64,000 nucleotides of DNA from Aequorivita viscosa (GTDB lineage Bacteria > Bacteroidota > Bacteroidia > Flavobacteriales > Flavobacteriaceae): the NCBI RefSeq assembly GCF_900106795.1, contig NZ_FNNS01000002.1, positions 1 through 64,000 on the forward strand, given 5' to 3'. Under the pieces are notes generated by a model that worked only from the letters and a program-made list of their open reading frames with translations, had not been told where the DNA came from and ran no database searches. This document shows, in pieces, positions 1-64,000 of the stretch. The number at the start of each line of letters is the position of its first letter. Within the stretch, counting starts at the first letter, position 1. A program made the translations under genes and the position numbers.

Positions 1-3000
1 CTAACAGATAATTGCTCCCCGTTTAGTTTTGGTGCATTGATGTAGAATGTATCTCCATTCAATGGGTTCGGGAACAATCTGATGCCAACCAATAAACTGT
101 TGTCATCAACTCCTAAACGTTGCGCTGTTCTAATTGAGAAACGGTCGGTTGCAATGCTCAACGCATCGTTAGGGTCAACCCTAAAGCTGTACGAGTTTTC
201 TCCAGCTTCTAACAACATACTTGTACCAGTGAAGTGATCATCTAAGTACAAGAAATTAGCTTCCAAACCTTCAACAATAACCTTCAAAGTGTAATCAGAT
301 TTAGTATAACCTATTGAGTACATTGGGTACACCTCAGCAGCTTGTGGCAACGCCCTTTGCTCGATGCTTAAGTAGGTTCCGTTTAGGTCCCTTCCTAGAT
401 TTTCGTAGAAGTTCATAGGCTTCACTGCATCGGCAGGGGTTAATCCGTTGTCATTTCCTTCAGCAAATATAATTCCGAAGCTATCGTGTACGGGGCCTCC
501 ATTGTTGAAGTTTTCAGTAGTGAATAGCTGAACTGTCAACATATCATTAGCTGACACTGGACGGTTTGTTGGCGTGAAATTGCCCGGTGCCTTGCTAGCC
601 TCATTAAACACAACCGAAGTTGCACCCGCAGCTAAGGCAGCCGCTTGTGCACCCTGACCGGGCTGCAGGAATTGATTTGCGTCTGACCCAGAAGTGTTGG
701 ATCCACCAGGAAGGTTTACGGTAACATAGGCTCCGTGGGCTCCAAGCTCTGAATCATAAACATAATAATATCCAGTATTCAGGTTGGTGGAAGCTGCGAA
801 AACTGCATTAACATCTACTGCACTTTGGTAAGGGTTACCGAACATTAAAACATCTCCTGCATTTGAAGTGGCATAGTTTTGAGTTTGAGTTCCTGTAACC
901 AATGAACCAGTAGCACGAAGCACAGTTTCACCAGCGGCAAGGTCGTTGGTTAAATCAACACTTCTATCGCCACGTACAAACAATAAGTACGGTTCACCAG
1001 CAGTCAATGTGTTTACATCGGTATTGGTAACTGCTTCAAACATTTGCGTACCCACATTCACAGTAAACATAGAAGGGTTTCCGGTAATAGTACCATCAAA
1101 ACCATTCATTTGGTCTGTAGTACTTCCTGTAATGTGCGTACCAAAACCTGGATTAGGATTATTGGTATTGCTCGTAGCCCCTTCTTGCCAGTTGTCGTGG
1201 ACAGAAGTTGAAGTAGTAACCGCACTGCTCACCATTCTGTAGGAGCGTTTTGCTTTCATATAACGTTCTACTGTAACATTTCCTGTAATAGAAGAGGTTC
1301 CCGGTACTGCGGCAAGTTCTCCGTTTCCAGTAGCTGTACTTACAAATACAAGATTACCGTCGTTGGTGATATCACCATTAATTGTTAACACGGCTTCGAC
1401 ATTTAAGGTTGCACCGCTCATTACAGTAATGTTATTTACTTCCATAGCAGAAGTAAAGTTAGTTACACCATCAACAACGAAAATATCATCTGTTGGGCCT
1501 GCATCTACACTCGGGTCGCTTGGAGTCCAAACACCAGCTTCATATACAAAGCCATCATAGCCATCATCGTGGACTTCAAGCCCAAAAGTTCCTGATTTAG
1601 AACCATAACCATCAACTTGGATATAGTAGGTGTTGCCAGGGGTTAAGCCGGTCATTGTAGCGACAGAAGTCCAACCATTACCCACAATTTCTCCACCATC
1701 TTCATCGCATCCTACTTCCATTCCAAGAGTTAAAAGGTCGGCACAATCAGCAGGGGCTTCGTAAATAGCAATATGTGTATCGTTAAGTGTGCCTCCTGCA
1801 ATATCAGTAGTTGCGGTTACATTTCCACTAGATGGGGCTACAAAACTGAACCATACTGTTTGTGGATTACTTGTACCGCTCCAGCACGTTCCGTTAGGTT
1901 CATTGGGTTGCACAGTTGCACCAACATTGGTATAGGCATCTCCAGCAGAGGTTGCTCCTATTGTTAAAGGAAGTGCGTCACAGAGGTTATCATTTACTGA
2001 TTGTGTAGTAAAGGCTAATGGGCCAACCCAATCACTCACGTCAGCAATATCACAGCTTGCTTGTACGTAAAACTCATATTCAGTACTCGCATCTAAGCCC
2101 GTAATTTGGTAAGATGTTGTTGTTGCTGTATGTGTGCCAATATCATCAATACTGGGCGAGTAACCTGGTGTTCCCCAAGAAATATTCCAAGCCGTTTCTG
2201 AACTCCCAGTGGTCCAGGAAAAATCAGCGGTAGTTGTGGTTATACTTGTCGCAGTCAAAGAAGTAGGTTTTGGGCAACTTGGTATTAATTCCCAACTTAC
2301 GTCGTCTAAATTTACAGTTTTAAAAATTTGAGAATAAACAACCTTAAAAACAATGTAAGGATCGGTATAACTTTGGTCAAACAAAACAATGTACTCATCG
2401 TATGTTGTTGTTGTAGTTACTGCTTGAACTTCTGAAAAAGTTAAAGCATTGGAAGGATCACTCATAGTACCGATGATCAATGATACTCCGCCAGTACCCT
2501 TATACGAAAACCGTAATTGATGATCTGCATTTGATAAATTAGTTAATTCGGGCGAAACCAAATAAAATTCTGCATTTTCATCACCTGAATTGTAAAATTG
2601 AAAATCATTTGGGCTTGATATAGCATTTGGATTTAAATCAACAGCTATACTAGCAAAACTATTGTTTGAATTCTCTTTTAACGTACTCCAGCAGGCAGGT
2701 ACTTCATCTACATTTGTGGTATCAAAATTCTCAGAAAAAGAGCCAAAAGGAGTACACGCAGTGGTAAAACTAACGGGGCTAGCCCAATCACTCTGTTCAG
2801 CACCGCAATCTGCTTGTACGTAGAATTGATACTGTGTATTGTCATCCAAACCAGTGATTTGGTATGCGGGAGTTGTAGTAACAACTGCAGTTCCAAGATC
2901 ATTAGTGCCTGGTGTGTACCCAAAAACTCCCCAAGAAATATTCCAATCAGTTTCTGAATCGCCTGCAGTCCAAGTAACATCGGCAGCATTATCTGTTACG

Positions 3001-4100
3001 CTAGCCACTGCTAAAGCTGTTGGTACTAGGCAAGCAGGTGCAGCCGTTACATTAATATTAAGATCTACCGTAACCCCGTAACTTCCGTTATAACAAGGAT
3101 TTGGTGTAGATTGACCCATGTCGGCCGTTCCAATTCGCATTCGGTGTACCCCTAGCGGCGCATCAGCTGGCATCGTAAATGAAGCATTCAATGTTGTTGG
3201 TCTTACATCTGTAGACTCTCCAGAAAAGACCAATTCAGATGCTTCAAAAACCAAATTGTTATTTAAATCTATCCACACATGGGTGTTGTACGTATAACCA
3301 GTATCAAAAGTAACTTGAAGGTTACTTGAAGTTCCTGCTGCTAAATCAGCAGTTCCATCATTTCTAAAATCAAGATAAGTAACATCACTCCCTGTATAGT
3401 TAAGGCTTCCCACTTGCACATTTGTAATCCCATTTCGATCATTACTATCAGGCACAGAAGTGCAATATCCTGTAAAAACATTTAAAGGCCCAGCCCAAGC
3501 ACTTTGTTCATCACTACAATCTGTTTGTACGTAGACGTCATAATTTGAATCCTCTGTTAATCCTAAAATTTGATAGGATGTGGTTGCAGAAGTACCGGTA
3601 CCTACATCACCATCGCCTGGTGTATACCCAGGGAGCCCCCAAGAGATATTCCAAGAAGGATAGGGACCAGTTGACCAAGAAATAGTTGCAGTAGTTGACG
3701 ATAAGCTAGCCACCGTAAGCCCGGAAGGAGCAAAACAAGTTGGGCACGTTACAACAATAGGTACAGTTATATCATTTAAATCATCCCCACTGCCAACAAG
3801 TAGGTTATTTGCATCGTAAACCTCAAAGGAGTTTTCATATGCGTAAGATCCTGTTTCATTGTAAATAGCTGTAATCTCGTCGCCATCATTTACTGCCAAA
3901 GAAAATGATACTTCATCCCCAGGAGGATCATATAAAGTAATATTGTCAAGCACCACTACTCCATTTACAAGAACATCAAGCGTATTGCCATTCCAGCCGT
4001 CACCCCAAGAGTCTATCAGCTTGATCGAATAATTACATTGGGCTGTCGCCTGCCAGCCTATGGTTGCTGTAAACAGCATTAAAAATAAAGTTTTTCTCAT
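1..4100 (-). CDS. T9SS-exported multidomain Fn3/GEVED surface protein, 3' end cut by window edge
   Basis: The frame stays open from an ATG at 4098-4100 to the window start, about 1366 codons, so the last ~55 residues of the sorting domain are missing. In order: a signal peptide ending ...WQATA-Q; a domain with a DSWGDGWNG motif; an Fn3 domain; a GEVED-like domain (WIDLNNN core; the usual GEVED tail is replaced by YGVTVDLNINV); another Fn3; a jelly-roll (choice-of-anchor J-like) region; a third Fn3; a PPC-like region (TVWFSFVAP, GNTYYIQVDG); then the C-terminal module shared with the three other giants (V-x-R-Y, NPYQSAV, LQPGQGAQ, HDSFGI). It ends in LFPNPLNGDTFYI, the start of a type A T9SS sorting domain. 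Export across the outer membrane and anchoring or release at the cell surface is known for the family; the ligand is unknown. Several Fn3 units contain a repeated ISWG-x-PGY motif. Confidence 0.9.
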   Translation of the reverse strand, partial: MRKTLFLMLFTATIGWQATAQCNYSIKLIDSWGDGWNGNTLDVLVNGVVVLDNITLYDPPGDEVSFSLAVNDGDEITAIYNETGSYAYENSFEVYDANNLLVGSGDDLNDITVPIVVTCPTCFAPSGLTVASLSSTTATISWSTGPYPSWNISWGLPGYTPGDGDVGTGTSATTSYQILGLTEDSNYDVYVQTDCSDEQSAWAGPLNVFTGYCTSVPDSNDRNGITNVQVGSLNYTGSDVTYLDFRNDGTADLAAGTSSNLQVTFDTGYTYNTHVWIDLNNNLVFEASELVFSGESTDVRPTTLNASFTMPADAPLGVHRMRIGTADMGQSTPNPCYNGSYGVTVDLNINVTAAPACLVPTALAVASVTDNAADVTWTAGDSETDWNISWGVFGYTPGTNDLGTAVVTTTPAYQITGLDDNTQYQFYVQADCGAEQSDWASPVSFTTACTPFGSFSENFDTTNVDEVPACWSTLKENSNNSFASIAVDLNPNAISSPNDFQFYNSGDENAEFYLVSPELTNLSNADHQLRFSYKGTGGVSLIIGTMSDPSNALTFSEVQAVTTTTTYDEYIVLFDQSYTDPYIVFKVVYSQIFKTVNLDDVSWELIPSCPKPTSLTATSITTTTADFSWTTGSSETAWNISWGTPGYSPSIDDIGTHTATTTSYQITGLDASTEYEFYVQASCDIADVSDWVGPLAFTTQSVNDNLCDALPLTIGATSAGDAYTNVGATVQPNEPNGTCWSGTSNPQTVWFSFVAPSSGNVTATTDIAGGTLNDTHIAIYEAPADCADLLTLGMEVGCDEDGGEIVGNGWTSVATMTGLTPGNTYYIQVDGYGSKSGTFGLEVHDDGYDGFVYEAGVWTPSDPSVDAGPTDDIFVVDGVTNFTSAMEVNNITVMSGATLNVEAVLTINGDITNDGNLVFVSTATGNGELAAVPGTSSITGNVTVERYMKAKRSYRMVSSAVTTSTSVHDNWQEGATSNTNNPNPGFGTHITGSTTDQMNGFDGTITGNPSMFTVNVGTQMFEAVTNTDVNTLTAGEPYLLFVRGDRSVDLTNDLAAGETVLRATGSLVTGTQTQNYATSNAGDVLMFGNPYQSAVDVNAVFAASTNLNTGYYYVYDSELGAHGAYVTVNLPGGSNTSGSDANQFLQPGQGAQAAALAAGATSVVFNEASKAPGNFTPTNRPVSANDMLTVQLFTTENFNNGGPVHDSFGIIFAEGNDNGLTPADAVKPMNFYENLGRDLNGTYLSIEQRALPQAAEVYPMYSIGYTKSDYTLKVIVEGLEANFLYLDDHFTGTSMLLEAGENSYSFRVDPNDALSIATDRFSIRTAQRLGVDDNSLLVGIRLFPNPLNGDTFYINAPKLNGEQLSV

Positions 4101-4241
4101 AATCCTTTCATTTTGGTTAATACAATTATTTTTTATCGCTATCGGGATTTTAAAACTTTTAAAAATCCAAGAGCACCTTACAGACATTTTTATAACATTT
4201 AGCATATCGGATATCACTATAAAACTATCTTAAAGACTTCA

Positions 4242-4272
4242 CAAAAATAACTTGTAGTTTCTTTTTAATCAA
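4242..4272 (-). promoter_or_regulatory. Bacteroidota-type promoter of the 1-4100 gene
   Basis: On the minus strand TTG (4270-4272) is followed by a 20-base spacer and TATTTTTG (4242-4249), matching TTG-N19/20-TAnnTTTG. The predicted start lies about 135 bases upstream of the ATG at 4100. The motif is seen; its use is inferred. Confidence 0.65.
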
Positions 4273-4660
4273 ATTTTTTTTATAAAAATCATAAAAATCG
4301 CAATGTTTTGCCTTAAAAATTAATTTAAATGAATTTTAATCTATAGGAAACATAAGTTATAAAAGGGTGCTTTTGAACGAGTAATTATCACAATTAACTT
4401 AAAATAAGTAGCGCACTATAACTCTTTAGCGATTAATGAATCATTTAACACATTAAAAGTGACATACCTAATCCCGTCTAGAACTAATGCTTAATAGTAG
4501 TGAGGTGCTTTGAAAATAAAACTAGTTTATCGAAGCATTAAGAGTAAATAAAAAGTCTGTTTTTAGAACGTACCTACTTTACCAGTCTGATTTATATACA
4601 GATAGAACTAATAGACAAATATTCAGTATTCAATACATCTAATTTCAATTCTTATTAAAT
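4273..4660. other. Intergenic stretch with no gene seen
   Basis: AT-rich spacer between the promoter of the leftmost gene and the terminator of the next one. No open frame with family character, no RNA gene and no clear repeat was recognised. Confidence 0.5.
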
Positions 4661-4663
4661 TAG

Positions 4664-4688
4664 AAAAGAACCCATTACAGGTTCTTTT
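4664..4688 (-). terminator. Hairpin terminator after the 2883-aa gene
   Basis: A perfect 9-bp stem, AAAAGAACC (4664-4672) with GGTTCTTTT (4680-4688), closes a 7-base loop. It sits 78 bases past the stop codon of the upstream gene, and its 3' arm supplies the U-rich end. The same hairpin follows the 1855-aa gene at 21826-21854. Confidence 0.65.
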
Positions 4689-4765
4689 TCATCTTAACTA
4701 ACTGACTAACTAACATTAACCTAAACTAATGTTTTCGTTTTTTGAAGCATTTTTAGGCTTCGGTT
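4664..4765 (-). repeat. Duplicated 3' UTR, copy 1
   Basis: The ~100 bases after the stop codon at 4766, including the terminator and a TAACTAACTGACTAACTAAC tract, are nearly identical to 21825-21931 after the 1855-aa gene. The homology continues into the coding 3' ends, so the duplicated unit is C-terminal module plus 3' UTR. Confidence 0.85.
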
Positions 4766-7700
4766 TTATTCTTTTAATAATCTAAACGTACTGGACACTC
4801 CTCCGTGTTTTAACGTTACCAGATACACCCCAGAAGCAATGTTTTCAGCCATTGGTACTGTAACTGTGTTTGCTTGACAGTTTAAACTATGCTCGGAAAT
4901 TGTTCTTCCTGCAAGGTCGCTAACGCTAACTGTTGCTTGCTCCCCGCTTAGTTTTGGTGCATGGATGTAGAAGGTATCTCCATTCAACGGGTTAGGGAAC
5001 AATCTGATACCAGTCAATAAACTATTGTCGTCAACTCCTAAACGTTGTTCTGTTCTAATTGAGAAACGGTCGGTTGCAATGCTCAATGCATCGTTAGCGT
5101 CAACCCTAAAGCTGTAAGCATTCTCTCCAGCTTCCAATAAGATGCTTATGCCAGTAAAATGATCATTTAAGTATAGGGAATTAGCTTCCAAACCGTCTAC
5201 TACCACCTTTAAAGTGTAATCAGATTTCGTATAACCTGTTGTGTACATTGGATACACTTCAGCAGCTTGCGGTAATGCTCTTTGTTCGATGCTCAGGTAT
5301 GTTCCGTTGTTGTTTACACCTAAATTCTCGTAGAAATTCATTGGTTTTATGGCATCTGCTGGTGTTATCCCGTTGTCATTTTCTTCAGCAAATACAATTC
5401 CGAAGCTATCGTGGACTGGGCCTCCGTTGTTGAAGTTTTCAGTAGTGAACAGCTGTACAGTTAACATATCGTTAGCTGCCATTGGACGGCTTGTAGCTGT
5501 GAAATTCCCTGGAACTTTATCAGCCTCATTAAATTCAACTGAAGACCATCCATAACCCACAGTAGCAAACTGTGCGCCCTGTCCGGGTTGCAAATATTGA
5601 TTAACATCAGAATTAGCTGTGTTAGTTCCAGCGGGAAGGCTCACCGTTACGTACGACCCGTGGTCTCCAAGACTTGGATCGTATACATAAAACATATTAG
5701 GGTTCACGTTCGTAGCATTCGCGAATACACTGTTTATATCTACAGCGCTCTGGTAAGGGTTTCCGAACATTGCAAAGTCTCCAGGAATCACAGTGCCAAA
5801 GCTTTGAATGTTGATTCCTGTGACTAGCGAACCCGCAGCGCGGAGCACAGTTTCACTAGAAGCTAGGTTATCTCCCAGATCAACACCTCTATCCCCACGA
5901 ACGAAAAGCAGGTATGGGCTACCAGCTGTTAGCGTATTCATATCGGTGTTTGCAATTGCTTCAAACTGTTGTGTTCCTACATTTACAGTAAACATAGACG
6001 AGTTTCCTGTAATAGTTCCATCAAAACCGTTCATTTGGTCTGTGGTGCTTCCTGTAATATGTGTTCCGAATCCAGTATTTGGATTGTCAGTATTGCTTGT
6101 AGCTCCTTCTTGCCAGTTATCGTGGATAGAAGAAGTGGTAGTAACTGCGCTGCTTACCATTCTATAAGAACGCTTGTTTTTCATATAGCGTTCCACAGTA
6201 ATAACTCCCGAAATGGTTGAAGTTGCTGACACTTGTGCCAACTCCCCGTTTTTAGTAGCAGTACTTTTAAATATTAAATTCCCGTTGTTGGTAATATCAC
6301 CATGTATTGTCAATACGTCTTCCACATTTAAAGTAGCACCAGTCATCACTGTAATGCTGTTTACTTCCAAGGCTTGGGTAAAGTTGGTAGTTCCGTTCAT
6401 TACAAAAATATCATCTTGTGCAGTGGCGTTTCCTTGCGGATTGGCTGGAGTCCATGTATTGTCGTTCCAAATATAACCTGATTCTCCCTGAAATTCGAAA
6501 GCTCCCATATCTATGGTAGTTCCAAACAAACGTGGGTTGCCTGCTAAATCTAAATCATTGACTAAATCGCCATCGGCACTAGTATAAAGGCTATTGTCTC
6601 CCACATTAACGGCTGGACTAATAAATTTTAGACTGTAATCGCCATTATCAGGGTCGGTAAAAACATCCGAGTCTACTAGACCAGTGGCATCCAAATTACC
6701 ATTACTTGTATCATTACTGTCTTTAATTAGTGAATTTTGAGCGATATAGTCTCCAGAAATAGCATCCCATATTATGCTGTTATTTAGAATTACTTCTGAA
6801 TTATCAGACACACAACCCGAGACTTCCTCACTATTCACGGTAGCGGAATTACCCACAATAGAAACATTGGTAAGGGTAGCAGATGATTGATCCACATTAT
6901 ACATTCCGCTACCATTTTCACTTGCCGTATTACTTTGGATAGAGACATTTAAAAGAGTAGGGAAGGAATTAAATTGATTTGCCATTCCGCCCCCGTCTTT
7001 GGCCTGATTATTTTTAATACTAACCAGTTGAAGTGATGGCGAAGATTGATAGCTAAACATTCCGCCACCAGATTCAGTACACGTATTATCAAATAAGAGT
7101 ATATGTTTATATTCGGGTGAAGAAACAGAGTTGTAAACCCCAGCTCCAGAACATTGAAACACCTGATTTCCATTTATTAAAAAATCGGTATAAACATTGG
7201 CATATCCTCTCGTGATGCTAAACCCGTCTAGAATAGCTGTGCCTACGGAGCCACTGCTTATAAACACTTGATAGGTGTTATCAGTAAGGTCGTTCGGGGT
7301 TCCAATTTCTCCACTCAATATTGAGCCTGACACAATTCCCTCTTCAGTTGGGAGAATTCGGGCATCAGATAAATCGACTATATTATTTGCAGGATCAAAA
7401 CCACCGTAAATTTGAACGTTGTTTACCATTAAAAAGCTGTTGTTTCGGCCTGCATCATTTCCGAAGTTGTCATCCGCTGGACTGTACAAAGGTTTGTAAG
7501 TTCCTTTGGCCACATAAATCTGTAAAGAATCTATGCTGGTAGACCATGAGGTTTCATTCTCTTTTGCCCATATTAAAGCATCAGCTAGTTCTGGAAGCGC
7601 GCTAGCCCATGATGCACCACTTCCGTCGCCAGCTGTATTGCTTTTATCCACATAAATAATGTTGTTTACATCGGGAGTGATCGTAACTACTTGAGATTCG

Positions 7701-10700
7701 TAAGCTCCTAAATCAATGGTGTTTTGAAATACTCTTGGGTTGCCTGCCAAATCTATATCGTTGCTCAAATCGCCATCAGCGTTGGTGTAAGCTGTATTGT
7801 TTCCTGCATTTACCACTATACTTCCTGTTTTTAATGTGAAGTCATTATTGGCAGTATCTGTAAAAACATCTGTAGCTAATATACCCGTGGCATCGATATT
7901 GCCATCAGAGGTATCGGTTAAATTTTGAATTAAACTGTACTCTATTACAGGAGTAGAATTTTCATTATATATACCTGAACCGCTTGTATCTGCAATATTT
8001 CCTAAAATAAGATTATTGTAAAATCCGGGAGAAGAGTTTTCACTATAAACTCCACCACCACTGACATCTGCCTGATTTATACTGAAAGTTACATTGGTTA
8101 ATACAGGCGAAGAATCTGTATTGTATAAACCACCTCCTTTACCACCAATCTCTTCTTCTCTTTCACAAATATCTGTAATAAAGTTCCATACACAATTATT
8201 ACCATAGTTGTTACAAGAATATTCACTATTATAATCTGCGCAAGAATTTTCATTTATTGCTTTGTTTTCATCAAAAATCACATTGGTTAAAGCTGTATTA
8301 GAATTATTATTAAACATTCCACCACCAAAATTAGCGATGTTTTTACTAAAACTTACATTTGTTAATATGGTGTTAGCATTAGCATTATATATACCTCCAC
8401 CACCATCAGCTGTGTTTCCTGTGACTACTGAATTTATTAATAATGGAGTAGCATTGTGATTAAAAATCCCTCCCCCTGTATTATTATATAAGCCATAATT
8501 ATTTACGGTAATGGTACTGGTTCCATCCGCATTTCCTCCGGTAATGGTAAAACCGTTCAAGCTAACAGAATCTACCGAGTTGACAGTCATTACTACGTGG
8601 AAGTTGTTTTCAGTATTATTTGTAATGTAGAATGTTGAACTGTTGCTAATTAAGATATCATCGCCATTAACATCACCACTTAAAATGGTTTCATTAGCGG
8701 TTAAGCTTAAATCTCTATCAGACAAAGCAGTTTCTGTGCCAGCAAAACCGCCATACAATTGTACGTTGTTTACCATTAAAAAGCTATTGTCACGATCTGC
8801 ATCATTTCCGAAGTTACCATCTTCTGGACTGTACATTGGTTTATAGGTACCGCCTGCTACCCAAATTTGTAATGGTGTGGTTTCAAATTCTGCTTTGTTA
8901 TTATTTGCCCAAAATAAAGCATCGGCAAGTTCTGGGATGGCATTAGTCCAAGAATCTCCACTGCTATTACCAGTAGCGGTTTTATTTACATAGAGAATGT
9001 TATTTGCGTCTGGTGTAATAGGATCACCCTGAAATTCATAAGCACCCATATCAATAATATCGGTAGCAGGTGTACCATCGTAAAGACGCGTATTACCAGC
9101 TACATCTACATCGCTATCCAAATCTCCACCAGTATCGGTATAAGCGGTGTTGCTCCCTGCGTTTATGGCTGGACTTGTGATTTGTAAGGTATAATCACTA
9201 TTATCCGCATCTACAAATCTTGGAGCATTGCTGTTGTCTGTACCGTCTAAGCCGTTATTAGAGGTATTGTCTATACCTTGTATCAAGCTGTAAGTAATGG
9301 TTGGAGTGCTTTGATAACCATTGACAATTCCGTTCCCAGAATTATCAGCCGTGTTGCCCCATAAAATGGTATTGGTTAAGCTGGGGGAAGAATTATATTC
9401 ATTATAAATCCCGCCACCATCAGTGTTGGCCGAATTCCCGCTCAAGGTCACGTTGGTCATATTTGGGGAGGAAGTACCATCGTTATACATGCCGCCGCCA
9501 TTACTATCTGCAGAATTGCCGCTTATGGTAACGTTACTCAAGATTGGGGAAGAACTATAATTGTATATCCCGCCACCATCGGCACTTGACAAATTATCGC
9601 TCAAGGTCACGTTGGTCATAGTCGGGGAAGAAGAAATATTATACATTCCGCCGCCATTAGCTGCCGAATTTCCACTTAGCGTCACGTTGCTCAAGATTGG
9701 GGAAGAATAACTATTAGATATGCCACCGCCATTGTTATCTGCAAAATTATCGCTTAAGGTCACGTTTGTTAGGTTTGGGAAAGAACCACTATTAAACATT
9801 CCTCCGCCATAATTTGAGATATTCCCGTTAAAGGTCACGCTATCTAAACTTGGAGAGGAAATAGTATTGAACATTCCGCCACCGCTGCTGTCCGCGTCAC
9901 TATTTCCAAAATTCCCACTAAGGATCACGTTGGTATAGGTTGAGTTAGAATTATAATTAGACACCCCACCACCATAAGTTGCTGTATTTCCGCTCATACT
10001 CACATTGTTCACACTTGGGGAAGAAGACCTGTTGCTCATACCACCACCATACTTCCTACTTAAAGAATTAGTATTTATGATCATATCTATAGAAGAATTG
10101 GCATTACCTCCAGAAATTATAAAACCGTCTAAACGAGCGGTACTAACCTCCCCAGAGCTTACCACTACGTGATAAGCATTTTCTGAAATATTAGTAATAC
10201 TCAAGGTTTCACCACTACCGGAAATAACATCATCTTCATCAAAATCGCCACTTAAGGTAGTTTCATTAGCGGTTAAGCTTAAATCTCTTTCAGACAAATC
10301 AATTTCTGTTCCTGCAAAACTACCATACAATTGTACGTTGTTTACCATTAAAAAGGTGTTATCTCGGCCTGCATCGTTTCCGAAGTTATTATCTGCCGGG
10401 CTATATAATGGTTTGTAAGTGCCCCCAGCTACATAAATTTGTAAAGAATCTATGCTAGCAGACCATTCCGTTTCATTCTCTTTTGCCCATACCAAAGCAT
10501 CGGCCAACTCTGGGATGGCGTTTTCCCAAGAATTTCCGCTACCGTTACCTGTTGCGGTTTTATTTACATACAAAATACCTGCAGTAGGAGTGATAGTTAG
10601 AGGCTCGCCTTGGTATTCATAAGCACCTAAATCGATGACATCTGGATTCGGAATACCTGCAAATAAACGTGCATTGCCCGCCAAATCTTTGTCTGTGGAT

Positions 10701-13417
10701 AAATTACCTCCAGCATCTATATACAAAGTATTGTCTCCTGCATTTAATGCTGGCCCAAAAGCGTTTAAACTATAATCGGCATTTGGCGGGTCATTAAAAA
10801 TGGCTGTGTCTGTTAAATTGGTGGCATTTATATTGCCATTTGTAACATCACTACTGCCTTTTATAATACTGTTTTTAATTTCTGTTGTAGAACTACCAGC
10901 ATTATAGATACTCCCCCAAACAATACTGTTGTATATTTTTGGGTTAGAACCGATTGGACTTAAATTAGTGTTAAAAATCCCATCACGAGCAAATGCATAA
11001 TTTCCACTAACAGTCGTATTAATCAATACTGGAGATGAGGAGATATTATAAATACCACCAGCGTAAGGACCAGCTTTATTCCCAATAATGGAAGTGTTTG
11101 TAATGTTTGGAGAAGATTCATCATTACCCATCCCTGCACCAAATGATCCTGAAACATTCTCTCTAAATATACTGTTAGTAATGTTTGGAGAAGAGTTACG
11201 ATTATGGATCCCACCGCCATTATCTTCAGCGTTATTCCCGCTGATGGTCACATTGGTCAAAGTTGGATTAGAATTATAATTATACATCCCGCCTCCATGG
11301 GAATGAACAATCGTTATGGTATTTACAGTTAGGATATCAAAATCATCAGCGTTACCTCCTGTAATGGTAAGCCCGTTTAAGCTAGCAGCGCTAACAGGGC
11401 CAGCACTTACAACTACGTGGTAGTTGTTTTCGGTATTATTGGTAATGGAGAGCGTTGAACCACTACCACTTACCACATCATCGTCATTGACATCACCACT
11501 TAAAATGGTTTTGTTGGCGGTTAGGCTTAAATCTCTTTCAGACAAAGCACTTTCTGTTCCTGCAAAACCACCATACAATTGTACGTTGTTTACCATTAGA
11601 AAGCTATTGTCACGACCTGCATCATTTCCGAAGTTATTATCTGCTGGACTGTACAATGGTTTGTAAGTGCCCCCAGCTACATAAATTTGTAAAGAATCTA
11701 TGCTAGCAGACCATGCCGTTTCATTCTCTTTTGCCCAAACTAATGCATCGGCGAGTTCTGGAAGCGCGTTTGCCCAAGAGTTACCATTTCCATTGCTACC
11801 GCTTACACTTTTATCGACATACAGAATATTGTTGGCGTCTGGGGTTATTATTAAGGTTTGATACTCATAAGCCCCAATATCTATCGTGTTTTGGAATACT
11901 CTTAGGTTGCCCGCTAAATCGGTGTCGTTTGTAAGGTCTCCGCCTGCGTTGGTGTATGAAGTATTGTCTCCTGCGTTAATAACTACGGCCCCATCGTTTA
12001 GGGTGTAATCCCCGTTGGCAACATCTGTAAATACGTCTGCAGTGGTGATGGTGGTGCCGTCTAAGTTTTGGTTGGTAGCATCTGCTGGTACACCTTGCAC
12101 CAGGCTGTAGGTTATGGTTGTACTACTAGAATTATTATAAATACCTTGTATTCCCCCCGTATTCCCCAGTAAAAGGGTGTTGGTCAAGGTTGGGGAAGAA
12201 GAGTTAGCATTATACATACCGCCGCCGCCGAAGACTGGAACTGAATTTCCGTGTATGGTCACGTTGGTTAATACTGGCGAAGAATTATTATTAGCCATAC
12301 CGCCGCCATCTCTACTTGCGGTATTACCGAGTATGGTCAAGTTGGTTAAAGCTGGGGAAGAAGAATTAGTGTTATAGATCCCACCGCCATCTTGACCAGC
12401 CTCATTTCCACTAATAATTAGATGGGATAAGGTTGGGGAGGCGTGGCTGTTATATATCCCGCCACCATCAAATGGATCGTATCCTTCTGTAAGCACAAAG
12501 CCATCGAGTACGCTAGCAGAAGTCATTAGGCTTCCACTAGTAAAAACATTGGAAATTACCCGTTGGCCTCCGTTACTTTTTAAGATGGTGGCATTGGCGG
12601 CATTGTTCGAGAAGCCACTTAAATCACGGGCTGCCAAAGAAGTTTCGGTACCGGCAAAGCTACCGTACATCTTTACGCCTTCTTTCATAAAAATGGAAGC
12701 CGTAAGAGTGTATTCCCCTTTTTTTACAAATATTTTATCGCCTGCAGTGGCTGCATCTATAGCAGCTTGAACATCAGTTAAGGCGTTTGCCCAAGAATCT
12801 CCACTGCCATTACCAGTAGCGGCTTTGTTAACGTATAGTATGTTATTTGCATCTGGGGTTATTGCACCAACTCCTTGAATTACTATGTTATCTATACCAG
12901 CAGCATATGCCCAAATTCCTCCGTCATTGAACAGAAAAGATATTTTTAGGTCACTTTCGCCTGCATAGGCCGATAGATCTATGCTTTGATTATCGTGCCA
13001 AGTTTGATCTCTGTTGAGAGAGGTCAACTCTGTCCAAGTGGCGCCCCCATCGGTGGAAGCTTCAATGGTGAATGAGGGATTCATACCATCACGAAAATAG
13101 TAATCAAAGTTCATTTCTAAAGAATTATATCCGGATACATCCATAGAGGGGGTAATGAGCCGGTCAGCAGACTTGTCACAATTACAGCGATCATCATTTG
13201 TATAGGCAAAGTTGGTATGTGTTGGTATGTTTAAATTATCGGAGGAGGCAGCAACTGCGTCTCCTACAGACCAAAAGTCATCGGTCGATAGCCCTGTTTC
13301 TGACCAGCTTGTGGGTATGTCTGGTCCTGCTCCCTCAAAATCTTGTTGCAACACGATTTGTGCATGGCCGTAAAGAGCACTTAGCAACATTACGAGTACT
13401 AAAGTAAATTTTTTCAT
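4766..13417 (-). CDS. Giant T9SS-exported beta-helix repeat protein (2883 aa)
   Basis: Signal peptide (about 1-19), then a jelly-roll, choice-of-anchor J-like domain (about 20-180). Five consecutive large modules follow (about 185-2290). Each opens with ITPDANNILYV(N/D)K...GSG.SW..A, continues with AGGTYKPLYSP and LYGGFAGTE, runs through short repeats of the type LTNVTxSGNxA..GGGxYN, and closes with GAYEYQ or GAYEFQ. The ~25-residue GGG/Asn-rich repeats are typical of a right-handed parallel beta-helix (pectate-lyase or polymorphic outer membrane protein-like). Residues from about 2290 form the C-terminal module shared with its neighbours, ending in a type A T9SS sorting domain (LFPNPLNGDTFY...FRLLKE). 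Module 4 carries a cysteine-rich insertion. No catalytic residues were recognised; an adhesin or polysaccharide-binding role is inference. Confidence 0.93.
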   Translation of the reverse strand: MKKFTLVLVMLLSALYGHAQIVLQQDFEGAGPDIPTSWSETGLSTDDFWSVGDAVAASSDNLNIPTHTNFAYTNDDRCNCDKSADRLITPSMDVSGYNSLEMNFDYYFRDGMNPSFTIEASTDGGATWTELTSLNRDQTWHDNQSIDLSAYAGESDLKISFLFNDGGIWAYAAGIDNIVIQGVGAITPDANNILYVNKAATGNGSGDSWANALTDVQAAIDAATAGDKIFVKKGEYTLTASIFMKEGVKMYGSFAGTETSLAARDLSGFSNNAANATILKSNGGQRVISNVFTSGSLMTSASVLDGFVLTEGYDPFDGGGIYNSHASPTLSHLIISGNEAGQDGGGIYNTNSSSPALTNLTILGNTASRDGGGMANNNSSPVLTNVTIHGNSVPVFGGGGMYNANSSSPTLTNTLLLGNTGGIQGIYNNSSSTTITYSLVQGVPADATNQNLDGTTITTADVFTDVANGDYTLNDGAVVINAGDNTSYTNAGGDLTNDTDLAGNLRVFQNTIDIGAYEYQTLIITPDANNILYVDKSVSGSNGNGNSWANALPELADALVWAKENETAWSASIDSLQIYVAGGTYKPLYSPADNNFGNDAGRDNSFLMVNNVQLYGGFAGTESALSERDLSLTANKTILSGDVNDDDVVSGSGSTLSITNNTENNYHVVVSAGPVSAASLNGLTITGGNADDFDILTVNTITIVHSHGGGMYNYNSNPTLTNVTISGNNAEDNGGGIHNRNSSPNITNSIFRENVSGSFGAGMGNDESSPNITNTSIIGNKAGPYAGGIYNISSSPVLINTTVSGNYAFARDGIFNTNLSPIGSNPKIYNSIVWGSIYNAGSSTTEIKNSIIKGSSDVTNGNINATNLTDTAIFNDPPNADYSLNAFGPALNAGDNTLYIDAGGNLSTDKDLAGNARLFAGIPNPDVIDLGAYEYQGEPLTITPTAGILYVNKTATGNGSGNSWENAIPELADALVWAKENETEWSASIDSLQIYVAGGTYKPLYSPADNNFGNDAGRDNTFLMVNNVQLYGSFAGTEIDLSERDLSLTANETTLSGDFDEDDVISGSGETLSITNISENAYHVVVSSGEVSTARLDGFIISGGNANSSIDMIINTNSLSRKYGGGMSNRSSSPSVNNVSMSGNTATYGGGVSNYNSNSTYTNVILSGNFGNSDADSSGGGMFNTISSPSLDSVTFNGNISNYGGGMFNSGSFPNLTNVTLSDNFADNNGGGISNSYSSPILSNVTLSGNSAANGGGMYNISSSPTMTNVTLSDNLSSADGGGIYNYSSSPILSNVTISGNSADSNGGGMYNDGTSSPNMTNVTLSGNSANTDGGGIYNEYNSSPSLTNTILWGNTADNSGNGIVNGYQSTPTITYSLIQGIDNTSNNGLDGTDNSNAPRFVDADNSDYTLQITSPAINAGSNTAYTDTGGDLDSDVDVAGNTRLYDGTPATDIIDMGAYEFQGDPITPDANNILYVNKTATGNSSGDSWTNAIPELADALFWANNNKAEFETTPLQIWVAGGTYKPMYSPEDGNFGNDADRDNSFLMVNNVQLYGGFAGTETALSDRDLSLTANETILSGDVNGDDILISNSSTFYITNNTENNFHVVMTVNSVDSVSLNGFTITGGNADGTSTITVNNYGLYNNTGGGIFNHNATPLLINSVVTGNTADGGGGIYNANANTILTNVSFSKNIANFGGGMFNNNSNTALTNVIFDENKAINENSCADYNSEYSCNNYGNNCVWNFITDICEREEEIGGKGGGLYNTDSSPVLTNVTFSINQADVSGGGVYSENSSPGFYNNLILGNIADTSGSGIYNENSTPVIEYSLIQNLTDTSDGNIDATGILATDVFTDTANNDFTLKTGSIVVNAGNNTAYTNADGDLSNDIDLAGNPRVFQNTIDLGAYESQVVTITPDVNNIIYVDKSNTAGDGSGASWASALPELADALIWAKENETSWSTSIDSLQIYVAKGTYKPLYSPADDNFGNDAGRNNSFLMVNNVQIYGGFDPANNIVDLSDARILPTEEGIVSGSILSGEIGTPNDLTDNTYQVFISSGSVGTAILDGFSITRGYANVYTDFLINGNQVFQCSGAGVYNSVSSPEYKHILLFDNTCTESGGGMFSYQSSPSLQLVSIKNNQAKDGGGMANQFNSFPTLLNVSIQSNTASENGSGMYNVDQSSATLTNVSIVGNSATVNSEEVSGCVSDNSEVILNNSIIWDAISGDYIAQNSLIKDSNDTSNGNLDATGLVDSDVFTDPDNGDYSLKFISPAVNVGDNSLYTSADGDLVNDLDLAGNPRLFGTTIDMGAFEFQGESGYIWNDNTWTPANPQGNATAQDDIFVMNGTTNFTQALEVNSITVMTGATLNVEDVLTIHGDITNNGNLIFKSTATKNGELAQVSATSTISGVITVERYMKNKRSYRMVSSAVTTTSSIHDNWQEGATSNTDNPNTGFGTHITGSTTDQMNGFDGTITGNSSMFTVNVGTQQFEAIANTDMNTLTAGSPYLLFVRGDRGVDLGDNLASSETVLRAAGSLVTGINIQSFGTVIPGDFAMFGNPYQSAVDINSVFANATNVNPNMFYVYDPSLGDHGSYVTVSLPAGTNTANSDVNQYLQPGQGAQFATVGYGWSSVEFNEADKVPGNFTATSRPMAANDMLTVQLFTTENFNNGGPVHDSFGIVFAEENDNGITPADAIKPMNFYENLGVNNNGTYLSIEQRALPQAAEVYPMYTTGYTKSDYTLKVVVDGLEANSLYLNDHFTGISILLEAGENAYSFRVDANDALSIATDRFSIRTEQRLGVDDNSLLTGIRLFPNPLNGDTFYIHAPKLSGEQATVSVSDLAGRTISEHSLNCQANTVTVPMAENIASGVYLVTLKHGGVSSTFRLLKE

Positions 13418-13449
13418 TATTATATTGTTTTAACAGGTTTTATCTTTTT

Positions 13450-13590
13450 TTAATTTTCATTCAATTGTTCAATGGCATGATCTATTTCAAGTAATTGAAG
13501 CTTGTAAATATGCAAAACACAAAAAACCAGGATCGCCCCAATCAATAAGATCAATAATAGCCGAGTGGTTTTTCTATTCTTGTAATTCAC
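13450..13590 (-). CDS. Possible 46-aa single-pass membrane peptide, GTG start
   Basis: A 47-codon frame begins at GTG (13588-13590) and ends with TAA at 13450-13452. It encodes a basic N-terminus (YKNRKTTR), one hydrophobic segment (LLLILLIGAILVFCVLHIY) and an acidic coil (LEIDHAIEQLNEN). The composition fits a short membrane protein, or the transmembrane/coil remnant of a TPR-LuxR regulator such as the truncated one at 13855-14195. There is no ATG and no clear ribosome binding site. It lies 33 bases upstream of the 2883-aa gene in the same direction. Whether it is expressed is unknown. Confidence 0.35.
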   Translation of the reverse strand: MNYKNRKTTRLLLILLIGAILVFCVLHIYKLQLLEIDHAIEQLNEN

Positions 13591-13633
13591 GTAATAAAGA
13601 TTGATAAAATGAATATTATTTAATCAATAATTA

Positions 13634-13653
13634 GCGTTACAAAAGCGTTACAA
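13634..13653. repeat. GCGTTACAAAA tandem box, copy 1
   Basis: GCGTTACAAAAGCGTTACAA, two GCGTTACAA units 11 bp apart. The same 20 bases recur at 20379-20398. On the minus strand it lies about 217 bases before the 2883-aa gene. A regulator site is a reasonable inference. Confidence 0.6.
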
Positions 13654-13854
13654 TTTATATATGCCAGTAATAACAATGCTTTGGAGAGCCACTGAATTAG
13701 TGTTTTTTTCAGGTAGAAAAGTGTTTTTAGCTTTTTTCGGGTAGGGAGATACTGATTGACCTCGTATAAAAGTCAAGAATTTGAATGTGGAAAACAATAG
13801 ACGAAGCTGGTGGGCAATAGGAAATTGGTCATGACGTGAACATCATCCCAAACC

Positions 13855-14195
13855 TTAACTCTTTTCTAAAGACTGAATGAGTTTTTCCATTTCTTGTTGA
13901 CTTTCTATATTGAGTTTTTTTCGAATGCGGTGCTTCGTCACGCGCACCGTATTTGCAGAAACCCCTAATACCAAAGCCATCTCGTTGTTTGTTAATTGTA
14001 GCTTTTCTAAACACAAATAGCGTATTTCCGCTTGGCTCAAATCCGGATAAGAAGCGAGGAGGGAAGGGAAGAAATCCGGATAAACCTCTTCAAACAAATT
14101 TTGGTATTCCACCCAATCGGTTTGGGTCAAAATGTTCTTGGATTTAAGTTGGGAAAGCAAGTTGAAACCACAAAACTTAAACAATCCCAATCCTT
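13855..14195 (-). pseudogene. C-terminal remnant of a TPR-LuxR-type transcription regulator
   Basis: The frame has no ATG; it opens just after an in-frame stop and the only early starts are TTG codons. The ~111 residues match the end of flavobacterial TPR-TM-HTH regulators: a W-x-x-Y-x-x-x-F-E-x-V-Y-P-D-F-F motif, then YPDLSQAEIRYLCLEKLQLTN and an HTH recognition segment (VSANTVRVTKHRIRKKLN). The TPR sensor, transmembrane segment and coiled coil expected upstream are absent. It may be a dead fragment or a free-standing DNA-binding domain. It lies upstream of the 2883-aa gene, so a former regulatory link is possible but unproven. Confidence 0.7.
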
Positions 14196-14310
14196 AAAGC
14201 CCTTTTGGCAATGAATATATCAAAGCGATTATTCGTCTTTTGGAATAACTGTATTTTAACTACTCTAACAACCTGTTGGCCTTTGTTGGGTTTTTCTGAG
14301 ACTTCCAGGG

Positions 14311-14808
14311 CTAGCGCGCGTGTTTCCTTTCGGAAATTTTACTCGTCTGGGAGCAAAAAGGGATGGCTTTTAATGTTCCTGTTTCCGTATCTAGAATAAC
14401 AGATGATCCAAGGATATTCTCTGAGGAAGCGCCAGTGGTAAATTTGATTCCTTCAGCATTTTCCAGTGGCATCACAACACAGTCCGTTTCCCTCAGTTCG
14501 CTGTATCTCAGGAACTTCATTCAAAGTTTTAATGCCCATAAAAAGTTTCATTAATCGCCGGAGCAAAGTTCCATTCTTCAGCTCACTAAGAAATGGAAAT
14601 AGTGCCTCTTTAAAATTCGTTTTGAACTTACTGTAAAGCGCGTACTCTTGGATACCTTGCAAATTCCTGTCATATTTGGATTGTTTTTTATACTGCCGAA
14701 AGTAAATCCACTCACAGCTCTCCGTTGTCGCAGCTTGCCATCCTGAATGTAGTAGTTAATTACGTTATACTTTTCTATTATAGGTGGAAAATTGTTCTTA
14801 GAAGCCAT
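14311..14808 (-). pseudogene. Frameshifted remnant of a small Bacteroidota hypothetical gene
   Basis: Starts with MASKNNFPPIIEKYNVINYY...RRAVSGFTFGSIKNNPNM in one frame and moves near 14665 to a second frame (LQGIQEYALYSKFKTNFKEALFPFLSEL, then GTLLRRLMKLFMGIKTLNEV). It returns near 14520 to the first frame, with ELRETDCVVMPLENAEG and a stop near 14311. The pieces form one continuous protein of a type common in Bacteroidota (short, basic start; NP-x-M; paired helices with RRLM), so two indels are the simplest explanation. The function of that family is unknown. Confidence 0.55.
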
Positions 14809-15235
14809 AACTAATTGGTTTTAATGGTTTAAGGCGAAAAACCCCTCTCATTATTCAAATCCGTATGCCGACTGCATGTCGTGTGTTCCTAGCAGTCTCC
14901 TTCCGGTTTTCTTCTACTGTTGAGCGGTATGTACCCTGTTCTTTTTTTCAAAAAAGCATCCCTATCCGAAGAAAGTATGGAGAAGACCCGAGCAACACCC
15001 GTAGAGATTTAGTGTGAATAAATAACTTTATGAGAAAGCAAAATCGAGCTAACAACATGTTTTTCTCACTTTTTCAGGGAGAAATGGCTGCGAAGCAGGC
15101 GGGCTGGAGGTAAGGTCTGGTAGGTACACGTAACAAAAAGAACCCTCCGAGCACAAAGTGAAAGAAGGGTTTTCGGATTTTAAATTTCAATCTTCAGTAA
15201 AGGTGCCCGGCTTCGGTCACCAGTTTTCAGGTCTC
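14809..15235. other. Intergenic stretch, weak hairpin only
   Basis: No gene recognised. Near 15141-15175 AACCCT and AGGGTT form a short stem with a long loop, downstream of the 1505-aa gene; it may act as that gene's terminator, but this is weak. Confidence 0.4.
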
Positions 15236-18200
15236 CTACTCTTTAACCATCAATTGCGACACCTGTCCATCTTTGCCGTTAATTACCACTATATAAGTAG
15301 CACTAGATAGCGTAGATACATCGATTATTGTTTTAGGAGTTACTCCTGTAAGGTCAACTGTTTTAATCAATCTTCCTGTAATGTCATAAATAGAAGCGTT
15401 CTCAAGCGTTACGTTTTTTGGATTACCCAAAGTTACTTGGTCTGCCATTGGGTTAGGGTATAGGGTTATTCCAGATAGCAAACCGTTATCGTCTACGCTT
15501 AGTCTTTCGCCCACATTTAATGCGAACCTATCGGAAGCTATGCTCTCAGGATTTCTAGGGTCTATTGAGAATGAATAGGCAACAATTCCTTGCTCTAAAA
15601 GAGTGCTTGTTCCATTGAAATAATCATCAAGATAGATAGCGACATTTTCCAAGTTGTTTAGCTCCATCTTCAGAGTATAATTGGTATGTTGGTAGCCATT
15701 GATAAACAATGGGAGGTTTTCACCGCCTTCTGGAAGCGCTCTTCTTTCTAAACTCAGATACTTCCCATTGTGGTCAATACCGAGGTTCTCTCCAAAGTTC
15801 ATTGGTTTTACAGCATCCTCTGGGGTTAAGGCATTGCTATTTCCATCTGCAAAGAGGATTCCAAAACTGTCGTGTACTGATTCACCGTTGTTATAGTTTT
15901 CTAAGGTGTACAGTTGACCAATTACCATTCCGTCGGCAACCATCGTATTGCCGGTTGCATTTGTAGCTGTAAACTCTCCTGGGGTTTTGTCAGCCTCGTG
16001 AAAAACAACAGAAACTGGCCCAGAAGTAAGGCTTGCTACCTGCACACCTTGTCCAGGCTGTAAAAACTGATTGGTAGCCGAGCCGGAGGTATTTGTACCG
16101 CCAGGTAGTGTCAATGTTACATAAGCACCATAGTCGGCAAGGGCCGGGTCATATACATAATATTGGTTGAGGTTCACATTGGTTGAAGCTCCTAGTACCG
16201 CATTCATATTTACCGCACTTTGGTAGGGGTTGCCTAACTGAACAATTGCTCCGTCTGATGGAGATGTAAAGTTTTGGCTTTGGTCGCCCACCATCAACTG
16301 ACCTGTAGCTCGAAGCACTGTTTCGGTGGGTGGAGCCATACTGTTGGCCATATCAATACTACGATCTCCTCGGATAAACAATAAATACCCTTGACCTGCG
16401 CTAAGCGTGCCCACATTAGTGTTGGCAACTGGTTGAAACTCTTGGTTGGCAACATCAACCGTATACATAGATGAAATCCCGGCAATGGATGCATCAAAAC
16501 CGTTTTCCCCAATAGTGCTACCTGTAATGTGTGTTCCATAGCCCGGGTTAGGGTCTTGGTTACTTCCATAGTCTGTGCTTGTATTATTTGCTCCTTCTTG
16601 CCAGTTTGCGTTGATACTGGTGGTGGTTGTTACAGCAGAACTAACTACTCTGTAGGAGCGTCTCGAACTCAGATAGCGCTGTACTGTAGCATCACCAACA
16701 ACAATGGCGTCTGCGCTCATGGATGCAAGTTCTCCATTTCCAGTATTGCTACTAAGAAAAACAAGATTGCCATTTATAATTATGTTTTTATCAGCTCTAA
16801 TTGTAGTTCCCTCTGATACTGTTAAAGTAGCACCGTGGTTAATTTGTATGATACAGGCATCTATGCTACCAAGATTGGTATTGTAATCATCTATAAAGAC
16901 AGCCATTTTGCTAGTATCTGGGAAGCCATTATTCCAGCCTCCGGCTATGGTATATTCGGTCAGGCTTCCGCAAAGATTAAGACAGTTTTTCCCGTTATCG
17001 GTAATGGTCCAACCAAAGTTGTTAATAATAGTAGCTCTTGCGGTCTCGCCCGCACAGTAGGTGCTGATACCTCCACCAAAGCTTACCCCGCTCTGCAAGG
17101 TTAATTTGCTCCAACCAATTAATAGTGAATCGTAACTTTCTGTTGTTAGGCCACCAGATCCAAAAGAGAAAAACATAGCATTCATATTAGTCACGTTGCT
17201 CACGTCCCACTTGCCAAAATCATGATCAATTATACCCCTATAAGCGAACATATAAGACATATTGGTCACATTACTTACGTCCCAATTGCTAATGTCTTGG
17301 TTAAATGCGCCGGTACTGGTAAACATAGCAGCCATATTGGTTACGTTGCTCACATCCCAATTACCAATGTCCTGGTTAAATGAACCTGCACCTTGCAGCA
17401 TATAAGACATATCGGTTACGTTGCTCACGTTCCAGTTGCTAATGTCTTGATTAAATGCTTCTGCACCTCTGAACATTGAGCTCATATTGGTTACGTTGCC
17501 CACGTTCCAATCGGCAAGATCGTGGTTGTATTGGTAAACATACTCAAACAAATGAGCCATATTGGTTACATTACTTACGTCCCAGGAGCTAAGATCCTGA
17601 GAGAAATTATAAGCATAACTAAGCAAGTTTGACATATTCGTCACATTGCTTACATCCCAATTGCCAATATCTTGATTGAACAGTCTCGCATCATTAAACA
17701 TAAATGACATATCGGTCACGTTACTAACGTCGCAATTGCTAAGATCTCCATTGAATTTCAATGCCCCAGAAAACATATAGGCCGTATTGGTAACCATAGA
17801 GAGGTCTGGAAAGTCTGTTGCGTTGCTAATTAGATTATCACAACCATAAAAAGCTCCGTTCATAGAACTCCAAGTGTTGGTGCCCCATTGATCTATAGAC
17901 TGTATTTTTAAATGGTCACTAGCATAGTTATTATTAAAATAGATGCGGGGGAAATTCCCATAGATTTTAATGGTATAAGTTCCTGCCGTTACATAGTTAT
18001 GAGTTGCATTACCAGTATGACCCGCGGTGTTGTTAGTATCGCCCCAATCCACGGTATAATTGTATGTTTCTCCCGGAAAAGTTGGGATAGTAATACTTTC
18101 GCCATTTGAAGTTGTTTTCCAGGTAGTTATAAAATAGTTGCTCGGACAAACCTGTCCATTGTCTAAAATTTCCCAGCCATTGCCGTTTGTTAAATTATTT

Positions 18201-19753
18201 CTGGCTGCCTCACCAAGACAATAAGAACTGTAGCCTCCATTAAATGTAATATTGCTTGGAATATCATCAACACCATCATCTGCTGTTCCGCTGCTGTCTG
18301 TTGCCCAGCCTATTAAGGTGGCGTCGTAATTGGACCCTGAAAGTGTGGCTCCTAAAAACATATCTTGCATATCGGTCACGTTGCCAATGTCCCAATTACC
18401 AAGGTTCTGGTTGAATGCCGTAGCAGAATCGAACATATTGGACATATTGGTCACATTGCTTACATCCCAATTGTTCATGTTTAGGTTAAATGCAGTAGCA
18501 CCTGCAAACATATTGGACATATTGGTCACATTGCTCACATTCCACCAATAGGTGTGCTGGTTTAATGAAGTAGCGTCTGCAAACATATATGACATATCAG
18601 ACACCCTTGAGAAGTTCGGATTGGATTCCCATGAATTGTTAACTAAATTGCTACAGCCGTAGAAAGCACGCTCCATCGAGCTCCATGGGTTGGGTCCCCA
18701 TTGTTCTATGGACATTATTTTTTCTCGGTCCCCCGAATTGTTAAAATAGATACGAGGAAAATAACCTCTTATGGCAACGGTATAGGTGCCAGCTGTTCCA
18801 TAATCGTGGGTAGCGTCTCCTGTAACCCCAAAATCATCAAAAACACCATCATTGTTCCAGTCCACATCATAATTATATCCAGTACCTGTGGTGGGTATAG
18901 TGATAGAAGTGGTATTGGAGGTTCCCGGATTGTCGGTTTTCCAAGTGGTGATAAAATTTTCTGTGCTAGGGCACGACAGTCCATAATCGTCAATAGTCCA
19001 CCCAAAGGTGTTTATTATATGTGTCCTTGCGGCCTCACCTCTGCAATAATGGAGTCCGATAGCATCAAAAACTACCCCGTTTTGTAAAGTCAAGCTGCTC
19101 CAACCATTTAGTAGCGCATCGTAATTAGTGATTGAAAGCGGGGTGTTTATAAACATATATTCCAGATCGGTTACGTTGCTCACGTCCCAACTTCCAAGAT
19201 CTTGGTTGAATGATTGAGCATTATATAACATGTAAGACATATTGGTCACGCTACTAACGTTCCAATTGCCAATGTCCTGATCGAATAACTTAGCCATCCA
19301 AAACATATAGGACATATCTGTAACGTTTGTAAGGTCTGGACTGTCCGTTGCATTGCTAACTAGATTAATACAGCCAGCAAAAGCGCCATTCATTGAGCTC
19401 CAAGGGTTGGAGCCCCATTGCTCTATGGACAATATTTTTTGGTGATCTCCTTGACCGCCGCCAAAAATTATTTGCGGAAAAACGCCTCTTATGGCAACAG
19501 TGTATGTGCCAGCAATTCCGTAATCATGGGTGATGTTTGGCGCCGAAACAAATACCCAGTTTCCATCGTTCTTCCAGGACACCTCATAGCTATAGGTGCC
19601 TGATCCCCCAATCGGGATGGTGATAGAGGTTGCGTTTGAGGATCCAGCGGAAACATTATCGGTTTTCCAAGTGGTAATGAAATAATCTTCTTCTTGTGCG
19701 CTGCCTTGGATGCTAGCGAAACATAGTGTTAATAGAAATATAATTTTATTCAT
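15236..19753 (-). CDS. T9SS-exported BspA/DUF285 leucine-rich repeat protein (1505 aa)
   Basis: Signal peptide (MNKIIFLLTLCFASIQGSAQ), then three rounds of one unit. Each opens with F-I-T-T-W-K-T and a PKD-like strand (HDYG or HNY, then AGTYT-V/I-x-I-x-G), followed by a linker ending in IxSIxQWGxNxWSSM, and then a ladder of ~25-residue repeats with the core DVSNVTNM-x-x-M-F (DUF285, BspA family). The third round has the longest ladder. From about residue 985 comes a diverged version of the shared C-terminal module (V-Q-R-Y-L, NPYQSAV, LQPGQGVQ, HDSFGI), ending in a type A sorting domain (LYPNPMADQVTL...QLMVKE). Its tail and 3' UTR differ from the others, so it is the oldest or least homogenised paralog. 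Surface display is well supported; adhesion is inferred. Confidence 0.93.
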   Translation of the reverse strand: MNKIIFLLTLCFASIQGSAQEEDYFITTWKTDNVSAGSSNATSITIPIGGSGTYSYEVSWKNDGNWVFVSAPNITHDYGIAGTYTVAIRGVFPQIIFGGGQGDHQKILSIEQWGSNPWSSMNGAFAGCINLVSNATDSPDLTNVTDMSYMFWMAKLFDQDIGNWNVSSVTNMSYMLYNAQSFNQDLGSWDVSNVTDLEYMFINTPLSITNYDALLNGWSSLTLQNGVVFDAIGLHYCRGEAARTHIINTFGWTIDDYGLSCPSTENFITTWKTDNPGTSNTTSITIPTTGTGYNYDVDWNNDGVFDDFGVTGDATHDYGTAGTYTVAIRGYFPRIYFNNSGDREKIMSIEQWGPNPWSSMERAFYGCSNLVNNSWESNPNFSRVSDMSYMFADATSLNQHTYWWNVSNVTNMSNMFAGATAFNLNMNNWDVSNVTNMSNMFDSATAFNQNLGNWDIGNVTDMQDMFLGATLSGSNYDATLIGWATDSSGTADDGVDDIPSNITFNGGYSSYCLGEAARNNLTNGNGWEILDNGQVCPSNYFITTWKTTSNGESITIPTFPGETYNYTVDWGDTNNTAGHTGNATHNYVTAGTYTIKIYGNFPRIYFNNNYASDHLKIQSIDQWGTNTWSSMNGAFYGCDNLISNATDFPDLSMVTNTAYMFSGALKFNGDLSNCDVSNVTDMSFMFNDARLFNQDIGNWDVSNVTNMSNLLSYAYNFSQDLSSWDVSNVTNMAHLFEYVYQYNHDLADWNVGNVTNMSSMFRGAEAFNQDISNWNVSNVTDMSYMLQGAGSFNQDIGNWDVSNVTNMAAMFTSTGAFNQDISNWDVSNVTNMSYMFAYRGIIDHDFGKWDVSNVTNMNAMFFSFGSGGLTTESYDSLLIGWSKLTLQSGVSFGGGISTYCAGETARATIINNFGWTITDNGKNCLNLCGSLTEYTIAGGWNNGFPDTSKMAVFIDDYNTNLGSIDACIIQINHGATLTVSEGTTIRADKNIIINGNLVFLSSNTGNGELASMSADAIVVGDATVQRYLSSRRSYRVVSSAVTTTTSINANWQEGANNTSTDYGSNQDPNPGYGTHITGSTIGENGFDASIAGISSMYTVDVANQEFQPVANTNVGTLSAGQGYLLFIRGDRSIDMANSMAPPTETVLRATGQLMVGDQSQNFTSPSDGAIVQLGNPYQSAVNMNAVLGASTNVNLNQYYVYDPALADYGAYVTLTLPGGTNTSGSATNQFLQPGQGVQVASLTSGPVSVVFHEADKTPGEFTATNATGNTMVADGMVIGQLYTLENYNNGESVHDSFGILFADGNSNALTPEDAVKPMNFGENLGIDHNGKYLSLERRALPEGGENLPLFINGYQHTNYTLKMELNNLENVAIYLDDYFNGTSTLLEQGIVAYSFSIDPRNPESIASDRFALNVGERLSVDDNGLLSGITLYPNPMADQVTLGNPKNVTLENASIYDITGRLIKTVDLTGVTPKTIIDVSTLSSATYIVVINGKDGQVSQLMVKE

Positions 19754-19802
19754 AACGTTATAATTTTATTATTGATTCAGCATTAATGTTGCTACTATTA
19801 TA

Positions 19803-19820
19803 TTGTCTGACGACAGACAA
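19803..19820. promoter_or_regulatory. Inverted repeat upstream of the 1505-aa gene
   Basis: TTGTCTGAC-GACAGACAA, 9-bp arms with one mismatch, lies 50 bases before the start codon. Placement suits an operator or a 5' UTR hairpin. No regulator is known. Confidence 0.35.
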
Positions 19821-20068
19821 GTTTCAGTAATTAAAAAACAATTATAGGATAGCTTTTCTTCATATTAAAGTGTGTTTAACTAGAAGATCATATAGGACAC
19901 TTAGGGATGCCCATTAAATGGAAATTGAATATTAAAATTTGTAAACCGAAACATTACATCTATATATTAATTTGATTTGAGGTTAAAAGGCTTAGTGCTC
20001 ATTCCTTTTCTCCAGGCATTAAACCCTTGTCTCATCAAAACTCTGAACCCTGAACTCATAACTAATCT

Positions 20069-20173
20069 CTACTCCTTAACCTTTAATCGCAACACCTGCC
20101 CATTTTTACTGGCTATTACTACCATATATGTCGCAGTAGATAAACCGATGCTGTGATCATGTTGCTTTTTCAT
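20069..20173 (-). pseudogene. Orphan T9SS sorting-signal tail (34 codons)
   Basis: A frame from ATG (20171-20173) to TAG (20069-20071) encodes MKKQHDHSIG followed by LSTATYMVVIASKNGQVLRL and KVKE. This tail parallels the end of the 1505-aa protein (LSSATYIVVINGKDGQVSQL, MVKE). The rest of the sorting domain and the cargo are missing. It is most likely the stub of a deleted fifth paralog joined to a chance start codon. Expression as a peptide is not excluded. Confidence 0.6.
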
Positions 20174-20174
20174 A

Positions 20175-20370
20175 TTACTTGAGTTTTAAAATCCATTCGT
20201 TTTTGCTTAATTGCCTAACCTCCATTATCAATCTCTTTGAGTTGGACTTGTTGCTTTTGCCAAAGCACATGAGTATCAAATCAAACTCATTATTGAAATC
20301 AGGTACATGCCCAAAAATCGTATTAGGGTTCTTTACAAAGTAAAATTGGAATAATTATGGGCTGTATATA
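20175..20370 (-). pseudogene. Possible gene fragment of unknown family
   Basis: A frame without an initial ATG reads ...NFYFVKNPNTIFGHVPDFNN, EFDLILMCFGKSNKSNSKRL, IMEVRQLSKNEWILKLK, then TAA at 20175-20177. The composition looks protein-like (hydrophobic/charged alternation, ordered end), but no family was recognised. It ends one base before the ATG of the orphan sorting tail and starts next to the GCGTTACAAAA box. It may be the remnant of a gene that box once served. Confidence 0.3.
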
Positions 20371-20378
20371 AAAAAACA

Positions 20379-20398
20379 GCGTTACAAAAGCGTTACAA
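20379..20398. repeat. GCGTTACAAAA tandem box, copy 2
   Basis: Identical 20-base box to 13634-13653, with some similarity in the flanks. It lies upstream (minus strand) of decayed sequence and about 625 bases before the 1505-aa gene. Confidence 0.6.
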
Positions 20399-20797
20399 CT
20401 TAATTTTTGCAGAATTAACAGGGGTTTATAAGCCATTTTTAGGACTGTATTTTTATGTAATACGAAGAGTAAATACTGTTATTGTGAGTAAAACAATGTG
20501 CCTAAGATGCCGATTGTCCTTTTTTAAAGTGCCCAAAGGAAGATTTCAATTGCAATTGTAGCTCCATTCTTGCCTAAAGAATCAATCGCAGACAGATATA
20601 CCTACATCAAAAAATACAGGCTTATTAAAAGTAATAATATTCATAGCTCTGTTAGGCTGAGGGAAGTCAGTGATATTAATTTTTAAACCTACCATTAGAT
20701 CTCGACTGCGCTCGCCACCACATTTGTAAGTACTTTTCAAATCCTTACTTTTAACAAATCTGAAAAAGTTTGACGCTTGCAATGATTTTATATCATT

Positions 20798-21442
20798 TTA
20801 TAGGTGTGGGTTCTCCACTGGAATATAGCAACTTGTCGCCGCGAATTCCCCCGTAAACGTTATAAAGGTAGCCCAACAATAAACTGTTACGCCCACCGCT
20901 TTATCGGGGAGGGGGAGTTGTACGCTTGTGTCTTGGCGCTGGGCGATATTCTCAAAGAAGTAAAACTCACTACTGCTTGGCGCATAGAGCACAATCGTGA
21001 GCAAATCGTCTGGATTGGCAAAACTTTGCGCACAATTATCAGTCCATTCCACCGTAAGCTCGTTATTGGGTTCCACAACTGCCGATGCACCTTCAACCCC
21101 TCTTAGATGCCCTTTACTGATGCACACCTTGGGATAGATTATCTGCAAGTTGTTACCTTCTACTCGAATTGCTTCCCGTAAATGATAGGAAAGCGCTAGG
21201 TCGAACGGAGCTTTGGCACCTTCCATTTTCCCAAAACGTTTGGCAAGAAATGGTTTAATGGGATTGAGAAACCCCATAGCCGCACTAAACTTAGCACGTT
21301 GCAGCACTTGGGCTGGCGACGGCTTTTTACTTGATTTTTCTGGTGCCATCCGCAACACTGCCATTCCACGCCAAGTAACACCCACAACCCGCCCCACTCG
21401 GCCCGAAAATGTACCAAAGATGTTGTCTGCCTGTATTGCCAT
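20798..21442 (-). CDS. DUF6266 family protein (214 aa)
   Basis: An intact frame from ATG at 21440-21442. The N-terminus (MAIQADNIFGTFSGRVGRVV, then GVTWRGMAVLR) and the following basic stretch (KKPSPAQVLQRAKFSAAMGFL) resemble the DUF6266 family of Bacteroidota. The C-terminal half alternates short beta-type segments and ends ...FAATSCYIPVENPHL. No signal peptide or membrane segment is visible. The family function is not known; members I recall are stand-alone genes that often lie in variable regions. Here it lies in the degenerate zone between two giant surface proteins, with the TTCGAG array 112-210 bases upstream of its start. Confidence 0.75.
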   Translation of the reverse strand: MAIQADNIFGTFSGRVGRVVGVTWRGMAVLRMAPEKSSKKPSPAQVLQRAKFSAAMGFLNPIKPFLAKRFGKMEGAKAPFDLALSYHLREAIRVEGNNLQIIYPKVCISKGHLRGVEGASAVVEPNNELTVEWTDNCAQSFANPDDLLTIVLYAPSSSEFYFFENIAQRQDTSVQLPLPDKAVGVTVYCWATFITFTGEFAATSCYIPVENPHL

Positions 21443-21553
21443 AACACTCTAAGCTTTAGAAGTTATATTGGATTATGCAATTTAACAAGTAACCCTCTCA
21501 AAAACAAGGACTCACCGCTTTTATTGCGGAGATTACTCTATGCTTGCTCTTTA

Positions 21554-21652
21554 TTTGTTCGAGGGTTCTTCGAGGATTGTTCGAGAAATATTCGTAAAAA
21601 CGCGGATTTTTCGAAGGTTTCTCGAAGGAATCTCGAACCTATCTCGAACAAA
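21554..21652. repeat. Symmetric array of eight TTCGAG-type hexamers at 11-bp spacing
   Basis: TTCGAG occurs at 21558, 21569 and 21580, with a TTCG half at 21591. Its complement occurs as TTCGAA at 21610 and CTCGAA at 21621, 21632 and 21643. All steps within each arm are exactly 11 bp and the two arms are mirror images about position 21603. The 5-base spacers between hexamers are not conserved, but the hexamers are. The outer flank TTTG/CAAA extends the symmetry by 4 bp. One helical turn per unit suggests one face of the helix is read by a protein, or a cruciform. Confidence 0.85.
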
Positions 21653-21824
21653 GTTAGAGGGAAAAACGTGCAAAAGATGAGGGAATGGAGAGGGGTATGT
21701 GGGAGAATGGTGGTGGATTTTTGTGAATACTAACCCTCTATCTTGGCGAAAACAAAACGATTTTGAGAGTGCTAGACTAAATTGTTCCGAAACCACTCCC
21801 TCTAAAACTTAATTCGAATAAAAC

Positions 21825-21931
21825 AAAAAAAGAACCCATTACAGGCTCTTTTTTCATCTTAACTAACTGACTAACTAACATTAACCTAAACTAATGTTTC
21901 CGTTCTTTGAAGCATTTTTAGGCTTCGGCTT
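21825..21931 (-). repeat. Duplicated 3' UTR, copy 2
   Basis: Near-identical to 4664-4765, including the terminator, the TAACTAACTGACTAACTAAC tract and the GAAGCATTTTTAGGCTTCGG segment just before the stop codon. That last segment can itself form a small GAAGC/GCTTC hairpin. Confidence 0.85.
21826..21854 (-). terminator. Hairpin terminator after the 1855-aa gene
   Basis: AAAAAAGAACC (21826-21836) and GGCTCTTTTTT (21844-21854) flank the same 7-base loop as the 4664-4688 hairpin. The single difference between arms is a mismatch if transcribed from the plus strand but a G-U pair in minus-strand RNA, which fits use by the minus-strand gene. Confidence 0.7.
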
Positions 21932-24900
21932 TTATTCTTTTAGTAACCTAAACGTATTCGACGCTTCTCCGTGTTTTAACGTTACCAGATACACCCCAGA
22001 GGCAATGTTTTCAGCCATTGGCACTGTAACCGTGTTTGCTTGACAGTGTAAGCTATGCTCGGAAATTGTTCTTCCTGCAAGGTCGCTAACGCTAACTGTT
22101 ACTTGCTCCCCGCTTAGTTTTGGTGCATGGATGTAGAAGGTATCTCCATTCAACGGGTTAGGGAACAATCTAATACCAGTCAATAAACTATTGTCGTCAA
22201 CCCCTAAACGCTGCGCTGTTCTAATTGAGAAACGGTCGGTTGCAATGCTCAACGCATCGTTAGCGTCAACTGTATAGCTGTAAGAATTTTCTCCAGTTTC
22301 CAGTAAGGTACTTGTGCCAGTGAAATGATCATCTAGGTATAAAAAGCTAGCTTCCAGACCGTCTACTACCACCTTTAAAGTGTAATCAGATTTTGTATAA
22401 CCTGTTGTGTACATTGGATACACTTCAGCAGCTTGTGGCAACGCTCTTTGTTCGATGCTTAAGTAGGTTCCGTTGTTGTTTACACCTATGTTTTCATAGA
22501 AGTTCATTGGTTTTATGGCATCTGCTGGTGTTATCCCGTTTTCGTTTCCTTCAGCAAATACAATTCCGAAGCTATCGTGTACTGGGCCTCCGCTGTTGAA
22601 GTTTTCGGTAGTGAACAGTTGCACGGTCAACATATCGTTTGCCATCACGGGACGGTTGGTTGAAGTAAACTGCCCTGGGGTTTTATCGCTTTCATTAAAC
22701 ACTACTGAAGCTGCTCCTGCTGCTAAAACCGGAATTTGTGCTCCTTGCCCTGGCTGTAAATATTGATTGGCTCCTGAACCTGAAGTGTTCGTCCCAGCGG
22801 GAAGGTTTACCGTAACATAGGCTCCGTGGTCGCCAAGGGTTGGATCGTAAACATAATAGTGCCCCGTATTCAGATTGGTTGAAGCAGCGAACACGCTATT
22901 TAAATTTACCGCACTTTGGTAAGGGTTACCAAACATCACAAAATCCCCTGCACTGGAAGTTGCATAGTTTTGAGTTTGAGTGCCAGTAACTAACGAACCC
23001 GTTGCACGAAGCACGGTTTGGCCAGCGGCAAAATCATTTCCTAAATCAATACTTCTGTCGCCGCGTACAAACAACAGATATGCATCACCAGCGGTCAAGG
23101 TATTTACATCGGTGTTTGCAATTGCCTCAAACATTTGGGTAGCAACATTTACACTAAACATAGAAGGATTTCCTGTGATAGTGCCGTCAAAACCGTTCAT
23201 TTGGTCTGTGGTGCTTCCTGTTATGTGTGTTCCAAAGCCTGGGTTTGGATTGTCAGTATTGCTAGTAGCTCCTTCTTGCCAGTTCTCGTGGATGGAAGTT
23301 GAAGTAGTAACCGAACTGCTTACCATTCGGTAGGAGCGTTTGTTCTTCATATAGCGCTGCACGGTGGCTTCGCCTATAATGGTTGAGGTGGCTTCCATTG
23401 CTGCCAATTCTCCATTACCCGCGGCACTGCTCAGGAAAACAAGGTCTCCTTCAATATGTATTTCATGTGCGGCTTTAATGGTGGTTCCTTCAGAAACTGT
23501 TACAGTTACACCTGGCTTTATTTGAATGCTACACGCATCTAGACTTCCTAAGGTGGTGTTGTAATCATCGTGGAAAACAGCAATCATCGTGTTATCGGGC
23601 ATTCCGTTATTCCAGCCAGCAGCAGAATATTCGGTAATGCTCGAACATGCACCACAGTTTTGCCCGCCATCGGTAATATTCCATCCATAATTACTTATTA
23701 TGGAGGCGCGTGCCGCTTGGCCATAGCAATATTGTGTACTGCCTACACTAAATTCCACTCCGTCTTGCAAGTTTAGATTGCTCCACCCTTGCAGCAATGA
23801 ATCGTAATTTTCAGTGGATAGGGCGGAATTAGCGAACATATTGTTCATAACAAAAACATTACTAACATCCCAAGTACCAAGGTCTTGATTAAAACTTGAA
23901 GCCCCATTAAACATATAAGCCATATTAATTACGTTACTAACATTCCAAGCACTAATATCTTGGTTAAAGCTTGAAGCTCCATTGAACATATAAGACGTTT
24001 TGGTAACATTGCTCAGATCCCAATTACTAAGGTCTTGGTTAAAAGAAGAAGCGGAATGGAACATAGAACCCATTTCGGTAACGCTGCTGACATCCCAGCC
24101 ACTTAAATCTCCGTTAAATGAACTGGCATACATAAACATTTGAGACGTTCCTGTAACATTGCTAACATCCCAAGTACTAATGTCTCCATTAAAAGATGAC
24201 GCTTCATAAAACAAAAACTCCATATTTAGCACATTACTTACATCCCAAGTGCTTAAGTCTCCATTAAAAGATGATGCATTATCAAACATAGCGTACATTG
24301 ATATCACCGAAGAAAGGTCGGGGGCATCTGTAGCATTATAGACTACATTAGAACATCCTGTAAAGGCGTTTTGCATTGATTCCCAAGCAATATCTCCCCA
24401 TTGTTCAATAGATTGTATTTTGTCTTTATTGCTAGAATTATTAAAAAATATTCTAGGGAATTGACCTCGTATTGCAACAGTATAAGTGCCTGGCTCAGCG
24501 TAGGTATGGTAAGCATCGCCTGTAAACCCTGTTTCCCAATTTCCGTTATACTCCCAGTCTACATCGTATAAATATGTTGAAGACGAATTGGTAGGAATGA
24601 TAATAGATTCGTTTGGGGTTGTGGTGGTCCAAGTTGTAATAAAATATTCTAGTTCTGGTTGATATGTTTTTAAACTTATATCGTCTAATGAAAGATATGA
24701 AATAACAGAATCACCAATAGTCCCTTTTATTCCAAAATAATAAGTGCCTGCTGTACTAGGAGTAAAAGTACCAGAGAATTCTTGATAATCACCATCTATA
24801 ACATTACTAGGCGCAATGATAGGATTTATCATGGCTGCTTCGTTAGGTGCAACTCCATAAGCTGCCTCAATGGTTGTGAGTGATGTTGCATCCTGTCGCG

Positions 24901-27499
24901 CAAAGAATTTTAACTTATAGGTTATACCCGCATCTAATTGTACCGGGTAAAATAACCAGTCTGTGTTAGTATAATACAGTGTTGCATTAAAACTTCCAGT
25001 TCTAGGGGTACGGTTAAAACTTGTTAACACATTGGCTTCCCAGTATTCAGGTCCTTCTATGGATTCTTGCAACCAACAATTTGCAATTGGAGTTTGATTT
25101 TCAAAACCATCTTCAAAGCTCTCTAAAAAAGGAATGGTAGCCACGCCACACTCCGTTTTATCGGATAAAGGACCCAACCAAATACTCTCGTCGCCAATGC
25201 CACAAACAGATTTCACATAAATATCAAAATTTGTGTTTGAACTCAATCCAGTAATTTGAAACGATGTATTGGTTACTGTACTTGTACCCAATTCATTTAC
25301 ATCGCCTGGTGTATATCCAGGAGTTCCCCAAGAAATATTCCAGTCAGTTTCCGAAGCACCTTCAATCCATTCAATGTCGAGAGTTGTTTCTGATTTTCCT
25401 GTTACAGACAAATCTTTTGGTTTAAAACAAGTAGGGATGGTTTCCCAATAAACGTTATCGATAAAATAAGTAATATTATCATTATTAGTTGTAATTGCTA
25501 ATCGCGCGTTAGCAGGAACAGTATTAGGAATGATTATTGAATGTTCTGAGTTAAGTGTATAATTTTCATTTGTAATAATGACATCTTCTAATAGAACAAA
25601 ACTTGCGTTATCCTCTATATCCGTAACATAACCAACTTTAAGTAAGCCCGGCGGTGTGCTTGAGCCAATAATATGTTTTGCGTTAAATCGTAACCAGTGT
25701 GTACCATCAGCAATATTATTAAATTGAGGAAGTACTACAATGATAGGATTTCTAGAAAATTCCGTCACTAGTAGCATGTGATTAGGTGTAGATGCTGGTT
25801 CATAATCCAATATTAATTGAATCCCCGCGTTATCTGGGACCATTCTATCCCAACAATCGGGAACGACTTCTCCAGTTGCATAGGAATCAAAATTTTCATC
25901 CATATAATCTAACGTACCACAAGCTGTTTTAAAACTTACAGGACCAGCCCACCTACTAAGGTCGCCTTCTCCACAGTTGGTTTTGACATATACGTCATAA
26001 TTAGTTGCAGTAGTTAATCCTGTTATTTGGTAAGACGCAACAGCAGAAGTAGCTGTGCCTATATTACCCATTTCAGGATTATACCCTGGGCTTCCCCAAG
26101 AAATAATCCACGAGCTTCCCGCTCCTTCTGGAGTCCATGAAACGTCTGCTGCAACATCTGTGATCTCTGTAACATTTAATGATGAAGGTTTAAAACAAGT
26201 TGGACCTTCTTCAACAGAGATATCATCTAAATTTACTCCATAACCATAGTTGGCAGTGCCTTCAAATGCAATTACATAATCTGTAGCACCGATAGCATTG
26301 GGAAGTGTTAAGTTTACTTCTTCCCAAACAGCATGTTCTGTAGTGTATACAGCTTCTGGAATAAGTGTCCAATCTACATCCATAACACTTCTTTTGTAAT
26401 ACACCCTTAATTCATCTTGATTACGCGACCAATCTACATTGGCAAAGAAGAAGGTGAGTTGTGGGGTATTGAGAGCCGTTAAATCTAATTCAGGTGTAAC
26501 CAGCTTTGTTTTTTCACCCACGTCTTGGTTCCGTAAGCTAGCCATTAACGACCCACTATGTGGCATTATACCCCCATCGTCGTTAGAGCCAATCAATAAC
26601 CAATTTAAGGCGGGGGTGGTTTCATACACTTGACTCCAACAGAAAAAATCGTTGGTTACAACATTCCCAACGTTACCACCCTCAAAGTTTTCAGTCCACG
26701 GTGCTAATACTGGTGAACATTGTGTAGAAAATGAAATAGGCCCGACTAAGGAGCTTTCATCGCCAATACCGCAAATAGCTTTTACATAAAATTGATAGAT
26801 ACTGCCCGAAGTAAGCCCAGAAATTGTGATTCCAGGAGTACCATCGTTGTCGGTAACGGTCGTGCCTTCGGTAAGCGGGTCAAAACCTGCCAAACCGTAC
26901 ACAACGTCCCATTCAGTAGCAGTACCGGTTTCTGTCCAATTTAAATCAGCTGTACTGGTTGTAATTGCTGAAGCCGACATATTTGAAGGTGTTGGACAGC
27001 TCGGGGATAAAACATTTATTGTATAATCCTCTACTTCTCCGTAATCAAACACTCCACACGGATTTGGGGTAGCATTGTCCCAAATTACTAGTACACGTAG
27101 GCGCGTGTTGCCAAGTGCTGCATTTTCAGGAACAGTAATTGAAATGGTGTGCGGTCCACCGCTAGATGTGTTAGAAGCAATAGTATATACTTCTCCGGCA
27201 TCATCTAGTGTTCCATTTTGATTCCAGTCTATAAAAGCATGAATATAGTCCATCGAATCAGATTGAATACTGACTGACATCTGATTTACACCACCCGTCT
27301 CTACCGTGGCTATTTGGCTGGTAAAATCGTTATACCCTGAATGTATATTAGTGGTATTGTTTATTCCAGCATAAGTAACATTGGTAATGTACTCATATTC
27401 CCTATCCGCACCTTCCGAAGTACAATAGGTCTGCGCTGTTCCTTGCCACGAAAACGTGGTAATAAGTAGTCCTAATAGAAAAAATTGTAAATTTTTCAC
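21932..27499 (-). CDS. T9SS-exported GEVED/Fn3/BspA-LRR surface protein (1855 aa)
   Basis: Signal peptide (MKNLQFFLLGLLITTFSWQG, TAQ). Then a GEVED domain (about 60-165, WNQNGTLDDAGEV ... YGEVEDYTINV); Fn3 domains at about 170-260, 435-525 and 690-785, alternating with jelly-roll (MAM or choice-of-anchor J-like) domains; a PKD-like strand and BspA/DUF285 ladder (about 960-1255, repeats of DVSNVxNM-x-x-MF with SSFN(Q/G)D); and the shared C-terminal module (about 1270-1855) with a type A sorting domain. The protein joins the N-terminal style of the 1-4100 gene to the ladder style of the 1505-aa protein. The C-terminal third is almost identical at DNA level to the 2883-aa gene. Binding partners are unknown. 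Confidence 0.93.
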   Translation of the reverse strand: MKNLQFFLLGLLITTFSWQGTAQTYCTSEGADREYEYITNVTYAGINNTTNIHSGYNDFTSQIATVETGGVNQMSVSIQSDSMDYIHAFIDWNQNGTLDDAGEVYTIASNTSSGGPHTISITVPENAALGNTRLRVLVIWDNATPNPCGVFDYGEVEDYTINVLSPSCPTPSNMSASAITTSTADLNWTETGTATEWDVVYGLAGFDPLTEGTTVTDNDGTPGITISGLTSGSIYQFYVKAICGIGDESSLVGPISFSTQCSPVLAPWTENFEGGNVGNVVTNDFFCWSQVYETTPALNWLLIGSNDDGGIMPHSGSLMASLRNQDVGEKTKLVTPELDLTALNTPQLTFFFANVDWSRNQDELRVYYKRSVMDVDWTLIPEAVYTTEHAVWEEVNLTLPNAIGATDYVIAFEGTANYGYGVNLDDISVEEGPTCFKPSSLNVTEITDVAADVSWTPEGAGSSWIISWGSPGYNPEMGNIGTATSAVASYQITGLTTATNYDVYVKTNCGEGDLSRWAGPVSFKTACGTLDYMDENFDSYATGEVVPDCWDRMVPDNAGIQLILDYEPASTPNHMLLVTEFSRNPIIVVLPQFNNIADGTHWLRFNAKHIIGSSTPPGLLKVGYVTDIEDNASFVLLEDVIITNENYTLNSEHSIIIPNTVPANARLAITTNNDNITYFIDNVYWETIPTCFKPKDLSVTGKSETTLDIEWIEGASETDWNISWGTPGYTPGDVNELGTSTVTNTSFQITGLSSNTNFDIYVKSVCGIGDESIWLGPLSDKTECGVATIPFLESFEDGFENQTPIANCWLQESIEGPEYWEANVLTSFNRTPRTGSFNATLYYTNTDWLFYPVQLDAGITYKLKFFARQDATSLTTIEAAYGVAPNEAAMINPIIAPSNVIDGDYQEFSGTFTPSTAGTYYFGIKGTIGDSVISYLSLDDISLKTYQPELEYFITTWTTTTPNESIIIPTNSSSTYLYDVDWEYNGNWETGFTGDAYHTYAEPGTYTVAIRGQFPRIFFNNSSNKDKIQSIEQWGDIAWESMQNAFTGCSNVVYNATDAPDLSSVISMYAMFDNASSFNGDLSTWDVSNVLNMEFLFYEASSFNGDISTWDVSNVTGTSQMFMYASSFNGDLSGWDVSSVTEMGSMFHSASSFNQDLSNWDLSNVTKTSYMFNGASSFNQDISAWNVSNVINMAYMFNGASSFNQDLGTWDVSNVFVMNNMFANSALSTENYDSLLQGWSNLNLQDGVEFSVGSTQYCYGQAARASIISNYGWNITDGGQNCGACSSITEYSAAGWNNGMPDNTMIAVFHDDYNTTLGSLDACSIQIKPGVTVTVSEGTTIKAAHEIHIEGDLVFLSSAAGNGELAAMEATSTIIGEATVQRYMKNKRSYRMVSSSVTTSTSIHENWQEGATSNTDNPNPGFGTHITGSTTDQMNGFDGTITGNPSMFSVNVATQMFEAIANTDVNTLTAGDAYLLFVRGDRSIDLGNDFAAGQTVLRATGSLVTGTQTQNYATSSAGDFVMFGNPYQSAVNLNSVFAASTNLNTGHYYVYDPTLGDHGAYVTVNLPAGTNTSGSGANQYLQPGQGAQIPVLAAGAASVVFNESDKTPGQFTSTNRPVMANDMLTVQLFTTENFNSGGPVHDSFGIVFAEGNENGITPADAIKPMNFYENIGVNNNGTYLSIEQRALPQAAEVYPMYTTGYTKSDYTLKVVVDGLEASFLYLDDHFTGTSTLLETGENSYSYTVDANDALSIATDRFSIRTAQRLGVDDNSLLTGIRLFPNPLNGDTFYIHAPKLSGEQVTVSVSDLAGRTISEHSLHCQANTVTVPMAENIASGVYLVTLKHGEASNTFRLLKE

Positions 27500-27556
27500 G
27501 AGTCTGAATGTTTGTTGTTTTAGGGCTCTAAATTAAAACCATAGCCAAAAACTCAC

Positions 27557-27576
27557 AATACGTAGACCTACGTATT
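27557..27576. promoter_or_regulatory. Palindrome AATACGTA-N4-TACGTATT, copy 1
   Basis: Perfect 8-bp arms with a GACC spacer (the inner G/C makes 9-bp arms). It lies 58 bases upstream of the start of the 1855-aa gene and overlaps the stop codon of the AraC-like fragment. The same arms and spacing recur at 28124-28143. Likely operator, by inference. Confidence 0.6.
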
Positions 27577-27903
27577 ACTTAATAGAATACCTTGATATTG
27601 AGTGAAGGTGAGTCCTAGAAAATACTTACAACTGTTGTTAATATATGCACTAGTACAATGATATCGTTTTTTCAAAGTGTCGATAGATGCGTCTCCATTA
27701 TTAAAGTGTAGATGACATAAAATACTATCTATAACCGAAGGATAAATATTTCTAAATTTTTCTGATTCTAATTGATTCAAAAAAAACTGAAGTGAATATT
27801 TTGTCGAGGTAAGAAGTTTATTTTCTATGAGTCTACCTACATAAGTTGGACGACAAATGAAAATATAATATTTTGAAGCTACCTCTGAAGTTAGGGTAAT
27901 TTA
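27568..27903 (-). pseudogene. AraC-type HTH fragment
   Basis: The frame is open from just after a stop near 27904 to TAG at 27568-27570, with no ATG; the first plausible start is a TTG at 27780. The visible match is to an AraC C-terminal half: an I/L-rich helix (YPSVIDSILCHLHF), an HTH-like segment (SIDTLKKRYHCTSAYINNSC) and KYFLGLTFTQYQ, the usual junction before the last helix. The protein then ends early. The N-terminal effector domain is missing. Probably a broken regulator. Confidence 0.5.
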
Positions 27904-28123
27904 ATGTAAAAAAGGCCTATAATAGAAAGCACAAGACGAATTAACTGAATAAACTATATAGCTAAATCCATCGGGTTTTAAAGTGTATTTTTCACCTTTT
28001 GGTAAAGCCAGAAATACCACGTTTGTTACCCAATAATTAATAGGCCGATAATATGTTACCTGTGTAATAATAGTGTGCCTTTATTTTAAGGCTCCAATAT
28101 TATTAAATATTATACTTGAAAAA

Positions 28124-28143
28124 AATACGTACCCTTACGTATT
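28124..28143. promoter_or_regulatory. Palindrome AATACGTA-N4-TACGTATT, copy 2
   Basis: Same 8-4-8 design as 27557-27576 with a CCCT spacer. It overlaps the TAA stop (28135-28137) of the LuxR remnant, so both copies sit on the 3' ends of broken regulator genes. Confidence 0.6.
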
Positions 28144-28434
28144 GAAAATATTAGGATGCTGTTGCAGCCAAACAAATAGTGCGTTTTGTTGTGTGGCATC
28201 TATTTCTAATTTTTTAATAATATTGCTTCGGTGTTTTTCAACCGTTCGTTTCGAAATAAATAATGTTTCTGCTATTTGACTGCTGTTGAGATTGTTACTT
28301 ATGTTTTTTAATATTTTTAATTCGGTAGCTGAAAGTTTTTCAATATTTGAGTTTGGACTTGCTTCATATTGAAGCTTGTTTTTTAGATTTTCACCTATAT
28401 AAGTACCGCCCTTATATAATGAGTTTATGCAAAG
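28135..28434 (-). pseudogene. C-terminal half of a NarL/FixJ response regulator
   Basis: About 99 codons without a start codon, bounded upstream by an in-frame TAG at 28435-28437 inside the end of the TPR gene. It begins KGGTYIG, the typical end of the receiver-to-HTH linker, followed by a LuxR HTH: LSATELKILKNISNNLNSSQ, IAETLFISKRTVEKHRSNII, KKLEI. The receiver domain is absent. The fragment overlaps the 3' end of the TPR gene by 10 bases in another frame, which suggests a deletion fused the two genes. Confidence 0.7.
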
Positions 28435-29648
28435 CTATTTGCTTTTTGAACAGATTGAATAGAGTCCTTTATTCTATTATACACCTTATAATGCTCAAAA
28501 GCCATTTCGGGCCGGTTTAATTTATCGTAGACCTCTACTAAAAACAACCGCGCTATATTAATTTCAAGAACTTTATTTAACTCTGTTAGCATATCCAGGT
28601 GCTTGGTTCCTAGATTTAGTGCTTTTAGGTAGTCTTGATCGGCGTAGGCTATTTTTTTTAACGCACCGTAATAATGTGGCTCAAAAACCCCTTCGGTATC
28701 CTTTGGATTTTTTTCTAATTCTTGCAGGTATACTCTTGCCTTTTCGAGACTATCATTCTCGGCGTATGCTTTTATAATTTCAGTAAGGAGTACAGGATTT
28801 AGATTATCAAAATACTTCGATTTTTTGTTTGCCTGTTCAGCCTTTAAAAGATGAGTAATTCGTTTTTCTTCAAAACCTTGTTTTTTATTATCGTATGCCT
28901 GATTTACATAAAGCGAAGTAAGCTGTCCATAACTTTTGATGCTTTCTGCCAGCGAGATAGCTTCTTTTCGTTCTATCTGTGCTTCATCAATAAAACCATT
29001 TGCGCTGTACAAAATTGCCAAAGCATTTTTTGAAGCAATTATATTAAAAGTGTCTTTGGCTTTATTAAATACTGTTGAAGCTTCTTGAAATGATTGGGAA
29101 GCTTTGGTAAAATCTCCCTCATCAGAATAAATGTATCCTTTGTAGAGATGTGCAAACGCCATAACCAGTTCGTTCCCTGCTTTTTGCCCATACTCCAAGG
29201 CTTTATCGTATTGCGCTAAAGCTGTTTCTATTTGTCCGGTAAAGGTAAAGCTATCGCCAGAATCTATGTAAAGGCTTGCTAGTCGTCTATTGGTTATTTT
29301 GCCTTTTAGCGTATTAAAGTATTTGTTGAAAACTTCAATTCCTTCTTCGGGTTGCCCTATAATATTATTGTGAAAATAAATTAACTGTGAAGCACGATGC
29401 GCCGCCATATTAAACGAGTCTAATTTTATAGCATAATCAATCGTTATGCGGGCAATGGAATCGAACCCGAAGCTTTTCTCATCCCGAACAACACCGGTTA
29501 ACTCATTGAGCAGCTGCAGCTTTTTAATATTATTTCCTTCTACTTCTATTTGTGCTTTTAATTTATCTACTTCTTCTTGCAACGTTATTTTTTGCGCAGA
29601 AACGATAATAAATAAGAAACAAAAGAAAACAGTTGTTAATAGCTTCAT
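28425..29648 (-). CDS. Secreted TPR protein, likely truncated sensor (407 aa)
   Basis: Signal peptide (MKLLTTVFFCFLFIIVSAQ), then helical TPR repeats through about residue 400 (ALAQYDKALEYGQKAGNELV, AFAHLYKGYIYSDEGDFTKA and similar). It ends ...YNRIKDSIQSVQKANSFA. In flavobacterial TPR sensors this point is normally followed by a transmembrane segment, a coiled coil and a histidine kinase or LuxR domain; none is present. Directly downstream, in another frame, lies a LuxR HTH remnant. As it stands the protein would be periplasmic or secreted with no output domain. A self-standing TPR protein is the alternative. Confidence 0.8.
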   Translation of the reverse strand: MKLLTTVFFCFLFIIVSAQKITLQEEVDKLKAQIEVEGNNIKKLQLLNELTGVVRDEKSFGFDSIARITIDYAIKLDSFNMAAHRASQLIYFHNNIIGQPEEGIEVFNKYFNTLKGKITNRRLASLYIDSGDSFTFTGQIETALAQYDKALEYGQKAGNELVMAFAHLYKGYIYSDEGDFTKASQSFQEASTVFNKAKDTFNIIASKNALAILYSANGFIDEAQIERKEAISLAESIKSYGQLTSLYVNQAYDNKKQGFEEKRITHLLKAEQANKKSKYFDNLNPVLLTEIIKAYAENDSLEKARVYLQELEKNPKDTEGVFEPHYYGALKKIAYADQDYLKALNLGTKHLDMLTELNKVLEINIARLFLVEVYDKLNRPEMAFEHYKVYNRIKDSIQSVQKANSFA

Positions 29649-29796
29649 ATAGCGGTTTTTCGAATGCTAAATTAAGTAAATTAAAACTATTTGGCACTTC
29701 CAAAGAACGTCGTAATCTTGAAATCGATTTAATATTTATAGCCATTTATAATAAACGCAATTTTGCATGTAAGAGAAGTAGTATTAGAAAATAGTT

Positions 29797-29842
29797 AAAA
29801 AAAAATCGGAAAACAGCTCCAATTATTGAAACTGTTTTCCGA
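29797..29842 (-). terminator. Terminator of the DUF4412 gene
   Basis: On the minus strand an 11-bp stem (TCGGAAAACAG with CTGTTTTCCGA, 29806-29816 and 29832-29842) is followed by nine T. It lies 26 bases past the stop codon. Confidence 0.85.
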
Positions 29843-29867
29843 ATACTTGCTATTCAAATTTTACGAT

Positions 29868-30731
29868 TTAAAGCTTATTAAGAATATCATTTATTTCATA
29901 ATCTTCAAGATTGAAATATTTAGAGTCGAATGATTTTTCAAACGTTATAATGTCCATAATCATACTAGGTTTATCTCTGTTTTTTTCGTAGAAAACGCTT
30001 CGGATCATCATTCCTCTTGGGAAGTTTTCATCTACTTCAGCATCAGAGTTAGCGTTTGAATCTGTCGAAAAATCTCGAATTTGGCCTCCAAAAAGGTGAT
30101 TTCCGCTTAGATCTAAACTTATTTCTTCGGTAACCCAAGCATCCATTTTGGTTTTTTCTTTTGGATTGGTATAGACATATTTACGGCAATTATAGCCGTT
30201 AATGTGTTTTTCTTCATTAGTGCGTTCCCATTGGCCTGCATCTTCATCTATATCGCCCATTCCTTTTGCCATTCCTTCAGCCATTTTCTGAAAGTTGATC
30301 ATCGGCATTTTCATGGCGGTTTTTTCCTTTTCATTAATCATATATGTGGCTGCACCTTTATAATCGAATAACATGCGACTTTCATTTTTATCGCCTTCAT
30401 TCATTATAAGGCATTCTCCGGTATCACCAAAAACCATTTTGGTTGTGTTGGTTTCATCAAGCTTTCCATTCTTTTTAAAAGATTGCATTTGCATTACAAG
30501 GGTTGCTTGAACTGGGTTTTCTGGAACGGGATAACGAGTGTCATTTTCGTAGGTAATATCTTCTAACGCTTTTTTCCCTTTCTCTTTTTGAGGTTCTGCG
30601 TGTTTTTCCCTCATGTCTTTTTCGACTTTCTCTTGTATTTTTCGCTTAATGAAGCCTCGCTGCGCTTGGACAGGAGCAACAAAACAAAGAAGAAGTATTG
30701 TTGTCAAGGAAATAATATATGTTTTTTTCAT
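29868..30731 (-). CDS. DUF4412 family exported protein (287 aa)
   Basis: The start at 30729-30731 gives a clean signal peptide (MKKTYIISLTTILLLCFVAP, VQAQ); a longer frame to 30767 only adds an unlikely leader. A charged helical stretch follows (KRKIQEKVEKDMREKHAEPQ), then a beta-rich domain with MLFDYKGAATYMINEKEKTA, GYNCRKYVY and WVTEEI. These match DUF4412, a domain of secreted or periplasmic Bacteroidota proteins that is reminiscent of LolA-type folds. Function is unknown. It is monocistronic, with its own strong terminator. Confidence 0.75.
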   Translation of the reverse strand: MKKTYIISLTTILLLCFVAPVQAQRGFIKRKIQEKVEKDMREKHAEPQKEKGKKALEDITYENDTRYPVPENPVQATLVMQMQSFKKNGKLDETNTTKMVFGDTGECLIMNEGDKNESRMLFDYKGAATYMINEKEKTAMKMPMINFQKMAEGMAKGMGDIDEDAGQWERTNEEKHINGYNCRKYVYTNPKEKTKMDAWVTEEISLDLSGNHLFGGQIRDFSTDSNANSDAEVDENFPRGMMIRSVFYEKNRDKPSMIMDIITFEKSFDSKYFNLEDYEINDILNKL

Positions 30732-30967
30732 AATTGTTGATTTATAGTAGTTTAGATGAATATACAAATTTATACGAAATATAAATAGCCCTCAAATGCT
30801 AATTAGCAAATAGTAGGTTTGGATGAGAATTCGGTTGCTCGCTACAAGATTATAATTGCTATTGCACTTAAAAATTTAATTGTGAAGTTTTTAGTTTACG
30901 GTTGTGGAATTACGTTTTTGAAAGCTTCATAATTAGTAATTGTAAGTGTGTAACAATCGCTATTTAG

Positions 30968-31726
30968 CTACTTAAACCGAAGCATGGTTTCCAAAATTTC
31001 ATTGATTTGCTTGGTTTTCTGTCTAGAAACTGGGACTTCGACTTCATTCGGCATGATTAAGCTCCCGCCATCCTGTCTTAAAATTCCTTGCACAAACTTG
31101 GGGTTTATTAAATGAGATTGATGTACCCTAATAAAGCCGTGTTCCGACAAAAGCTCTTCAATTTCTTTTAAAGTTCTACTTATTAACACCTTATTTCCAT
31201 CTTGACAAAAGACATTGGTATAGTTACTATCTGATTGACATCGAACAATATTTTGAATCTCTACAATTTTATAGCCTACACCTGTCGGCAGGGCAATTTG
31301 AGAACAGTTTTTCTGTTCATCTTTTAAATGATCTTGAAGTAATTTCCATTGCGCGGCACTTGTTTTTTTTCTTCGTTTTTCCCAATCTGATAACGCTTTT
31401 ACGATGTTCTTTTCTGTAATTGGTTTCAACAAATAATTGATTGCGCTATATCTAAATGCTTTAATTGCATATTGATGGTAGGCAGTGGTAAATATAACGT
31501 CAAAATCTATTGGCAGTAGATTGTCTAATAGTGCAAACCCATTAAGGTTTGGCATTTCTATGTCTAAAAAAAGCAAGTCTGGCGGATTGTTTTTAATAAA
31601 CTCCAACCCTACTAATGGATTGGTAAAAACTCCCGATATTTTATAATCTGAATGCACTTTTTCGATTAAATTTTCTAACACGTTTATGCAGTGTGCTTCA
31701 TCATCAATTATAATTATATTTATCAT
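30968..31726 (-). CDS. LytTR-family response regulator (252 aa)
   Basis: N-terminal receiver domain with the acidic pocket (IIIDDEAHC) and phospho-acceptor aspartate (PDLLFLDIEMPNLNGF), the conserved Thr/Ala (IFTTAYHQYAIKAFRYSAIN) and Lys (YLLKPI). The C-terminal LytTR DNA-binding domain runs from about residue 140 (IVRCQSDSNYTNVFCQDG...FIRVHQSHLINPKFV). Start at 31724-31726, three bases after the stop codon of the histidine kinase, so the two form an operon and a cognate pair. It would bind direct repeats upstream of its targets; these are not known. Confidence 0.93.
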   Translation of the reverse strand: MINIIIIDDEAHCINVLENLIEKVHSDYKISGVFTNPLVGLEFIKNNPPDLLFLDIEMPNLNGFALLDNLLPIDFDVIFTTAYHQYAIKAFRYSAINYLLKPITEKNIVKALSDWEKRRKKTSAAQWKLLQDHLKDEQKNCSQIALPTGVGYKIVEIQNIVRCQSDSNYTNVFCQDGNKVLISRTLKEIEELLSEHGFIRVHQSHLINPKFVQGILRQDGGSLIMPNEVEVPVSRQKTKQINEILETMLRFK

Positions 31727-31729
31727 AAC

Positions 31730-33754
31730 TCAGTTTTGATAGGTTAGGGTAATTCTTGTTCCCATAGGATTTCCATTTTCTTCTAAATCGGTAATTTTAT
31801 AGTGAATTCCGTAGTCGTTTAAATGGTTAAACAACGAAATTCTATCTTGAACAATACTTGTTCCCATAGACTGGTGCAGCTTTTTCTTCTTTGCACTTTC
31901 CTTTCGGCCAATACCGTTGTCTTCAATAATAATTTTTAAATTATCAGTAGTATCAAAAGTAACCGTTAGTTCTTTTTTTGCTTTCAAACTGGGTTGTAGT
32001 CCGTGCCAAATTGCGTTTTCGACTATAGGTTGTAATAGCAAAGGCGGAATACTAAATTGTGAAAGCGCTTCTCTAGAGGTCACTTTTATCGTGTAAATAA
32101 AACCAGGCCCCATTCTATTTCGTTCCAAAGAAAGATACACTTCCAAAATTTCCAGCTCCTCCTCTACAGTTATTTCTTGTCTATTACTATTTTGTAATAT
32201 CCCGCGAAGCAATGTAGAAAAATCATCTAAATATTCGGTGGCAGCATCGTTGCTGGACGTCATTATTAAGTGCTTTATCGCACTAAGACTATTAAAAATG
32301 AAGTGAGGATTCATTTGAGAGCGTAGGGCTATCATTTCTGTTTCCTTCAATTTCTGAGAAAAGGCGTTTTTAATTTTTTCTTCTTTTTCTAATTCAAGTT
32401 GCGAATACAGCTGAATGAGTTCAGATGTTTTTTTACTCACCTTTTCGTCTAGTTCTCGATTCATTGTTTTTTGCAAAAGCTGGTTTTCCTGCAATTGCCC
32501 AATAAGCTCTCTATTTGCTTTTTCTTTTTCTTTTTGAAGTATATATACATTTTGTCCTAGAGCTATAGAAAAGCAATAAACCTCTGCCAACAAGCCTATC
32601 TGAAAAATAATATTAGGAGCCTGATAAAACTCAAGCATTGCTATCGGAAACTCTGTAGTAAAAGAACCAAGGTAGGAAGCGAGTAATGCCCCTACAAAAA
32701 AGAAGGATTGGCCTATTATGAAATACACTAATAATGGATGCCTAACTTTAATTAATATCCAGATTATCAAAATGAAATTTATAGGCAGGATAATAAGCCG
32801 AACAACATTAAAAATAACAAGCGTTAACTCTGGATTATAAAAATAGTAACTGAAAATAAAGCGAAGAATGGCGTATAAAAAGCAGGTTAAGCCTAAATAC
32901 TTTAGGACCTTAGCTAATAGTTTGTCATATTTTTTTACTGTAAGCAGGTGTAAAATGAAAAAAATATAAAACCCGATAAAGGCAAACTGCACGGGCTCGG
33001 ATAAATTGGCCGCTAACTTTGGATTATAAAGAAAGAAATTACCTACTGGCGCCAACGTTTTTCCTAGCACTATAAAACCATAGATTAATTGAAAAAACAA
33101 ATAACCTAAGTAAAACAGGTACAGTTTTTCATAAAGCCAATACCAAAATACAAGCGTAAAAACTATTATGGTTAGAAGCGAAATGAGATATAAATAAATA
33201 AAAGCTATGGAGTTTTTTTGATAGTTATAGTCACTCCAAGTGTATTCCCAAAATGCTTTTTCTGCATAAATAGCAGGAATAATACTACCAAACCTTATGT
33301 TATAAGCACTTAACCGCACGTATAATTGTGTTTGTGTAAAAGGCGGATAACTCAGTTTTGTAAAATGGTCAAAAGATTTATTGGCACGCTGCGATAACGG
33401 TACGTAGGCACCGTTTTTAAATTTTTTATAACCCGCATCTATTTGCTGAAAAATAGTAGTATACTGATCTATACTGTAAAGATATTTGTGAATAGTGTCT
33501 TTGGATTGATTTTCAATTTGGAATTTTAACCAAACTGCAGAATCTGTTGTGGTAGTATAAGTGGAGTCATAAGCGCTCCAATCACTCTCATTTTGAATCT
33601 CTTCAAAAGTAGTTTCCAAATTGGTTCGAAGTGCTTTAACATCTTTATGATTAAGCAATGAAACCATATCCGATATTGAATCGGCTATAATTTGCCCATT
33701 CAACGGAGTTAAATAAGTTAAAAAACAAAACGCTATTACAAAGAGGGCTTTCAT
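31730..33754 (-). CDS. LytS/YehU-like sensor histidine kinase with 7TM-DISM module (674 aa)
   Basis: Signal peptide, then an extracellular 7TMR-DISM-type beta domain (about 25-180, with AVWLKFQIENQS), seven hydrophobic helices (about 185-390), a coiled coil (about 400-470) and the His_kinase (PF06580) domain with phospho-acceptor His in QMNPHFIFNSLSAIKHLI. An HATPase N box (PPLLLQPIVENAIWHGLQ) and G box (DNGIGRKES) follow. ATG at 33752-33754 is preferred over a TTG one codon upstream. Co-transcribed with the LytTR regulator. The DISM domain is thought to sense carbohydrates or other small ligands; the ligand here is unknown. Confidence 0.93.
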   Translation of the reverse strand: MKALFVIAFCFLTYLTPLNGQIIADSISDMVSLLNHKDVKALRTNLETTFEEIQNESDWSAYDSTYTTTTDSAVWLKFQIENQSKDTIHKYLYSIDQYTTIFQQIDAGYKKFKNGAYVPLSQRANKSFDHFTKLSYPPFTQTQLYVRLSAYNIRFGSIIPAIYAEKAFWEYTWSDYNYQKNSIAFIYLYLISLLTIIVFTLVFWYWLYEKLYLFYLGYLFFQLIYGFIVLGKTLAPVGNFFLYNPKLAANLSEPVQFAFIGFYIFFILHLLTVKKYDKLLAKVLKYLGLTCFLYAILRFIFSYYFYNPELTLVIFNVVRLIILPINFILIIWILIKVRHPLLVYFIIGQSFFFVGALLASYLGSFTTEFPIAMLEFYQAPNIIFQIGLLAEVYCFSIALGQNVYILQKEKEKANRELIGQLQENQLLQKTMNRELDEKVSKKTSELIQLYSQLELEKEEKIKNAFSQKLKETEMIALRSQMNPHFIFNSLSAIKHLIMTSSNDAATEYLDDFSTLLRGILQNSNRQEITVEEELEILEVYLSLERNRMGPGFIYTIKVTSREALSQFSIPPLLLQPIVENAIWHGLQPSLKAKKELTVTFDTTDNLKIIIEDNGIGRKESAKKKKLHQSMGTSIVQDRISLFNHLNDYGIHYKITDLEENGNPMGTRITLTYQN

Positions 33755-33819
33755 CAATTAGCTAAAATACCATTCTCATTATAAAATTTTGAACATTTTT
33801 AGAATTCAGTAGCTTTAAG

Positions 33820-33893
33820 TTAGTATTTGGTTATCAATTACATATTTTTTAATTTTTTACCAAATACTAATTTATATACACCAAATACTAATT
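33820..33893. repeat. Three CCAAATACTAA sites, one inverted, upstream of an RNA promoter
   Basis: TTAGTATTTGG at 33820-33830 and CCAAATACTAATT at 33860-33872 and 33881-33893. The two direct copies are 21 bp apart (two helical turns), and the inverted copy can pair with the first over 12 bp. They lie just upstream of the promoter at 33899-33929 and between it and the divergent kinase gene, which suits an operator cluster. Confidence 0.6.
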
Positions 33894-33898
33894 CTAGG

Positions 33899-33929
33899 TT
33901 GAAAGCACTTGAGTTATAATTTAAGTTTG
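33899..33929 (+). promoter_or_regulatory. Consensus Bacteroidota promoter of the ncRNA
   Basis: TTG (33899-33901), 20-base spacer, TAAGTTTG (33922-33929): a full match to TTG-N19/20-TAnnTTTG. No coding region starts nearby, but a folded RNA and terminator follow. Confidence 0.75.
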
Positions 33930-33934
33930 TCTTA

Positions 33935-34121
33935 AACTTCGAGTTAGCGATAGCGCAAAGTCCATAATTAAATTTGCAGTATTGTTCATCTCTAAAATAG
34001 AAACTCCTGCAATCCAGGATGAATTATTAATTTAAGATATTTGGAAGAGCTACTATCCTTCCTATAATTAGCCAAATGCTGAAATTCCTTTCTGAGAAGT
34101 TAATTTTCAGAGGGGTTTTTT
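33935..34121 (+). ncRNA. Structured non-coding RNA or leader of unknown class (~187 nt)
   Basis: Bounded by a consensus promoter and a strong terminator with no open frame between. A closing stem pairs 33971-33983 with 34075-34086 (12 pairs, one bulged G, one G-U). Inside, 33984-33990 pairs with 34018-34024 and encloses two small hairpins (TCTA/TAGA and CCTG/CAGG). A separate hairpin is GGAAG (34043-34047) with CTTCC (34058-34062). The terminator starts on the base after the closing stem. The branched shape argues against the single-rod fold of 6S RNA, though the length is similar. It may be a free sRNA or a cis-acting leader of etfBA, 356 bases downstream. Class unidentified. Confidence 0.6.
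34087..34121 (+). terminator. Intrinsic terminator of the ncRNA
   Basis: CCTTTCTGAGAA (34087-34098) pairs with TTTTCAGAGGGG (34104-34115) through 12 pairs including G-U wobbles, with a 5-base loop and six T directly after. The direction is plus: the wobbles and T-run fit only that strand. Confidence 0.85.
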
Positions 34122-34321
34122 ATTATAAACAACAAGCAGCGATTCAAAAAATAGCTCCCTCCACACTTTTTATAAAAAATTATTTTAGAATCTAAAAAAG
34201 CCAGAACATTCCAGCTTCGGGAGTAATATAGACTCAGGAAAAAAAACAGTGTTTCGCATAAAACTAAATCCAATCAAGTCAATTTAAAGTTTAGTCATAC
34301 AATTTTGTATTAAAACCTAAA

Positions 34322-34343
34322 TTTGTTATGCGTGCATAGCAAA
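34322..34343. promoter_or_regulatory. Near-perfect palindrome overlapping a -7 element before etfB
   Basis: TTTGTTATGC-GT-GCATAGCAAA, 10-bp arms with one mismatch. It overlaps TAAATTTG (34318-34325), a match to the -7 motif, although no good -33 TTG was found. A repressor site for etfBA is plausible. Confidence 0.45.
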
Positions 34344-34423
34344 TAAAAGCTAAAATATGCTTAACTTCGCATCTGCATAATCTTTGCCACAACAAAAAAT
34401 CATGATTATGCAAAAAGTTTTAA

Positions 34424-34435
34424 CCCATTAATGGG
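34424..34435. promoter_or_regulatory. 12-bp perfect palindrome before etfB
   Basis: CCCATTAATGGG lies 42 bases upstream of the etfB start, in the 5' leader. It could be an operator or a short hairpin; chance is not excluded. Confidence 0.3.
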
Positions 34436-34477
34436 CAATATATTGTCGAATATTCATATTTCAAAATCATATTAAAA

Positions 34478-35218
34478 ATGAAAATATTAGTCTGTATAAG
34501 TCACGTACCGGACACGACGTCAAAAATCAATTTTACTGATGGCGACACAAAATTTGACACCAACGGTGTTCAGTTTGTGATAAACCCAAATGACGAATTT
34601 GGTTTAACACGTGCCATGTGGTTCAAGGAAAAACAAGGTGCCGTAGTACACGTTGTAAATGTTGGAGGGCCAGAAACCGAACCAACTTTAAGAAAAGCAC
34701 TAGCAATTGGTGCCGATGAAGCTATACGAGTTAACACACCAGCCACCGATGGTTTTTCTGTAGCCAAACAACTTGCCAACGTAGTTAAAGAAGGCGGGTA
34801 TAATCTAGTAATCGCTGGCCGTGAATCTATTGATTACAACGGAGGAATGATGCCAGGAATACTTGCAAAACTAACTGGAAGCAACTTTGTAAACACTTGC
34901 ATTGGGCTTGAAGTAGACGGCGACAAAGCAACTGTTATCCGCGAGATCGACGGTGGAAAAGAAACTTTAAAAACTTCTTTACCGCTTGTTGTAGGTGGAC
35001 AAAAAGGAATTGTTGAAGAAAGCGATTTACGCATTCCTAACATGCGCGGAATTATGCAAGCTAGAACAAAACCCTTAACAGTAAAAGAACCTGTGGATGC
35101 TAGCGCCGAAACCGCTACAGTTAGCTTTGAAAAACCAGCGCCTAAAGGTCAAGTTAAATTAGTTGACAATGTAGATCAACTTATAGACCTGCTGCATAAC
35201 GAAGCAAAAGTTATTTAA
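34478..35218 (+). CDS. etfB: Electron transfer flavoprotein subunit beta
   Basis: A 246-residue ETF beta subunit (FixA family, normal size ~250). Visible signatures: N-terminal MKILVCISHVPDT; NPNDEFGLTRAMWFKE; GADEAIRVNT; and the AMP-site loop region AGRESIDYNGGMMPGILA. With EtfA it forms the heterodimer that takes electrons from acyl-CoA and related dehydrogenases and passes them to ETF:quinone oxidoreductase. It lies 58 bases upstream of etfA and is clearly co-transcribed. The region before it has a palindrome overlapping a -7 element and, farther up, a structured RNA, so regulation may be more elaborate than usual. Confidence 0.96.
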   Translation: MKILVCISHVPDTTSKINFTDGDTKFDTNGVQFVINPNDEFGLTRAMWFKEKQGAVVHVVNVGGPETEPTLRKALAIGADEAIRVNTPATDGFSVAKQLANVVKEGGYNLVIAGRESIDYNGGMMPGILAKLTGSNFVNTCIGLEVDGDKATVIREIDGGKETLKTSLPLVVGGQKGIVEESDLRIPNMRGIMQARTKPLTVKEPVDASAETATVSFEKPAPKGQVKLVDNVDQLIDLLHNEAKVI

Positions 35219-35276
35219 TTTAAAAAAAGAGTTTAGAATTCTTAACTCAATAAGTCATAACTCATAACTAAAAAAT

Positions 35277-36245
35277 ATGTCAGTTTTAGTATATACCGAA
35301 TCAGAAGAAGGAGTAATAAAGAAGATTGCCTTAGAAGCAGTATCGTACGCTAAAGGAATTGCCGATCAAATGGGGACTTCGGTCACTGCGATTAGCATTA
35401 ACGCGAATAACACTTCCGAATTAGCCAAGTATGGCGCCTCTAAAGTATTGGAGGTTTCCGATGATAAATTAAACAAATTTAATGGCGAAGCTTACGCAGA
35501 TGCTATTGCACAGGCTGCTAAAAACGAAGATGCAAAGGTAATAGTATTAACTTCTAGTGCTAACAGTAAGTTTCTAGCTCCAACCTTAGCAGTCGATTTG
35601 AATGCTGGATTTGTACCAAACGTTGTAGCGCTTCCAGAAAGAACTTCGCCTTTTAAAGTGAAGCATAGCGTATTTACAAACAAGGCCTTTGCTCATACAG
35701 AAATTAAAACCGAAGTGAAAATAGTAGGTTTAGGAAAAAACACTTTTGGTTTAAAAGAAAGTGAAACTTCAATGTCGAACGAAGCGTTTTCACCAAATTT
35801 GGATGCGCACGACTTTGATATGGAAATCGTTTCTGTAGATAAAGCGACCGACCAAGTTACTATTGCCGATGCCGAAATAGTTGTTTCAGCCGGGCGTGGT
35901 TTAAAAGGACCGGAAAACTGGGGAATGATTGAGGATCTTGCAAACACCTTAGGTGCAGCAACAGCTTGCTCAAAACCAGTAAGTGATATGGGTTGGCGTC
36001 CACATAGTGAGCACGTAGGACAAACCGGAAAACCAGTAGCTTCCAATCTTTATATTGCAATTGGTATTTCTGGGGCAATTCAGCATTTAGCTGGAATTAA
36101 TTCCTCAAAAGTAAAAGTGGTAATAAACAACGACCCTGAAGCTCCGTTCTTTAAAGCAGCAGATTATGGAATTGTTGGTGATGCTTTCGAAATTGTCCCT
36201 CAATTAAACGAGAAACTAAAGGCATTTAAAGCACAAAATAACTAA
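35277..36245 (+). CDS. etfA: Electron transfer flavoprotein subunit alpha
   Basis: 322 residues. The C-terminal FAD domain shows SAGRGLKGPENW, SKPVSDMGWRPHSEHVGQTG, LYIAIGISGAIQHLAGI and VVINNDPEAPFFKAADYGIV, all diagnostic of EtfA/FixB. The N-terminal Rossmann-like half is more variable. It holds FAD at the interface with EtfB. It follows etfB in the same operon and is followed by two hairpins (36329-36372 and 36430-36476) that isolate the operon from the next gene. Confidence 0.96.
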   Translation: MSVLVYTESEEGVIKKIALEAVSYAKGIADQMGTSVTAISINANNTSELAKYGASKVLEVSDDKLNKFNGEAYADAIAQAAKNEDAKVIVLTSSANSKFLAPTLAVDLNAGFVPNVVALPERTSPFKVKHSVFTNKAFAHTEIKTEVKIVGLGKNTFGLKESETSMSNEAFSPNLDAHDFDMEIVSVDKATDQVTIADAEIVVSAGRGLKGPENWGMIEDLANTLGAATACSKPVSDMGWRPHSEHVGQTGKPVASNLYIAIGISGAIQHLAGINSSKVKVVINNDPEAPFFKAADYGIVGDAFEIVPQLNEKLKAFKAQNN

Positions 36246-36328
36246 TCTTTTGCTTGGCAATTGTTTATTTGTATTGGCAATAAATAACCAAAAGCTAAAA
36301 TAGCTGAGTGGTTAATTTCTGGACAAAT

Positions 36329-36372
36329 CAAACCACAATAAGCCTAAGGCGGCAGCTTGGTTTGTTTTTTTT
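36329..36372 (+). terminator. Terminator after etfA
   Basis: CAAACCA (36329-36335) pairs with TGGTTTG (36358-36364), with an inner AAGCC/GGC stem, and is followed by eight T. Confidence 0.7.
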
Positions 36373-36429
36373 GAAAAATAAAACAAATCGTACCGAAGCC
36401 CGTATAATTTTATTAATTTGTGCCTCAAT

Positions 36430-36476
36430 AAAAGGCTGTTTAAATCAAGGAAACGCCCTAATTTAAACAGCCTTTT
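36430..36476. terminator. Second, symmetrical hairpin between etfA and the DUF151 gene
   Basis: AAAAGGCTGTTTAAAT (36430-36445) and its exact complement (36461-36476): a perfect 16-bp stem with a 15-base loop. The A/T ends on both sides allow it to work in both directions. Confidence 0.7.
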
Positions 36477-36576
36477 CTTATTGTTTTATAATCGTTACTT
36501 TTATAATTCAGTATTTTGCAACACATCAATTATTGAAAACTGACTACAGACACGGAACACCGAATTACTAAAAAAA

Positions 36577-37191
36577 ATGAGTTTAGTTAAGCTTACCATA
36601 AAAGGAATTTCATACAGCCAAACACAAAACGGCGCATATGCACTAATTCTAAATGAAGTAGACGGCGAACGCAAGCTTCCCATTGTAATCGGAGCTTTTG
36701 AAGCCCAATCTATTGCCATTGCTTTAGAAAAAGATATTACCCCTCCTCGGCCATTAACCCACGATCTATTTAAAAATTTCGCAGAACGATTTGATATTGT
36801 GGTAAAACAAGTAATCATTCACAAACTTGTAGATGGCGTTTTCTATTCGAGTATTATTTGTGAAAGGGATAAAATTGAAGAAATAATTGATGCGCGTACA
36901 AGTGATGCCATTGCTTTAGCGCTTAGATTTAACGCCCCTATTTTTACCTATAAGAACATTTTAGACAAAGCGGGAATATTTTTAAAAACCACACCTGCTC
37001 CAAAATCAGTTTCTAAGCAAGAAGAATCGGTACTAGAAGATTTAATTTTGGGAGAACCAGAAACCTCATCCAAAGAAAACTATAGTAGATTAAGCGTTAA
37101 AGAGCTCAACAAAATGCTCGATGAAGCCGTTAAAAACGAAAACTACGAATTAGCAGCAAGAGTGCGAGATGAAATTTCTAAAAGACAATAA
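36577..37191 (+). CDS. DUF151 (bifunctional nuclease-like) protein with C-terminal UvrB/UvrC motif
   Basis: 204 residues. The N-terminal ~135 residues form a DUF151 (BFN) domain: LPIVIGAFEAQSIAIALE, the PRPLTHDLF motif and DARTSDAIALALRF. The last ~40 residues (SVKELNKMLDEAVKNENYEL, AARVRDEI) match the UVR motif that UvrB and UvrC use for interaction. This two-domain form is common in Bacteroidota. BFN proteins in plants were reported to have nuclease activity; the bacterial role is unclear. It starts 101 bases after the symmetrical hairpin and is followed 36 bases later by the nucleoside transporter, possibly in one transcript. Confidence 0.88.
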   Translation: MSLVKLTIKGISYSQTQNGAYALILNEVDGERKLPIVIGAFEAQSIAIALEKDITPPRPLTHDLFKNFAERFDIVVKQVIIHKLVDGVFYSSIICERDKIEEIIDARTSDAIALALRFNAPIFTYKNILDKAGIFLKTTPAPKSVSKQEESVLEDLILGEPETSSKENYSRLSVKELNKMLDEAVKNENYELAARVRDEISKRQ

Positions 37192-37227
37192 ATCGAATTC
37201 AAATAGTTAGCTGTTAAATAGTTTAAA

Positions 37228-38976
37228 ATGAGTTTTAAAATTTCGGATTTTATAGGAATGTGTATGCAGAAACTTATACTTGTAACCTTGACGTTTTTCA
37301 TCTTCGGAAATGTTTTTGGGCAAAGCATCGAGAACAACTGGGAATTTTCTGAAGTAAAGGATAAAGGAGGCCTTCCCATCTTCACAATTAACCCAACAGA
37401 AGATTACTTTAAACTCGAAGACGGAACATTCGAATTCTTATTATCTGCAAGAGACAGCTTAAAAGCTACTGGCGACTATATTTATCAAGACGACCTTTTG
37501 GTTTTATTCCTTAATCAACCAAAAGAAGGCACTAAAAGCTTTCGAGTTTCTCAACTAACAGACAGCACCATGGCCCTCTCAGGAGGTACGCTCAATTATG
37601 TTTTAAAAACCCCGGAAGCCAAAGTTGAAACTATTCCAATGGTCGTAGGCGATTCGTCGCAAATTGTACCGAGCCAAGGGTTCTCACTTCAGAGCCTATG
37701 GAGGGGAGTTTTAGGAATGTTTTCACTTATATTCATTGCTTTCTTATTCAGTGCAAACCGAAAAGCAATCAATTGGAAAACCGTGGGCATTGGCTTGTTT
37801 TTTCAAATGGTAATTGCCATTGGCGTACTAAAAGTTGATTTCATTAAAAGCGGGTTCGAAACCATTGGCCAGCTATTTGTAAATGTGCTAGAATACACCC
37901 AGGCGGGAAGTGAGTTCCTTTTTGGAGGAATGCTAGACATAAATTCGTATGGTTTTATATTTGCGCTTCAAGTGTTACCTACTATTATTTTCTTTTCAGC
38001 TTTAACCTCTGTCCTTTTTTACTTCGGAATTATTCAAATATTAGTAAAAGGAATGGGATGGCTACTTACAAAGCTTTTAAACATTTCGGGAGCTGAAAGT
38101 TTAAGCGTGGCTGGAAACATTTTTTTAGGACAAACCGAAGCCCCGCTGCTAATTAAAGCATACTTAGAAAAAATGAACAAGAGCGAAATCCTCTTGGTTA
38201 TGATTGGTGGGATGGCGACAGTAGCTGGTGCGGTACTCGCAGCATATATCGGTTTCCTCGGTGGAGACGATCCAGTGCTTCGATTGACATTTGCAAAACA
38301 CCTTTTAGCAGCTTCGGTAATGGCAGCACCTGGAGCAATCGTAATTTCTAAAATACTTTACCCTCAAACCGAACCTATTAATACCGACGTAAAAGTTTCT
38401 TCAGAAAAAATTGGCTCTAACTTTCTGGAAGCCATCTCAAACGGAACTACCGAAGGTCTTAAACTTGCCGTAAACGTAGGGGCTATGCTTTTGGTGTTTG
38501 TAGCTTTTATTGCAATGATTAATGGCATTCTAGGTTGGATTGGCGAAGTTACAACCATCAATGGTTGGGTAGCGGCAAATTCAGCTTACAGTAGTCTTTC
38601 AATGGAGTCTATTCTCGGAACTATTTTTTCCCCGCTAATGTGGCTAATTGGAGTAGCAAGCGAAGATATATCGATGATGGGACAGCTCTTAGGAATAAAA
38701 CTTGTTGCAAGTGAATTCGTAGGATACATACAGCTAGCCGATTTAAAAAATGTGAGCAATGAACTTCACCTCAACTACGAGAAGAGTATCATTATGGCAA
38801 CCTATATGCTTTGCGGTTTTGCCAATTTCGCCTCCATCGGAATACAAATTGGCGGAATAGGCTCCTTGGCACCAGGGCAGCGTAAAACCCTTTCAAAATT
38901 TGGAATGAAAGCGTTGATAGGTGGTTCAATTGCCTCACTTATTTCGGCGACTATAGCGGGAATGATAATTGGGTAA
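37228..38976 (+). CDS. CNT-family (NupC) nucleoside transporter with exported N-terminal domain
   Basis: 582 residues. ATG at 37258 or 37264 would give a cleaner signal peptide (MQKLILVTLTFFIFGNVFGQ) than 37228. Residues about 30-135 form a small beta-rich domain (NWEFSEVKDKGGLPIF...), predicted outside the membrane and absent from E. coli NupC. The rest is a CNT transporter: many hydrophobic helices with GQTEAPLLIKAYL, MIGGMATVAGAVLAAYIGF and MLCGFANFASIGIQIGGIG, which contain the nucleoside- and sodium-binding motifs. It imports nucleosides by cation symport. thyA, a nucleotide gene, lies downstream. Confidence 0.92.
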   Translation: MSFKISDFIGMCMQKLILVTLTFFIFGNVFGQSIENNWEFSEVKDKGGLPIFTINPTEDYFKLEDGTFEFLLSARDSLKATGDYIYQDDLLVLFLNQPKEGTKSFRVSQLTDSTMALSGGTLNYVLKTPEAKVETIPMVVGDSSQIVPSQGFSLQSLWRGVLGMFSLIFIAFLFSANRKAINWKTVGIGLFFQMVIAIGVLKVDFIKSGFETIGQLFVNVLEYTQAGSEFLFGGMLDINSYGFIFALQVLPTIIFFSALTSVLFYFGIIQILVKGMGWLLTKLLNISGAESLSVAGNIFLGQTEAPLLIKAYLEKMNKSEILLVMIGGMATVAGAVLAAYIGFLGGDDPVLRLTFAKHLLAASVMAAPGAIVISKILYPQTEPINTDVKVSSEKIGSNFLEAISNGTTEGLKLAVNVGAMLLVFVAFIAMINGILGWIGEVTTINGWVAANSAYSSLSMESILGTIFSPLMWLIGVASEDISMMGQLLGIKLVASEFVGYIQLADLKNVSNELHLNYEKSIIMATYMLCGFANFASIGIQIGGIGSLAPGQRKTLSKFGMKALIGGSIASLISATIAGMIIG

Positions 38977-39107
38977 TATCCCTGTGTAGTCAGGAATTTA
39001 AATGGCGTTTGTTAGTAACTTTTAATATCCATTAATTGCTTCCATTACAAATTAGCGCATTATTTCATATTTTCGATTTTTAAAGAAATGTTCCACCAAA
39101 AAGAGAT

Positions 39108-39124
39108 TTCTGCCTTCGCAGGAA
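39108..39124. repeat. Short palindrome before thyA
   Basis: TTCTGC-CTTC-GCAGGAA, ending 6 bases before the thyA start codon. It resembles the hairpin at 63868-63883 before ahcY (TCCC-GCCTTTGT-GGGA) and may belong to a dispersed palindromic repeat family. It could also mask translation initiation. Confidence 0.4.
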
Positions 39125-39130
39125 TGTATT

Positions 39131-39955
39131 ATGAAGCAATACCACGACTTACTTAAACACGTTCTCGAGAACGGAACCGAAAAGCAAGACAGAACTGGAA
39201 CTGGCACCAAAAGTGTTTTTGGATATCAAATGCGTTTTGATCTTAGCGAAGGGTTTCCTATGGTTACCACCAAAAAACTACACCTAAAATCTATTATATA
39301 CGAACTGCTCTGGTTTTTAAATGGTGATACAAACATTAAATACCTTCAAGAAAACGGAGTGCGTATATGGAATGAATGGGCTGACGAAAATGGCGATCTT
39401 GGCCCAGTTTACGGACATCAATGGCGCAATTGGAACAGTGAAGAAATAGATCAAATTTCTGAAATAATCCAAACGCTAAAAACAAATCCAGATAGTCGCA
39501 GAATGTTAGTTAGTGCGTGGAACCCGAGCGTAATGCCCGATACTTCAAAACCTTTTTCCGAAAATGTTGCCAACGGAAAGGCAGCGCTTCCACCTTGCCA
39601 CGCTTTCTTTCAATTTTATGTTGCCGACGGAAAACTGTCTTGTCAGCTTTATCAACGCAGCGCAGATAGTTTCTTGGGCGTTCCCTTTAATATTGCCTCC
39701 TATGCCCTACTCACAATGATGATGGCTCAGGTATGTGGCTACGAAGCGGGAGATTTTGTTCACACTTTCGGCGATGCTCATATTTATAGCAATCATTACG
39801 ACCAAGTAAAACTTCAACTCTCTCGAGAACCACGAGCATTGCCAAAAATGCTGCTCAATCCTGAAGTGAAAGATATTTTTAGTTTCAAATTTGACGATTT
39901 TACGCTGGTAGATTATAACCCGCATCCACATATAAAAGGAGCCGTAGCTATTTAG
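39131..39955 (+). CDS. thyA: Thymidylate synthase
   Basis: 274 residues, close to the 264 of E. coli. Signatures: [59 protein letters not shown] and [12 protein letters not shown]. The catalytic cysteine is in [13 protein letters not shown], followed by [32 protein letters not shown] and the C-terminal [13 protein letters not shown]. It makes dTMP from dUMP using methylene-tetrahydrofolate, producing dihydrofolate, which FolA (45120-45605) reduces. A short hairpin lies just before the start. Confidence 0.98.
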
Positions 39956-40043
39956 GTTTCTATTCATAGCCAATTGATAGTACAATTTATTTGAGAATAA
40001 AGAGTTTTAGTGTAAGCTACCTTCACGAATTAAGAAAACAACT

Positions 40044-40475
40044 ATGAAAAAAATTCTCCTCGCTCTATTCCTTTTCGCCTCTATCACTGGGTTTACCCAA
40101 GAATGGGGTTCTGTGGACAAAAACAAACTTACTGTTAAAGAGATAGGTCCAATTTGGCCAGGTTGCGAAAGTGGAAATGCCACGAAGCGCGATAATTGCT
40201 TTAATCAAAAATTAACGGCTCATATTTCGAAAAATTTTAAATATCCTCCCGAAGCTTATAAACGAAATGAGGAAGGAAAGGTTATAGTTGAATTCGTTAT
40301 CAACAAAAAAGGATTGGTAGAAGTAAAGAAAGTATCAGGAGGCACAAAAGCCCTTCAAGAAGAAGCCAAACGAAACATTATGGCAATTCCAAAAATGGCG
40401 AAACCCGGAATGATGGCTGGAAAACCACGCGATATTCATTTTACAGTTCCTTTTAACTTTAAAACAGGAAAATAA
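40044..40475 (+). CDS. Exported TonB C-terminal domain protein (143 aa)
   Basis: Signal peptide (MKKILLALFLFASITGFTQ), a short linker with two cysteines (PGCESG, RDNCFNQ) and a TonB C-terminal fold: YPPEAYKRNEEGKVIVEFVI, KKGLVEVKKVSGGTKALQEE, A..IMAIPKMAKPGMMAGKPR, FTVPFNF. It lacks the N-terminal transmembrane anchor and proline-rich region of a true TonB, so it is not an energy transducer on its own. Similar exported TonB-C proteins are frequent in Flavobacteriaceae; their role is unclear. Confidence 0.85.
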   Translation: MKKILLALFLFASITGFTQEWGSVDKNKLTVKEIGPIWPGCESGNATKRDNCFNQKLTAHISKNFKYPPEAYKRNEEGKVIVEFVINKKGLVEVKKVSGGTKALQEEAKRNIMAIPKMAKPGMMAGKPRDIHFTVPFNFKTGK

Positions 40476-40487
40476 TCCTGCTCGAAC

Positions 40488-40661
40488 GTGAGAAAAACCA
40501 CCTACTTAAGTTTGGTAATTTTATTGACGGTTGTTTTCGCAATAACTGGATTTAATTTTGAAAATCCGAGCTTCGAAGAAAACCAAAAAGAATACACACT
40601 TTTTTTCGTGGGAATAGCACTTTGGATTATTTATACCGTTAGTCGGTTATCGAAAAAATAA
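40488..40661 (+). CDS. Small two-helix membrane protein (57 aa), GTG start
   Basis: A 58-codon frame starts with GTG at 40488, 12 bases past the TonB-C gene, and ends with TAA at 40659-40661. It has two hydrophobic segments (YLSLVILLTVVFAITGF and TLFFVGIALWIIYTVSRL) around a polar loop NFENPSFEENQKEY, with a basic end (SKK). The spacing and balanced composition support a real gene co-transcribed with its neighbour. Function unknown. Confidence 0.65.
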   Translation: MRKTTYLSLVILLTVVFAITGFNFENPSFEENQKEYTLFFVGIALWIIYTVSRLSKK

Positions 40662-40871
40662 ATTCATTTATTTCCCCAAACTTAACACTTGTCTTTCAGC
40701 GCATTGTATCTCTTCAGTGTACCTAAGCAGAAACATATATTTTTTGGTGAAGCTATTTTATTTCGTGCTAGTTACGTCATATTTCCGTGGTTTAACATGA
40801 ATTTAAAAATCATTGAATAATAGAATCGGTATCTTTAAAAAGTCGTTAAAAAAACTGCGACACATTTTAAT

Positions 40872-42035
40872 ATGCCTGCTATACATACACTTTCTAAATT
40901 ATTTCTCGAAACGCGCGAACACACAGAAAACCTCTGCAAACCACTGGAAATAGAGGATTATGTTGTCCAACCCATAGTAGATGTTTCACCTCCAAAATGG
41001 CATTTAGGACACACCTCTTGGTTTTTTGAAGAATTCATCTTGAAACCCCACAAACCGAAGTATCAAATTTTTAATGATGATTTCGCATTTGTGTTTAACA
41101 GTTATTACGAAAACGTGGGTAAACGTGTGCTTCGTACAGATCGCGGCAATCTTTCACGCCCGAGTGTGGCAAAGGTTTACGAATACCGCAAGCACGTTAC
41201 AAATGCAATGAAGGAGTTTCTAGCATTGGGCGTATCGCAAGAAATAGAAGAAATTTTATTAATTGGAATCCATCACGAAAAACAACATCAAGAATTATTA
41301 ATAACCGACATAAAATACATTCTCGGAAACAACCCCTTGTTACCAAAATACAACGATTCATTTTTAGAAAATCCAAATCAAGATTTCGAACAAGAATGGA
41401 TTGAAATGGATGAAGGAATTTATGAAATTGGCCATAATAAACCAGCGGAGTTTTGTTATGATAATGAATTGAATCGTCATAAAGTATATCTTCAGAAATA
41501 TAAAATCTCGAATAAACTGGTGACAAATTCTGAATATTTAGAATTTATTGAAGCCGGTGGTTATACCGATTTTAACCTATGGCACGCAGAAGGATTAGAT
41601 TGGGTAAAAACGAATAATATAAAATCACCAATGTATTGGCATACTATAGACGGGAAGTGGCATCAATACACCTTACAAGGTCTTCGGGAATTAGATTTAG
41701 AAGCCCCCTTAGCTCATATTTCATATTACGAAGCATTTGCCTATGCGCAATGGAAAAAATGCCGTCTCCCCACCGAATTTGAGTGGGAAAGTGCCCAAGA
41801 CACATTTGATTGGGGCACCCGTTGGGAATGGACTGAAAGTGCCTATCTTCCCTATCCGGGTTATGCAAAAGCTCCAGGGGCAATTGGTGAATACAACGGT
41901 AAGTTTATGGTGAACCAAAAAGTGTTACGCGGTGGTTCTGTAGCAACTTCAGAAAAGCATACGCGCCCTACATATCGCAATTTTTTTCAAACCAACTTAC
42001 GCTGGCAATTTACAGGATTAAGACTAGCTAAATAA
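40872..42035 (+). CDS. egtB: EgtB-like sulfoxide synthase
   Basis: 387 residues. An N-terminal DinB-like domain holds the histidines expected for the iron site (PPKWHLGHTSWFFEEF and GIHHEKQHQELLITDIKYIL). The C-terminal FGE-sulfatase domain has FEWESAQDTFDWGTRWEWT, LRGGSVAT and RPTYRNFF...WQFTGLRLA. EgtB joins trimethylhistidine (hercynine) to a thiol donor under O2 to give the sulfoxide precursor of ergothioneine. The next gene, 15 bases on, is the histidine methyltransferase EgtD, which fixes the pathway. EgtA and EgtC are not in the window, so the thiol donor (cysteine or gamma-glutamylcysteine) cannot be decided here. Confidence 0.9.
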   Translation: MPAIHTLSKLFLETREHTENLCKPLEIEDYVVQPIVDVSPPKWHLGHTSWFFEEFILKPHKPKYQIFNDDFAFVFNSYYENVGKRVLRTDRGNLSRPSVAKVYEYRKHVTNAMKEFLALGVSQEIEEILLIGIHHEKQHQELLITDIKYILGNNPLLPKYNDSFLENPNQDFEQEWIEMDEGIYEIGHNKPAEFCYDNELNRHKVYLQKYKISNKLVTNSEYLEFIEAGGYTDFNLWHAEGLDWVKTNNIKSPMYWHTIDGKWHQYTLQGLRELDLEAPLAHISYYEAFAYAQWKKCRLPTEFEWESAQDTFDWGTRWEWTESAYLPYPGYAKAPGAIGEYNGKFMVNQKVLRGGSVATSEKHTRPTYRNFFQTNLRWQFTGLRLAK

Positions 42036-42050
42036 CCACAAAAACCTTTT

Positions 42051-43022
42051 ATGAAATCAAATTCACAACAAAAATTCGATAGTGCATTTAAGAGAGACGT
42101 CCACGAGGGCTTGAGCACTTTTCCGAAATTTCTTTTCTCTAAATATATTTACGACAAAAAAGGAGACAGTCTTTTTCAAGACATTATGGCAATGCCTGAG
42201 TACTACCTTACGGGCTGTGAATTTGAAATAATATCAAATCACACCAAAACTATTGGCGAATTATTTCGAGATAAAGAAAACGGATTAGACTTAATTGAAC
42301 TCGGAGCTGGTGATGGGAAGAAGACAAAGGTGCTTTTAAAATATATGAACGAAAATAATTTCAACTTTATATATAAGCCGATAGACATTAGCGAAAATGC
42401 TGTGAACATGCTCTCTTCAAATCTAGCGAAGGAAATGCCAAAATTAAAAGTAGATGCGGAAGTAGGAGAATATTTTGAGGTATTAGAAAACCTAAAAAAG
42501 TTCGATAAACGTAAAAAGGTGATAATGGTACTCGGAAGTAACATTGGAAACTTGCGCCATCCACAGGCTATTAATTTTCTTTCAAAACTTAAAGACTCAC
42601 TTCATACAGACGATTTACTCTTTATGGGTTTTGACCAAAAGAAAAACCCGCAAACCATTCTAGATGCCTATAACGATAAAGCAGGAATTACCGCCGCCTT
42701 CAACAAAAATATACTAACACGGATAAACCGGGAATTAGGCGGAAATTTTGATGTAGAAAAATATATTCACTGGGAAAGCTACAACCCCGAGACCGGTACT
42801 GCTAAAAGCTTTTTAGTTGCTACTGAAGCTATGGAAGTTGAAATTGAACAAATTGATTTAAAATTACAATTTGACCAATGGGAGAGTATTCACGTGGAGA
42901 TTTCACAAAAATATGACGATAAAATAGTGACTTGGCTCGCACAAGAATCAGGACTCGAAATTGTAACCTCGTTTACTGACCAAAACGAATATTATAAAAA
43001 TTATGTTTTTAAAAGAGCTTAA
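42051..43022 (+). CDS. egtD: L-histidine N-alpha-methyltransferase
   Basis: 323 residues, normal for the family. Signatures: FLFSKYIYDKKGDSLFQDIM, PEYYLTGCEFEII, the SAM-site segment LIELGAGDGKKTKVLL, YKPIDIS, VLGSNIGNLRHPQAINFL and LFMGFDQKKNP. It adds three methyl groups to histidine to form hercynine, the substrate of EgtB. Co-transcribed with egtB (15-base gap). S-adenosylhomocysteine from this reaction is recycled by AhcY, which happens to lie at the right end of the window. Confidence 0.92.
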   Translation: MKSNSQQKFDSAFKRDVHEGLSTFPKFLFSKYIYDKKGDSLFQDIMAMPEYYLTGCEFEIISNHTKTIGELFRDKENGLDLIELGAGDGKKTKVLLKYMNENNFNFIYKPIDISENAVNMLSSNLAKEMPKLKVDAEVGEYFEVLENLKKFDKRKKVIMVLGSNIGNLRHPQAINFLSKLKDSLHTDDLLFMGFDQKKNPQTILDAYNDKAGITAAFNKNILTRINRELGGNFDVEKYIHWESYNPETGTAKSFLVATEAMEVEIEQIDLKLQFDQWESIHVEISQKYDDKIVTWLAQESGLEIVTSFTDQNEYYKNYVFKRA

Positions 43023-43084
43023 AAGATTATAAACACGTCCTAATCTCATTCAGGAAAAAACATTTAAACTCTTAAACTTATAAA

Positions 43085-43366
43085 ATGAAAGCACTCTGGA
43101 ACGACAAAATACTTGCCGAAAGCGATAAAACAATTGTTATAGAAAACAACCATTATTTCCCTTCCGAATCCATAAAAATGGAATTTTTCAGGAAAAGCGA
43201 TACCCACACCCATTGCCCTTGGAAAGGCGATGCTTCCTACTATACTTTGGAAGTTGATGGTCAACAAAACCCAGATGCTGCTTGGTTTTATCCCGAACCT
43301 AAAAAGCCTGCTGAAGCTATCAAAAATTATGTAGCGTTTTGGAAAGGTGTGAAAATTGAAGAATAA
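43085..43366 (+). CDS. DUF427 domain protein (93 aa)
   Basis: A single DUF427 domain: MKALWNDKILAESDKTIVIE, NNHYFP, then the hallmark SDTHTHCPWKGDASYYTLEV with conserved His, Cys, Trp and Lys, followed by AWFYPEPKKPAEAIKNYVAF. It follows egtD by 62 bases in the same direction, so it probably belongs to the same transcript. DUF427 proteins have no agreed function; the Cys-containing motif close to a thiol-histidine pathway is suggestive only. Confidence 0.88.
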   Translation: MKALWNDKILAESDKTIVIENNHYFPSESIKMEFFRKSDTHTHCPWKGDASYYTLEVDGQQNPDAAWFYPEPKKPAEAIKNYVAFWKGVKIEE

Positions 43367-43420
43367 ATGGATTTTTACAGAATTTCATACCCGCCAACTA
43401 CCTAATAATCCACTCTGATC

Positions 43421-43500
43421 GGAAACACCTACAAGGTCTTTGAGGCCTTGCAGGAAATCGTGGAAACACCTACAAGGTCTTTGAGACCTTGCAGGAAATC
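43421..43500. repeat. Tandem pair of palindromic 39-bp units
   Basis: Two nearly identical copies (43421-43459 and 43462-43500, period 41 bp) each contain CAAGGTC-TTTGA-G(G/A)CCTTG, a hairpin. They lie between the DUF427 gene and the convergent aminotransferase gene and may terminate both. They resemble dispersed palindromic repeats of flavobacteria. Confidence 0.8.
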
Positions 43501-43507
43501 ATGACTT

Positions 43508-44593
43508 CTAAACTCTTAAACTTAAAACCTCAAGAAGTTTTTCTAAATCCGATTCATTGTTGTAGTAGTGAAACCCTACTCGAATACCATCACCGCGCAA
43601 CGAAGCTATAATGTTATTCGCTTTCAGTTTTTGAAACAGTTTTTCATCTCCTTTTATATTGAAAATTGAAGAGTGATTTTCACGAAATAAGACTTCATTT
43701 TTCAACACTCCCATTTCAGCAAAACGGAATTTCGCTTTAGTAGAAAGTTCTGTTATATGTTGATAAAGCTTCTCACTTCCGAGCGACTTGGCAAAAAGAA
43801 TTGACTGCTCCAAACTTCCATAATTTAGAGTGTCCTGATGACCGGGTTCAAAATGCTTCATATAAGCTGTGTCGGTCGCTTCATTTTCAAATCGTTCTGC
43901 GGAATTAAAGCCAATAGATTTTGGGAATATTCGATTTCGGGCTGATTCTTTAATCATTAAAAACCCATTTCCATATCCAGCTGTTAACCATTTATAAGTG
44001 CTCGCACCCACTACATCAATAGTGCTTTCGGCAAAGTTGAAATGTTCGGTGCCTAAGTATTGGGTTCCGTCGGCGATGAGTAACAAATTTGGATAATTTG
44101 TTTTCAGTTTTCTTAAAAATTCAAAATCAATTTTAATTCCGTTTAACCATTGTACTATACTAAAAAAGAAAATTTCAGGGCGGTGTTTAACAACAGCTTC
44201 TTCAATATTCCTTTCTAAATTTTCATTAATCTCGGCATAACACACGTTGAAATCACGAGTTTCTACAGGCCAATTTACAGAGGGATAATCATTCTTTAAA
44301 AGCAATACTTTTTGTCCTTCGGGCATTCCGTCGAGAACCATATTTATTCCGAATGAAAAATTGGGGATCAGCGCTGTTTCAAGTACAGACGCTCCAAAAA
44401 AATCGGCTACTGTTTTTCGTATTTGCTCGACATGTAACCTGTGCTGATCGCGAAAAACACTTGCAAGGTTCATCAAATCCATATCGTGTTGCCGCCGCCA
44501 ATCTACCACAGGTTTCGGTATTAAACCATTGGAGGCTGTGTTTAAATAGGTGCAAGTAGAAAGTGCAGGAAAGTGTTTTCGGATTTCTTCCAT
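43508..44593 (-). CDS. Class V aminotransferase (PLP-dependent, ~361 aa)
   Basis: The start at 44591-44593 (MEEIRKHFPALSTCTYLNTA) fits the family better than the longer frame to 44662. Signatures: an N-terminal TYLNTASNGLIP; an aspartate/glutamine pair at the cofactor (IADGTQYLG); the PLP lysine in GASTYKWLTAGYGNGF; and a C-terminal GDGIRVGFHYYNNESDL. The fold is shared by cysteine desulfurases, kynureninases and isopenicillin-N-epimerase-like enzymes; substrate is not predictable. Monocistronic, convergent with the egt cluster and divergent from the 2TM gene. Confidence 0.85.
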   Translation of the reverse strand: MEEIRKHFPALSTCTYLNTASNGLIPKPVVDWRRQHDMDLMNLASVFRDQHRLHVEQIRKTVADFFGASVLETALIPNFSFGINMVLDGMPEGQKVLLLKNDYPSVNWPVETRDFNVCYAEINENLERNIEEAVVKHRPEIFFFSIVQWLNGIKIDFEFLRKLKTNYPNLLLIADGTQYLGTEHFNFAESTIDVVGASTYKWLTAGYGNGFLMIKESARNRIFPKSIGFNSAERFENEATDTAYMKHFEPGHQDTLNYGSLEQSILFAKSLGSEKLYQHITELSTKAKFRFAEMGVLKNEVLFRENHSSIFNIKGDEKLFQKLKANNIIASLRGDGIRVGFHYYNNESDLEKLLEVLSLRV

Positions 44594-44688
44594 AGTTAGT
44601 AGGCCATAATGGCGAAAATTAGGTATTTTTACATAGTACGAACAATATTCGTTAACGCTCAAATACGAGAAAATAAATGTAAGTAACT

Positions 44689-45123
44689 ATGTTTTCAAAA
44701 GCTAAAAAATCTGAAAGAATTGATGCCGAGCAACGGGAACAATTTGAATATGCACGCAGACGCATAAATCAGAAAAAAAATCTGATGCGCCATTTTATCG
44801 CATTTTTAGTAGGTTCCATTCTTCTAATTATTATAAACCCAGTTTTAGGCTATGGCAATGAAACCTTATTTCAAGATTGGTTTATTTGGGCAATTTTAAT
44901 TTGGGCTTTCATTTTTTTAGTCCACCTCTTAAACGTTTTTGTTATGAGTTCGTTTATGGGCAAAGAATGGGAGGACCGCCAGCTTGAAAAATTAAAAGCG
45001 CGCCAGACCGAAAAAATAGCTGAACTTCAAAAGAAAGTAGATGCCGAATACCCGTTAAACATTCCTACGCCCGAAACTCCTAAAAACACATTGAATAACC
45101 CTTTACCTCCAGATGTAGAATGA
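44689..45123 (+). CDS. 2TM domain protein (144 aa)
   Basis: A charged start (EQREQFEYARRRINQKKNLM) precedes two transmembrane segments (HFIAFLVGSILLIIINPVLG and WFIWAILIWAFIFLVHLLNV), then the FMGKEWEDRQLEKLKARQ motif and a charged tail. This is the 2TM domain (PF13239), in flavobacteria found alone or fused to LytTR or histidine kinase proteins. Its stop overlaps the folA start by 4 bases (ATGA), so the two are translationally coupled. Role unknown. Confidence 0.85.
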   Translation: MFSKAKKSERIDAEQREQFEYARRRINQKKNLMRHFIAFLVGSILLIIINPVLGYGNETLFQDWFIWAILIWAFIFLVHLLNVFVMSSFMGKEWEDRQLEKLKARQTEKIAELQKKVDAEYPLNIPTPETPKNTLNNPLPPDVE

Positions 45124-45605
45124 TAACACTAATTGCGGCCGCTGGCGAAAACAATGAGCTAGGCAAAGACAATGATCTGCTTTGGCATTTACCTGATGAT
45201 TTTAAACGTTTTAAAAAAATTACCAGTCACCATTTTATTATTATGGGACGAAAAACCTTTGAGTCCTTCCCAAACCCATTGCCAAATAGAGTCCATATTG
45301 TAATTACCCGTGACAGAAAATATGGAAATGTTGGTGCCGAAGTTGTGCATAGCTTAGAGGAAGCCATTGAAAAAGCAACTTCAAAAAAGGATATTTTCGT
45401 TATTGGCGGTGGAGAAATCTATAAACTGGCGATGGACGTTGCCGATAAAATAGAACTCACTCGCGTTCACGGTACTTTTGAAGACGCAGACACCTTTTTT
45501 CCTGAATTCTCCGAAGATGAATGGAAACTTATTTCGGAAGAAAAGCACGGGAAAGACGAAAAACATAAGTATGCTTTTACGTATGAAACTTGGGTTAGAA
45601 AATAA
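45120..45605 (+). CDS. folA: Dihydrofolate reductase
   Basis: 161 residues (E. coli 159). Conserved features: ITLIAAAGENNELGKDNDLL, WHLPDDFKRFKKIT, HHFIIMGRKTFESFP, IVITRD, VIGGGEIYKLAMDVADKIEL and TRVHGTFEDADTFFPEF. It reduces dihydrofolate with NADPH and recycles the product of ThyA. Coupled to the 2TM gene by a 4-base overlap. Confidence 0.97.
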   Translation: MITLIAAAGENNELGKDNDLLWHLPDDFKRFKKITSHHFIIMGRKTFESFPNPLPNRVHIVITRDRKYGNVGAEVVHSLEEAIEKATSKKDIFVIGGGEIYKLAMDVADKIELTRVHGTFEDADTFFPEFSEDEWKLISEEKHGKDEKHKYAFTYETWVRK

Positions 45606-45682
45606 ACAAGCTTTAGAGGTTAACCACTAACGGAATGTTTATTACAATTCAAGATTGAATTTGAAACCAATTATACAATGAG

Positions 45683-46534
45683 TTGCGCTTAAAAAATACA
45701 CTTCAAAATATAGCTTCCCAGAACACCCTCAATTTAATTGAAGCAACGACTTTATCTGGTGGTGATATAAATGAGGTTTTACTTTTAAAATGCGTAAAAG
45801 GGAGCTTCGTTGTTAAACTAAATAGCGCTTCCAAATTTCCAGGAATGTTTACTGCCGAAGCGAAAGGTTTAGACCTTCTGAATAACTCGAAAAGCTTCAG
45901 AATCCCAAAAGTTGTCGCGACGGGTGTTATTAAAGAAGCTTCGTATCTATTGATGGAATACATTCCAACTGGTTCCCCAAAACCTGATTTTTGGGAAATC
46001 TTTGCACAGAACCTCGTAACACTACACAAAACCACCCAAAACAGCTTTGGATTGGATCACGACAACTATATCGGTAGTCTTCCGCAGCAAAATACATATT
46101 GCCAGACGGCTTCGGAATTCTACATTTCTGAACGACTGGAACCACAATTCAGAATGGCTTCGGATAACGAATTTCAATTTAAAAACTTGGAAAAATTCTA
46201 TAAAAACATTGCCGAAAAAATTCCCAATGAACCTCCAGCGTTGATTCACGGAGATTTATGGAATGGAAACTTTATGGTTTCCGAAGATGGAAATCCTGTG
46301 CTGATAGATCCTGCTGTGGCTTTCGCTCCTAGAGAAATGGATTTGGCTATGATGAAACTTTTTGGCGGCTTCAATTCTTCAACATTTGAAATCTACGACT
46401 CCTTTTTTCCATTGAAATCTGGATGGAAAAACCGAATCGATTTATGGCAGCTTTATTATCTACTGGTTCATTTAAATTTATTTGGATCAGGGTATTTAGG
46501 ACAGGTTCAGTCAATAGTATCAAAACACACTTAA
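45683..46534 (+). CDS. Fructosamine kinase-like protein (283 aa), probable TTG start
   Basis: The only start giving a full-length family member is TTG at 45683; the nearby ATG runs into a stop after four codons. Signatures: FVVKLNSASKFPGMFTAEAK (ATP lysine), LLMEYIP, DNYIGSLPQQN, the catalytic loop LIHGDLWNGNFMV, and PVLIDPAVAFAPREMDLAMM with the metal-binding aspartate. Family members phosphorylate ketosamines (3- or 6-kinases) and deglycate proteins. Monocistronic. The start codon is inferred; low expression would fit TTG. Confidence 0.85.
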   Translation: MRLKNTLQNIASQNTLNLIEATTLSGGDINEVLLLKCVKGSFVVKLNSASKFPGMFTAEAKGLDLLNNSKSFRIPKVVATGVIKEASYLLMEYIPTGSPKPDFWEIFAQNLVTLHKTTQNSFGLDHDNYIGSLPQQNTYCQTASEFYISERLEPQFRMASDNEFQFKNLEKFYKNIAEKIPNEPPALIHGDLWNGNFMVSEDGNPVLIDPAVAFAPREMDLAMMKLFGGFNSSTFEIYDSFFPLKSGWKNRIDLWQLYYLLVHLNLFGSGYLGQVQSIVSKHT

Positions 46535-46718
46535 ACCCAAGCAGCTAATAAACAAGTGATTCACGTCTATTTTCAAAAGATGAAATCAGTGTTTTCCATA
46601 TAAAAATGTTTTTATAATTAACCTTATTTCATAGAAACACATAAGGGTTGTGAGTACGCTAAAGTTATAATAATAATTAATCTTATTTTTGCAATTCAAT
46701 CTAAATACGAGCAAACAA

Positions 46719-47600
46719 ATGAAAGCATATATATTTCCCGGTCAGGGCGCACAATTTTCCGGAATGGGAAAGGATCTTTACGATACATCACAAAAAGCCA
46801 AAGATTTATTTCATCAAGCGAATGATATTTTGGGGTTTGACATTACCAAAATCATGTTTGAAGGCACAGCAGATGAACTTAAACAAACCAATGTTACCCA
46901 ACCTGCAATTTTTCTTCACTCCACTATTTTAGCCGAAGTGATGGGCGATACGTTTCAACCCGATATGGTCGCTGGACACTCCTTAGGCGAAATCTCTGCT
47001 TTGGTAGCGAATAAGACCTTGGCTTTTAGCGATGGCCTACAATTGGTCTACAAACGCGCCTTAGCAATGCAAAGTGCTTGCGAAGTAACGCCTTCAACAA
47101 TGGCTGCAGTTTTAGGCTTAGAAGATGAACTAGTAGAAAAAATATGTGCCAACACTCCAGGAATTGTGGTTGCGGCCAACTATAACTGTCCCGGTCAACT
47201 TGTTATTTCAGGAGAAGTAAGCGCCGTGGAAAAAGCCTGTGAAAGTTTAAAAGAAGCTGGTGCACGAAGAGCACTTATCTTACCTGTTGGCGGCGCTTTC
47301 CACAGTCCGTTGATGGAACCTGCTCGCGAAGAATTGGCAGCAGCTATTGAAGCAACGCGATTTTCACAGCCTGCTTGTCCTATCTATCAAAATGTTTCAA
47401 CTGTTGCAGTGACTGATCCTTCGGAAATAAAGAAGAACTTGATTTCACAGCTCACCGCTCCTGTAAGATGGACCCAAAGTATACAAAACATGATAAAAGA
47501 TGGAGCTACCACATTTATCGAGGTAGGACCTGGAAATGTTTTGCAAGGCTTAGTGAAAAAAATAGACAAGTCCGCAGAAACCGAGAAAGCGGAGATTTAG
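46719..47600 (+). CDS. fabD: Malonyl-CoA:ACP transacylase
   Basis: ATG at 46719 gives MKAYIFPGQGAQFSGMGKDL, the usual N-terminus; an upstream TTG adds only a spurious leader. Catalytic serine in AGHSLGEISALVA and histidine in VGGAFHSPLMEPAREEL; further motifs NVTQPAIFLHS, YNCPGQLVISG and FIEVGPGNVLQGLVKKI. It loads malonyl groups onto acyl carrier protein for fatty acid synthesis. A -7 motif TATTTTTG lies at 46684-46691, but no good -33 element was seen. It stands alone, away from other fab genes. Confidence 0.96.
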   Translation: MKAYIFPGQGAQFSGMGKDLYDTSQKAKDLFHQANDILGFDITKIMFEGTADELKQTNVTQPAIFLHSTILAEVMGDTFQPDMVAGHSLGEISALVANKTLAFSDGLQLVYKRALAMQSACEVTPSTMAAVLGLEDELVEKICANTPGIVVAANYNCPGQLVISGEVSAVEKACESLKEAGARRALILPVGGAFHSPLMEPAREELAAAIEATRFSQPACPIYQNVSTVAVTDPSEIKKNLISQLTAPVRWTQSIQNMIKDGATTFIEVGPGNVLQGLVKKIDKSAETEKAEI

Positions 47601-47644
47601 CTACGTATTAACAATTATAATTGTGAGGTTTGATGATTCTATAA

Positions 47645-47695
47645 ATTCGTGTGTTCGTGGTCAAAGTTCACCGCGAATACACGCATTATTTTTTT
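47645..47695 (+). terminator. Imperfect hairpin after fabD
   Basis: GTGTTCGTGG (47650-47659) pairs imperfectly with CCGCGAATACAC (from 47670), then a T-rich stretch (ATTATTTTTTT). Probable terminator or palindromic repeat. Confidence 0.4.
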
Positions 47696-47767
47696 CAAAA
47701 ATTTTCCCTAAAAGTCTAATCTATCCTTGAATACCTGTATTTTAATTGAGGTTTGAAAGGTTAATTA

Positions 47768-48109
47768 TTATTGATTAACCACTCCTTCAACCCGTTTTGT
47801 AGAGTCTGCCTTGTTTAGGCTCAATCTTACAGTGCTTGCTTCAACAGCCTTTAAATCGTGAGGAACACCGCCGTCGAGACTAATTAAATCCCCTTTTTTC
47901 AAATTGTGGATCTCTCCGTTTACTCCAAAATCAATGGCACCTTCAAAAATCTCAACAACAATTGGAAAAGGCGTTTTATGCTCTTTCATTACCTGACCTT
48001 TCTTAAATGCAATTCTGATTTCCTTTCCTGCCTCCGTTTCCATTAACACTTGAATTGCCGGACGAGTTTCGTTTAATTCAAGGTTATTTGTAAGTGATGC
48101 TAATTTCAT
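47768..48109 (-). CDS. Cupin-domain protein (113 aa)
   Basis: A single small beta-barrel: an N-terminal LNETRPAIQVLMETEAGKEI, a modified first cupin motif (MKEHKTPFPIVVEIFEGAID) and second motif (KKGDLISLDGGVPHDLKAVE) with a conserved GGVPH histidine. The metal site is partial. It is transcribed divergently from the hemerythrin gene; in flavobacteria such pairs may respond to nitrosative or oxygen stress, but no FNR-type box was recognised in the 216-base shared promoter region. Confidence 0.85.
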   Translation of the reverse strand: MKLASLTNNLELNETRPAIQVLMETEAGKEIRIAFKKGQVMKEHKTPFPIVVEIFEGAIDFGVNGEIHNLKKGDLISLDGGVPHDLKAVEASTVRLSLNKADSTKRVEGVVNQ

Positions 48110-48325
48110 AATTTTATCTATTTATGGTTTCTTATTTAGAATGATTCAAAATTACGAAATTAAAATCATTTCCTGTCACACAAATAATTAAGTTTTGGTT
48201 TTCTATTGTTTGAATACGAATTGACAAAACATTGAATTAGTATGACTTGCCTCATAAGAAAAATTGAAAATGATTTCTTTCTTTGTAACTATCAAAATAG
48301 ATTAACTGAATTAAACAAATAGGTA

Positions 48326-48790
48326 ATGAAACTTGCTGAAAACAGAAGAAGCGTATTAAAACCGCTTAGTCACGAACACAACGAGGTTTTAATTCGTTGT
48401 TTTCGAATAGGAAAAGGCTTACAAATGAATGTTTCTACTAGCCGAATTAAAAACTATGCAGATTGGTTAAAAAAAGATTATTTGGATCCCCATTTTGAAA
48501 TGGAACGGAAGTACGTTTTTCCGATACTCGGGAATCAAAATTTTCGTGTAAAAAGAGCTTTGGCAAATCACCGACGCTTAAATCGATTATTTGATGAAAC
48601 GGCTAATTTGAATATAGTCCTGAACAAAATTGAAGAAGAAATAGGTAGTTATATCCGTTTTGAAGAGCGCATTCTTTACAATGAAATAGAAAAAGTGGCG
48701 AGCGCCGAAGAGCTAAATAGGCTCGAAAAGTTACATGATGACATTGGTGTTTCGGAAGATGCGTGGAATGATAAGTTTTGGGTATCCTAA
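48326..48790 (+). CDS. Hemerythrin HHE-domain protein (154 aa)
   Basis: A four-helix protein with iron-ligand candidates: LSHEHNEVLIRCFRIGKG, DPHFEMERKYVFPIL, LANHRRLNRLFDE and YIRFEERILYNEIE. Hemerythrin-like proteins bind O2 or NO or sense iron. It is divergent from the cupin gene and followed 30 bases later by a strong bidirectional terminator. A link to cupin function is inferred from position only. Confidence 0.85.
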   Translation: MKLAENRRSVLKPLSHEHNEVLIRCFRIGKGLQMNVSTSRIKNYADWLKKDYLDPHFEMERKYVFPILGNQNFRVKRALANHRRLNRLFDETANLNIVLNKIEEEIGSYIRFEERILYNEIEKVASAEELNRLEKLHDDIGVSEDAWNDKFWVS

Positions 48791-48820
48791 TTCTAGTTAA
48801 TTAGCGTAGTCCAAAAAATT

Positions 48821-48855
48821 AAAACACCGAATGAAAAATGTCCATTCGGTGTTTT
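48821..48855. terminator. Bidirectional terminator between convergent genes
   Basis: AAAACACCGAATG (48821-48833) pairs perfectly over 13 bp with CATTCGGTGTTTT (48843-48855), loop of 9 bases, with T or A runs on each side. Confidence 0.88.
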
Positions 48856-48885
48856 TATATATTGAATTCTAAATTCAGAATTATA

Positions 48886-49080
48886 TTAGGCACTTATTCT
48901 GCAGTCTTCGCAGTCTTTTACTTCGCCATAATACGTCTCTCGATATTTGTGAAGTGTTTTAAAGGGAACGTTTAAAAACGTTTTTTGTATGTACACCACA
49001 TTTGCGGTAAACATGCCCATTTTTTGTGTAAATCTTTTCTCTATTCTTGTTTTTCGTTTCACTGAAACTAAATTCATCAT
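48886..49080 (-). CDS. Small conserved-looking hypothetical protein (64 aa)
   Basis: A basic protein starting MMNLVSVKRKTRIEKRFTQK, with a central VVYIQKTFLNVPFKTLHKYR, and ending ETYYGEVKDCEDCRISA. The paired cysteines (DCEDC) near the end and the ordered composition suggest a real gene. It has its own terminator (48821-48855) and a near-consensus promoter (49126-49154). Function not recognised. Confidence 0.7.
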   Translation of the reverse strand: MMNLVSVKRKTRIEKRFTQKMGMFTANVVYIQKTFLNVPFKTLHKYRETYYGEVKDCEDCRISA

Positions 49081-49125
49081 TGTTTTTTTGACCCCATTTA
49101 ACCCCTATAACATTGTTATTCAAAG

Positions 49126-49154
49126 CTAAAGTACAGAGTACTGTTAGAGTGCAA
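49126..49154 (-). promoter_or_regulatory. Near-consensus promoter of the 64-aa gene
   Basis: On the minus strand TTG (49152-49154), 18-base spacer, TACTTTAG (49126-49133; consensus TAnnTTTG). About 40 bases of leader before the start codon. The spacer is slightly short and the -7 has one mismatch. Confidence 0.45.
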
Positions 49155-49311
49155 AGAAACGAAACCTTACTGCCAATTCCAAATTTCCACCGTTAAGACT
49201 GGGTTAAACTGTGGTAAATCGATACTCCGGCTGTGCTTAGTAACCGTGAACACAAAGAAGAAGTTGAAGTTGAAAATAGTGATTATTTACTCACCAACGA
49301 GCAATAAGTGC

Positions 49312-50334
49312 TTACTGAATCCCTCGTACTTTCTTCTCCCATTTCCATGCAGAAGCCAAAGCCTCCTCCATGGTTTTTTCAGATTTCCATCCTAAAACTT
49401 CATTTGCCTTTTTTGTGTCGGCATAAACTGAAATCACATCGCCTGGACGACGATCGACAACTTTATAGTTAAGTTTTTCACCAGTCGTATGTTGAAAAGA
49501 ATTAACTACTTCCAATACAGAACTGCCTCTCCCCGTGCCTAGGTTAAAAAACTCGTAATTGGTTTCATTTTTTCCAGATAGCAATCGCTCCATTGCAATT
49601 ACGTGTGCCTTCGCCAAATCTACGACATGAATATAATCGCGGATACAACTACCATCTTCGGTTGGGTAATCATCTCCATAAACAGATAATTGTTTTCGAA
49701 CACCTGCGGCAGTTTGGGTAATAAAGGGTACTAAATTTTGCGGTACTCCAGCTGGTAACTCGCCAATTTCAGAAGTTTCATGCGCGCCAATTGGATTAAA
49801 GTAGCGCAGCGCAATGGCTTTTAAACTAGAAACACTACAAGTATCAAACAGAATTTCCTCGCTTATTTGTTTTGTATTACCATAAGGCGAAGTAGCTTTT
49901 TTCACAGGAGCTTCTTCAGTAATTGGCAGAGAATCTGGTTCGCCATAAACGGTACAAGAGGAGCTAAAAATAAAATTTTCAATGCCATTTGTTTCACACT
50001 CTTGAAGTAAGTAAATGAGTGTATTTAGATTGTTTTCGTAATAAAGAAGGGGCTTTTCTACACTTTCACTCACCGCCTTACTAGCTGCAAAATGGATTAT
50101 ACCATCAATATCGCTATTGTTTTTAAAGAATTCAGAAACATCCGACTTTATACGAAGATCCAGTCTTTCAAACTTTGGAGGGTTTTTAGTGATATTGGTA
50201 ATTCTTTCCAAAACATCTATGGATGAATTTGATAGGTTATCAACAATAATTACTTCATATCCAGAATTCTGGAGTTCAACTACGGTGTGCGAGCCTATAT
50301 AGCCCAAACCACCTGTAACTAATATTTTTTTCAT
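49312..50334 (-). CDS. galE: UDP-glucose 4-epimerase
   Basis: 340 residues, an extended SDR. N-terminal NAD site TGGLGYIGSHTVVELQNSGY; SSSCTVYGEPDSLPITEE; catalytic YxxxK in SPYGNTKQISEEIL; substrate-site motifs RYFNPIGAHETSEIGE, DGSCIRDYIHVVDLAKAH and NLGTGRGSSVLEV. It interconverts UDP-glucose and UDP-galactose (or the N-acetyl sugars) and supplies envelope glycans. It lies 39 bases downstream of the DegT-family gene in the same direction. Confidence 0.94.
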   Translation of the reverse strand: MKKILVTGGLGYIGSHTVVELQNSGYEVIIVDNLSNSSIDVLERITNITKNPPKFERLDLRIKSDVSEFFKNNSDIDGIIHFAASKAVSESVEKPLLYYENNLNTLIYLLQECETNGIENFIFSSSCTVYGEPDSLPITEEAPVKKATSPYGNTKQISEEILFDTCSVSSLKAIALRYFNPIGAHETSEIGELPAGVPQNLVPFITQTAAGVRKQLSVYGDDYPTEDGSCIRDYIHVVDLAKAHVIAMERLLSGKNETNYEFFNLGTGRGSSVLEVVNSFQHTTGEKLNYKVVDRRPGDVISVYADTKKANEVLGWKSEKTMEEALASAWKWEKKVRGIQ

Positions 50335-50373
50335 ATTTATTCGTTATGACGACAAAAGTCGTTCTAGTGAATT

Positions 50374-51531
50374 TTATTTGTTTACAAAATCTATCACCTT
50401 TTTCGTAATATAAGCTATTTGCTCGTCATCCAATTCGGTGTGCATAGGTAAAGATATTACTTCCTTAACTAACTGATTAGTAACCGTAAAATCTTCTTCA
50501 TTATAGCGTTCGTCTTTGTACGCTTTTTGAAGATGCAGTGGAATCGGGTAATAAACTCCACACGGAATATCATTTTCGTTTAAATGTTTTACCAGAGCAT
50601 CACGATCTGCACCAATTATTCTTAAGGTGTATTGATGAAAAACATGACAATTACAGTCATCATAACGCTCCGATGCACAAGTTTCACAAAGGCTTGGAGT
50701 TATAATTTGATCTATTCCTTTAAAAGCTTCTGTATACTTCTGGGCCGACTTTTGGCGTGTTGCATTGTACGTGTCTAAGTTTGGCAATTTCGCACGTAGC
50801 ACAGCTGCCTGAATAGAGTCTAACCTACTGTTTACACCTACCACATCGTGATGGTAGCGCTCGTACATTCCGTGGTTTACTATTCCTCTAAGACTATGAG
50901 CCAGATCATCATCATTTGTAAAAATGGCGCCACCATCACCATAACAACCTAAATTTTTTGATGGAAAAAATGAAGTTGAAGCAACATGGCCAATAGCTCC
51001 CGTTTTCTTTTTAGAACCGTCTTTCGAAATATAGTCGGCGCCGATTCCCTGTGCATTATCTTCAATTACGTATAGATTGTGTTCTTCGGCAATTGCCATA
51101 ATCTCGTCCATATTAGCAGCCAGTCCGAATAAATGAACAGGTACAATTGCTTTTGTTTTTGGAGTAATTGCTTTTTTAATCGCCTCCACATCAATGTTGA
51201 AAGTAACAGGATCAACATCTACCAAAACCGGAGTTAATTGCAGAAGTGCAATAACCTCAACCGTCGCAGCAAAAGTGAAATCGGCCGTAATCACTTCATC
51301 ACCAGGTTTTAAACCAAGTCCCATCATTGCAATTTGCAGAGCGTCGGTTCCATTGGCACTAGGAATAACGTGTTTTACTCCTAAATAATCTTCAAGTTCT
51401 TTTTGAAATTCGTGAACTTCGGGACCATTTATAAAAGCGGTGGTTTCTATAACATTCATTATCGAGCTATCCACGCGCTCCTTTATATTTTCGTATTGAC
51501 CTTTAAGGTCAACCATTTGTATTTTTCTCAT
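50374..51531 (-). CDS. DegT/DnrJ/EryC1/StrS-family sugar aminotransferase (385 aa)
   Basis: PLP fold: SANGTDALQIAMMGLGLKPG, GDEVITADFTFAATVEVIAL, the cofactor region VIEDNAQGIGADY, and the PLP lysine in STSFFPSKNLGCYGDGGAI. C-terminal region HVFHQYTLRI and PCGVYYPIPLHLQKAY. A cluster CETCASERYDDCNCH with four cysteines near residue 290 occurs in a subset of the family (WbpE-like). It transfers an amino group to a nucleotide-linked keto sugar for LPS or capsule. Operon with galE. Confidence 0.92.
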   Translation of the reverse strand: MRKIQMVDLKGQYENIKERVDSSIMNVIETTAFINGPEVHEFQKELEDYLGVKHVIPSANGTDALQIAMMGLGLKPGDEVITADFTFAATVEVIALLQLTPVLVDVDPVTFNIDVEAIKKAITPKTKAIVPVHLFGLAANMDEIMAIAEEHNLYVIEDNAQGIGADYISKDGSKKKTGAIGHVASTSFFPSKNLGCYGDGGAIFTNDDDLAHSLRGIVNHGMYERYHHDVVGVNSRLDSIQAAVLRAKLPNLDTYNATRQKSAQKYTEAFKGIDQIITPSLCETCASERYDDCNCHVFHQYTLRIIGADRDALVKHLNENDIPCGVYYPIPLHLQKAYKDERYNEEDFTVTNQLVKEVISLPMHTELDDEQIAYITKKVIDFVNK

Positions 51532-51954
51532 TCTTAGAATTTATAATTGTGTAAAATTACGAAAATGAAATTTGTTATTTCGGGCTTCGATACATTTTGA
51601 CCGCAAATTACCTTTACTTCAAAACAACGTTATTGAGCGAAACTGAAACATTTAATCAATTTTTACTGAAGAGCTTTAATCTTGGTAAAAAACAGCACCT
51701 TTTACAGTCGGTAAAACGATCAAATTCTCATAAAGCAGGGTTTTTTCTCAGTACCGAAACACGCAACATCATTTTTTAACAGAATTCAAAACAACCTTTT
51801 ATAATCTCACATACTAAAAACTGACTGTTAGAGTATCCGTGCGGTGCTTGAGTGTTTTGAAGGCACTAAAGGAAGCATAATAATACCCAACACATCTATT
51901 TTCTTTCAAAACGTATCGAAGCCCCGAGCACTGAATTTTGTACTTTTACACCCA
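51532..51954. other. Divergent intergenic stretch with no gene seen
   Basis: Lies between the DegT-family gene and waaA. It contains open frames but none with family character. It must hold both promoters; TACTTTTA at 51941-51948 is close to the -7 motif for waaA. Confidence 0.4.
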
Positions 51955-53190
51955 ATGCACACAATCTATAATTTATTAATTCATTTAGCGTCCTTTGGTT
52001 TGAGGATTGCAGCACTGTTCAGCAAAAGGATGAAACTTTTTGTTGATGGCAGAAAGGATGTAATTGAAACTATTGAGCAGAAAATTGCAGCAACCGACAA
52101 AACTATTTGGTTCCATTGCGCCTCTTTAGGTGAATTTGAACAAGGCGTGCCTATTATGGAAGGCGTAAGAAAATTAAAACCAGACCATAAAATAGTAGTC
52201 AGTTTTTTTTCACCTTCTGGTTATGAAAACAAGAAAAACACCCCGTTAGCCGATGTGGTAGTGTATTTACCAATGGATACGCCATCAAATGCCAATAAGT
52301 TTATTGAATCACTACATCCCTCCCTGGTTTTTTTTGTTAAATATGAATTCTGGCCTAATTACCTATTCGGACTTCAAAAACGAAATATTCAAACATTGTT
52401 GGTTTCGGGTGTTTTTAGAAAAGATCAGATGTTTTTTAAGACGTATGGCCGATTTATGCGAAAAGCGCTTACTGCTTTTGAACACTTTTTTTTACAGGAA
52501 AATAATTCTGAATTACTTCTAAAAAATATAGGTTTTACAAACACAACCGTAAGTGGCGACACTCGATTTGATCGCGTTTCAAACCAGTTAAAAATGAATA
52601 ACACCTTGAAGTTTGCAGAAGAATTTAAAGAAGAATCGGTCTGTATTGTTTGCGGCAGCACTTGGGTAGAAGATGAATCTGTTTTGATTGATTACATGAA
52701 TGCTTCGGCAAATGACGTGAAGTTTATCATTGCGCCACATAAAATTGAAGCTGAAAAAGTTAAAGCGTTAAGACAAAAAATTAATAAGAAAACGATTCTA
52801 CATTCAGAAAAAGACAACGTGAATATTTCCGATTACAACGTGCTTATTATTGATTGTATTGGGTTATTAACCAAGTTGTATAATTATGCCGACATCGCTT
52901 ATGTGGGCGGTGCTATGGGCGCAACCGGACTTCACAACATTTTAGAACCCGCAACTTTTGGAATACCAATCGTTATTGGAAAGAATTTTAAAGAATTTCC
53001 TGAAGCTGGGCAACTTCAAGATTGTGGAGGACTATTTGCCATATCCAATCCTGAAGAAGCTTCTGCAATTCTAATAAAACTCGTTGAAGACAGAAGCTTT
53101 CGATTAAAAACGGGAGAAATTTCAGCGAATTTTGTAAAAAACAACACAGGAGCTACCCAAACAGTATTAGCCTATATTTCTTCGCTTTAG
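51955..53190 (+). CDS. waaA: 3-deoxy-D-manno-octulosonic acid (Kdo) transferase
   Basis: About 411 residues from ATG at 51955 (MHTIYNLLIHLASFGLRIAA, a single membrane-anchoring helix); the longer frame to 51844 adds an unlikely leader. GT30 features: FHCASLGEFEQGVPIMEGVR with the catalytic-site glutamate, VVSFFSPSGYENKK, VFFVKYEFWPNYLFGL, GSTWVEDESVL, APHKIE, AYVGGAMGATGLHNILEPAT and GKNFKEFPEA. It adds Kdo to lipid A. Also called kdtA. Confidence 0.93.
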   Translation: MHTIYNLLIHLASFGLRIAALFSKRMKLFVDGRKDVIETIEQKIAATDKTIWFHCASLGEFEQGVPIMEGVRKLKPDHKIVVSFFSPSGYENKKNTPLADVVVYLPMDTPSNANKFIESLHPSLVFFVKYEFWPNYLFGLQKRNIQTLLVSGVFRKDQMFFKTYGRFMRKALTAFEHFFLQENNSELLLKNIGFTNTTVSGDTRFDRVSNQLKMNNTLKFAEEFKEESVCIVCGSTWVEDESVLIDYMNASANDVKFIIAPHKIEAEKVKALRQKINKKTILHSEKDNVNISDYNVLIIDCIGLLTKLYNYADIAYVGGAMGATGLHNILEPATFGIPIVIGKNFKEFPEAGQLQDCGGLFAISNPEEASAILIKLVEDRSFRLKTGEISANFVKNNTGATQTVLAYISSL

Positions 53191-53467
53191 TCTACTAGAA
53201 GTTCATTTTAGTTCATTAAATCACTTACGATTAGCCCCCGTATTGTTTATACAACCAAAACATAAACAACAGTGAATCAAGGCAGTATCAGGTTCATCTG
53301 TATCGAAGTTATTTTACAACGTTGCAAAACCTTTCTACTGTTAATACATTTTAAAAATCCCTTAAATTATTTTTAAATTAATCGATACCGTAAATAATTT
53401 AGGAAATAATTACCAATTTCTTATTCAAAAAGATATAGATTTGCTTAAAACCAATAAAACCACAGAA

Positions 53468-53674
53468 ATGAAAAAGTTATTAATTTTCGCATCGATAGCT
53501 GCATTGTTCTTAGGTTCTTGTAGAGAGAACAAAACTGAAACAAAAGAAGTTATACGCGAAGTACACGTTGAAAAAACAGAAGCACCGAGCGAAGGAGCTT
53601 TAGAGCGTGCCGCTAAAAAAGTTGACGAAAAGGTCAATGATAAAATTGACGAAACAATCGACGAAATCGACTAG
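53468..53674 (+). CDS. Small charged lipoprotein 1 (68 aa)
   Basis: ATG at 53468; the upstream TTG at 53441 overlaps a -7 motif (TAGATTTG, 53436-53443) and is less likely. Lipobox-type signal MKKLLIFASIAALFLGSC followed by RENKTETKE and a highly charged helix (ERAAKKVDEKVNDKIDETID). First of three small lipoproteins with C-R-(E/D) after the lipidated cysteine (also 53740-53967 and 54958-55218). Probably anchored in the outer or inner membrane; role unknown. Confidence 0.8.
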   Translation: MKKLLIFASIAALFLGSCRENKTETKEVIREVHVEKTEAPSEGALERAAKKVDEKVNDKIDETIDEID

Positions 53675-53739
53675 AGATTGCTTTTTTCGATAAATCAACA
53701 CAAACTACAATCAATCACTAACAACTAAAAACAAACAAA

Positions 53740-53967
53740 ATGAAAAAGTTAACAATGATTGCCTTGCTCGCAGGCTTTATGACCGTATCACTTACTTCTT
53801 GCAGAGACCAATCAAAAACTGAGGAACTTGTCGAAGAAATGGAAGACAAAGGTGCCGAAATTAAAGTGAAAGAAGATAAGATTAAAATGGAGACCGAAGA
53901 CGAAAAGGTTAAAATAAAAACCGACGATGACGGCGATGTGAAAATCAAGCAAAAAGACAAAGATTAG
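53740..53967 (+). CDS. Small charged lipoprotein 2 (75 aa)
   Basis: Signal MKKLTMIALLAGFMTVSLTSC, then RDQSKTEELVEEMEDKG and a lysine/glutamate/aspartate-rich tail with a repeated (V/I)K-(I/M)-(K/E) pattern (EIKVKEDKIKMETEDEKVKI, KTDDDGDVKIKQKDKD). The pattern suggests an amphipathic beta or coil surface. It lies 65 bases downstream of lipoprotein 1, with a terminator after it. Confidence 0.82.
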   Translation: MKKLTMIALLAGFMTVSLTSCRDQSKTEELVEEMEDKGAEIKVKEDKIKMETEDEKVKIKTDDDGDVKIKQKDKD

Positions 53968-54002
53968 TCTGAAGATAACTCCTATTAATTTCAGGAATTA
54001 AT

Positions 54003-54034
54003 AAAATGGATGTTCAAACGAGCATCCATTTTTT
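54003..54034. terminator. Bidirectional terminator between lipoprotein 2 and the S24 repressor
   Basis: AAAATGGATG (54003-54012) pairs with CATCCATTTT (54023-54032), loop of 10 bases, T-run on the plus side and A-rich on the other. It overlaps the stop of the convergent gene by 2 bases. Confidence 0.8.
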
Positions 54035-54800
54035 ATTTTAAACTTCTAATCTGCCCTTTTAATTCTTCCATAGATTCTTGCAACTGCCTAAGCAGAACAC
54101 TATCCGAAGGTTCGTCTACCCCAAAACTTAGTTTGCTATTAACCATCCAAAGTTCTTGAATATCCCTTACTTTTATATCAATTGGCAAGTAATGTTCGTT
54201 AATAGAAATTAGTCTGATTTGATTGGGGTTATTTGGAATTCTCTGCAGTTTCTTGACCAATACAGAATCTTTTAAAACAATAATATAAATTTTGTTATCT
54301 GAAGCTTCGGTAATACTTGAAACAGCACGTCCCAAAACCCATTCTTTAGGCCTAATATTAGGCATCATACTATCCCCTTCCACCTGAAATCCGCGGTATG
54401 ATGCATTTCTATATTCTGGCAAAGGAATATTAAAACTGGGCAAACTCTGATACCAGTCAACATCTTGAATATTATGCGGATATCCTGCCGCCGCTTTCTG
54501 ACTTACCAACACAATATTATCATTACCACTAGAATCTATCGTTACCACCATTGGCGATACATCACCGCTACGCGCAATAATATGTTTGTCATTGCTTTCA
54601 CCGTACAGCCAGAGTGGGTTAATATTAAACTGGCTCATTAAAGTCGTTACAATTTTTCCTGAAATTTTAGTTTTTCCACGCTCAATATCCGCAGTAGTAG
54701 ATCCAGCGTTTAAAAATTCTGCAAACCCCTGTTGTGTATAGCCAAGTTCTTCACGTAACTGTTTGAACCGCTTGGCTTCAAGTGTAATTGATTTTTCCAT
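54033..54800 (-). CDS. HTH-XRE/S24 peptidase-type repressor (255 aa)
   Basis: N-terminal XRE helix-turn-helix (FKQLREELGYTQQGFAEFLN, TTADIERGKTKISGKIVTTL), then a LexA/CI-like S24 domain: a probable Ala-Gly cleavage site (QKAAAGYPHNI), catalytic serine in QVEGDSMMPNIRP and lysine in SVLVKKLQRI. Such proteins repress their own and other genes and are inactivated by self-cleavage. No phage genes lie nearby, so it is probably a stress regulator in the host chromosome. A palindrome overlapping its -7 element (54819-54835) suggests autoregulation. Confidence 0.92.
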   Translation of the reverse strand: MEKSITLEAKRFKQLREELGYTQQGFAEFLNAGSTTADIERGKTKISGKIVTTLMSQFNINPLWLYGESNDKHIIARSGDVSPMVVTIDSSGNDNIVLVSQKAAAGYPHNIQDVDWYQSLPSFNIPLPEYRNASYRGFQVEGDSMMPNIRPKEWVLGRAVSSITEASDNKIYIIVLKDSVLVKKLQRIPNNPNQIRLISINEHYLPIDIKVRDIQELWMVNSKLSFGVDEPSDSVLLRQLQESMEELKGQIRSLK

Positions 54801-54818
54801 AGGCTAAAAATATGAATA

Positions 54819-54839
54819 TTTGGAATATATCCAAAATTA
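54819..54839 (-). promoter_or_regulatory. Probable autoregulatory operator and -7 element of the S24 repressor
   Basis: TTTGGA-ATATA-TCCAAA (54819-54835), a perfect inverted repeat, overlaps TAATTTTG on the minus strand (54832-54839), a -7 match. It ends 19 bases before the start codon. No clear -33 TTG. Confidence 0.5.
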
Positions 54840-54957
54840 AAGCGGATAATTTCCTAAAAATATTTTTGATTTTTCAAGAAAATAGTTTATAAAAAAAATA
54901 AACGAATCAAATTTTTAGTTACTTTTGCGCACTAATAATCACTAATCTATTTTCGAA

Positions 54958-55218
54958 ATGAAAAAAGTATTTTTATCACTTGCTGCTCTTGCATTAGTTG
55001 CTTCTGTTTACTCTTGTAGAGAAACTACTAAAGAAAACGCTGAGGACACTGCAGAATCTATTCAGGCTGAAACTGAAAACGCATTAGACAAAGCTGGCGA
55101 TGCAATCGACAACGCTGCTGATGCAACTGAAGAGGCTATGGAAGACGCTGGAGATGCTGTTGAGCAAGCTGCTGAAGACACAAAAGAAGCTGTAAAAGAC
55201 GCTACTGACGGTCAATAA
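54958..55218 (+). CDS. Small acidic lipoprotein 3 (86 aa)
   Basis: Signal MKKVFLSLAALALVASVYSC, then RETTKENAEDTAESIQAETE and an alanine/glutamate/aspartate helix with an 11-residue-like rhythm (AGDAIDNAADATEEAMEDAG, DAVEQAAEDTKEAVKDAT), similar to YtxH- or LEA-type amphipathic repeats. It is divergent from the S24 repressor. A -7 motif TACTTTTG lies at 54920-54927. Stress-related membrane or periplasmic role is only a guess. Confidence 0.82.
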   Translation: MKKVFLSLAALALVASVYSCRETTKENAEDTAESIQAETENALDKAGDAIDNAADATEEAMEDAGDAVEQAAEDTKEAVKDATDGQ

Positions 55219-55247
55219 GCCACTATTTATCTACTATAAAAACGAAG

Positions 55248-55274
55248 CCCTTTCTTTATTGAAAGGGTTTTTTT
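55248..55274 (+). terminator. Terminator of lipoprotein 3
   Basis: CCCTTTC-TTTATT-GAAAGGG followed by seven T. Confidence 0.9.
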
Positions 55275-55353
55275 ATTACCCGAACTTTTTTCTCTCTTCA
55301 ATACAAAACACCGCTTACCCTCCTTGTATACTCCATCTTCTAAGTAAAAGGTT

Positions 55354-55860
55354 TTAAGTTTTATTCGTATTTTTTCTTATAGGAACTCGTGTCCAATTTT
55401 GAGATGATTTTGGCTTCGCTCTAAGTTTTGAAATCGCTTCGGGTGAATTTAATTTCTTTGTATGTTGTTTTTTCTGAATGGAGGTAAATGGTGTTGCAGT
55501 AAGCTTAAATTTGTACTTCAAATGATGTCGTAAAACCGGGAAAGGTTTGGTAGGCTTCCATTTATTTTCTTCGAGGGCAATTCGAATAAACTTTAAATCC
55601 AGCTCACTTCCTTCTAAATTTGGGCTTAATCGGTTAAGATTTTCAATATGATTACGATAATAATCTTCGAACAATACATACTTAAAATCGAAGTTATTTA
55701 ACCTTTCATACAACTCATCAATATCTGCTCGAACCCTGTTGGCTCTTCCTGGGTTTGAAAATCTATCCCTAAATTCGACTATTAAATCGTGGAACTTACG
55801 CTGTTTTTCATAAAGCGGCTTTATTCCGAGTGAGAGGATATTTAAAATTAAATCGGCCAT
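55354..55860 (-). CDS. Hypothetical protein (168 aa)
   Basis: ATG at 55858-55860 (MADLILNILSLGIKPLYEKQ) is preferred to the longer frame to 55887. The N-terminal half is helical and charged (RKFHDLIVEFRDRFSNPGRA, DIDELYERLNNFDFKYVLFE); the last ~45 residues are basic and low in hydrophobicity (KKQHTKKLNSPEAISKLRAK). No family recognised. No signal peptide. It stands alone. Confidence 0.6.
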   Translation of the reverse strand: MADLILNILSLGIKPLYEKQRKFHDLIVEFRDRFSNPGRANRVRADIDELYERLNNFDFKYVLFEDYYRNHIENLNRLSPNLEGSELDLKFIRIALEENKWKPTKPFPVLRHHLKYKFKLTATPFTSIQKKQHTKKLNSPEAISKLRAKPKSSQNWTRVPIRKNTNKT

Positions 55861-56033
55861 TAGATTTAGCGTTATTATGAATGGCAAATTTACGGATTCG
55901 GTGGGAGAATGTTAAGTTTAAAGATAAATCATGCTCGGTATTATTTAGGCTGATAATGCTTAAAAGGTGTTTGGCAGTTATGTTCTGGAACTGATGCTAT
56001 TGTAACTGTGTTAGCAGAAAATATAAGTTGTCA

Positions 56034-56696
56034 CTAATCATCCTCTTCCATTCCAGTGTGTAATGGCACGCCGTCCATTTCGTTTTCGTCCAATTTTGAT
56101 ACTGTCACTCCTTTTTTGTCGAATTCCACAGCAACTCCATTCCCGAATGTATAAAGAAAATAATACATGCTGTAGTGTGCTTCCAACAATTTCAAAATGG
56201 CTAAAAATTTCAAACAAGGAATTTCAAGATATTTGTATTTCTTTTTTTTGTATTCTTGATAAGCCTCCCAATTTGAGTTCTCTAAACCGTACTTCCCCAA
56301 TTCCATATTATTATTTTGTGCAAATTCAATTTCTTCTGTATCCGGGTAATCGAGAGCATTAAAATTAATATTGGATGGTAGATTATCTTTCTCGGAATAT
56401 CTAAAGAAAAAATCTACGTCGCTATCTACGATGAGTTTGTGGTTTACTGTAAACATACTGAGTTCAAAGTGATAATAATTATCGTTGAAGGAATTGTATT
56501 GTTGCCAAGAAAAAACTTTAAACTCAGGGTGTGAAACTTGAATATGAAGAAATATCCTGTGTAAAAATCTCATTTCTAACTCGGGTGTGCCATACCCTTT
56601 ATACGCATACAAATATTTTTCATCCTTGATTAACTGCGCTATATCGTGAGGCGGGATATTTAGCTTATCTAAGAAATCAATTATGTAATTAAACAT
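56034..56696 (-). CDS. Hypothetical protein (220 aa), partner of the DUF6915 gene
   Basis: Starts MFNYIIDFLDKLNIPPHDIA. It is rich in aromatic residues, with helical predictions and repeated Y/F clusters (YYHFELSMFTVNHKLIVDSD, HYSMYYFLYTFGNGVAVEFD), and ends in a very acidic tail (DENEMDGVPLHTGMEEDD). No catalytic motif or membrane segment recognised. Its start overlaps the end of the upstream DUF6915 gene by 8 bases, so the two are translationally coupled and likely act together. Function unknown. Confidence 0.7.
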   Translation of the reverse strand: MFNYIIDFLDKLNIPPHDIAQLIKDEKYLYAYKGYGTPELEMRFLHRIFLHIQVSHPEFKVFSWQQYNSFNDNYYHFELSMFTVNHKLIVDSDVDFFFRYSEKDNLPSNINFNALDYPDTEEIEFAQNNNMELGKYGLENSNWEAYQEYKKKKYKYLEIPCLKFLAILKLLEAHYSMYYFLYTFGNGVAVEFDKKGVTVSKLDENEMDGVPLHTGMEEDD

Positions 56697-57093
56697 TTTT
56701 ATGGTTGAATTTATAGGTTATTGAATTGTGCTTCTCCTCTTTGGTAAAAGCGGAAGGCGGTAAACCTTGGCCGTGCATCCACGAAGATTTCATCATCTGT
56801 GTAAGGTAATCTTGTGCTGTAGGAATAAAATGATATGAAAAGTCTTCCAAAATATGCTGTTCGGCAATGTCTATTACCGAAATGGATTTTTTGTCACTAT
56901 TTGTTATGGTGTTGCCAAAAATTTTAGGTAAAATATGATTGATAAACCAACTGTTATGCGTGAGTGCGCGGTGGCGATTATCAGCAAACGCCATTTTGCT
57001 GCTATCTAGCAATAAATGAACTTCTAAATAGTCATCCATTTTACCTCCGAACTTTTTAGCGCTACTTTCAGCGTGTTGATGTGGTTTTCCCAT
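56689..57093 (-). CDS. DUF6915-like protein (134 aa)
   Basis: MGKPHQHAESSAKKFGGKMD, DYLEVHLLLDSSK, then DNRHRALTHNSWFINHILPK, FGNTITNSDKKSISVIDIAE and QHILEDFSYHFIPTAQDYL, finishing with WMHGQGLPPSA. The conserved His/Asp-rich order (HxxxS, YLxxHxxxD, RHRALTHxS, AEQHIxED) matches my recollection of DUF6915 and looks like a metal-binding or hydrolase-like site. No experimental function is known to me. First gene of a two-gene operon with the 220-aa protein. Confidence 0.65.
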   Translation of the reverse strand: MGKPHQHAESSAKKFGGKMDDYLEVHLLLDSSKMAFADNRHRALTHNSWFINHILPKIFGNTITNSDKKSISVIDIAEQHILEDFSYHFIPTAQDYLTQMMKSSWMHGQGLPPSAFTKEEKHNSITYKFNHKNV

Positions 57094-57177
57094 TTTTTCT
57101 TTTATTTACAATTTCCAAGTTCCTCACCTTAATAAAGTATTCAAAATTTTATTGTTTTACTCAAAATAGAACTTGTA

Positions 57178-57210
57178 AGACCTCACAGGTTTCAAAAACC
57201 TGTGAGGTCT
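57178..57210. repeat. Perfect palindromic intergenic repeat
   Basis: AGACCTCACAGGTTT (57178-57192), loop CAA, then its exact complement (57196-57210). Similar in design to the units at 43421-43500 (CCT..CAAGG / CCTTG..AGG). No gene lies between 57094 and the tRNA terminator at 57473. Confidence 0.8.
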
Positions 57211-57472
57211 GGAGGTTTTTCAGTTAATGTCAATTTTGTCAATCTTTTGCATCAATCTATCAGTTTCAAAAATTGCCATAATTATATTTTTGAGTTTTGA
57301 AACATAAAAAACTCCTAGAATTCAAGGCACATAAGATATACCTTAAATTGTTAATACTCGATGTTTTAGTTCCTATAAAAATGGAAAATGAAGGAGATAC
57401 TATTAGTGAAAATCGTAAAAGCGAAATTTTGATTTAAAAGCGAAGCTCAATCATACAGAAACGGTACAAATA

Positions 57473-57513
57473 AAAAACCTCAACCATTTGATAAACAAAA
57501 GATTGAGGTTTTT
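57473..57513 (-). terminator. Terminator of the tRNA transcript
   Basis: AAAAACCTCAA (57473-57483) and TTGAGGTTTTT (57503-57513), an 11-bp perfect stem directly after the tRNA-Leu 3' end. Confidence 0.85.
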
Positions 57514-57518
57514 AAAAG

Positions 57519-57603
57519 TACTGATGGCGGGACTTGAACCCGCACGCCCGAGATGGGCACAGGATTTTAAGTCCGGCGTGTCTACCAATTCCACCACATC
57601 AGC
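57519..57603 (-). tRNA. tRNA-Leu(UAA)
   Basis: 85 nt with the long variable arm of tRNA-Leu. Acceptor GCTGATG pairs with CATCAGT (one G-U); D-arm TGGTGGAATTGGTAGACA; anticodon loop CUUAAAA with UAA; T-arm GCGGGTTCAAGTCCCGC. CCA is not encoded. Confidence 0.95.
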
Positions 57604-57695
57604 GTTTCGATTGCTTTACTGTAAGCAATACGAGGGTTGTCTAAAACAACCTTGGACTTAACAAAAAATGCCGATGCTATCGGCAATTTAAGCAG

Positions 57696-57768
57696 AGCGA
57701 AAAACGGGATTCGAACCCGCGACCTCCACCTTGGCAAGGTGGCGCTCTACCAACTGAGCTATTTTCGC
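57696..57768 (-). tRNA. tRNA-Gly(GCC)
   Basis: 73 nt. Acceptor GCGAAAA with TTTTCGC, D-arm GCTCAGTTGGTAGAGC, anticodon stem-loop CACCTTGCCAAGGTG (GCC), T-arm CGGGTTCGAACCCCG. Two degenerate tandem copies lie directly upstream in its transcription direction. Confidence 0.95.
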
Positions 57769-57916
57769 ATTATATTTAAAAGAACTAGAACGAACTCCTA
57801 TCCGCCGCGGCGGATGGCGCTCTAACAACTGAGCAATTTTCGCATTATATTTAAAAGAACTAGAACGAACTCCTATCCGCCGTGGCGGATGGCGCTCTAC
57901 CAACTGAGCAATTTTC
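57767..57916 (-). repeat. Two tandem 75-bp degenerate tRNA-Gly copies
   Basis: Units 57767-57841 and 57842-57916, exact 75-bp period. On the minus strand each begins with the tRNA-Gly 5' half (GCGAAAATTGCTCAGTTG, then TTAGAGCGCC or GTAGAGCGCC). The anticodon arm is then replaced by the palindrome ATCCGCCGCGGCGGAT (A for G in one copy), followed by AGGAGTTCGTTCTAGTTC and TTTTAAATATAAT, with no matching 3' acceptor strand. They cannot be decoding tRNAs. Confidence 0.85.
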
Positions 57917-58082
57917 GCTAATAATAACCAAGATCGTCACTTGAATAACCAAGCGGGTGCAAATTTAAAACTTTTACTTGAATGGCAAAGAATATTGAAT
58001 GGAAAATTTCATTTATATTTCAAATTATTATAAAAAGAAATAAACAACCTCCATTAGTCTGTTTTCTTCAACAATAAAAAAC

Positions 58083-60719
58083 TTATTTCTTCAGTTTAAC
58101 AGAAGCGTTTCGTTGTAACATACGCTTAATTTCATTTAGTTTCATCAATGCTTCTACTGGGGTTAAGGTATCAATGTCTATGTCGAGAATTTCCTCTCTA
58201 AGTTCTTCCAGCAAAGGATCGTCCAGCTTAAAGAAACTCAATTGCATTTCATCTTTCGATACAGCCTTCATTTCTTCGGTTAATTCTTCTGAAGCGTGAC
58301 TTTTTTCAAGTCTTTTCAGGATTTTGTTTGCGCGCAATAACACTGCTTGTGGCATACCCGCCATTTTTGCTACGTGAATTCCAAAACTGTGCTGACTTCC
58401 TCCTGGAATCAATTTCCGAAGAAAAAGTACGTTGTCCTTTAATTCCTTCACCGAAACATTATAATTTTTGATTCGCGCGAAAGTTTCGGTCATTTCATTT
58501 AACTCGTGATAATGGGTGGCAAAAAGCGTTTTTCCGCGTGTTGGGTGTTCGTGCAAATATTCACTAATCGCCCATGCAATCGAAATTCCGTCGTAGGTAC
58601 TAGTCCCACGACCTATTTCATCTAACAGAATCAAGCTGCGTTCCGAAAGGTTGTTTAGAATACTTGCAGTTTCATTCATCTCGACCATAAAGGTAGATTC
58701 GCCCATTGAAATATTATCACTCGCTCCTACCCTCGTAAAAATTTTATCAACATAGCCCATTCGCACTTCAGCAGCCGGAACAAAGCTCCCCATTTGTGCC
58801 AATAAAACAATTAGCGCAGTTTGCCGAAGAATAGCCGATTTACCACTCATATTCGGCCCAGTGATCATAATAATTTGCTGCGTTTCCCGATCGAGAAAAA
58901 CATCGTTTGCTATGTAGGGTGTATCGGGCGGCAATTGCTTTTCAATAACAGGATGACGACCTTCTTTAATTTCCAAATCGAAAGAATCATCAAATAGTGG
59001 GCGGGTGTAATGTGCCTCTTTTGCTTGAGTAGCGAACGAACATAGGCAGTCTAATTGCGCAATCAAGGCTGCATTTTGTTGAACGGAGCCAATATACTGA
59101 AGCATCCACTCCACTAATTTTGCAAAAAACTCCTGTTCTAATGCGAGTATTTTTTCTTCTGCTCCCAGTATTTTCGCTTCGTATTCTTTGAGCTCTTCAG
59201 TTATATAGCGTTCTGCATTTACAAGGGTTTGCTTCCTAATCCACTCGGCAGGAACCTTGTTTTTATGCGTATTTCGGACTTCGATATAATATCCAAACAC
59301 ATTGTTTGAAGCGATTTTAAGTGAAGAAATACCTGTGTTATTGGTTTCACGTTCTAGCATTTCATCTAAATACTCCTTGCCATTTGCTGAAATATTTCGA
59401 AGTTCATCCAATCGTTCCGAAAAACCTTCGGCTATGGTGTTTCCTTTAAGAACATTTACAGGTGCTTCTTCAAAAAGCGTTTCTTTTATTTTATTCCGAA
59501 GCAATTCACAATCGTGTAACTGCTCGCCAATTATTTTAAGCGATTCGTTTTTAGAGTTTAGTGCCAGCGCTTTAATTGGCACCACGGCTTCTAATGAGTT
59601 TTTAAGATGAATAACTTCACGCGGATTTACTTTTCCTGTTGCTACTTTGGATATTAATCGTTCCAAGTCGCCAATGCGTTTGGTATATTGTTGAATTTTC
59701 TCTAAAACCGACTGATTATCAAGTAAAAAACTGACAACTTCGTGACGGCGTGTAATCTTTTCAGTATTTTTTAGTGGCAGTGCCATCCAGCGTTTCAACA
59801 ATCTCCCACCCATTGGCGAAATGGTTTTGTCTATAACATCCAAAAGCGTCACCGCATTTTGCTGATTGGAATGATACAATTCTAAATTCCTGATTGTAAA
59901 CCGATCCATCCACACATATTGATCTTCAGCAATTCTAGAAAGTCGTGAAATGTGTTGCAGTTTGGTGTGTCGTGTTTCGCTTAAATAGTGAAGCGCAGCA
60001 CCGGCAGCAATAACACCGTCTTCCAAATGATCTACCCCAAAACCTTTTAGGTTTTTTGTATTGAAATGTTTTGTAAGCGTTTCGAAAGAATAATCACTTT
60101 GGAAGATCCAATCTTCTAGATGAAACACGTGGTATTCATTGCCAAAAGTTTCGGTGAAAAGCTTTCGTTTTTGCTTTGAGAAAAGCACTTCTGAAGGGCT
60201 GAAATTCTGAAGTAATTTATCTACGTATTCTGCAGAACCTTCCGAAACCAAGAACTCACCTGTTGAAACATCTAGAAATGAAACCCCAATATTGTTTACC
60301 GCTACTGAGCGTTTTGAAGTTCCGAAGTGAACGGCAGCCAAAAAGTTATTCGATTTAGAGGTAAGGATGTCGTCATTAAAGGCAACGCCAGGTGTTACCA
60401 GTTCTGTAACCCCTCGTTTTACAATAGTCTTGGTCATTTTTGGATCTTCCAATTGGTCGCAAATAGCAACGCGGCATCCAGCCATAACCAGTTTTGGCAA
60501 ATAGGTATTTAATGAATGATGCGGAAAACCAGCCAACTCCATTTTATCGCCACCATTATTTCGAGCTGTGAGGGTAATATTTAATATTCCTGCTGCACGA
60601 ATGGCATCTTCTCCAAAAGTTTCATAAAAATCGCCCACACGAAACAGCAACAAAGCATCAGGATATTTAGCCTTGATAGTATTGTATTGCTTCATTAAAG
60701 GGGTTTCTTTTTTCGCCAT
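58083..60719 (-). CDS. mutS: DNA mismatch repair protein MutS
   Basis: 878 residues, full length. Mismatch-binding motif [20 protein letters not shown] (Phe-x-Glu); connector, lever and clamp domains; ATPase Walker [16 protein letters not shown]-2 loop [15 protein letters not shown]; Walker [27 protein letters not shown]; and a C-terminal coil with [10 protein letters not shown]. It recognises mismatches and recruits MutL. Monocistronic, downstream of the NadR-like cluster with a 173-base gap. Confidence 0.98.
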
Positions 60720-60892
60720 AATTGTGCCTGGGTAAACAGGTTTCTTTTTATTTAAATAATTAACCGATAAATGTAACGAAAATGCACTTTTTTAAAAAAT
60801 GAAGTCCAATCGAATTGTCGAGGTTTATAAACAATTAACTTATTCTAGGTATGCGGACTTCAAAAAGCACCTAAAGGAAATTAGAAGCTAGT

Positions 60893-61414
60893 TTACAACC
60901 CATTAATTATTTCAATTGCTTTCTGCAACCTTTCCTCTTTGTTTCCTTCAAGAATTTGATAAGGGAAGCTGTTTTTTTTCAATTCAGCTTCAAAAATATG
61001 GAACATTTCTTCGCGATTGTTAGGTTGATCTCGCAATATATCGGCTTCCCAAGGAATGTCTATATACGTTAACAAGTACATAGCCGTGTTGTTTTTTAAT
61101 GCTTCTTTCTGAATAAATTCAGGACAAAACCCATTGTAGTAATATTCTGAATACACCTTCAATTCAAGTAAATTTGTATCACAGATAAGCAGTTTTTCAA
61201 CTTTTTTTAAAGATTCCTTTTCAAGTTCTAGCTGCCCTTTGGCTATGGGAACAAGATCTTTCTTTGAAACCATTTCTTTTTTAGTCTTCCATTTTTCTTC
61301 TAAATAGTGTCGCATAAACTCGGGAACCCAGAGCGTATTGTAATGCGCTGCCAACTGCTTTGCCAAAGTCGTTTTTCCCGTAGATTCTGGACCGTATAAT
61401 ACAATCTTTTTCAC
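60893..61414 (-). CDS. NadR-like AAA/P-loop kinase (probable nicotinamide riboside kinase)
   Basis: 173 residues. P-loop GPESTGKTTLAKQL; a second conserved motif VPEFMRHYLEEKW (acceptor-site-like Glu/Arg); Walker B-like LLICDTNLLELKVYSEYYY; and an LL-x-Y-IDIPWEADILRDQP motif typical of NadR C-terminal kinase domains. It would phosphorylate nicotinamide riboside to NMN. The start overlaps the PnuC gene stop by 4 bases, so the transporter and kinase are coupled, which supports NR uptake. The thiamine-binding protein upstream introduces the alternative of a thiamine-linked role. Confidence 0.85.
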   Translation of the reverse strand: MKKIVLYGPESTGKTTLAKQLAAHYNTLWVPEFMRHYLEEKWKTKKEMVSKKDLVPIAKGQLELEKESLKKVEKLLICDTNLLELKVYSEYYYNGFCPEFIQKEALKNNTAMYLLTYIDIPWEADILRDQPNNREEMFHIFEAELKKNSFPYQILEGNKEERLQKAIEIINGL

Positions 61415-62049
61415 TTTAGTAAGCTAGTTTCGGGTTTATTCAGGTTTTTCTTCCACGCCTTATAACCAACTATTGAAATGACGATAAACAATAGAAATTG
61501 AAATGAAGTAAACATAAGTCCTTTATAAAAATATAACGGAAATGAAATGATATTTCCTGCGAGTAAAAACAACCAGTTTTCAATTTTTTTGCGAGCCAAT
61601 AACCACATTGCAACAAAAAATATTGCTGTGGTCAAGGTATCGACATACGCTGTCCAACTATTCCATTTATCGAAAACTTTATAAATAATGAAAATAAAAA
61701 AAAGAGTTCCGATAAATATTCCTAAGCTAATTTGTTTTTCTTTTATAGTGGTTTTTGTGATTGGCGTATAGTGTTCGGAATCTACTTTTCGGGTCCAAAA
61801 ATACCATCCGTAAATGCTCATTGAAAAGTAGTATGCGTTTATAACCAAATCGCCCAAAAGTCCATAAACTGCCAGTAGATACACAAAAATAGCAGTGCTT
61901 AAAATGCCAGTTGGATAGATTAGAATGTTGTCTTGTTTCGAAAACCACGCACTCAATAGACCGAAAACAACGGCAGTAATTTCCAACGCCACAAGATATG
62001 GAGGGACATTTTGGTATTCAGCAAAAAACCAATCAAAAATGTGGCTCAT
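61411..62049 (-). CDS. PnuC-family vitamin transporter (212 aa)
   Basis: Seven to eight hydrophobic helices with the family motifs WFSKQDNILIYPTGILSTAI, YAYYFSMSIYGWYFWTRK-like (NAYYFSMSIYGWYFW), TAYVDTLTTAIFFVAMWLLA and KKIENWLFLLAGNIISFPLY. PnuC proteins move nicotinamide riboside by facilitated diffusion with kinase trapping; PnuT relatives carry thiamine. Position supports both: the next gene is a NadR-like kinase and the previous one a thiamine-binding protein. It overlaps both neighbours, so the three are one operon. Confidence 0.9.
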   Translation of the reverse strand: MSHIFDWFFAEYQNVPPYLVALEITAVVFGLLSAWFSKQDNILIYPTGILSTAIFVYLLAVYGLLGDLVINAYYFSMSIYGWYFWTRKVDSEHYTPITKTTIKEKQISLGIFIGTLFFIFIIYKVFDKWNSWTAYVDTLTTAIFFVAMWLLARKKIENWLFLLAGNIISFPLYFYKGLMFTSFQFLLFIVISIVGYKAWKKNLNKPETSLLK

Positions 62050-62293
62050 AATTGCTTCTGTCGGATTTTACGATTTTTATGTAAAGCAAACCGCGTTCTA
62101 CTGCTTCAAGGGCTACCTTCATCTCTTTTTGAAGCATATTCATAACCTCATCATAATCGCCATAAACTTGTGTACTCAGCGGATTTTCAAGAACCGTAAG
62201 TCCAGAATTTCTCAGGTTAGTTATAAAGTTTATTATCGCAGGTTCCCAATCGTCTTGCAACGGCGAAAGTGTGAGTTCTACTGAAATTTTCAT
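62033..62293 (-). CDS. Thiamine-binding protein (MTH1187/YkoF-like, 86 aa)
   Basis: ATG at 62291-62293 (MKISVELTLSPLQDDWEPAI) is the natural start; a longer frame to 62335 adds an unlikely leader. Ferredoxin-like fold with FITNLRNSGLTVLENPLSTQ, VYGDYDEVMNMLQKEMKVAL. The family (PF01910) binds thiamine or hydroxymethylpyrimidine. It overlaps the PnuC gene by 17 bases. No TPP riboswitch (THI element) was seen upstream. Confidence 0.82.
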   Translation of the reverse strand: MKISVELTLSPLQDDWEPAIINFITNLRNSGLTVLENPLSTQVYGDYDEVMNMLQKEMKVALEAVERGLLYIKIVKSDRSNYEPHF

Positions 62294-62360
62294 ATTCGAT
62301 TTTTTTTCAAATTTATAGGTTTTCATTGTGGTCATTGGGGCTTAGCGGTATGTTTTTTTT

Positions 62361-62387
62361 ACCACAGAGGCGCAGAGATCACAGAGG
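62361..62387. repeat. Short CACAGAG-type repeat
   Basis: Tandem ACCACAGAGG-CGCAGAGATC-ACAGAGG, three (C/G)CAGAG-type units ~9 bases apart, in the 166-base gap between the GGGPS-like and thiamine-binding genes. It resembles a common intergenic repeat in Bacteroidota. Confidence 0.5.
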
Positions 62388-62459
62388 TTTTGAATTTTTG
62401 GAATTTACAATTTTAAAATTTGTTTGGAATTTGGAATTTGGAATTTATTTTTTGGCACT

Positions 62460-63155
62460 TTAATCCTCAAAGGCTGTTCCCATCACAATCATATCTGCTC
62501 CCGCAAGATATGCGGCCTGTTTTTGGGATTCAGATCTTATTCCACCGCCCACAATCAACGGGATTTTTATGGCTTCTTTTACTTTCGCTATTATTTCAGG
62601 TTTCACAGGAAATTTAGCACCACTTCCTGCTTCCAAATAAATAAGTTTGGCGCCCATATACTGCCCGGCCAAAGCCGTGTGTACAATATCTTCAGCATTT
62701 TCTTGTGATATTGGCTCTGTTGCAGTCACTTTTGAAACAGACGAATGATTTCCACCGTCGATCAATAAATAGCCCGTTGGAATGATTTCTAATGGCGAAT
62801 TTTTCAACTTGGCAATAGACTTTACTTGTTGTCCCACTAAATATTCGGCATTGCGGCCAGAAAGCAAGGTTAAAAACAAAAGCACATCGGCCAAAGAAGT
62901 AATATGCGAATAGTCGCCAGGAAAAAGGAAAATTGGGAGCTTTGTGTTTTGTTTTAATGCTTTCACGACACCTTCGGTTTCGCCGTTGGCCACAGTGCTG
63001 CCTCCTACAAAAAGATGTGTAGTATTATTAGGAATTTTATTCAGAAAAGCATCAATCTCAACATTGTCAAATTTATCAGGATCTATAAGAATAGCGAGCA
63101 ATTTTTCGTTCGCTTTTACCGATTTCAGAATAGCATTATAAAAAAGTTTGTCCAT
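62460..63155 (-). CDS. Geranylgeranylglyceryl/heptaprenylglyceryl phosphate synthase family protein
   Basis: 231 residues. TIM-barrel motifs LLAILIDPDKFDN, HLFVGGSTVANGETEGVVKA, IFLFPGDYSHI, the substrate-site YLEAGSGAKFPVKPEIIAKV and the phosphate-binding IVGGGIRSESQ and GADMIVMGTAFED. Matches the GGGPS/PcrB family, which joins a polyprenyl diphosphate to glycerol-1-phosphate, an archaeal-type step that is also found in Bacteroidota. The product in flavobacteria is not settled. It starts 1 base after the PPTase stop. Confidence 0.9.
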   Translation of the reverse strand: MDKLFYNAILKSVKANEKLLAILIDPDKFDNVEIDAFLNKIPNNTTHLFVGGSTVANGETEGVVKALKQNTKLPIFLFPGDYSHITSLADVLLFLTLLSGRNAEYLVGQQVKSIAKLKNSPLEIIPTGYLLIDGGNHSSVSKVTATEPISQENAEDIVHTALAGQYMGAKLIYLEAGSGAKFPVKPEIIAKVKEAIKIPLIVGGGIRSESQKQAAYLAGADMIVMGTAFED

Positions 63156-63794
63156 TTAATTTCGGTTAGAAATAAGGGCATAGGCACAGGTAAATCCTTC
63201 AAACTCTAGAAAATCTATGTCATAAGTCACTTCTTTAGCGCCATAGGTAACAGTGGCGGTAGTTCTGTCGTGATCTAAGTCGAATTCATCAACATCTATA
63301 TGCTGAAGGAAACTCACGCTTTTTTCTGAAAAACTTTTATAAAGTGATTCTTTTGCACACCAAACAATGGTAAGCTTTCGCATTAAAGCATCTTCATTTG
63401 CGATAGTGCGATATTCTTCAATAGGTGTAAATTTATGGGCAATCCGAAGTATTTTAGGTCGTTGTTTTTCAATATCAATCCCCACTTCCATATCACTAAT
63501 TATAATTGCTGAAAAATTAAATGAATGCGTGATAGAAATATACTTATCATCATTTAAATGTGGTTTTCCATTTTCATCATAATACAAATCGTGATCTGTA
63601 TATCCCTCAATCGCTAATAACTGACGAATGCTCATAAATGCACGTCGGTGAATTTCGCTTTTCATATTTACCACCCGATTTGTACAATTTTCAGTGAGTT
63701 GAATATGCTTTGAAAGGACATCAAAAGACTCTTCAATTTTCCAAATAAGTACTTTGGTTGAGGGGTTTACTGTTATAGTTTTGTAAAGTGGCAT
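63156..63794 (-). CDS. 4'-phosphopantetheinyl transferase superfamily protein (212 aa)
   Basis: Sfp/AcpT-like: a magnesium-binding GIDIEKQRPKILRIAHKF and WCAKESLYKSFSEKSVSF, with the basic HSFNFSAIII-x-D segment. It transfers phosphopantetheine from CoA to carrier proteins. No carrier protein or NRPS/PKS gene is adjacent, so it may serve acyl carrier protein or a system elsewhere. Co-transcribed with the GGGPS-like gene (1-base gap), and divergent from ahcY. Confidence 0.9.
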   Translation of the reverse strand: MPLYKTITVNPSTKVLIWKIEESFDVLSKHIQLTENCTNRVVNMKSEIHRRAFMSIRQLLAIEGYTDHDLYYDENGKPHLNDDKYISITHSFNFSAIIISDMEVGIDIEKQRPKILRIAHKFTPIEEYRTIANEDALMRKLTIVWCAKESLYKSFSEKSVSFLQHIDVDEFDLDHDRTTATVTYGAKEVTYDIDFLEFEGFTCAYALISNRN

Positions 63795-63816
63795 AGAATA
63801 TTAGAGAGATATTATG

Positions 63817-63883
63817 TACTTTTGCAGACCTAAATGAAAAATCAAAATTAGTTAATATCAATGAGTTTCCCGCCTTTGTGGGA
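63817..63883 (+). promoter_or_regulatory. Leader of ahcY: -7 motif and hairpin
   Basis: TACTTTTG (63817-63824) matches the -7 consensus; the -33 TTG is missing. A hairpin TCCC-GCCTTTGT-GGGA (63868-63883) follows 18 bases before the ahcY start. It resembles the palindrome before thyA. No known SAH riboswitch fold was recognised. Confidence 0.45.
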
Positions 63884-63900
63884 GATAAAAATCAAAATTT

Positions 63901-64000
63901 ATGTCAACGAAAACAGTGCCTTACACGGCGTACAAAGTAAAAGACATTTCTCTTGCAGATTGGGGAAGAAAAGAAATTGAACTTGCGGAAGCAGAAATGC
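63901..64000 (+). CDS. ahcY: Adenosylhomocysteinase, N-terminal part
   Basis: ATG at 63901; the 33 codons visible read [33 protein letters not shown], the usual start of S-adenosylhomocysteine hydrolase ([14 protein letters not shown] is highly conserved). The frame runs off the window. It splits SAH into adenosine and homocysteine and keeps methyltransferases such as EgtD from product inhibition. Divergent from the PPTase gene. Confidence 0.92.

Follow-up and report, generated by a model that had tools for sequence, protein, structure and literature searches.

Eight TTCGAG-type hexamers at 11-bp steps, arranged as two mirrored arms of four, lie upstream of a DUF6266 gene in the 64,000-nucleotide stretch of Aequorivita viscosa DNA analysed here (the window), and direct repeats of the same step recur upstream of DUF6266 genes in related bacteria. 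With moderate confidence, the comparison of these loci favours a multi-site DUF6266 operator whose sites an oligomerising protein would read on the DNA duplex. The window copy is of a reduced type: it has the mirrored 11-bp array and a candidate promoter, and has neither the 10-bp array nor the HTH_17 gene (HTH gene) of other loci. As judged by comparing sequences, its 4+4 mirror layout is one form of a broader repeat family, linked to promoters, in many Bacteroidota.

Results

Array, gene and candidate promoter in the window

Arm 1 (21558..21596, + strand) consisted of TTCGAG hexamers starting at 21558, 21569 and 21580 and of TTCGTA at 21591; it is the arm nearer to the DUF6266 start and is of the CTCGAA type when read on the - strand. 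Arm 2 (21610..21648, - strand) mirrored it, with TTCGAA at 21610 and CTCGAA at 21621, 21632 and 21643. Within each arm the repeats were direct and followed one another at 11-bp steps, roughly a turn of the helix, and the array was centred on 21603. The loop between the arms (21597..21609, no strand; AAAACGCGGATTT) had an A-run, a G-rich middle and a T-run, as did the genome's other four copies. The array agreed with the ideal 4+4 layout in 45 of 48 letters, compared with 25 for the runner-up place in the 64-kb window and a maximum of 27 in 200 dinucleotide shuffles; the mirror-symmetric, 11-bp-phased array of the original prediction is real. In the hairpin register, 23 of 24 hexamer positions were complementary vs. 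4 of 15 spacer positions, the latter about the chance level, as expected if the hexamers and not a continuous stem are constrained. The claim that hexamers had been kept and spacers had diverged held for this copy, but not for three other copies in this genome (L021, L022 and L023), in which the spacers were largely TCTTG and some still paired.

The gene behind the array encodes a DUF6266 protein of 214 aa (20798..21442, - strand; Pfam PF19781, E 2e-31) and its reading frame is intact. The position of the array upstream of the DUF6266 start had been given correctly and was key to the interpretation. A candidate -33 box (TTG, 21505..21507, - strand, 65 bp before the ATG) and a candidate -7 box (TAAATTG, 21478..21484, - strand) of a DUF6266 promoter were read from the sequence; their spacing of 23 bp was that of 12 of 22 relatives, and a second pair, TTG-23-TAACTTC, was likewise present at the locus. 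TTTG/TAnnTTTG is the promoter type of Bacteroidota. The 10-bp array was absent from the window (lag-10 score 27; arrays were called at scores of at least 33), the HTH gene was found there neither in the ORF list nor by tblastn, and an Rfam search returned two tRNAs only.

The stretch 21540-21665 had a fold z-score of -7.0 as DNA and also as RNA. This would fit a cruciform or an RNA hairpin in the interval from the giant gene to DUF6266, for example one that insulates transcription or forms a leader. However, the window spacers were unpaired, and the candidate promoter sits between the array and DUF6266, so that the DUF6266 transcript need not include the array.

DUF6266 was considered as a transposase-like protein and rejected as such: the C-terminal part of its AlphaFold model (pLDDT 86.7) resembled FN3 sandwiches (best E 4.7e-4) and not a nuclease. 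The best E of the model against a viral library was 2.0e-4, DUF6266 had no sequence relatives in the PDB (best E 0.96), and the four proteins tested received no PHROG assignment. A phage or plasmid origin was also dropped, with one weak phage match, one relative among 70 candidate viral-contig stretches and no plasmid match for the one query protein used.

The 11-bp array upstream of DUF6266 genes in relatives

A scan of named genomes gave 243 relatives, of which the best 80 were used; these were collapsed by upstream similarity to 63 non-redundant loci. With score thresholds and lag windows chosen after the data had been viewed, at least two CGAA at 11-bp steps occurred in 41 of 63 DUF6266 upstreams vs. 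0 of 375 upstreams of other ORFs at the same loci, and at least two TTCG of the mirror arm in 11 of 63 vs. 3 of 375. Before collapsing, a TTCG/CGAA pair at an 11-bp step within 700 bp upstream was present at 44 of 80 DUF6266 loci vs. 16 of 1076 control windows. The difference between 41 direct and 11 mirrored arrays identifies the direct, gene-proximal arm as the conserved part; mirror symmetry, which had been taken as the defining trait, was not supported as such, as those 11 loci were the only ones with at least two exact mirror-arm units.

The repeated 11-bp pattern was sought in related genomes, as the original prediction had proposed, and the array was not unique: the strict three-unit form was present in 5 of 299 family genomes (4 of 236 genera; reversed control, 1 genome). 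At the loci of G040 and G262, DUF6266 was placed and oriented relative to the array as in the window. A PF19781 search of seven genomes gave 10 genes in six of them, most of which were preceded by arrays or parts of arrays.

The 11-bp consensus was C[TC]CGAA[CG]AAAA (120 units, 41 loci; CGAA was fixed by the search). The 11-bp motif co-varied with DUF6266 (r = 0.59; n = 41), more with the C-terminal part of the protein than with the N-terminal part. In the subset of loci with the HTH gene, the partial correlations of the 11-bp motif with the HTH protein and with DUF6266 were both non-significant, and the 11-bp array itself showed no link with that gene (present at 27 of 37 HTH loci vs. 14 of 26 others; p = 0.18). 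Both an HTH protein encoded in trans and DUF6266 itself are possible readers of the 11-bp array.

Strong hairpins (z < -3) were found at 12 of 40 loci with an 11-bp array and in none of 40 control windows. The median fold z was -3.05 at loci without the HTH gene vs. -1.2 at loci with it, and the window, with a strong hairpin and no HTH gene, matched the better hairpins of the former. Compensatory hexamer types across species (TTCGAG, TTCGGG and TTCGTA with their complements) also agreed with pairing. However, 30 of 63 loci had direct repeats with fewer than two exact mirror-arm units. As strong hairpins and mirror arms were each confined to a minority of loci, the cruciform that had been suggested applies to a subset at most and is not a general feature; as an explanation of the array, a cruciform or RNA hairpin is quite improbable.

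In L095 and L096, whose DUF6266 proteins are the two most typical, the place of the array was taken by a short 11-bp CAAGTCCG repeat close to the start codon. These two loci and L160, L164, L166-L169, L174, L176, L177 and L183 had, near the DUF6266 start codon, short repeats in direct orientation that were of the AAGTCCGTACC type and in many cases 11-bp-stepped. Upstream clustering also revealed nearly identical DUF6266 upstreams at 13 loci (L168, L170-L173, L175, L176, L178-L181, L183 and L184) that span Mesonia, Tenacibaculum, Winogradskyella, Mangrovimonas, Kordia and other genera, which suggests a recent horizontal spread of their DUF6266 gene.

The 10-bp array and its register

In many relatives the 11-bp array was followed by a second array, with 2 to 18 GTC-containing units every 10 bp. 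At least four GTC at 10-bp steps were present in 22 of 63 DUF6266 upstreams, and both arrays together in 20 of 63, vs. 0 of 375 other-ORF upstreams in either case. In G254, from the window's genus, DUF6266 was accompanied by a 10-bp array of the TGCAATGG type and by the HTH gene.

Register was calculated from 22 loci with both arrays. The distance from the last CGAA to the first GTC was 32 bp at 12 of them and was 2 modulo 10 at 17, the exceptions being L107, L120, L123, L131 and L165. The last GTC lay 67-71 bp before the ATG at 11 of the 22 loci. At 12 of the 22, a promoter-like TTG-23-TAnnTT followed the last GTC, 9 bp on in 10 cases and 19 bp on in 2. An array at a promoter in fixed register was seen in relatives with the 10-bp array; the window has the candidate promoter only.

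The neighbouring HTH_17 gene

The largest shared neighbour family of the 63 DUF6266 genes was a small protein found at 40 loci (runner-up, 7 loci, containing DUF6266-like proteins), usually encoded convergently just downstream of DUF6266. Pfam assigned HTH_17 to four of four of these proteins tested. Removal by hand of L155, L168 and L182 (misplaced or a different protein) left 37 HTH loci; the gene was on the strand opposite to DUF6266 at 36 of them, and on the same strand and further away in L120.

The 10-bp array was present at 29 of 37 loci with the HTH gene vs. 3 of 26 without it (Fisher p = 1.3e-7), and, among loci with the 11-bp array, at 24 of 27 vs. 3 of 14 (p = 3e-5). HTH loci with a sub-threshold 10-bp score were L125, L139, L144, L150 and the Aequorivita loci L105, L115, L122 and L124, in which the 10-bp array was undetectable; L157, L163 and L165 had the array without the gene. 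At the 29 loci with both, distances between 10-bp motifs were correlated with distances between HTH proteins (r = 0.56; 0 of 5000 permutations as high). The correlation with HTH given DUF6266 distance was 0.33 (p = 0.0002), and that with DUF6266 given HTH was 0.09 (p = 0.17); distances on a common phylogeny are non-independent, an effect that the partial test lessens and does not abolish.

A profile of 36 of the 37 HTH proteins (L150 was excluded) matched in the PDB BldC 6AMA (E 4.2e-5), BldC 6AMK (E 5.8e-4) and RacA (0.007). The AlphaFold model of the HTH protein (pLDDT 84.5) was a winged helix; its best Foldseek matches were BldC (E 0.046) and RdfS (E 0.072), weak values with no match at 0.001. 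Both 6AMA and 6AMK are described as BldC-DNA complexes (PMC5859096). The earlier proposal that the hexamers are protein sites, read one per turn, fits the behaviour of the sequences, both in the recurrence of CGAA at 11-bp steps and in the way the second, 10-bp array tracks a BldC/RdfS-related HTH gene.

The HTH evidence applies to the 10-bp array, which is absent from the window, as the 11-bp array was unlinked to the HTH gene. The joint absence of the gene and the 10-bp array from the window is what their link predicts, in one case. Because the HTH gene accompanies 37 of 63 relatives but is absent from the window, membership in the BldC/excisionase type of operator is not claimed for the window copy. 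The same two absences could be those of a decayed relic without present function, its palindrome persisting by inertia after the HTH gene and the 10-bp array were lost, and the degenerate copy L024 and the solitary copy in L233, which precedes a broken DUF6266 start, point the same way. Against this, the window array retained 45 of 48 letters though its spacers had drifted to chance pairing, and its DUF6266 frame is intact; a relic is highly improbable.

Dispersed copies

In the 3.54-Mb genome of A. viscosa, the three-unit pattern, with up to 3 mismatches allowed, had 10 forward and 14 reverse places (reversed control, 3 and 1); the looser pattern used across genomes had no match in it. The places resolved into five inverted arrays, namely those of the window, L021, L022, L023 and L024, the last of which is degenerate, and into two others that were dropped as unrelated. 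Of these two, L025 (C56:11082) is a simple direct repeat in which three TTCGAGTAGCA units stand in tandem at about 4083-4110 with no mirrored counterpart, and L026 falls within an ABC-type gene. The window copy and L024 lie in paralogous DNA (69% over 650 bp, gene end included), and the likeness among L021, L022 and L023 was restricted to the array.

Across the 299 genomes, the looser pattern gave 48 places in 22 genomes, 43 of them distinct (reversed control, 5 matches). Twelve of the 43 lay before DUF6266, all on the strand of the gene and 138-251 bp away, and 31 had no DUF6266 within 500 bp; 26 of these 31 were fetched, and those of G020, G070, G084, G162 and G224, which may be chance matches, were left out. 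DUF6266 was present in 15 of 22 genomes with the looser pattern vs. 43 of 277 others, yet G110 and G228 had arrays and no DUF6266 match. L218, inside a gene, is probably a chance match. Among 20 solitary copies examined, 16 had at least three GTC, and 10 of the 16 kept the modulo-10 register. In L233, a solitary element was followed from about 3056 by the first part of a broken DUF6266 reading frame. Remnants of DUF6266 as a general origin of solitary copies were rejected, since tblastn gave a remnant at 1 of 35 loci without full DUF6266 (L233), a set made up of L233, L021-L024 and further solitary or candidate loci.

L229 encodes, 1592-840 bp ahead of the element, a protein whose start is of the GIIKLKGTIGDISFYK type and which, by eye, seems remotely related to the N-terminal part of DUF6266. 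G110 also had a dispersed TTCGAGTGATTTTCGAA palindrome, distinct from the arrays, of which at least nine copies look exact among the matches listed.

The number of places without DUF6266, together with the five copies in the window's genome, would be accounted for by a mobile palindrome of the REP/MITE type, a hairpin copied by a transposase in trans (e.g., RAYT), with the DUF6266 position being one kept or carried insertion. Four within-genome pairs in other species had 169-241 bp in common and little else, and these boundaries suggest a unit; the pair L077/L078, however, shared 633 bp, exceeding the element, and two attempts to find an empty site met rearranged loci and no clean one. A RAYT-type gene (L023:4715-5299) starts about 220 bp from the L023 array, and one survey reports that atypical dispersed structures, some of which may be relatives of the array, flank a RAYT class of Bacteroidetes (PMC6006769). 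Ownership of the array by a RAYT/REP system, which L023 had prompted, was rejected, as other RAYT-type loci showed no regular linkage: of the 12 distinct Y1/RAYT-type loci inspected, which came from four genomes, one had an array within about 1.5 kb, and it was in the window's genome; by tblastn the L023 type of RAYT was at two places (L023 and L242 = L144) among 138 element or DUF6266 loci; and G024, G040 and G262 had arrays and no match to the L023 RAYT. The foot of the window hairpin, read from the sequence, had no GT[AG]G tetranucleotide, and five copies in 3.54 Mb is a low number where many dispersed copies would be expected. The uniform orientation of all 12 DUF6266-linked places and the recurrence of the linkage across genera are not what random insertion would give, and a mobile palindrome is rather unlikely as the explanation.

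In a further RAYT-type gene of the window's genome, in L043 (C32:10267), the motifs were separated by a long insertion of (SPSSS)-like repeats; a similar insertion is described for one RAYT class (PMC6006769).

Discussion

The preferred reading remains that of an operator. The sequences show the array, its recurrence before DUF6266, the registers, and a 10-bp array that co-occurs and co-varies with the HTH gene; binding, filament formation, transcription control and the identity of the 11-bp reader are inferred. The window array would be the 11-bp part of a conserved cis-acting DUF6266 operator, whose full module would comprise 11-bp direct repeats, a CCCC run, a variable number of GTC repeats and the promoter, in fixed register before DUF6266. 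The HTH_17 protein of the neighbouring gene would line the 10-bp repeats with one protomer at each helical turn, arranged head-to-tail as in BldC and the excisionases, and this coating would set DUF6266 transcription. The window copy would be a reduced form in which the HTH gene and the 10-bp array are gone and the 11-bp array has two mirrored arms; its hexamers would be read on duplex DNA by a protein that oligomerises and is encoded at another place, either an HTH paralogue or DUF6266 itself.

A more far-reaching extension is unlikely, if conceivable: a two-array nucleoprotein module with a BldC/Xis-like filament whose length on the 10-bp array can be tuned and whose ends are anchored by the DUF6266 promoter and by a complex on the 11-bp array (mirrored in the window), in which the same factors on solitary copies would form a dispersed binding network and not single operators.

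DUF6266, an unstudied family, gains a candidate regulator and a control region. The loci offer a natural series of operators, from 2 to 18 GTC units, with fixed promoter phase and co-varying recognition proteins, and filament-type regulation by BldC/Xis-like proteins becomes testable against array length and register.

Comparison with known systems

A literature search made largely without subscription journals gave no paper naming DUF6266; it gave REP/RAYT surveys and excisionase papers, none of which described the two-array DUF6266 module. The original statement that no described element has such a layout held insofar as this search found none, and needs qualifying in that BldC and excisionase operators are close analogues.

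REP/REPIN-RAYT systems are also dispersed extragenic palindromes, some beside RAYT (PMC3733652, PMC6006769). Unlike them, the array had no GT[AG]G foot in the window, a low copy number and no regular RAYT linkage, with regular DUF6266 linkage instead.

In the excisionase (RDF) arrays of lambda Xis, phage 186 Apl and RdfS, head-to-tail protomers occupy tandem repeats one DNA turn apart, and for Apl and RdfS a dual role in transcription is reported (PMC7498355, PMC11963761). As far as tested, the repeats here differ in preceding a promoter and a gene of unknown function and not an attachment site, and no recurrent integrase family was seen among the 14 largest shared neighbour families.

Head-to-tail binding to direct repeats about one turn apart is common to BldC, RdfS and Apl (PMC5859096, PMC11963761, PMC7498355). 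The BldC repeats are of 9 bp (PMC5859096), compared with 11 bp and 10 bp here, with up to 18 GTC units; here, moreover, two arrays stand in register, copies are dispersed, and the window has no HTH gene. Like the DUF6266 upstreams with their candidate promoters, the operators of the MerR-like BldC of Streptomyces carry direct repeats in tandem at a promoter, spaced by about a turn of the helix (PMC5859096), and BldC is a small winged-helix protein whose 6AMA and 6AMK entries are the nearest solved sequences and folds to the HTH_17 proteins of the DUF6266 loci.
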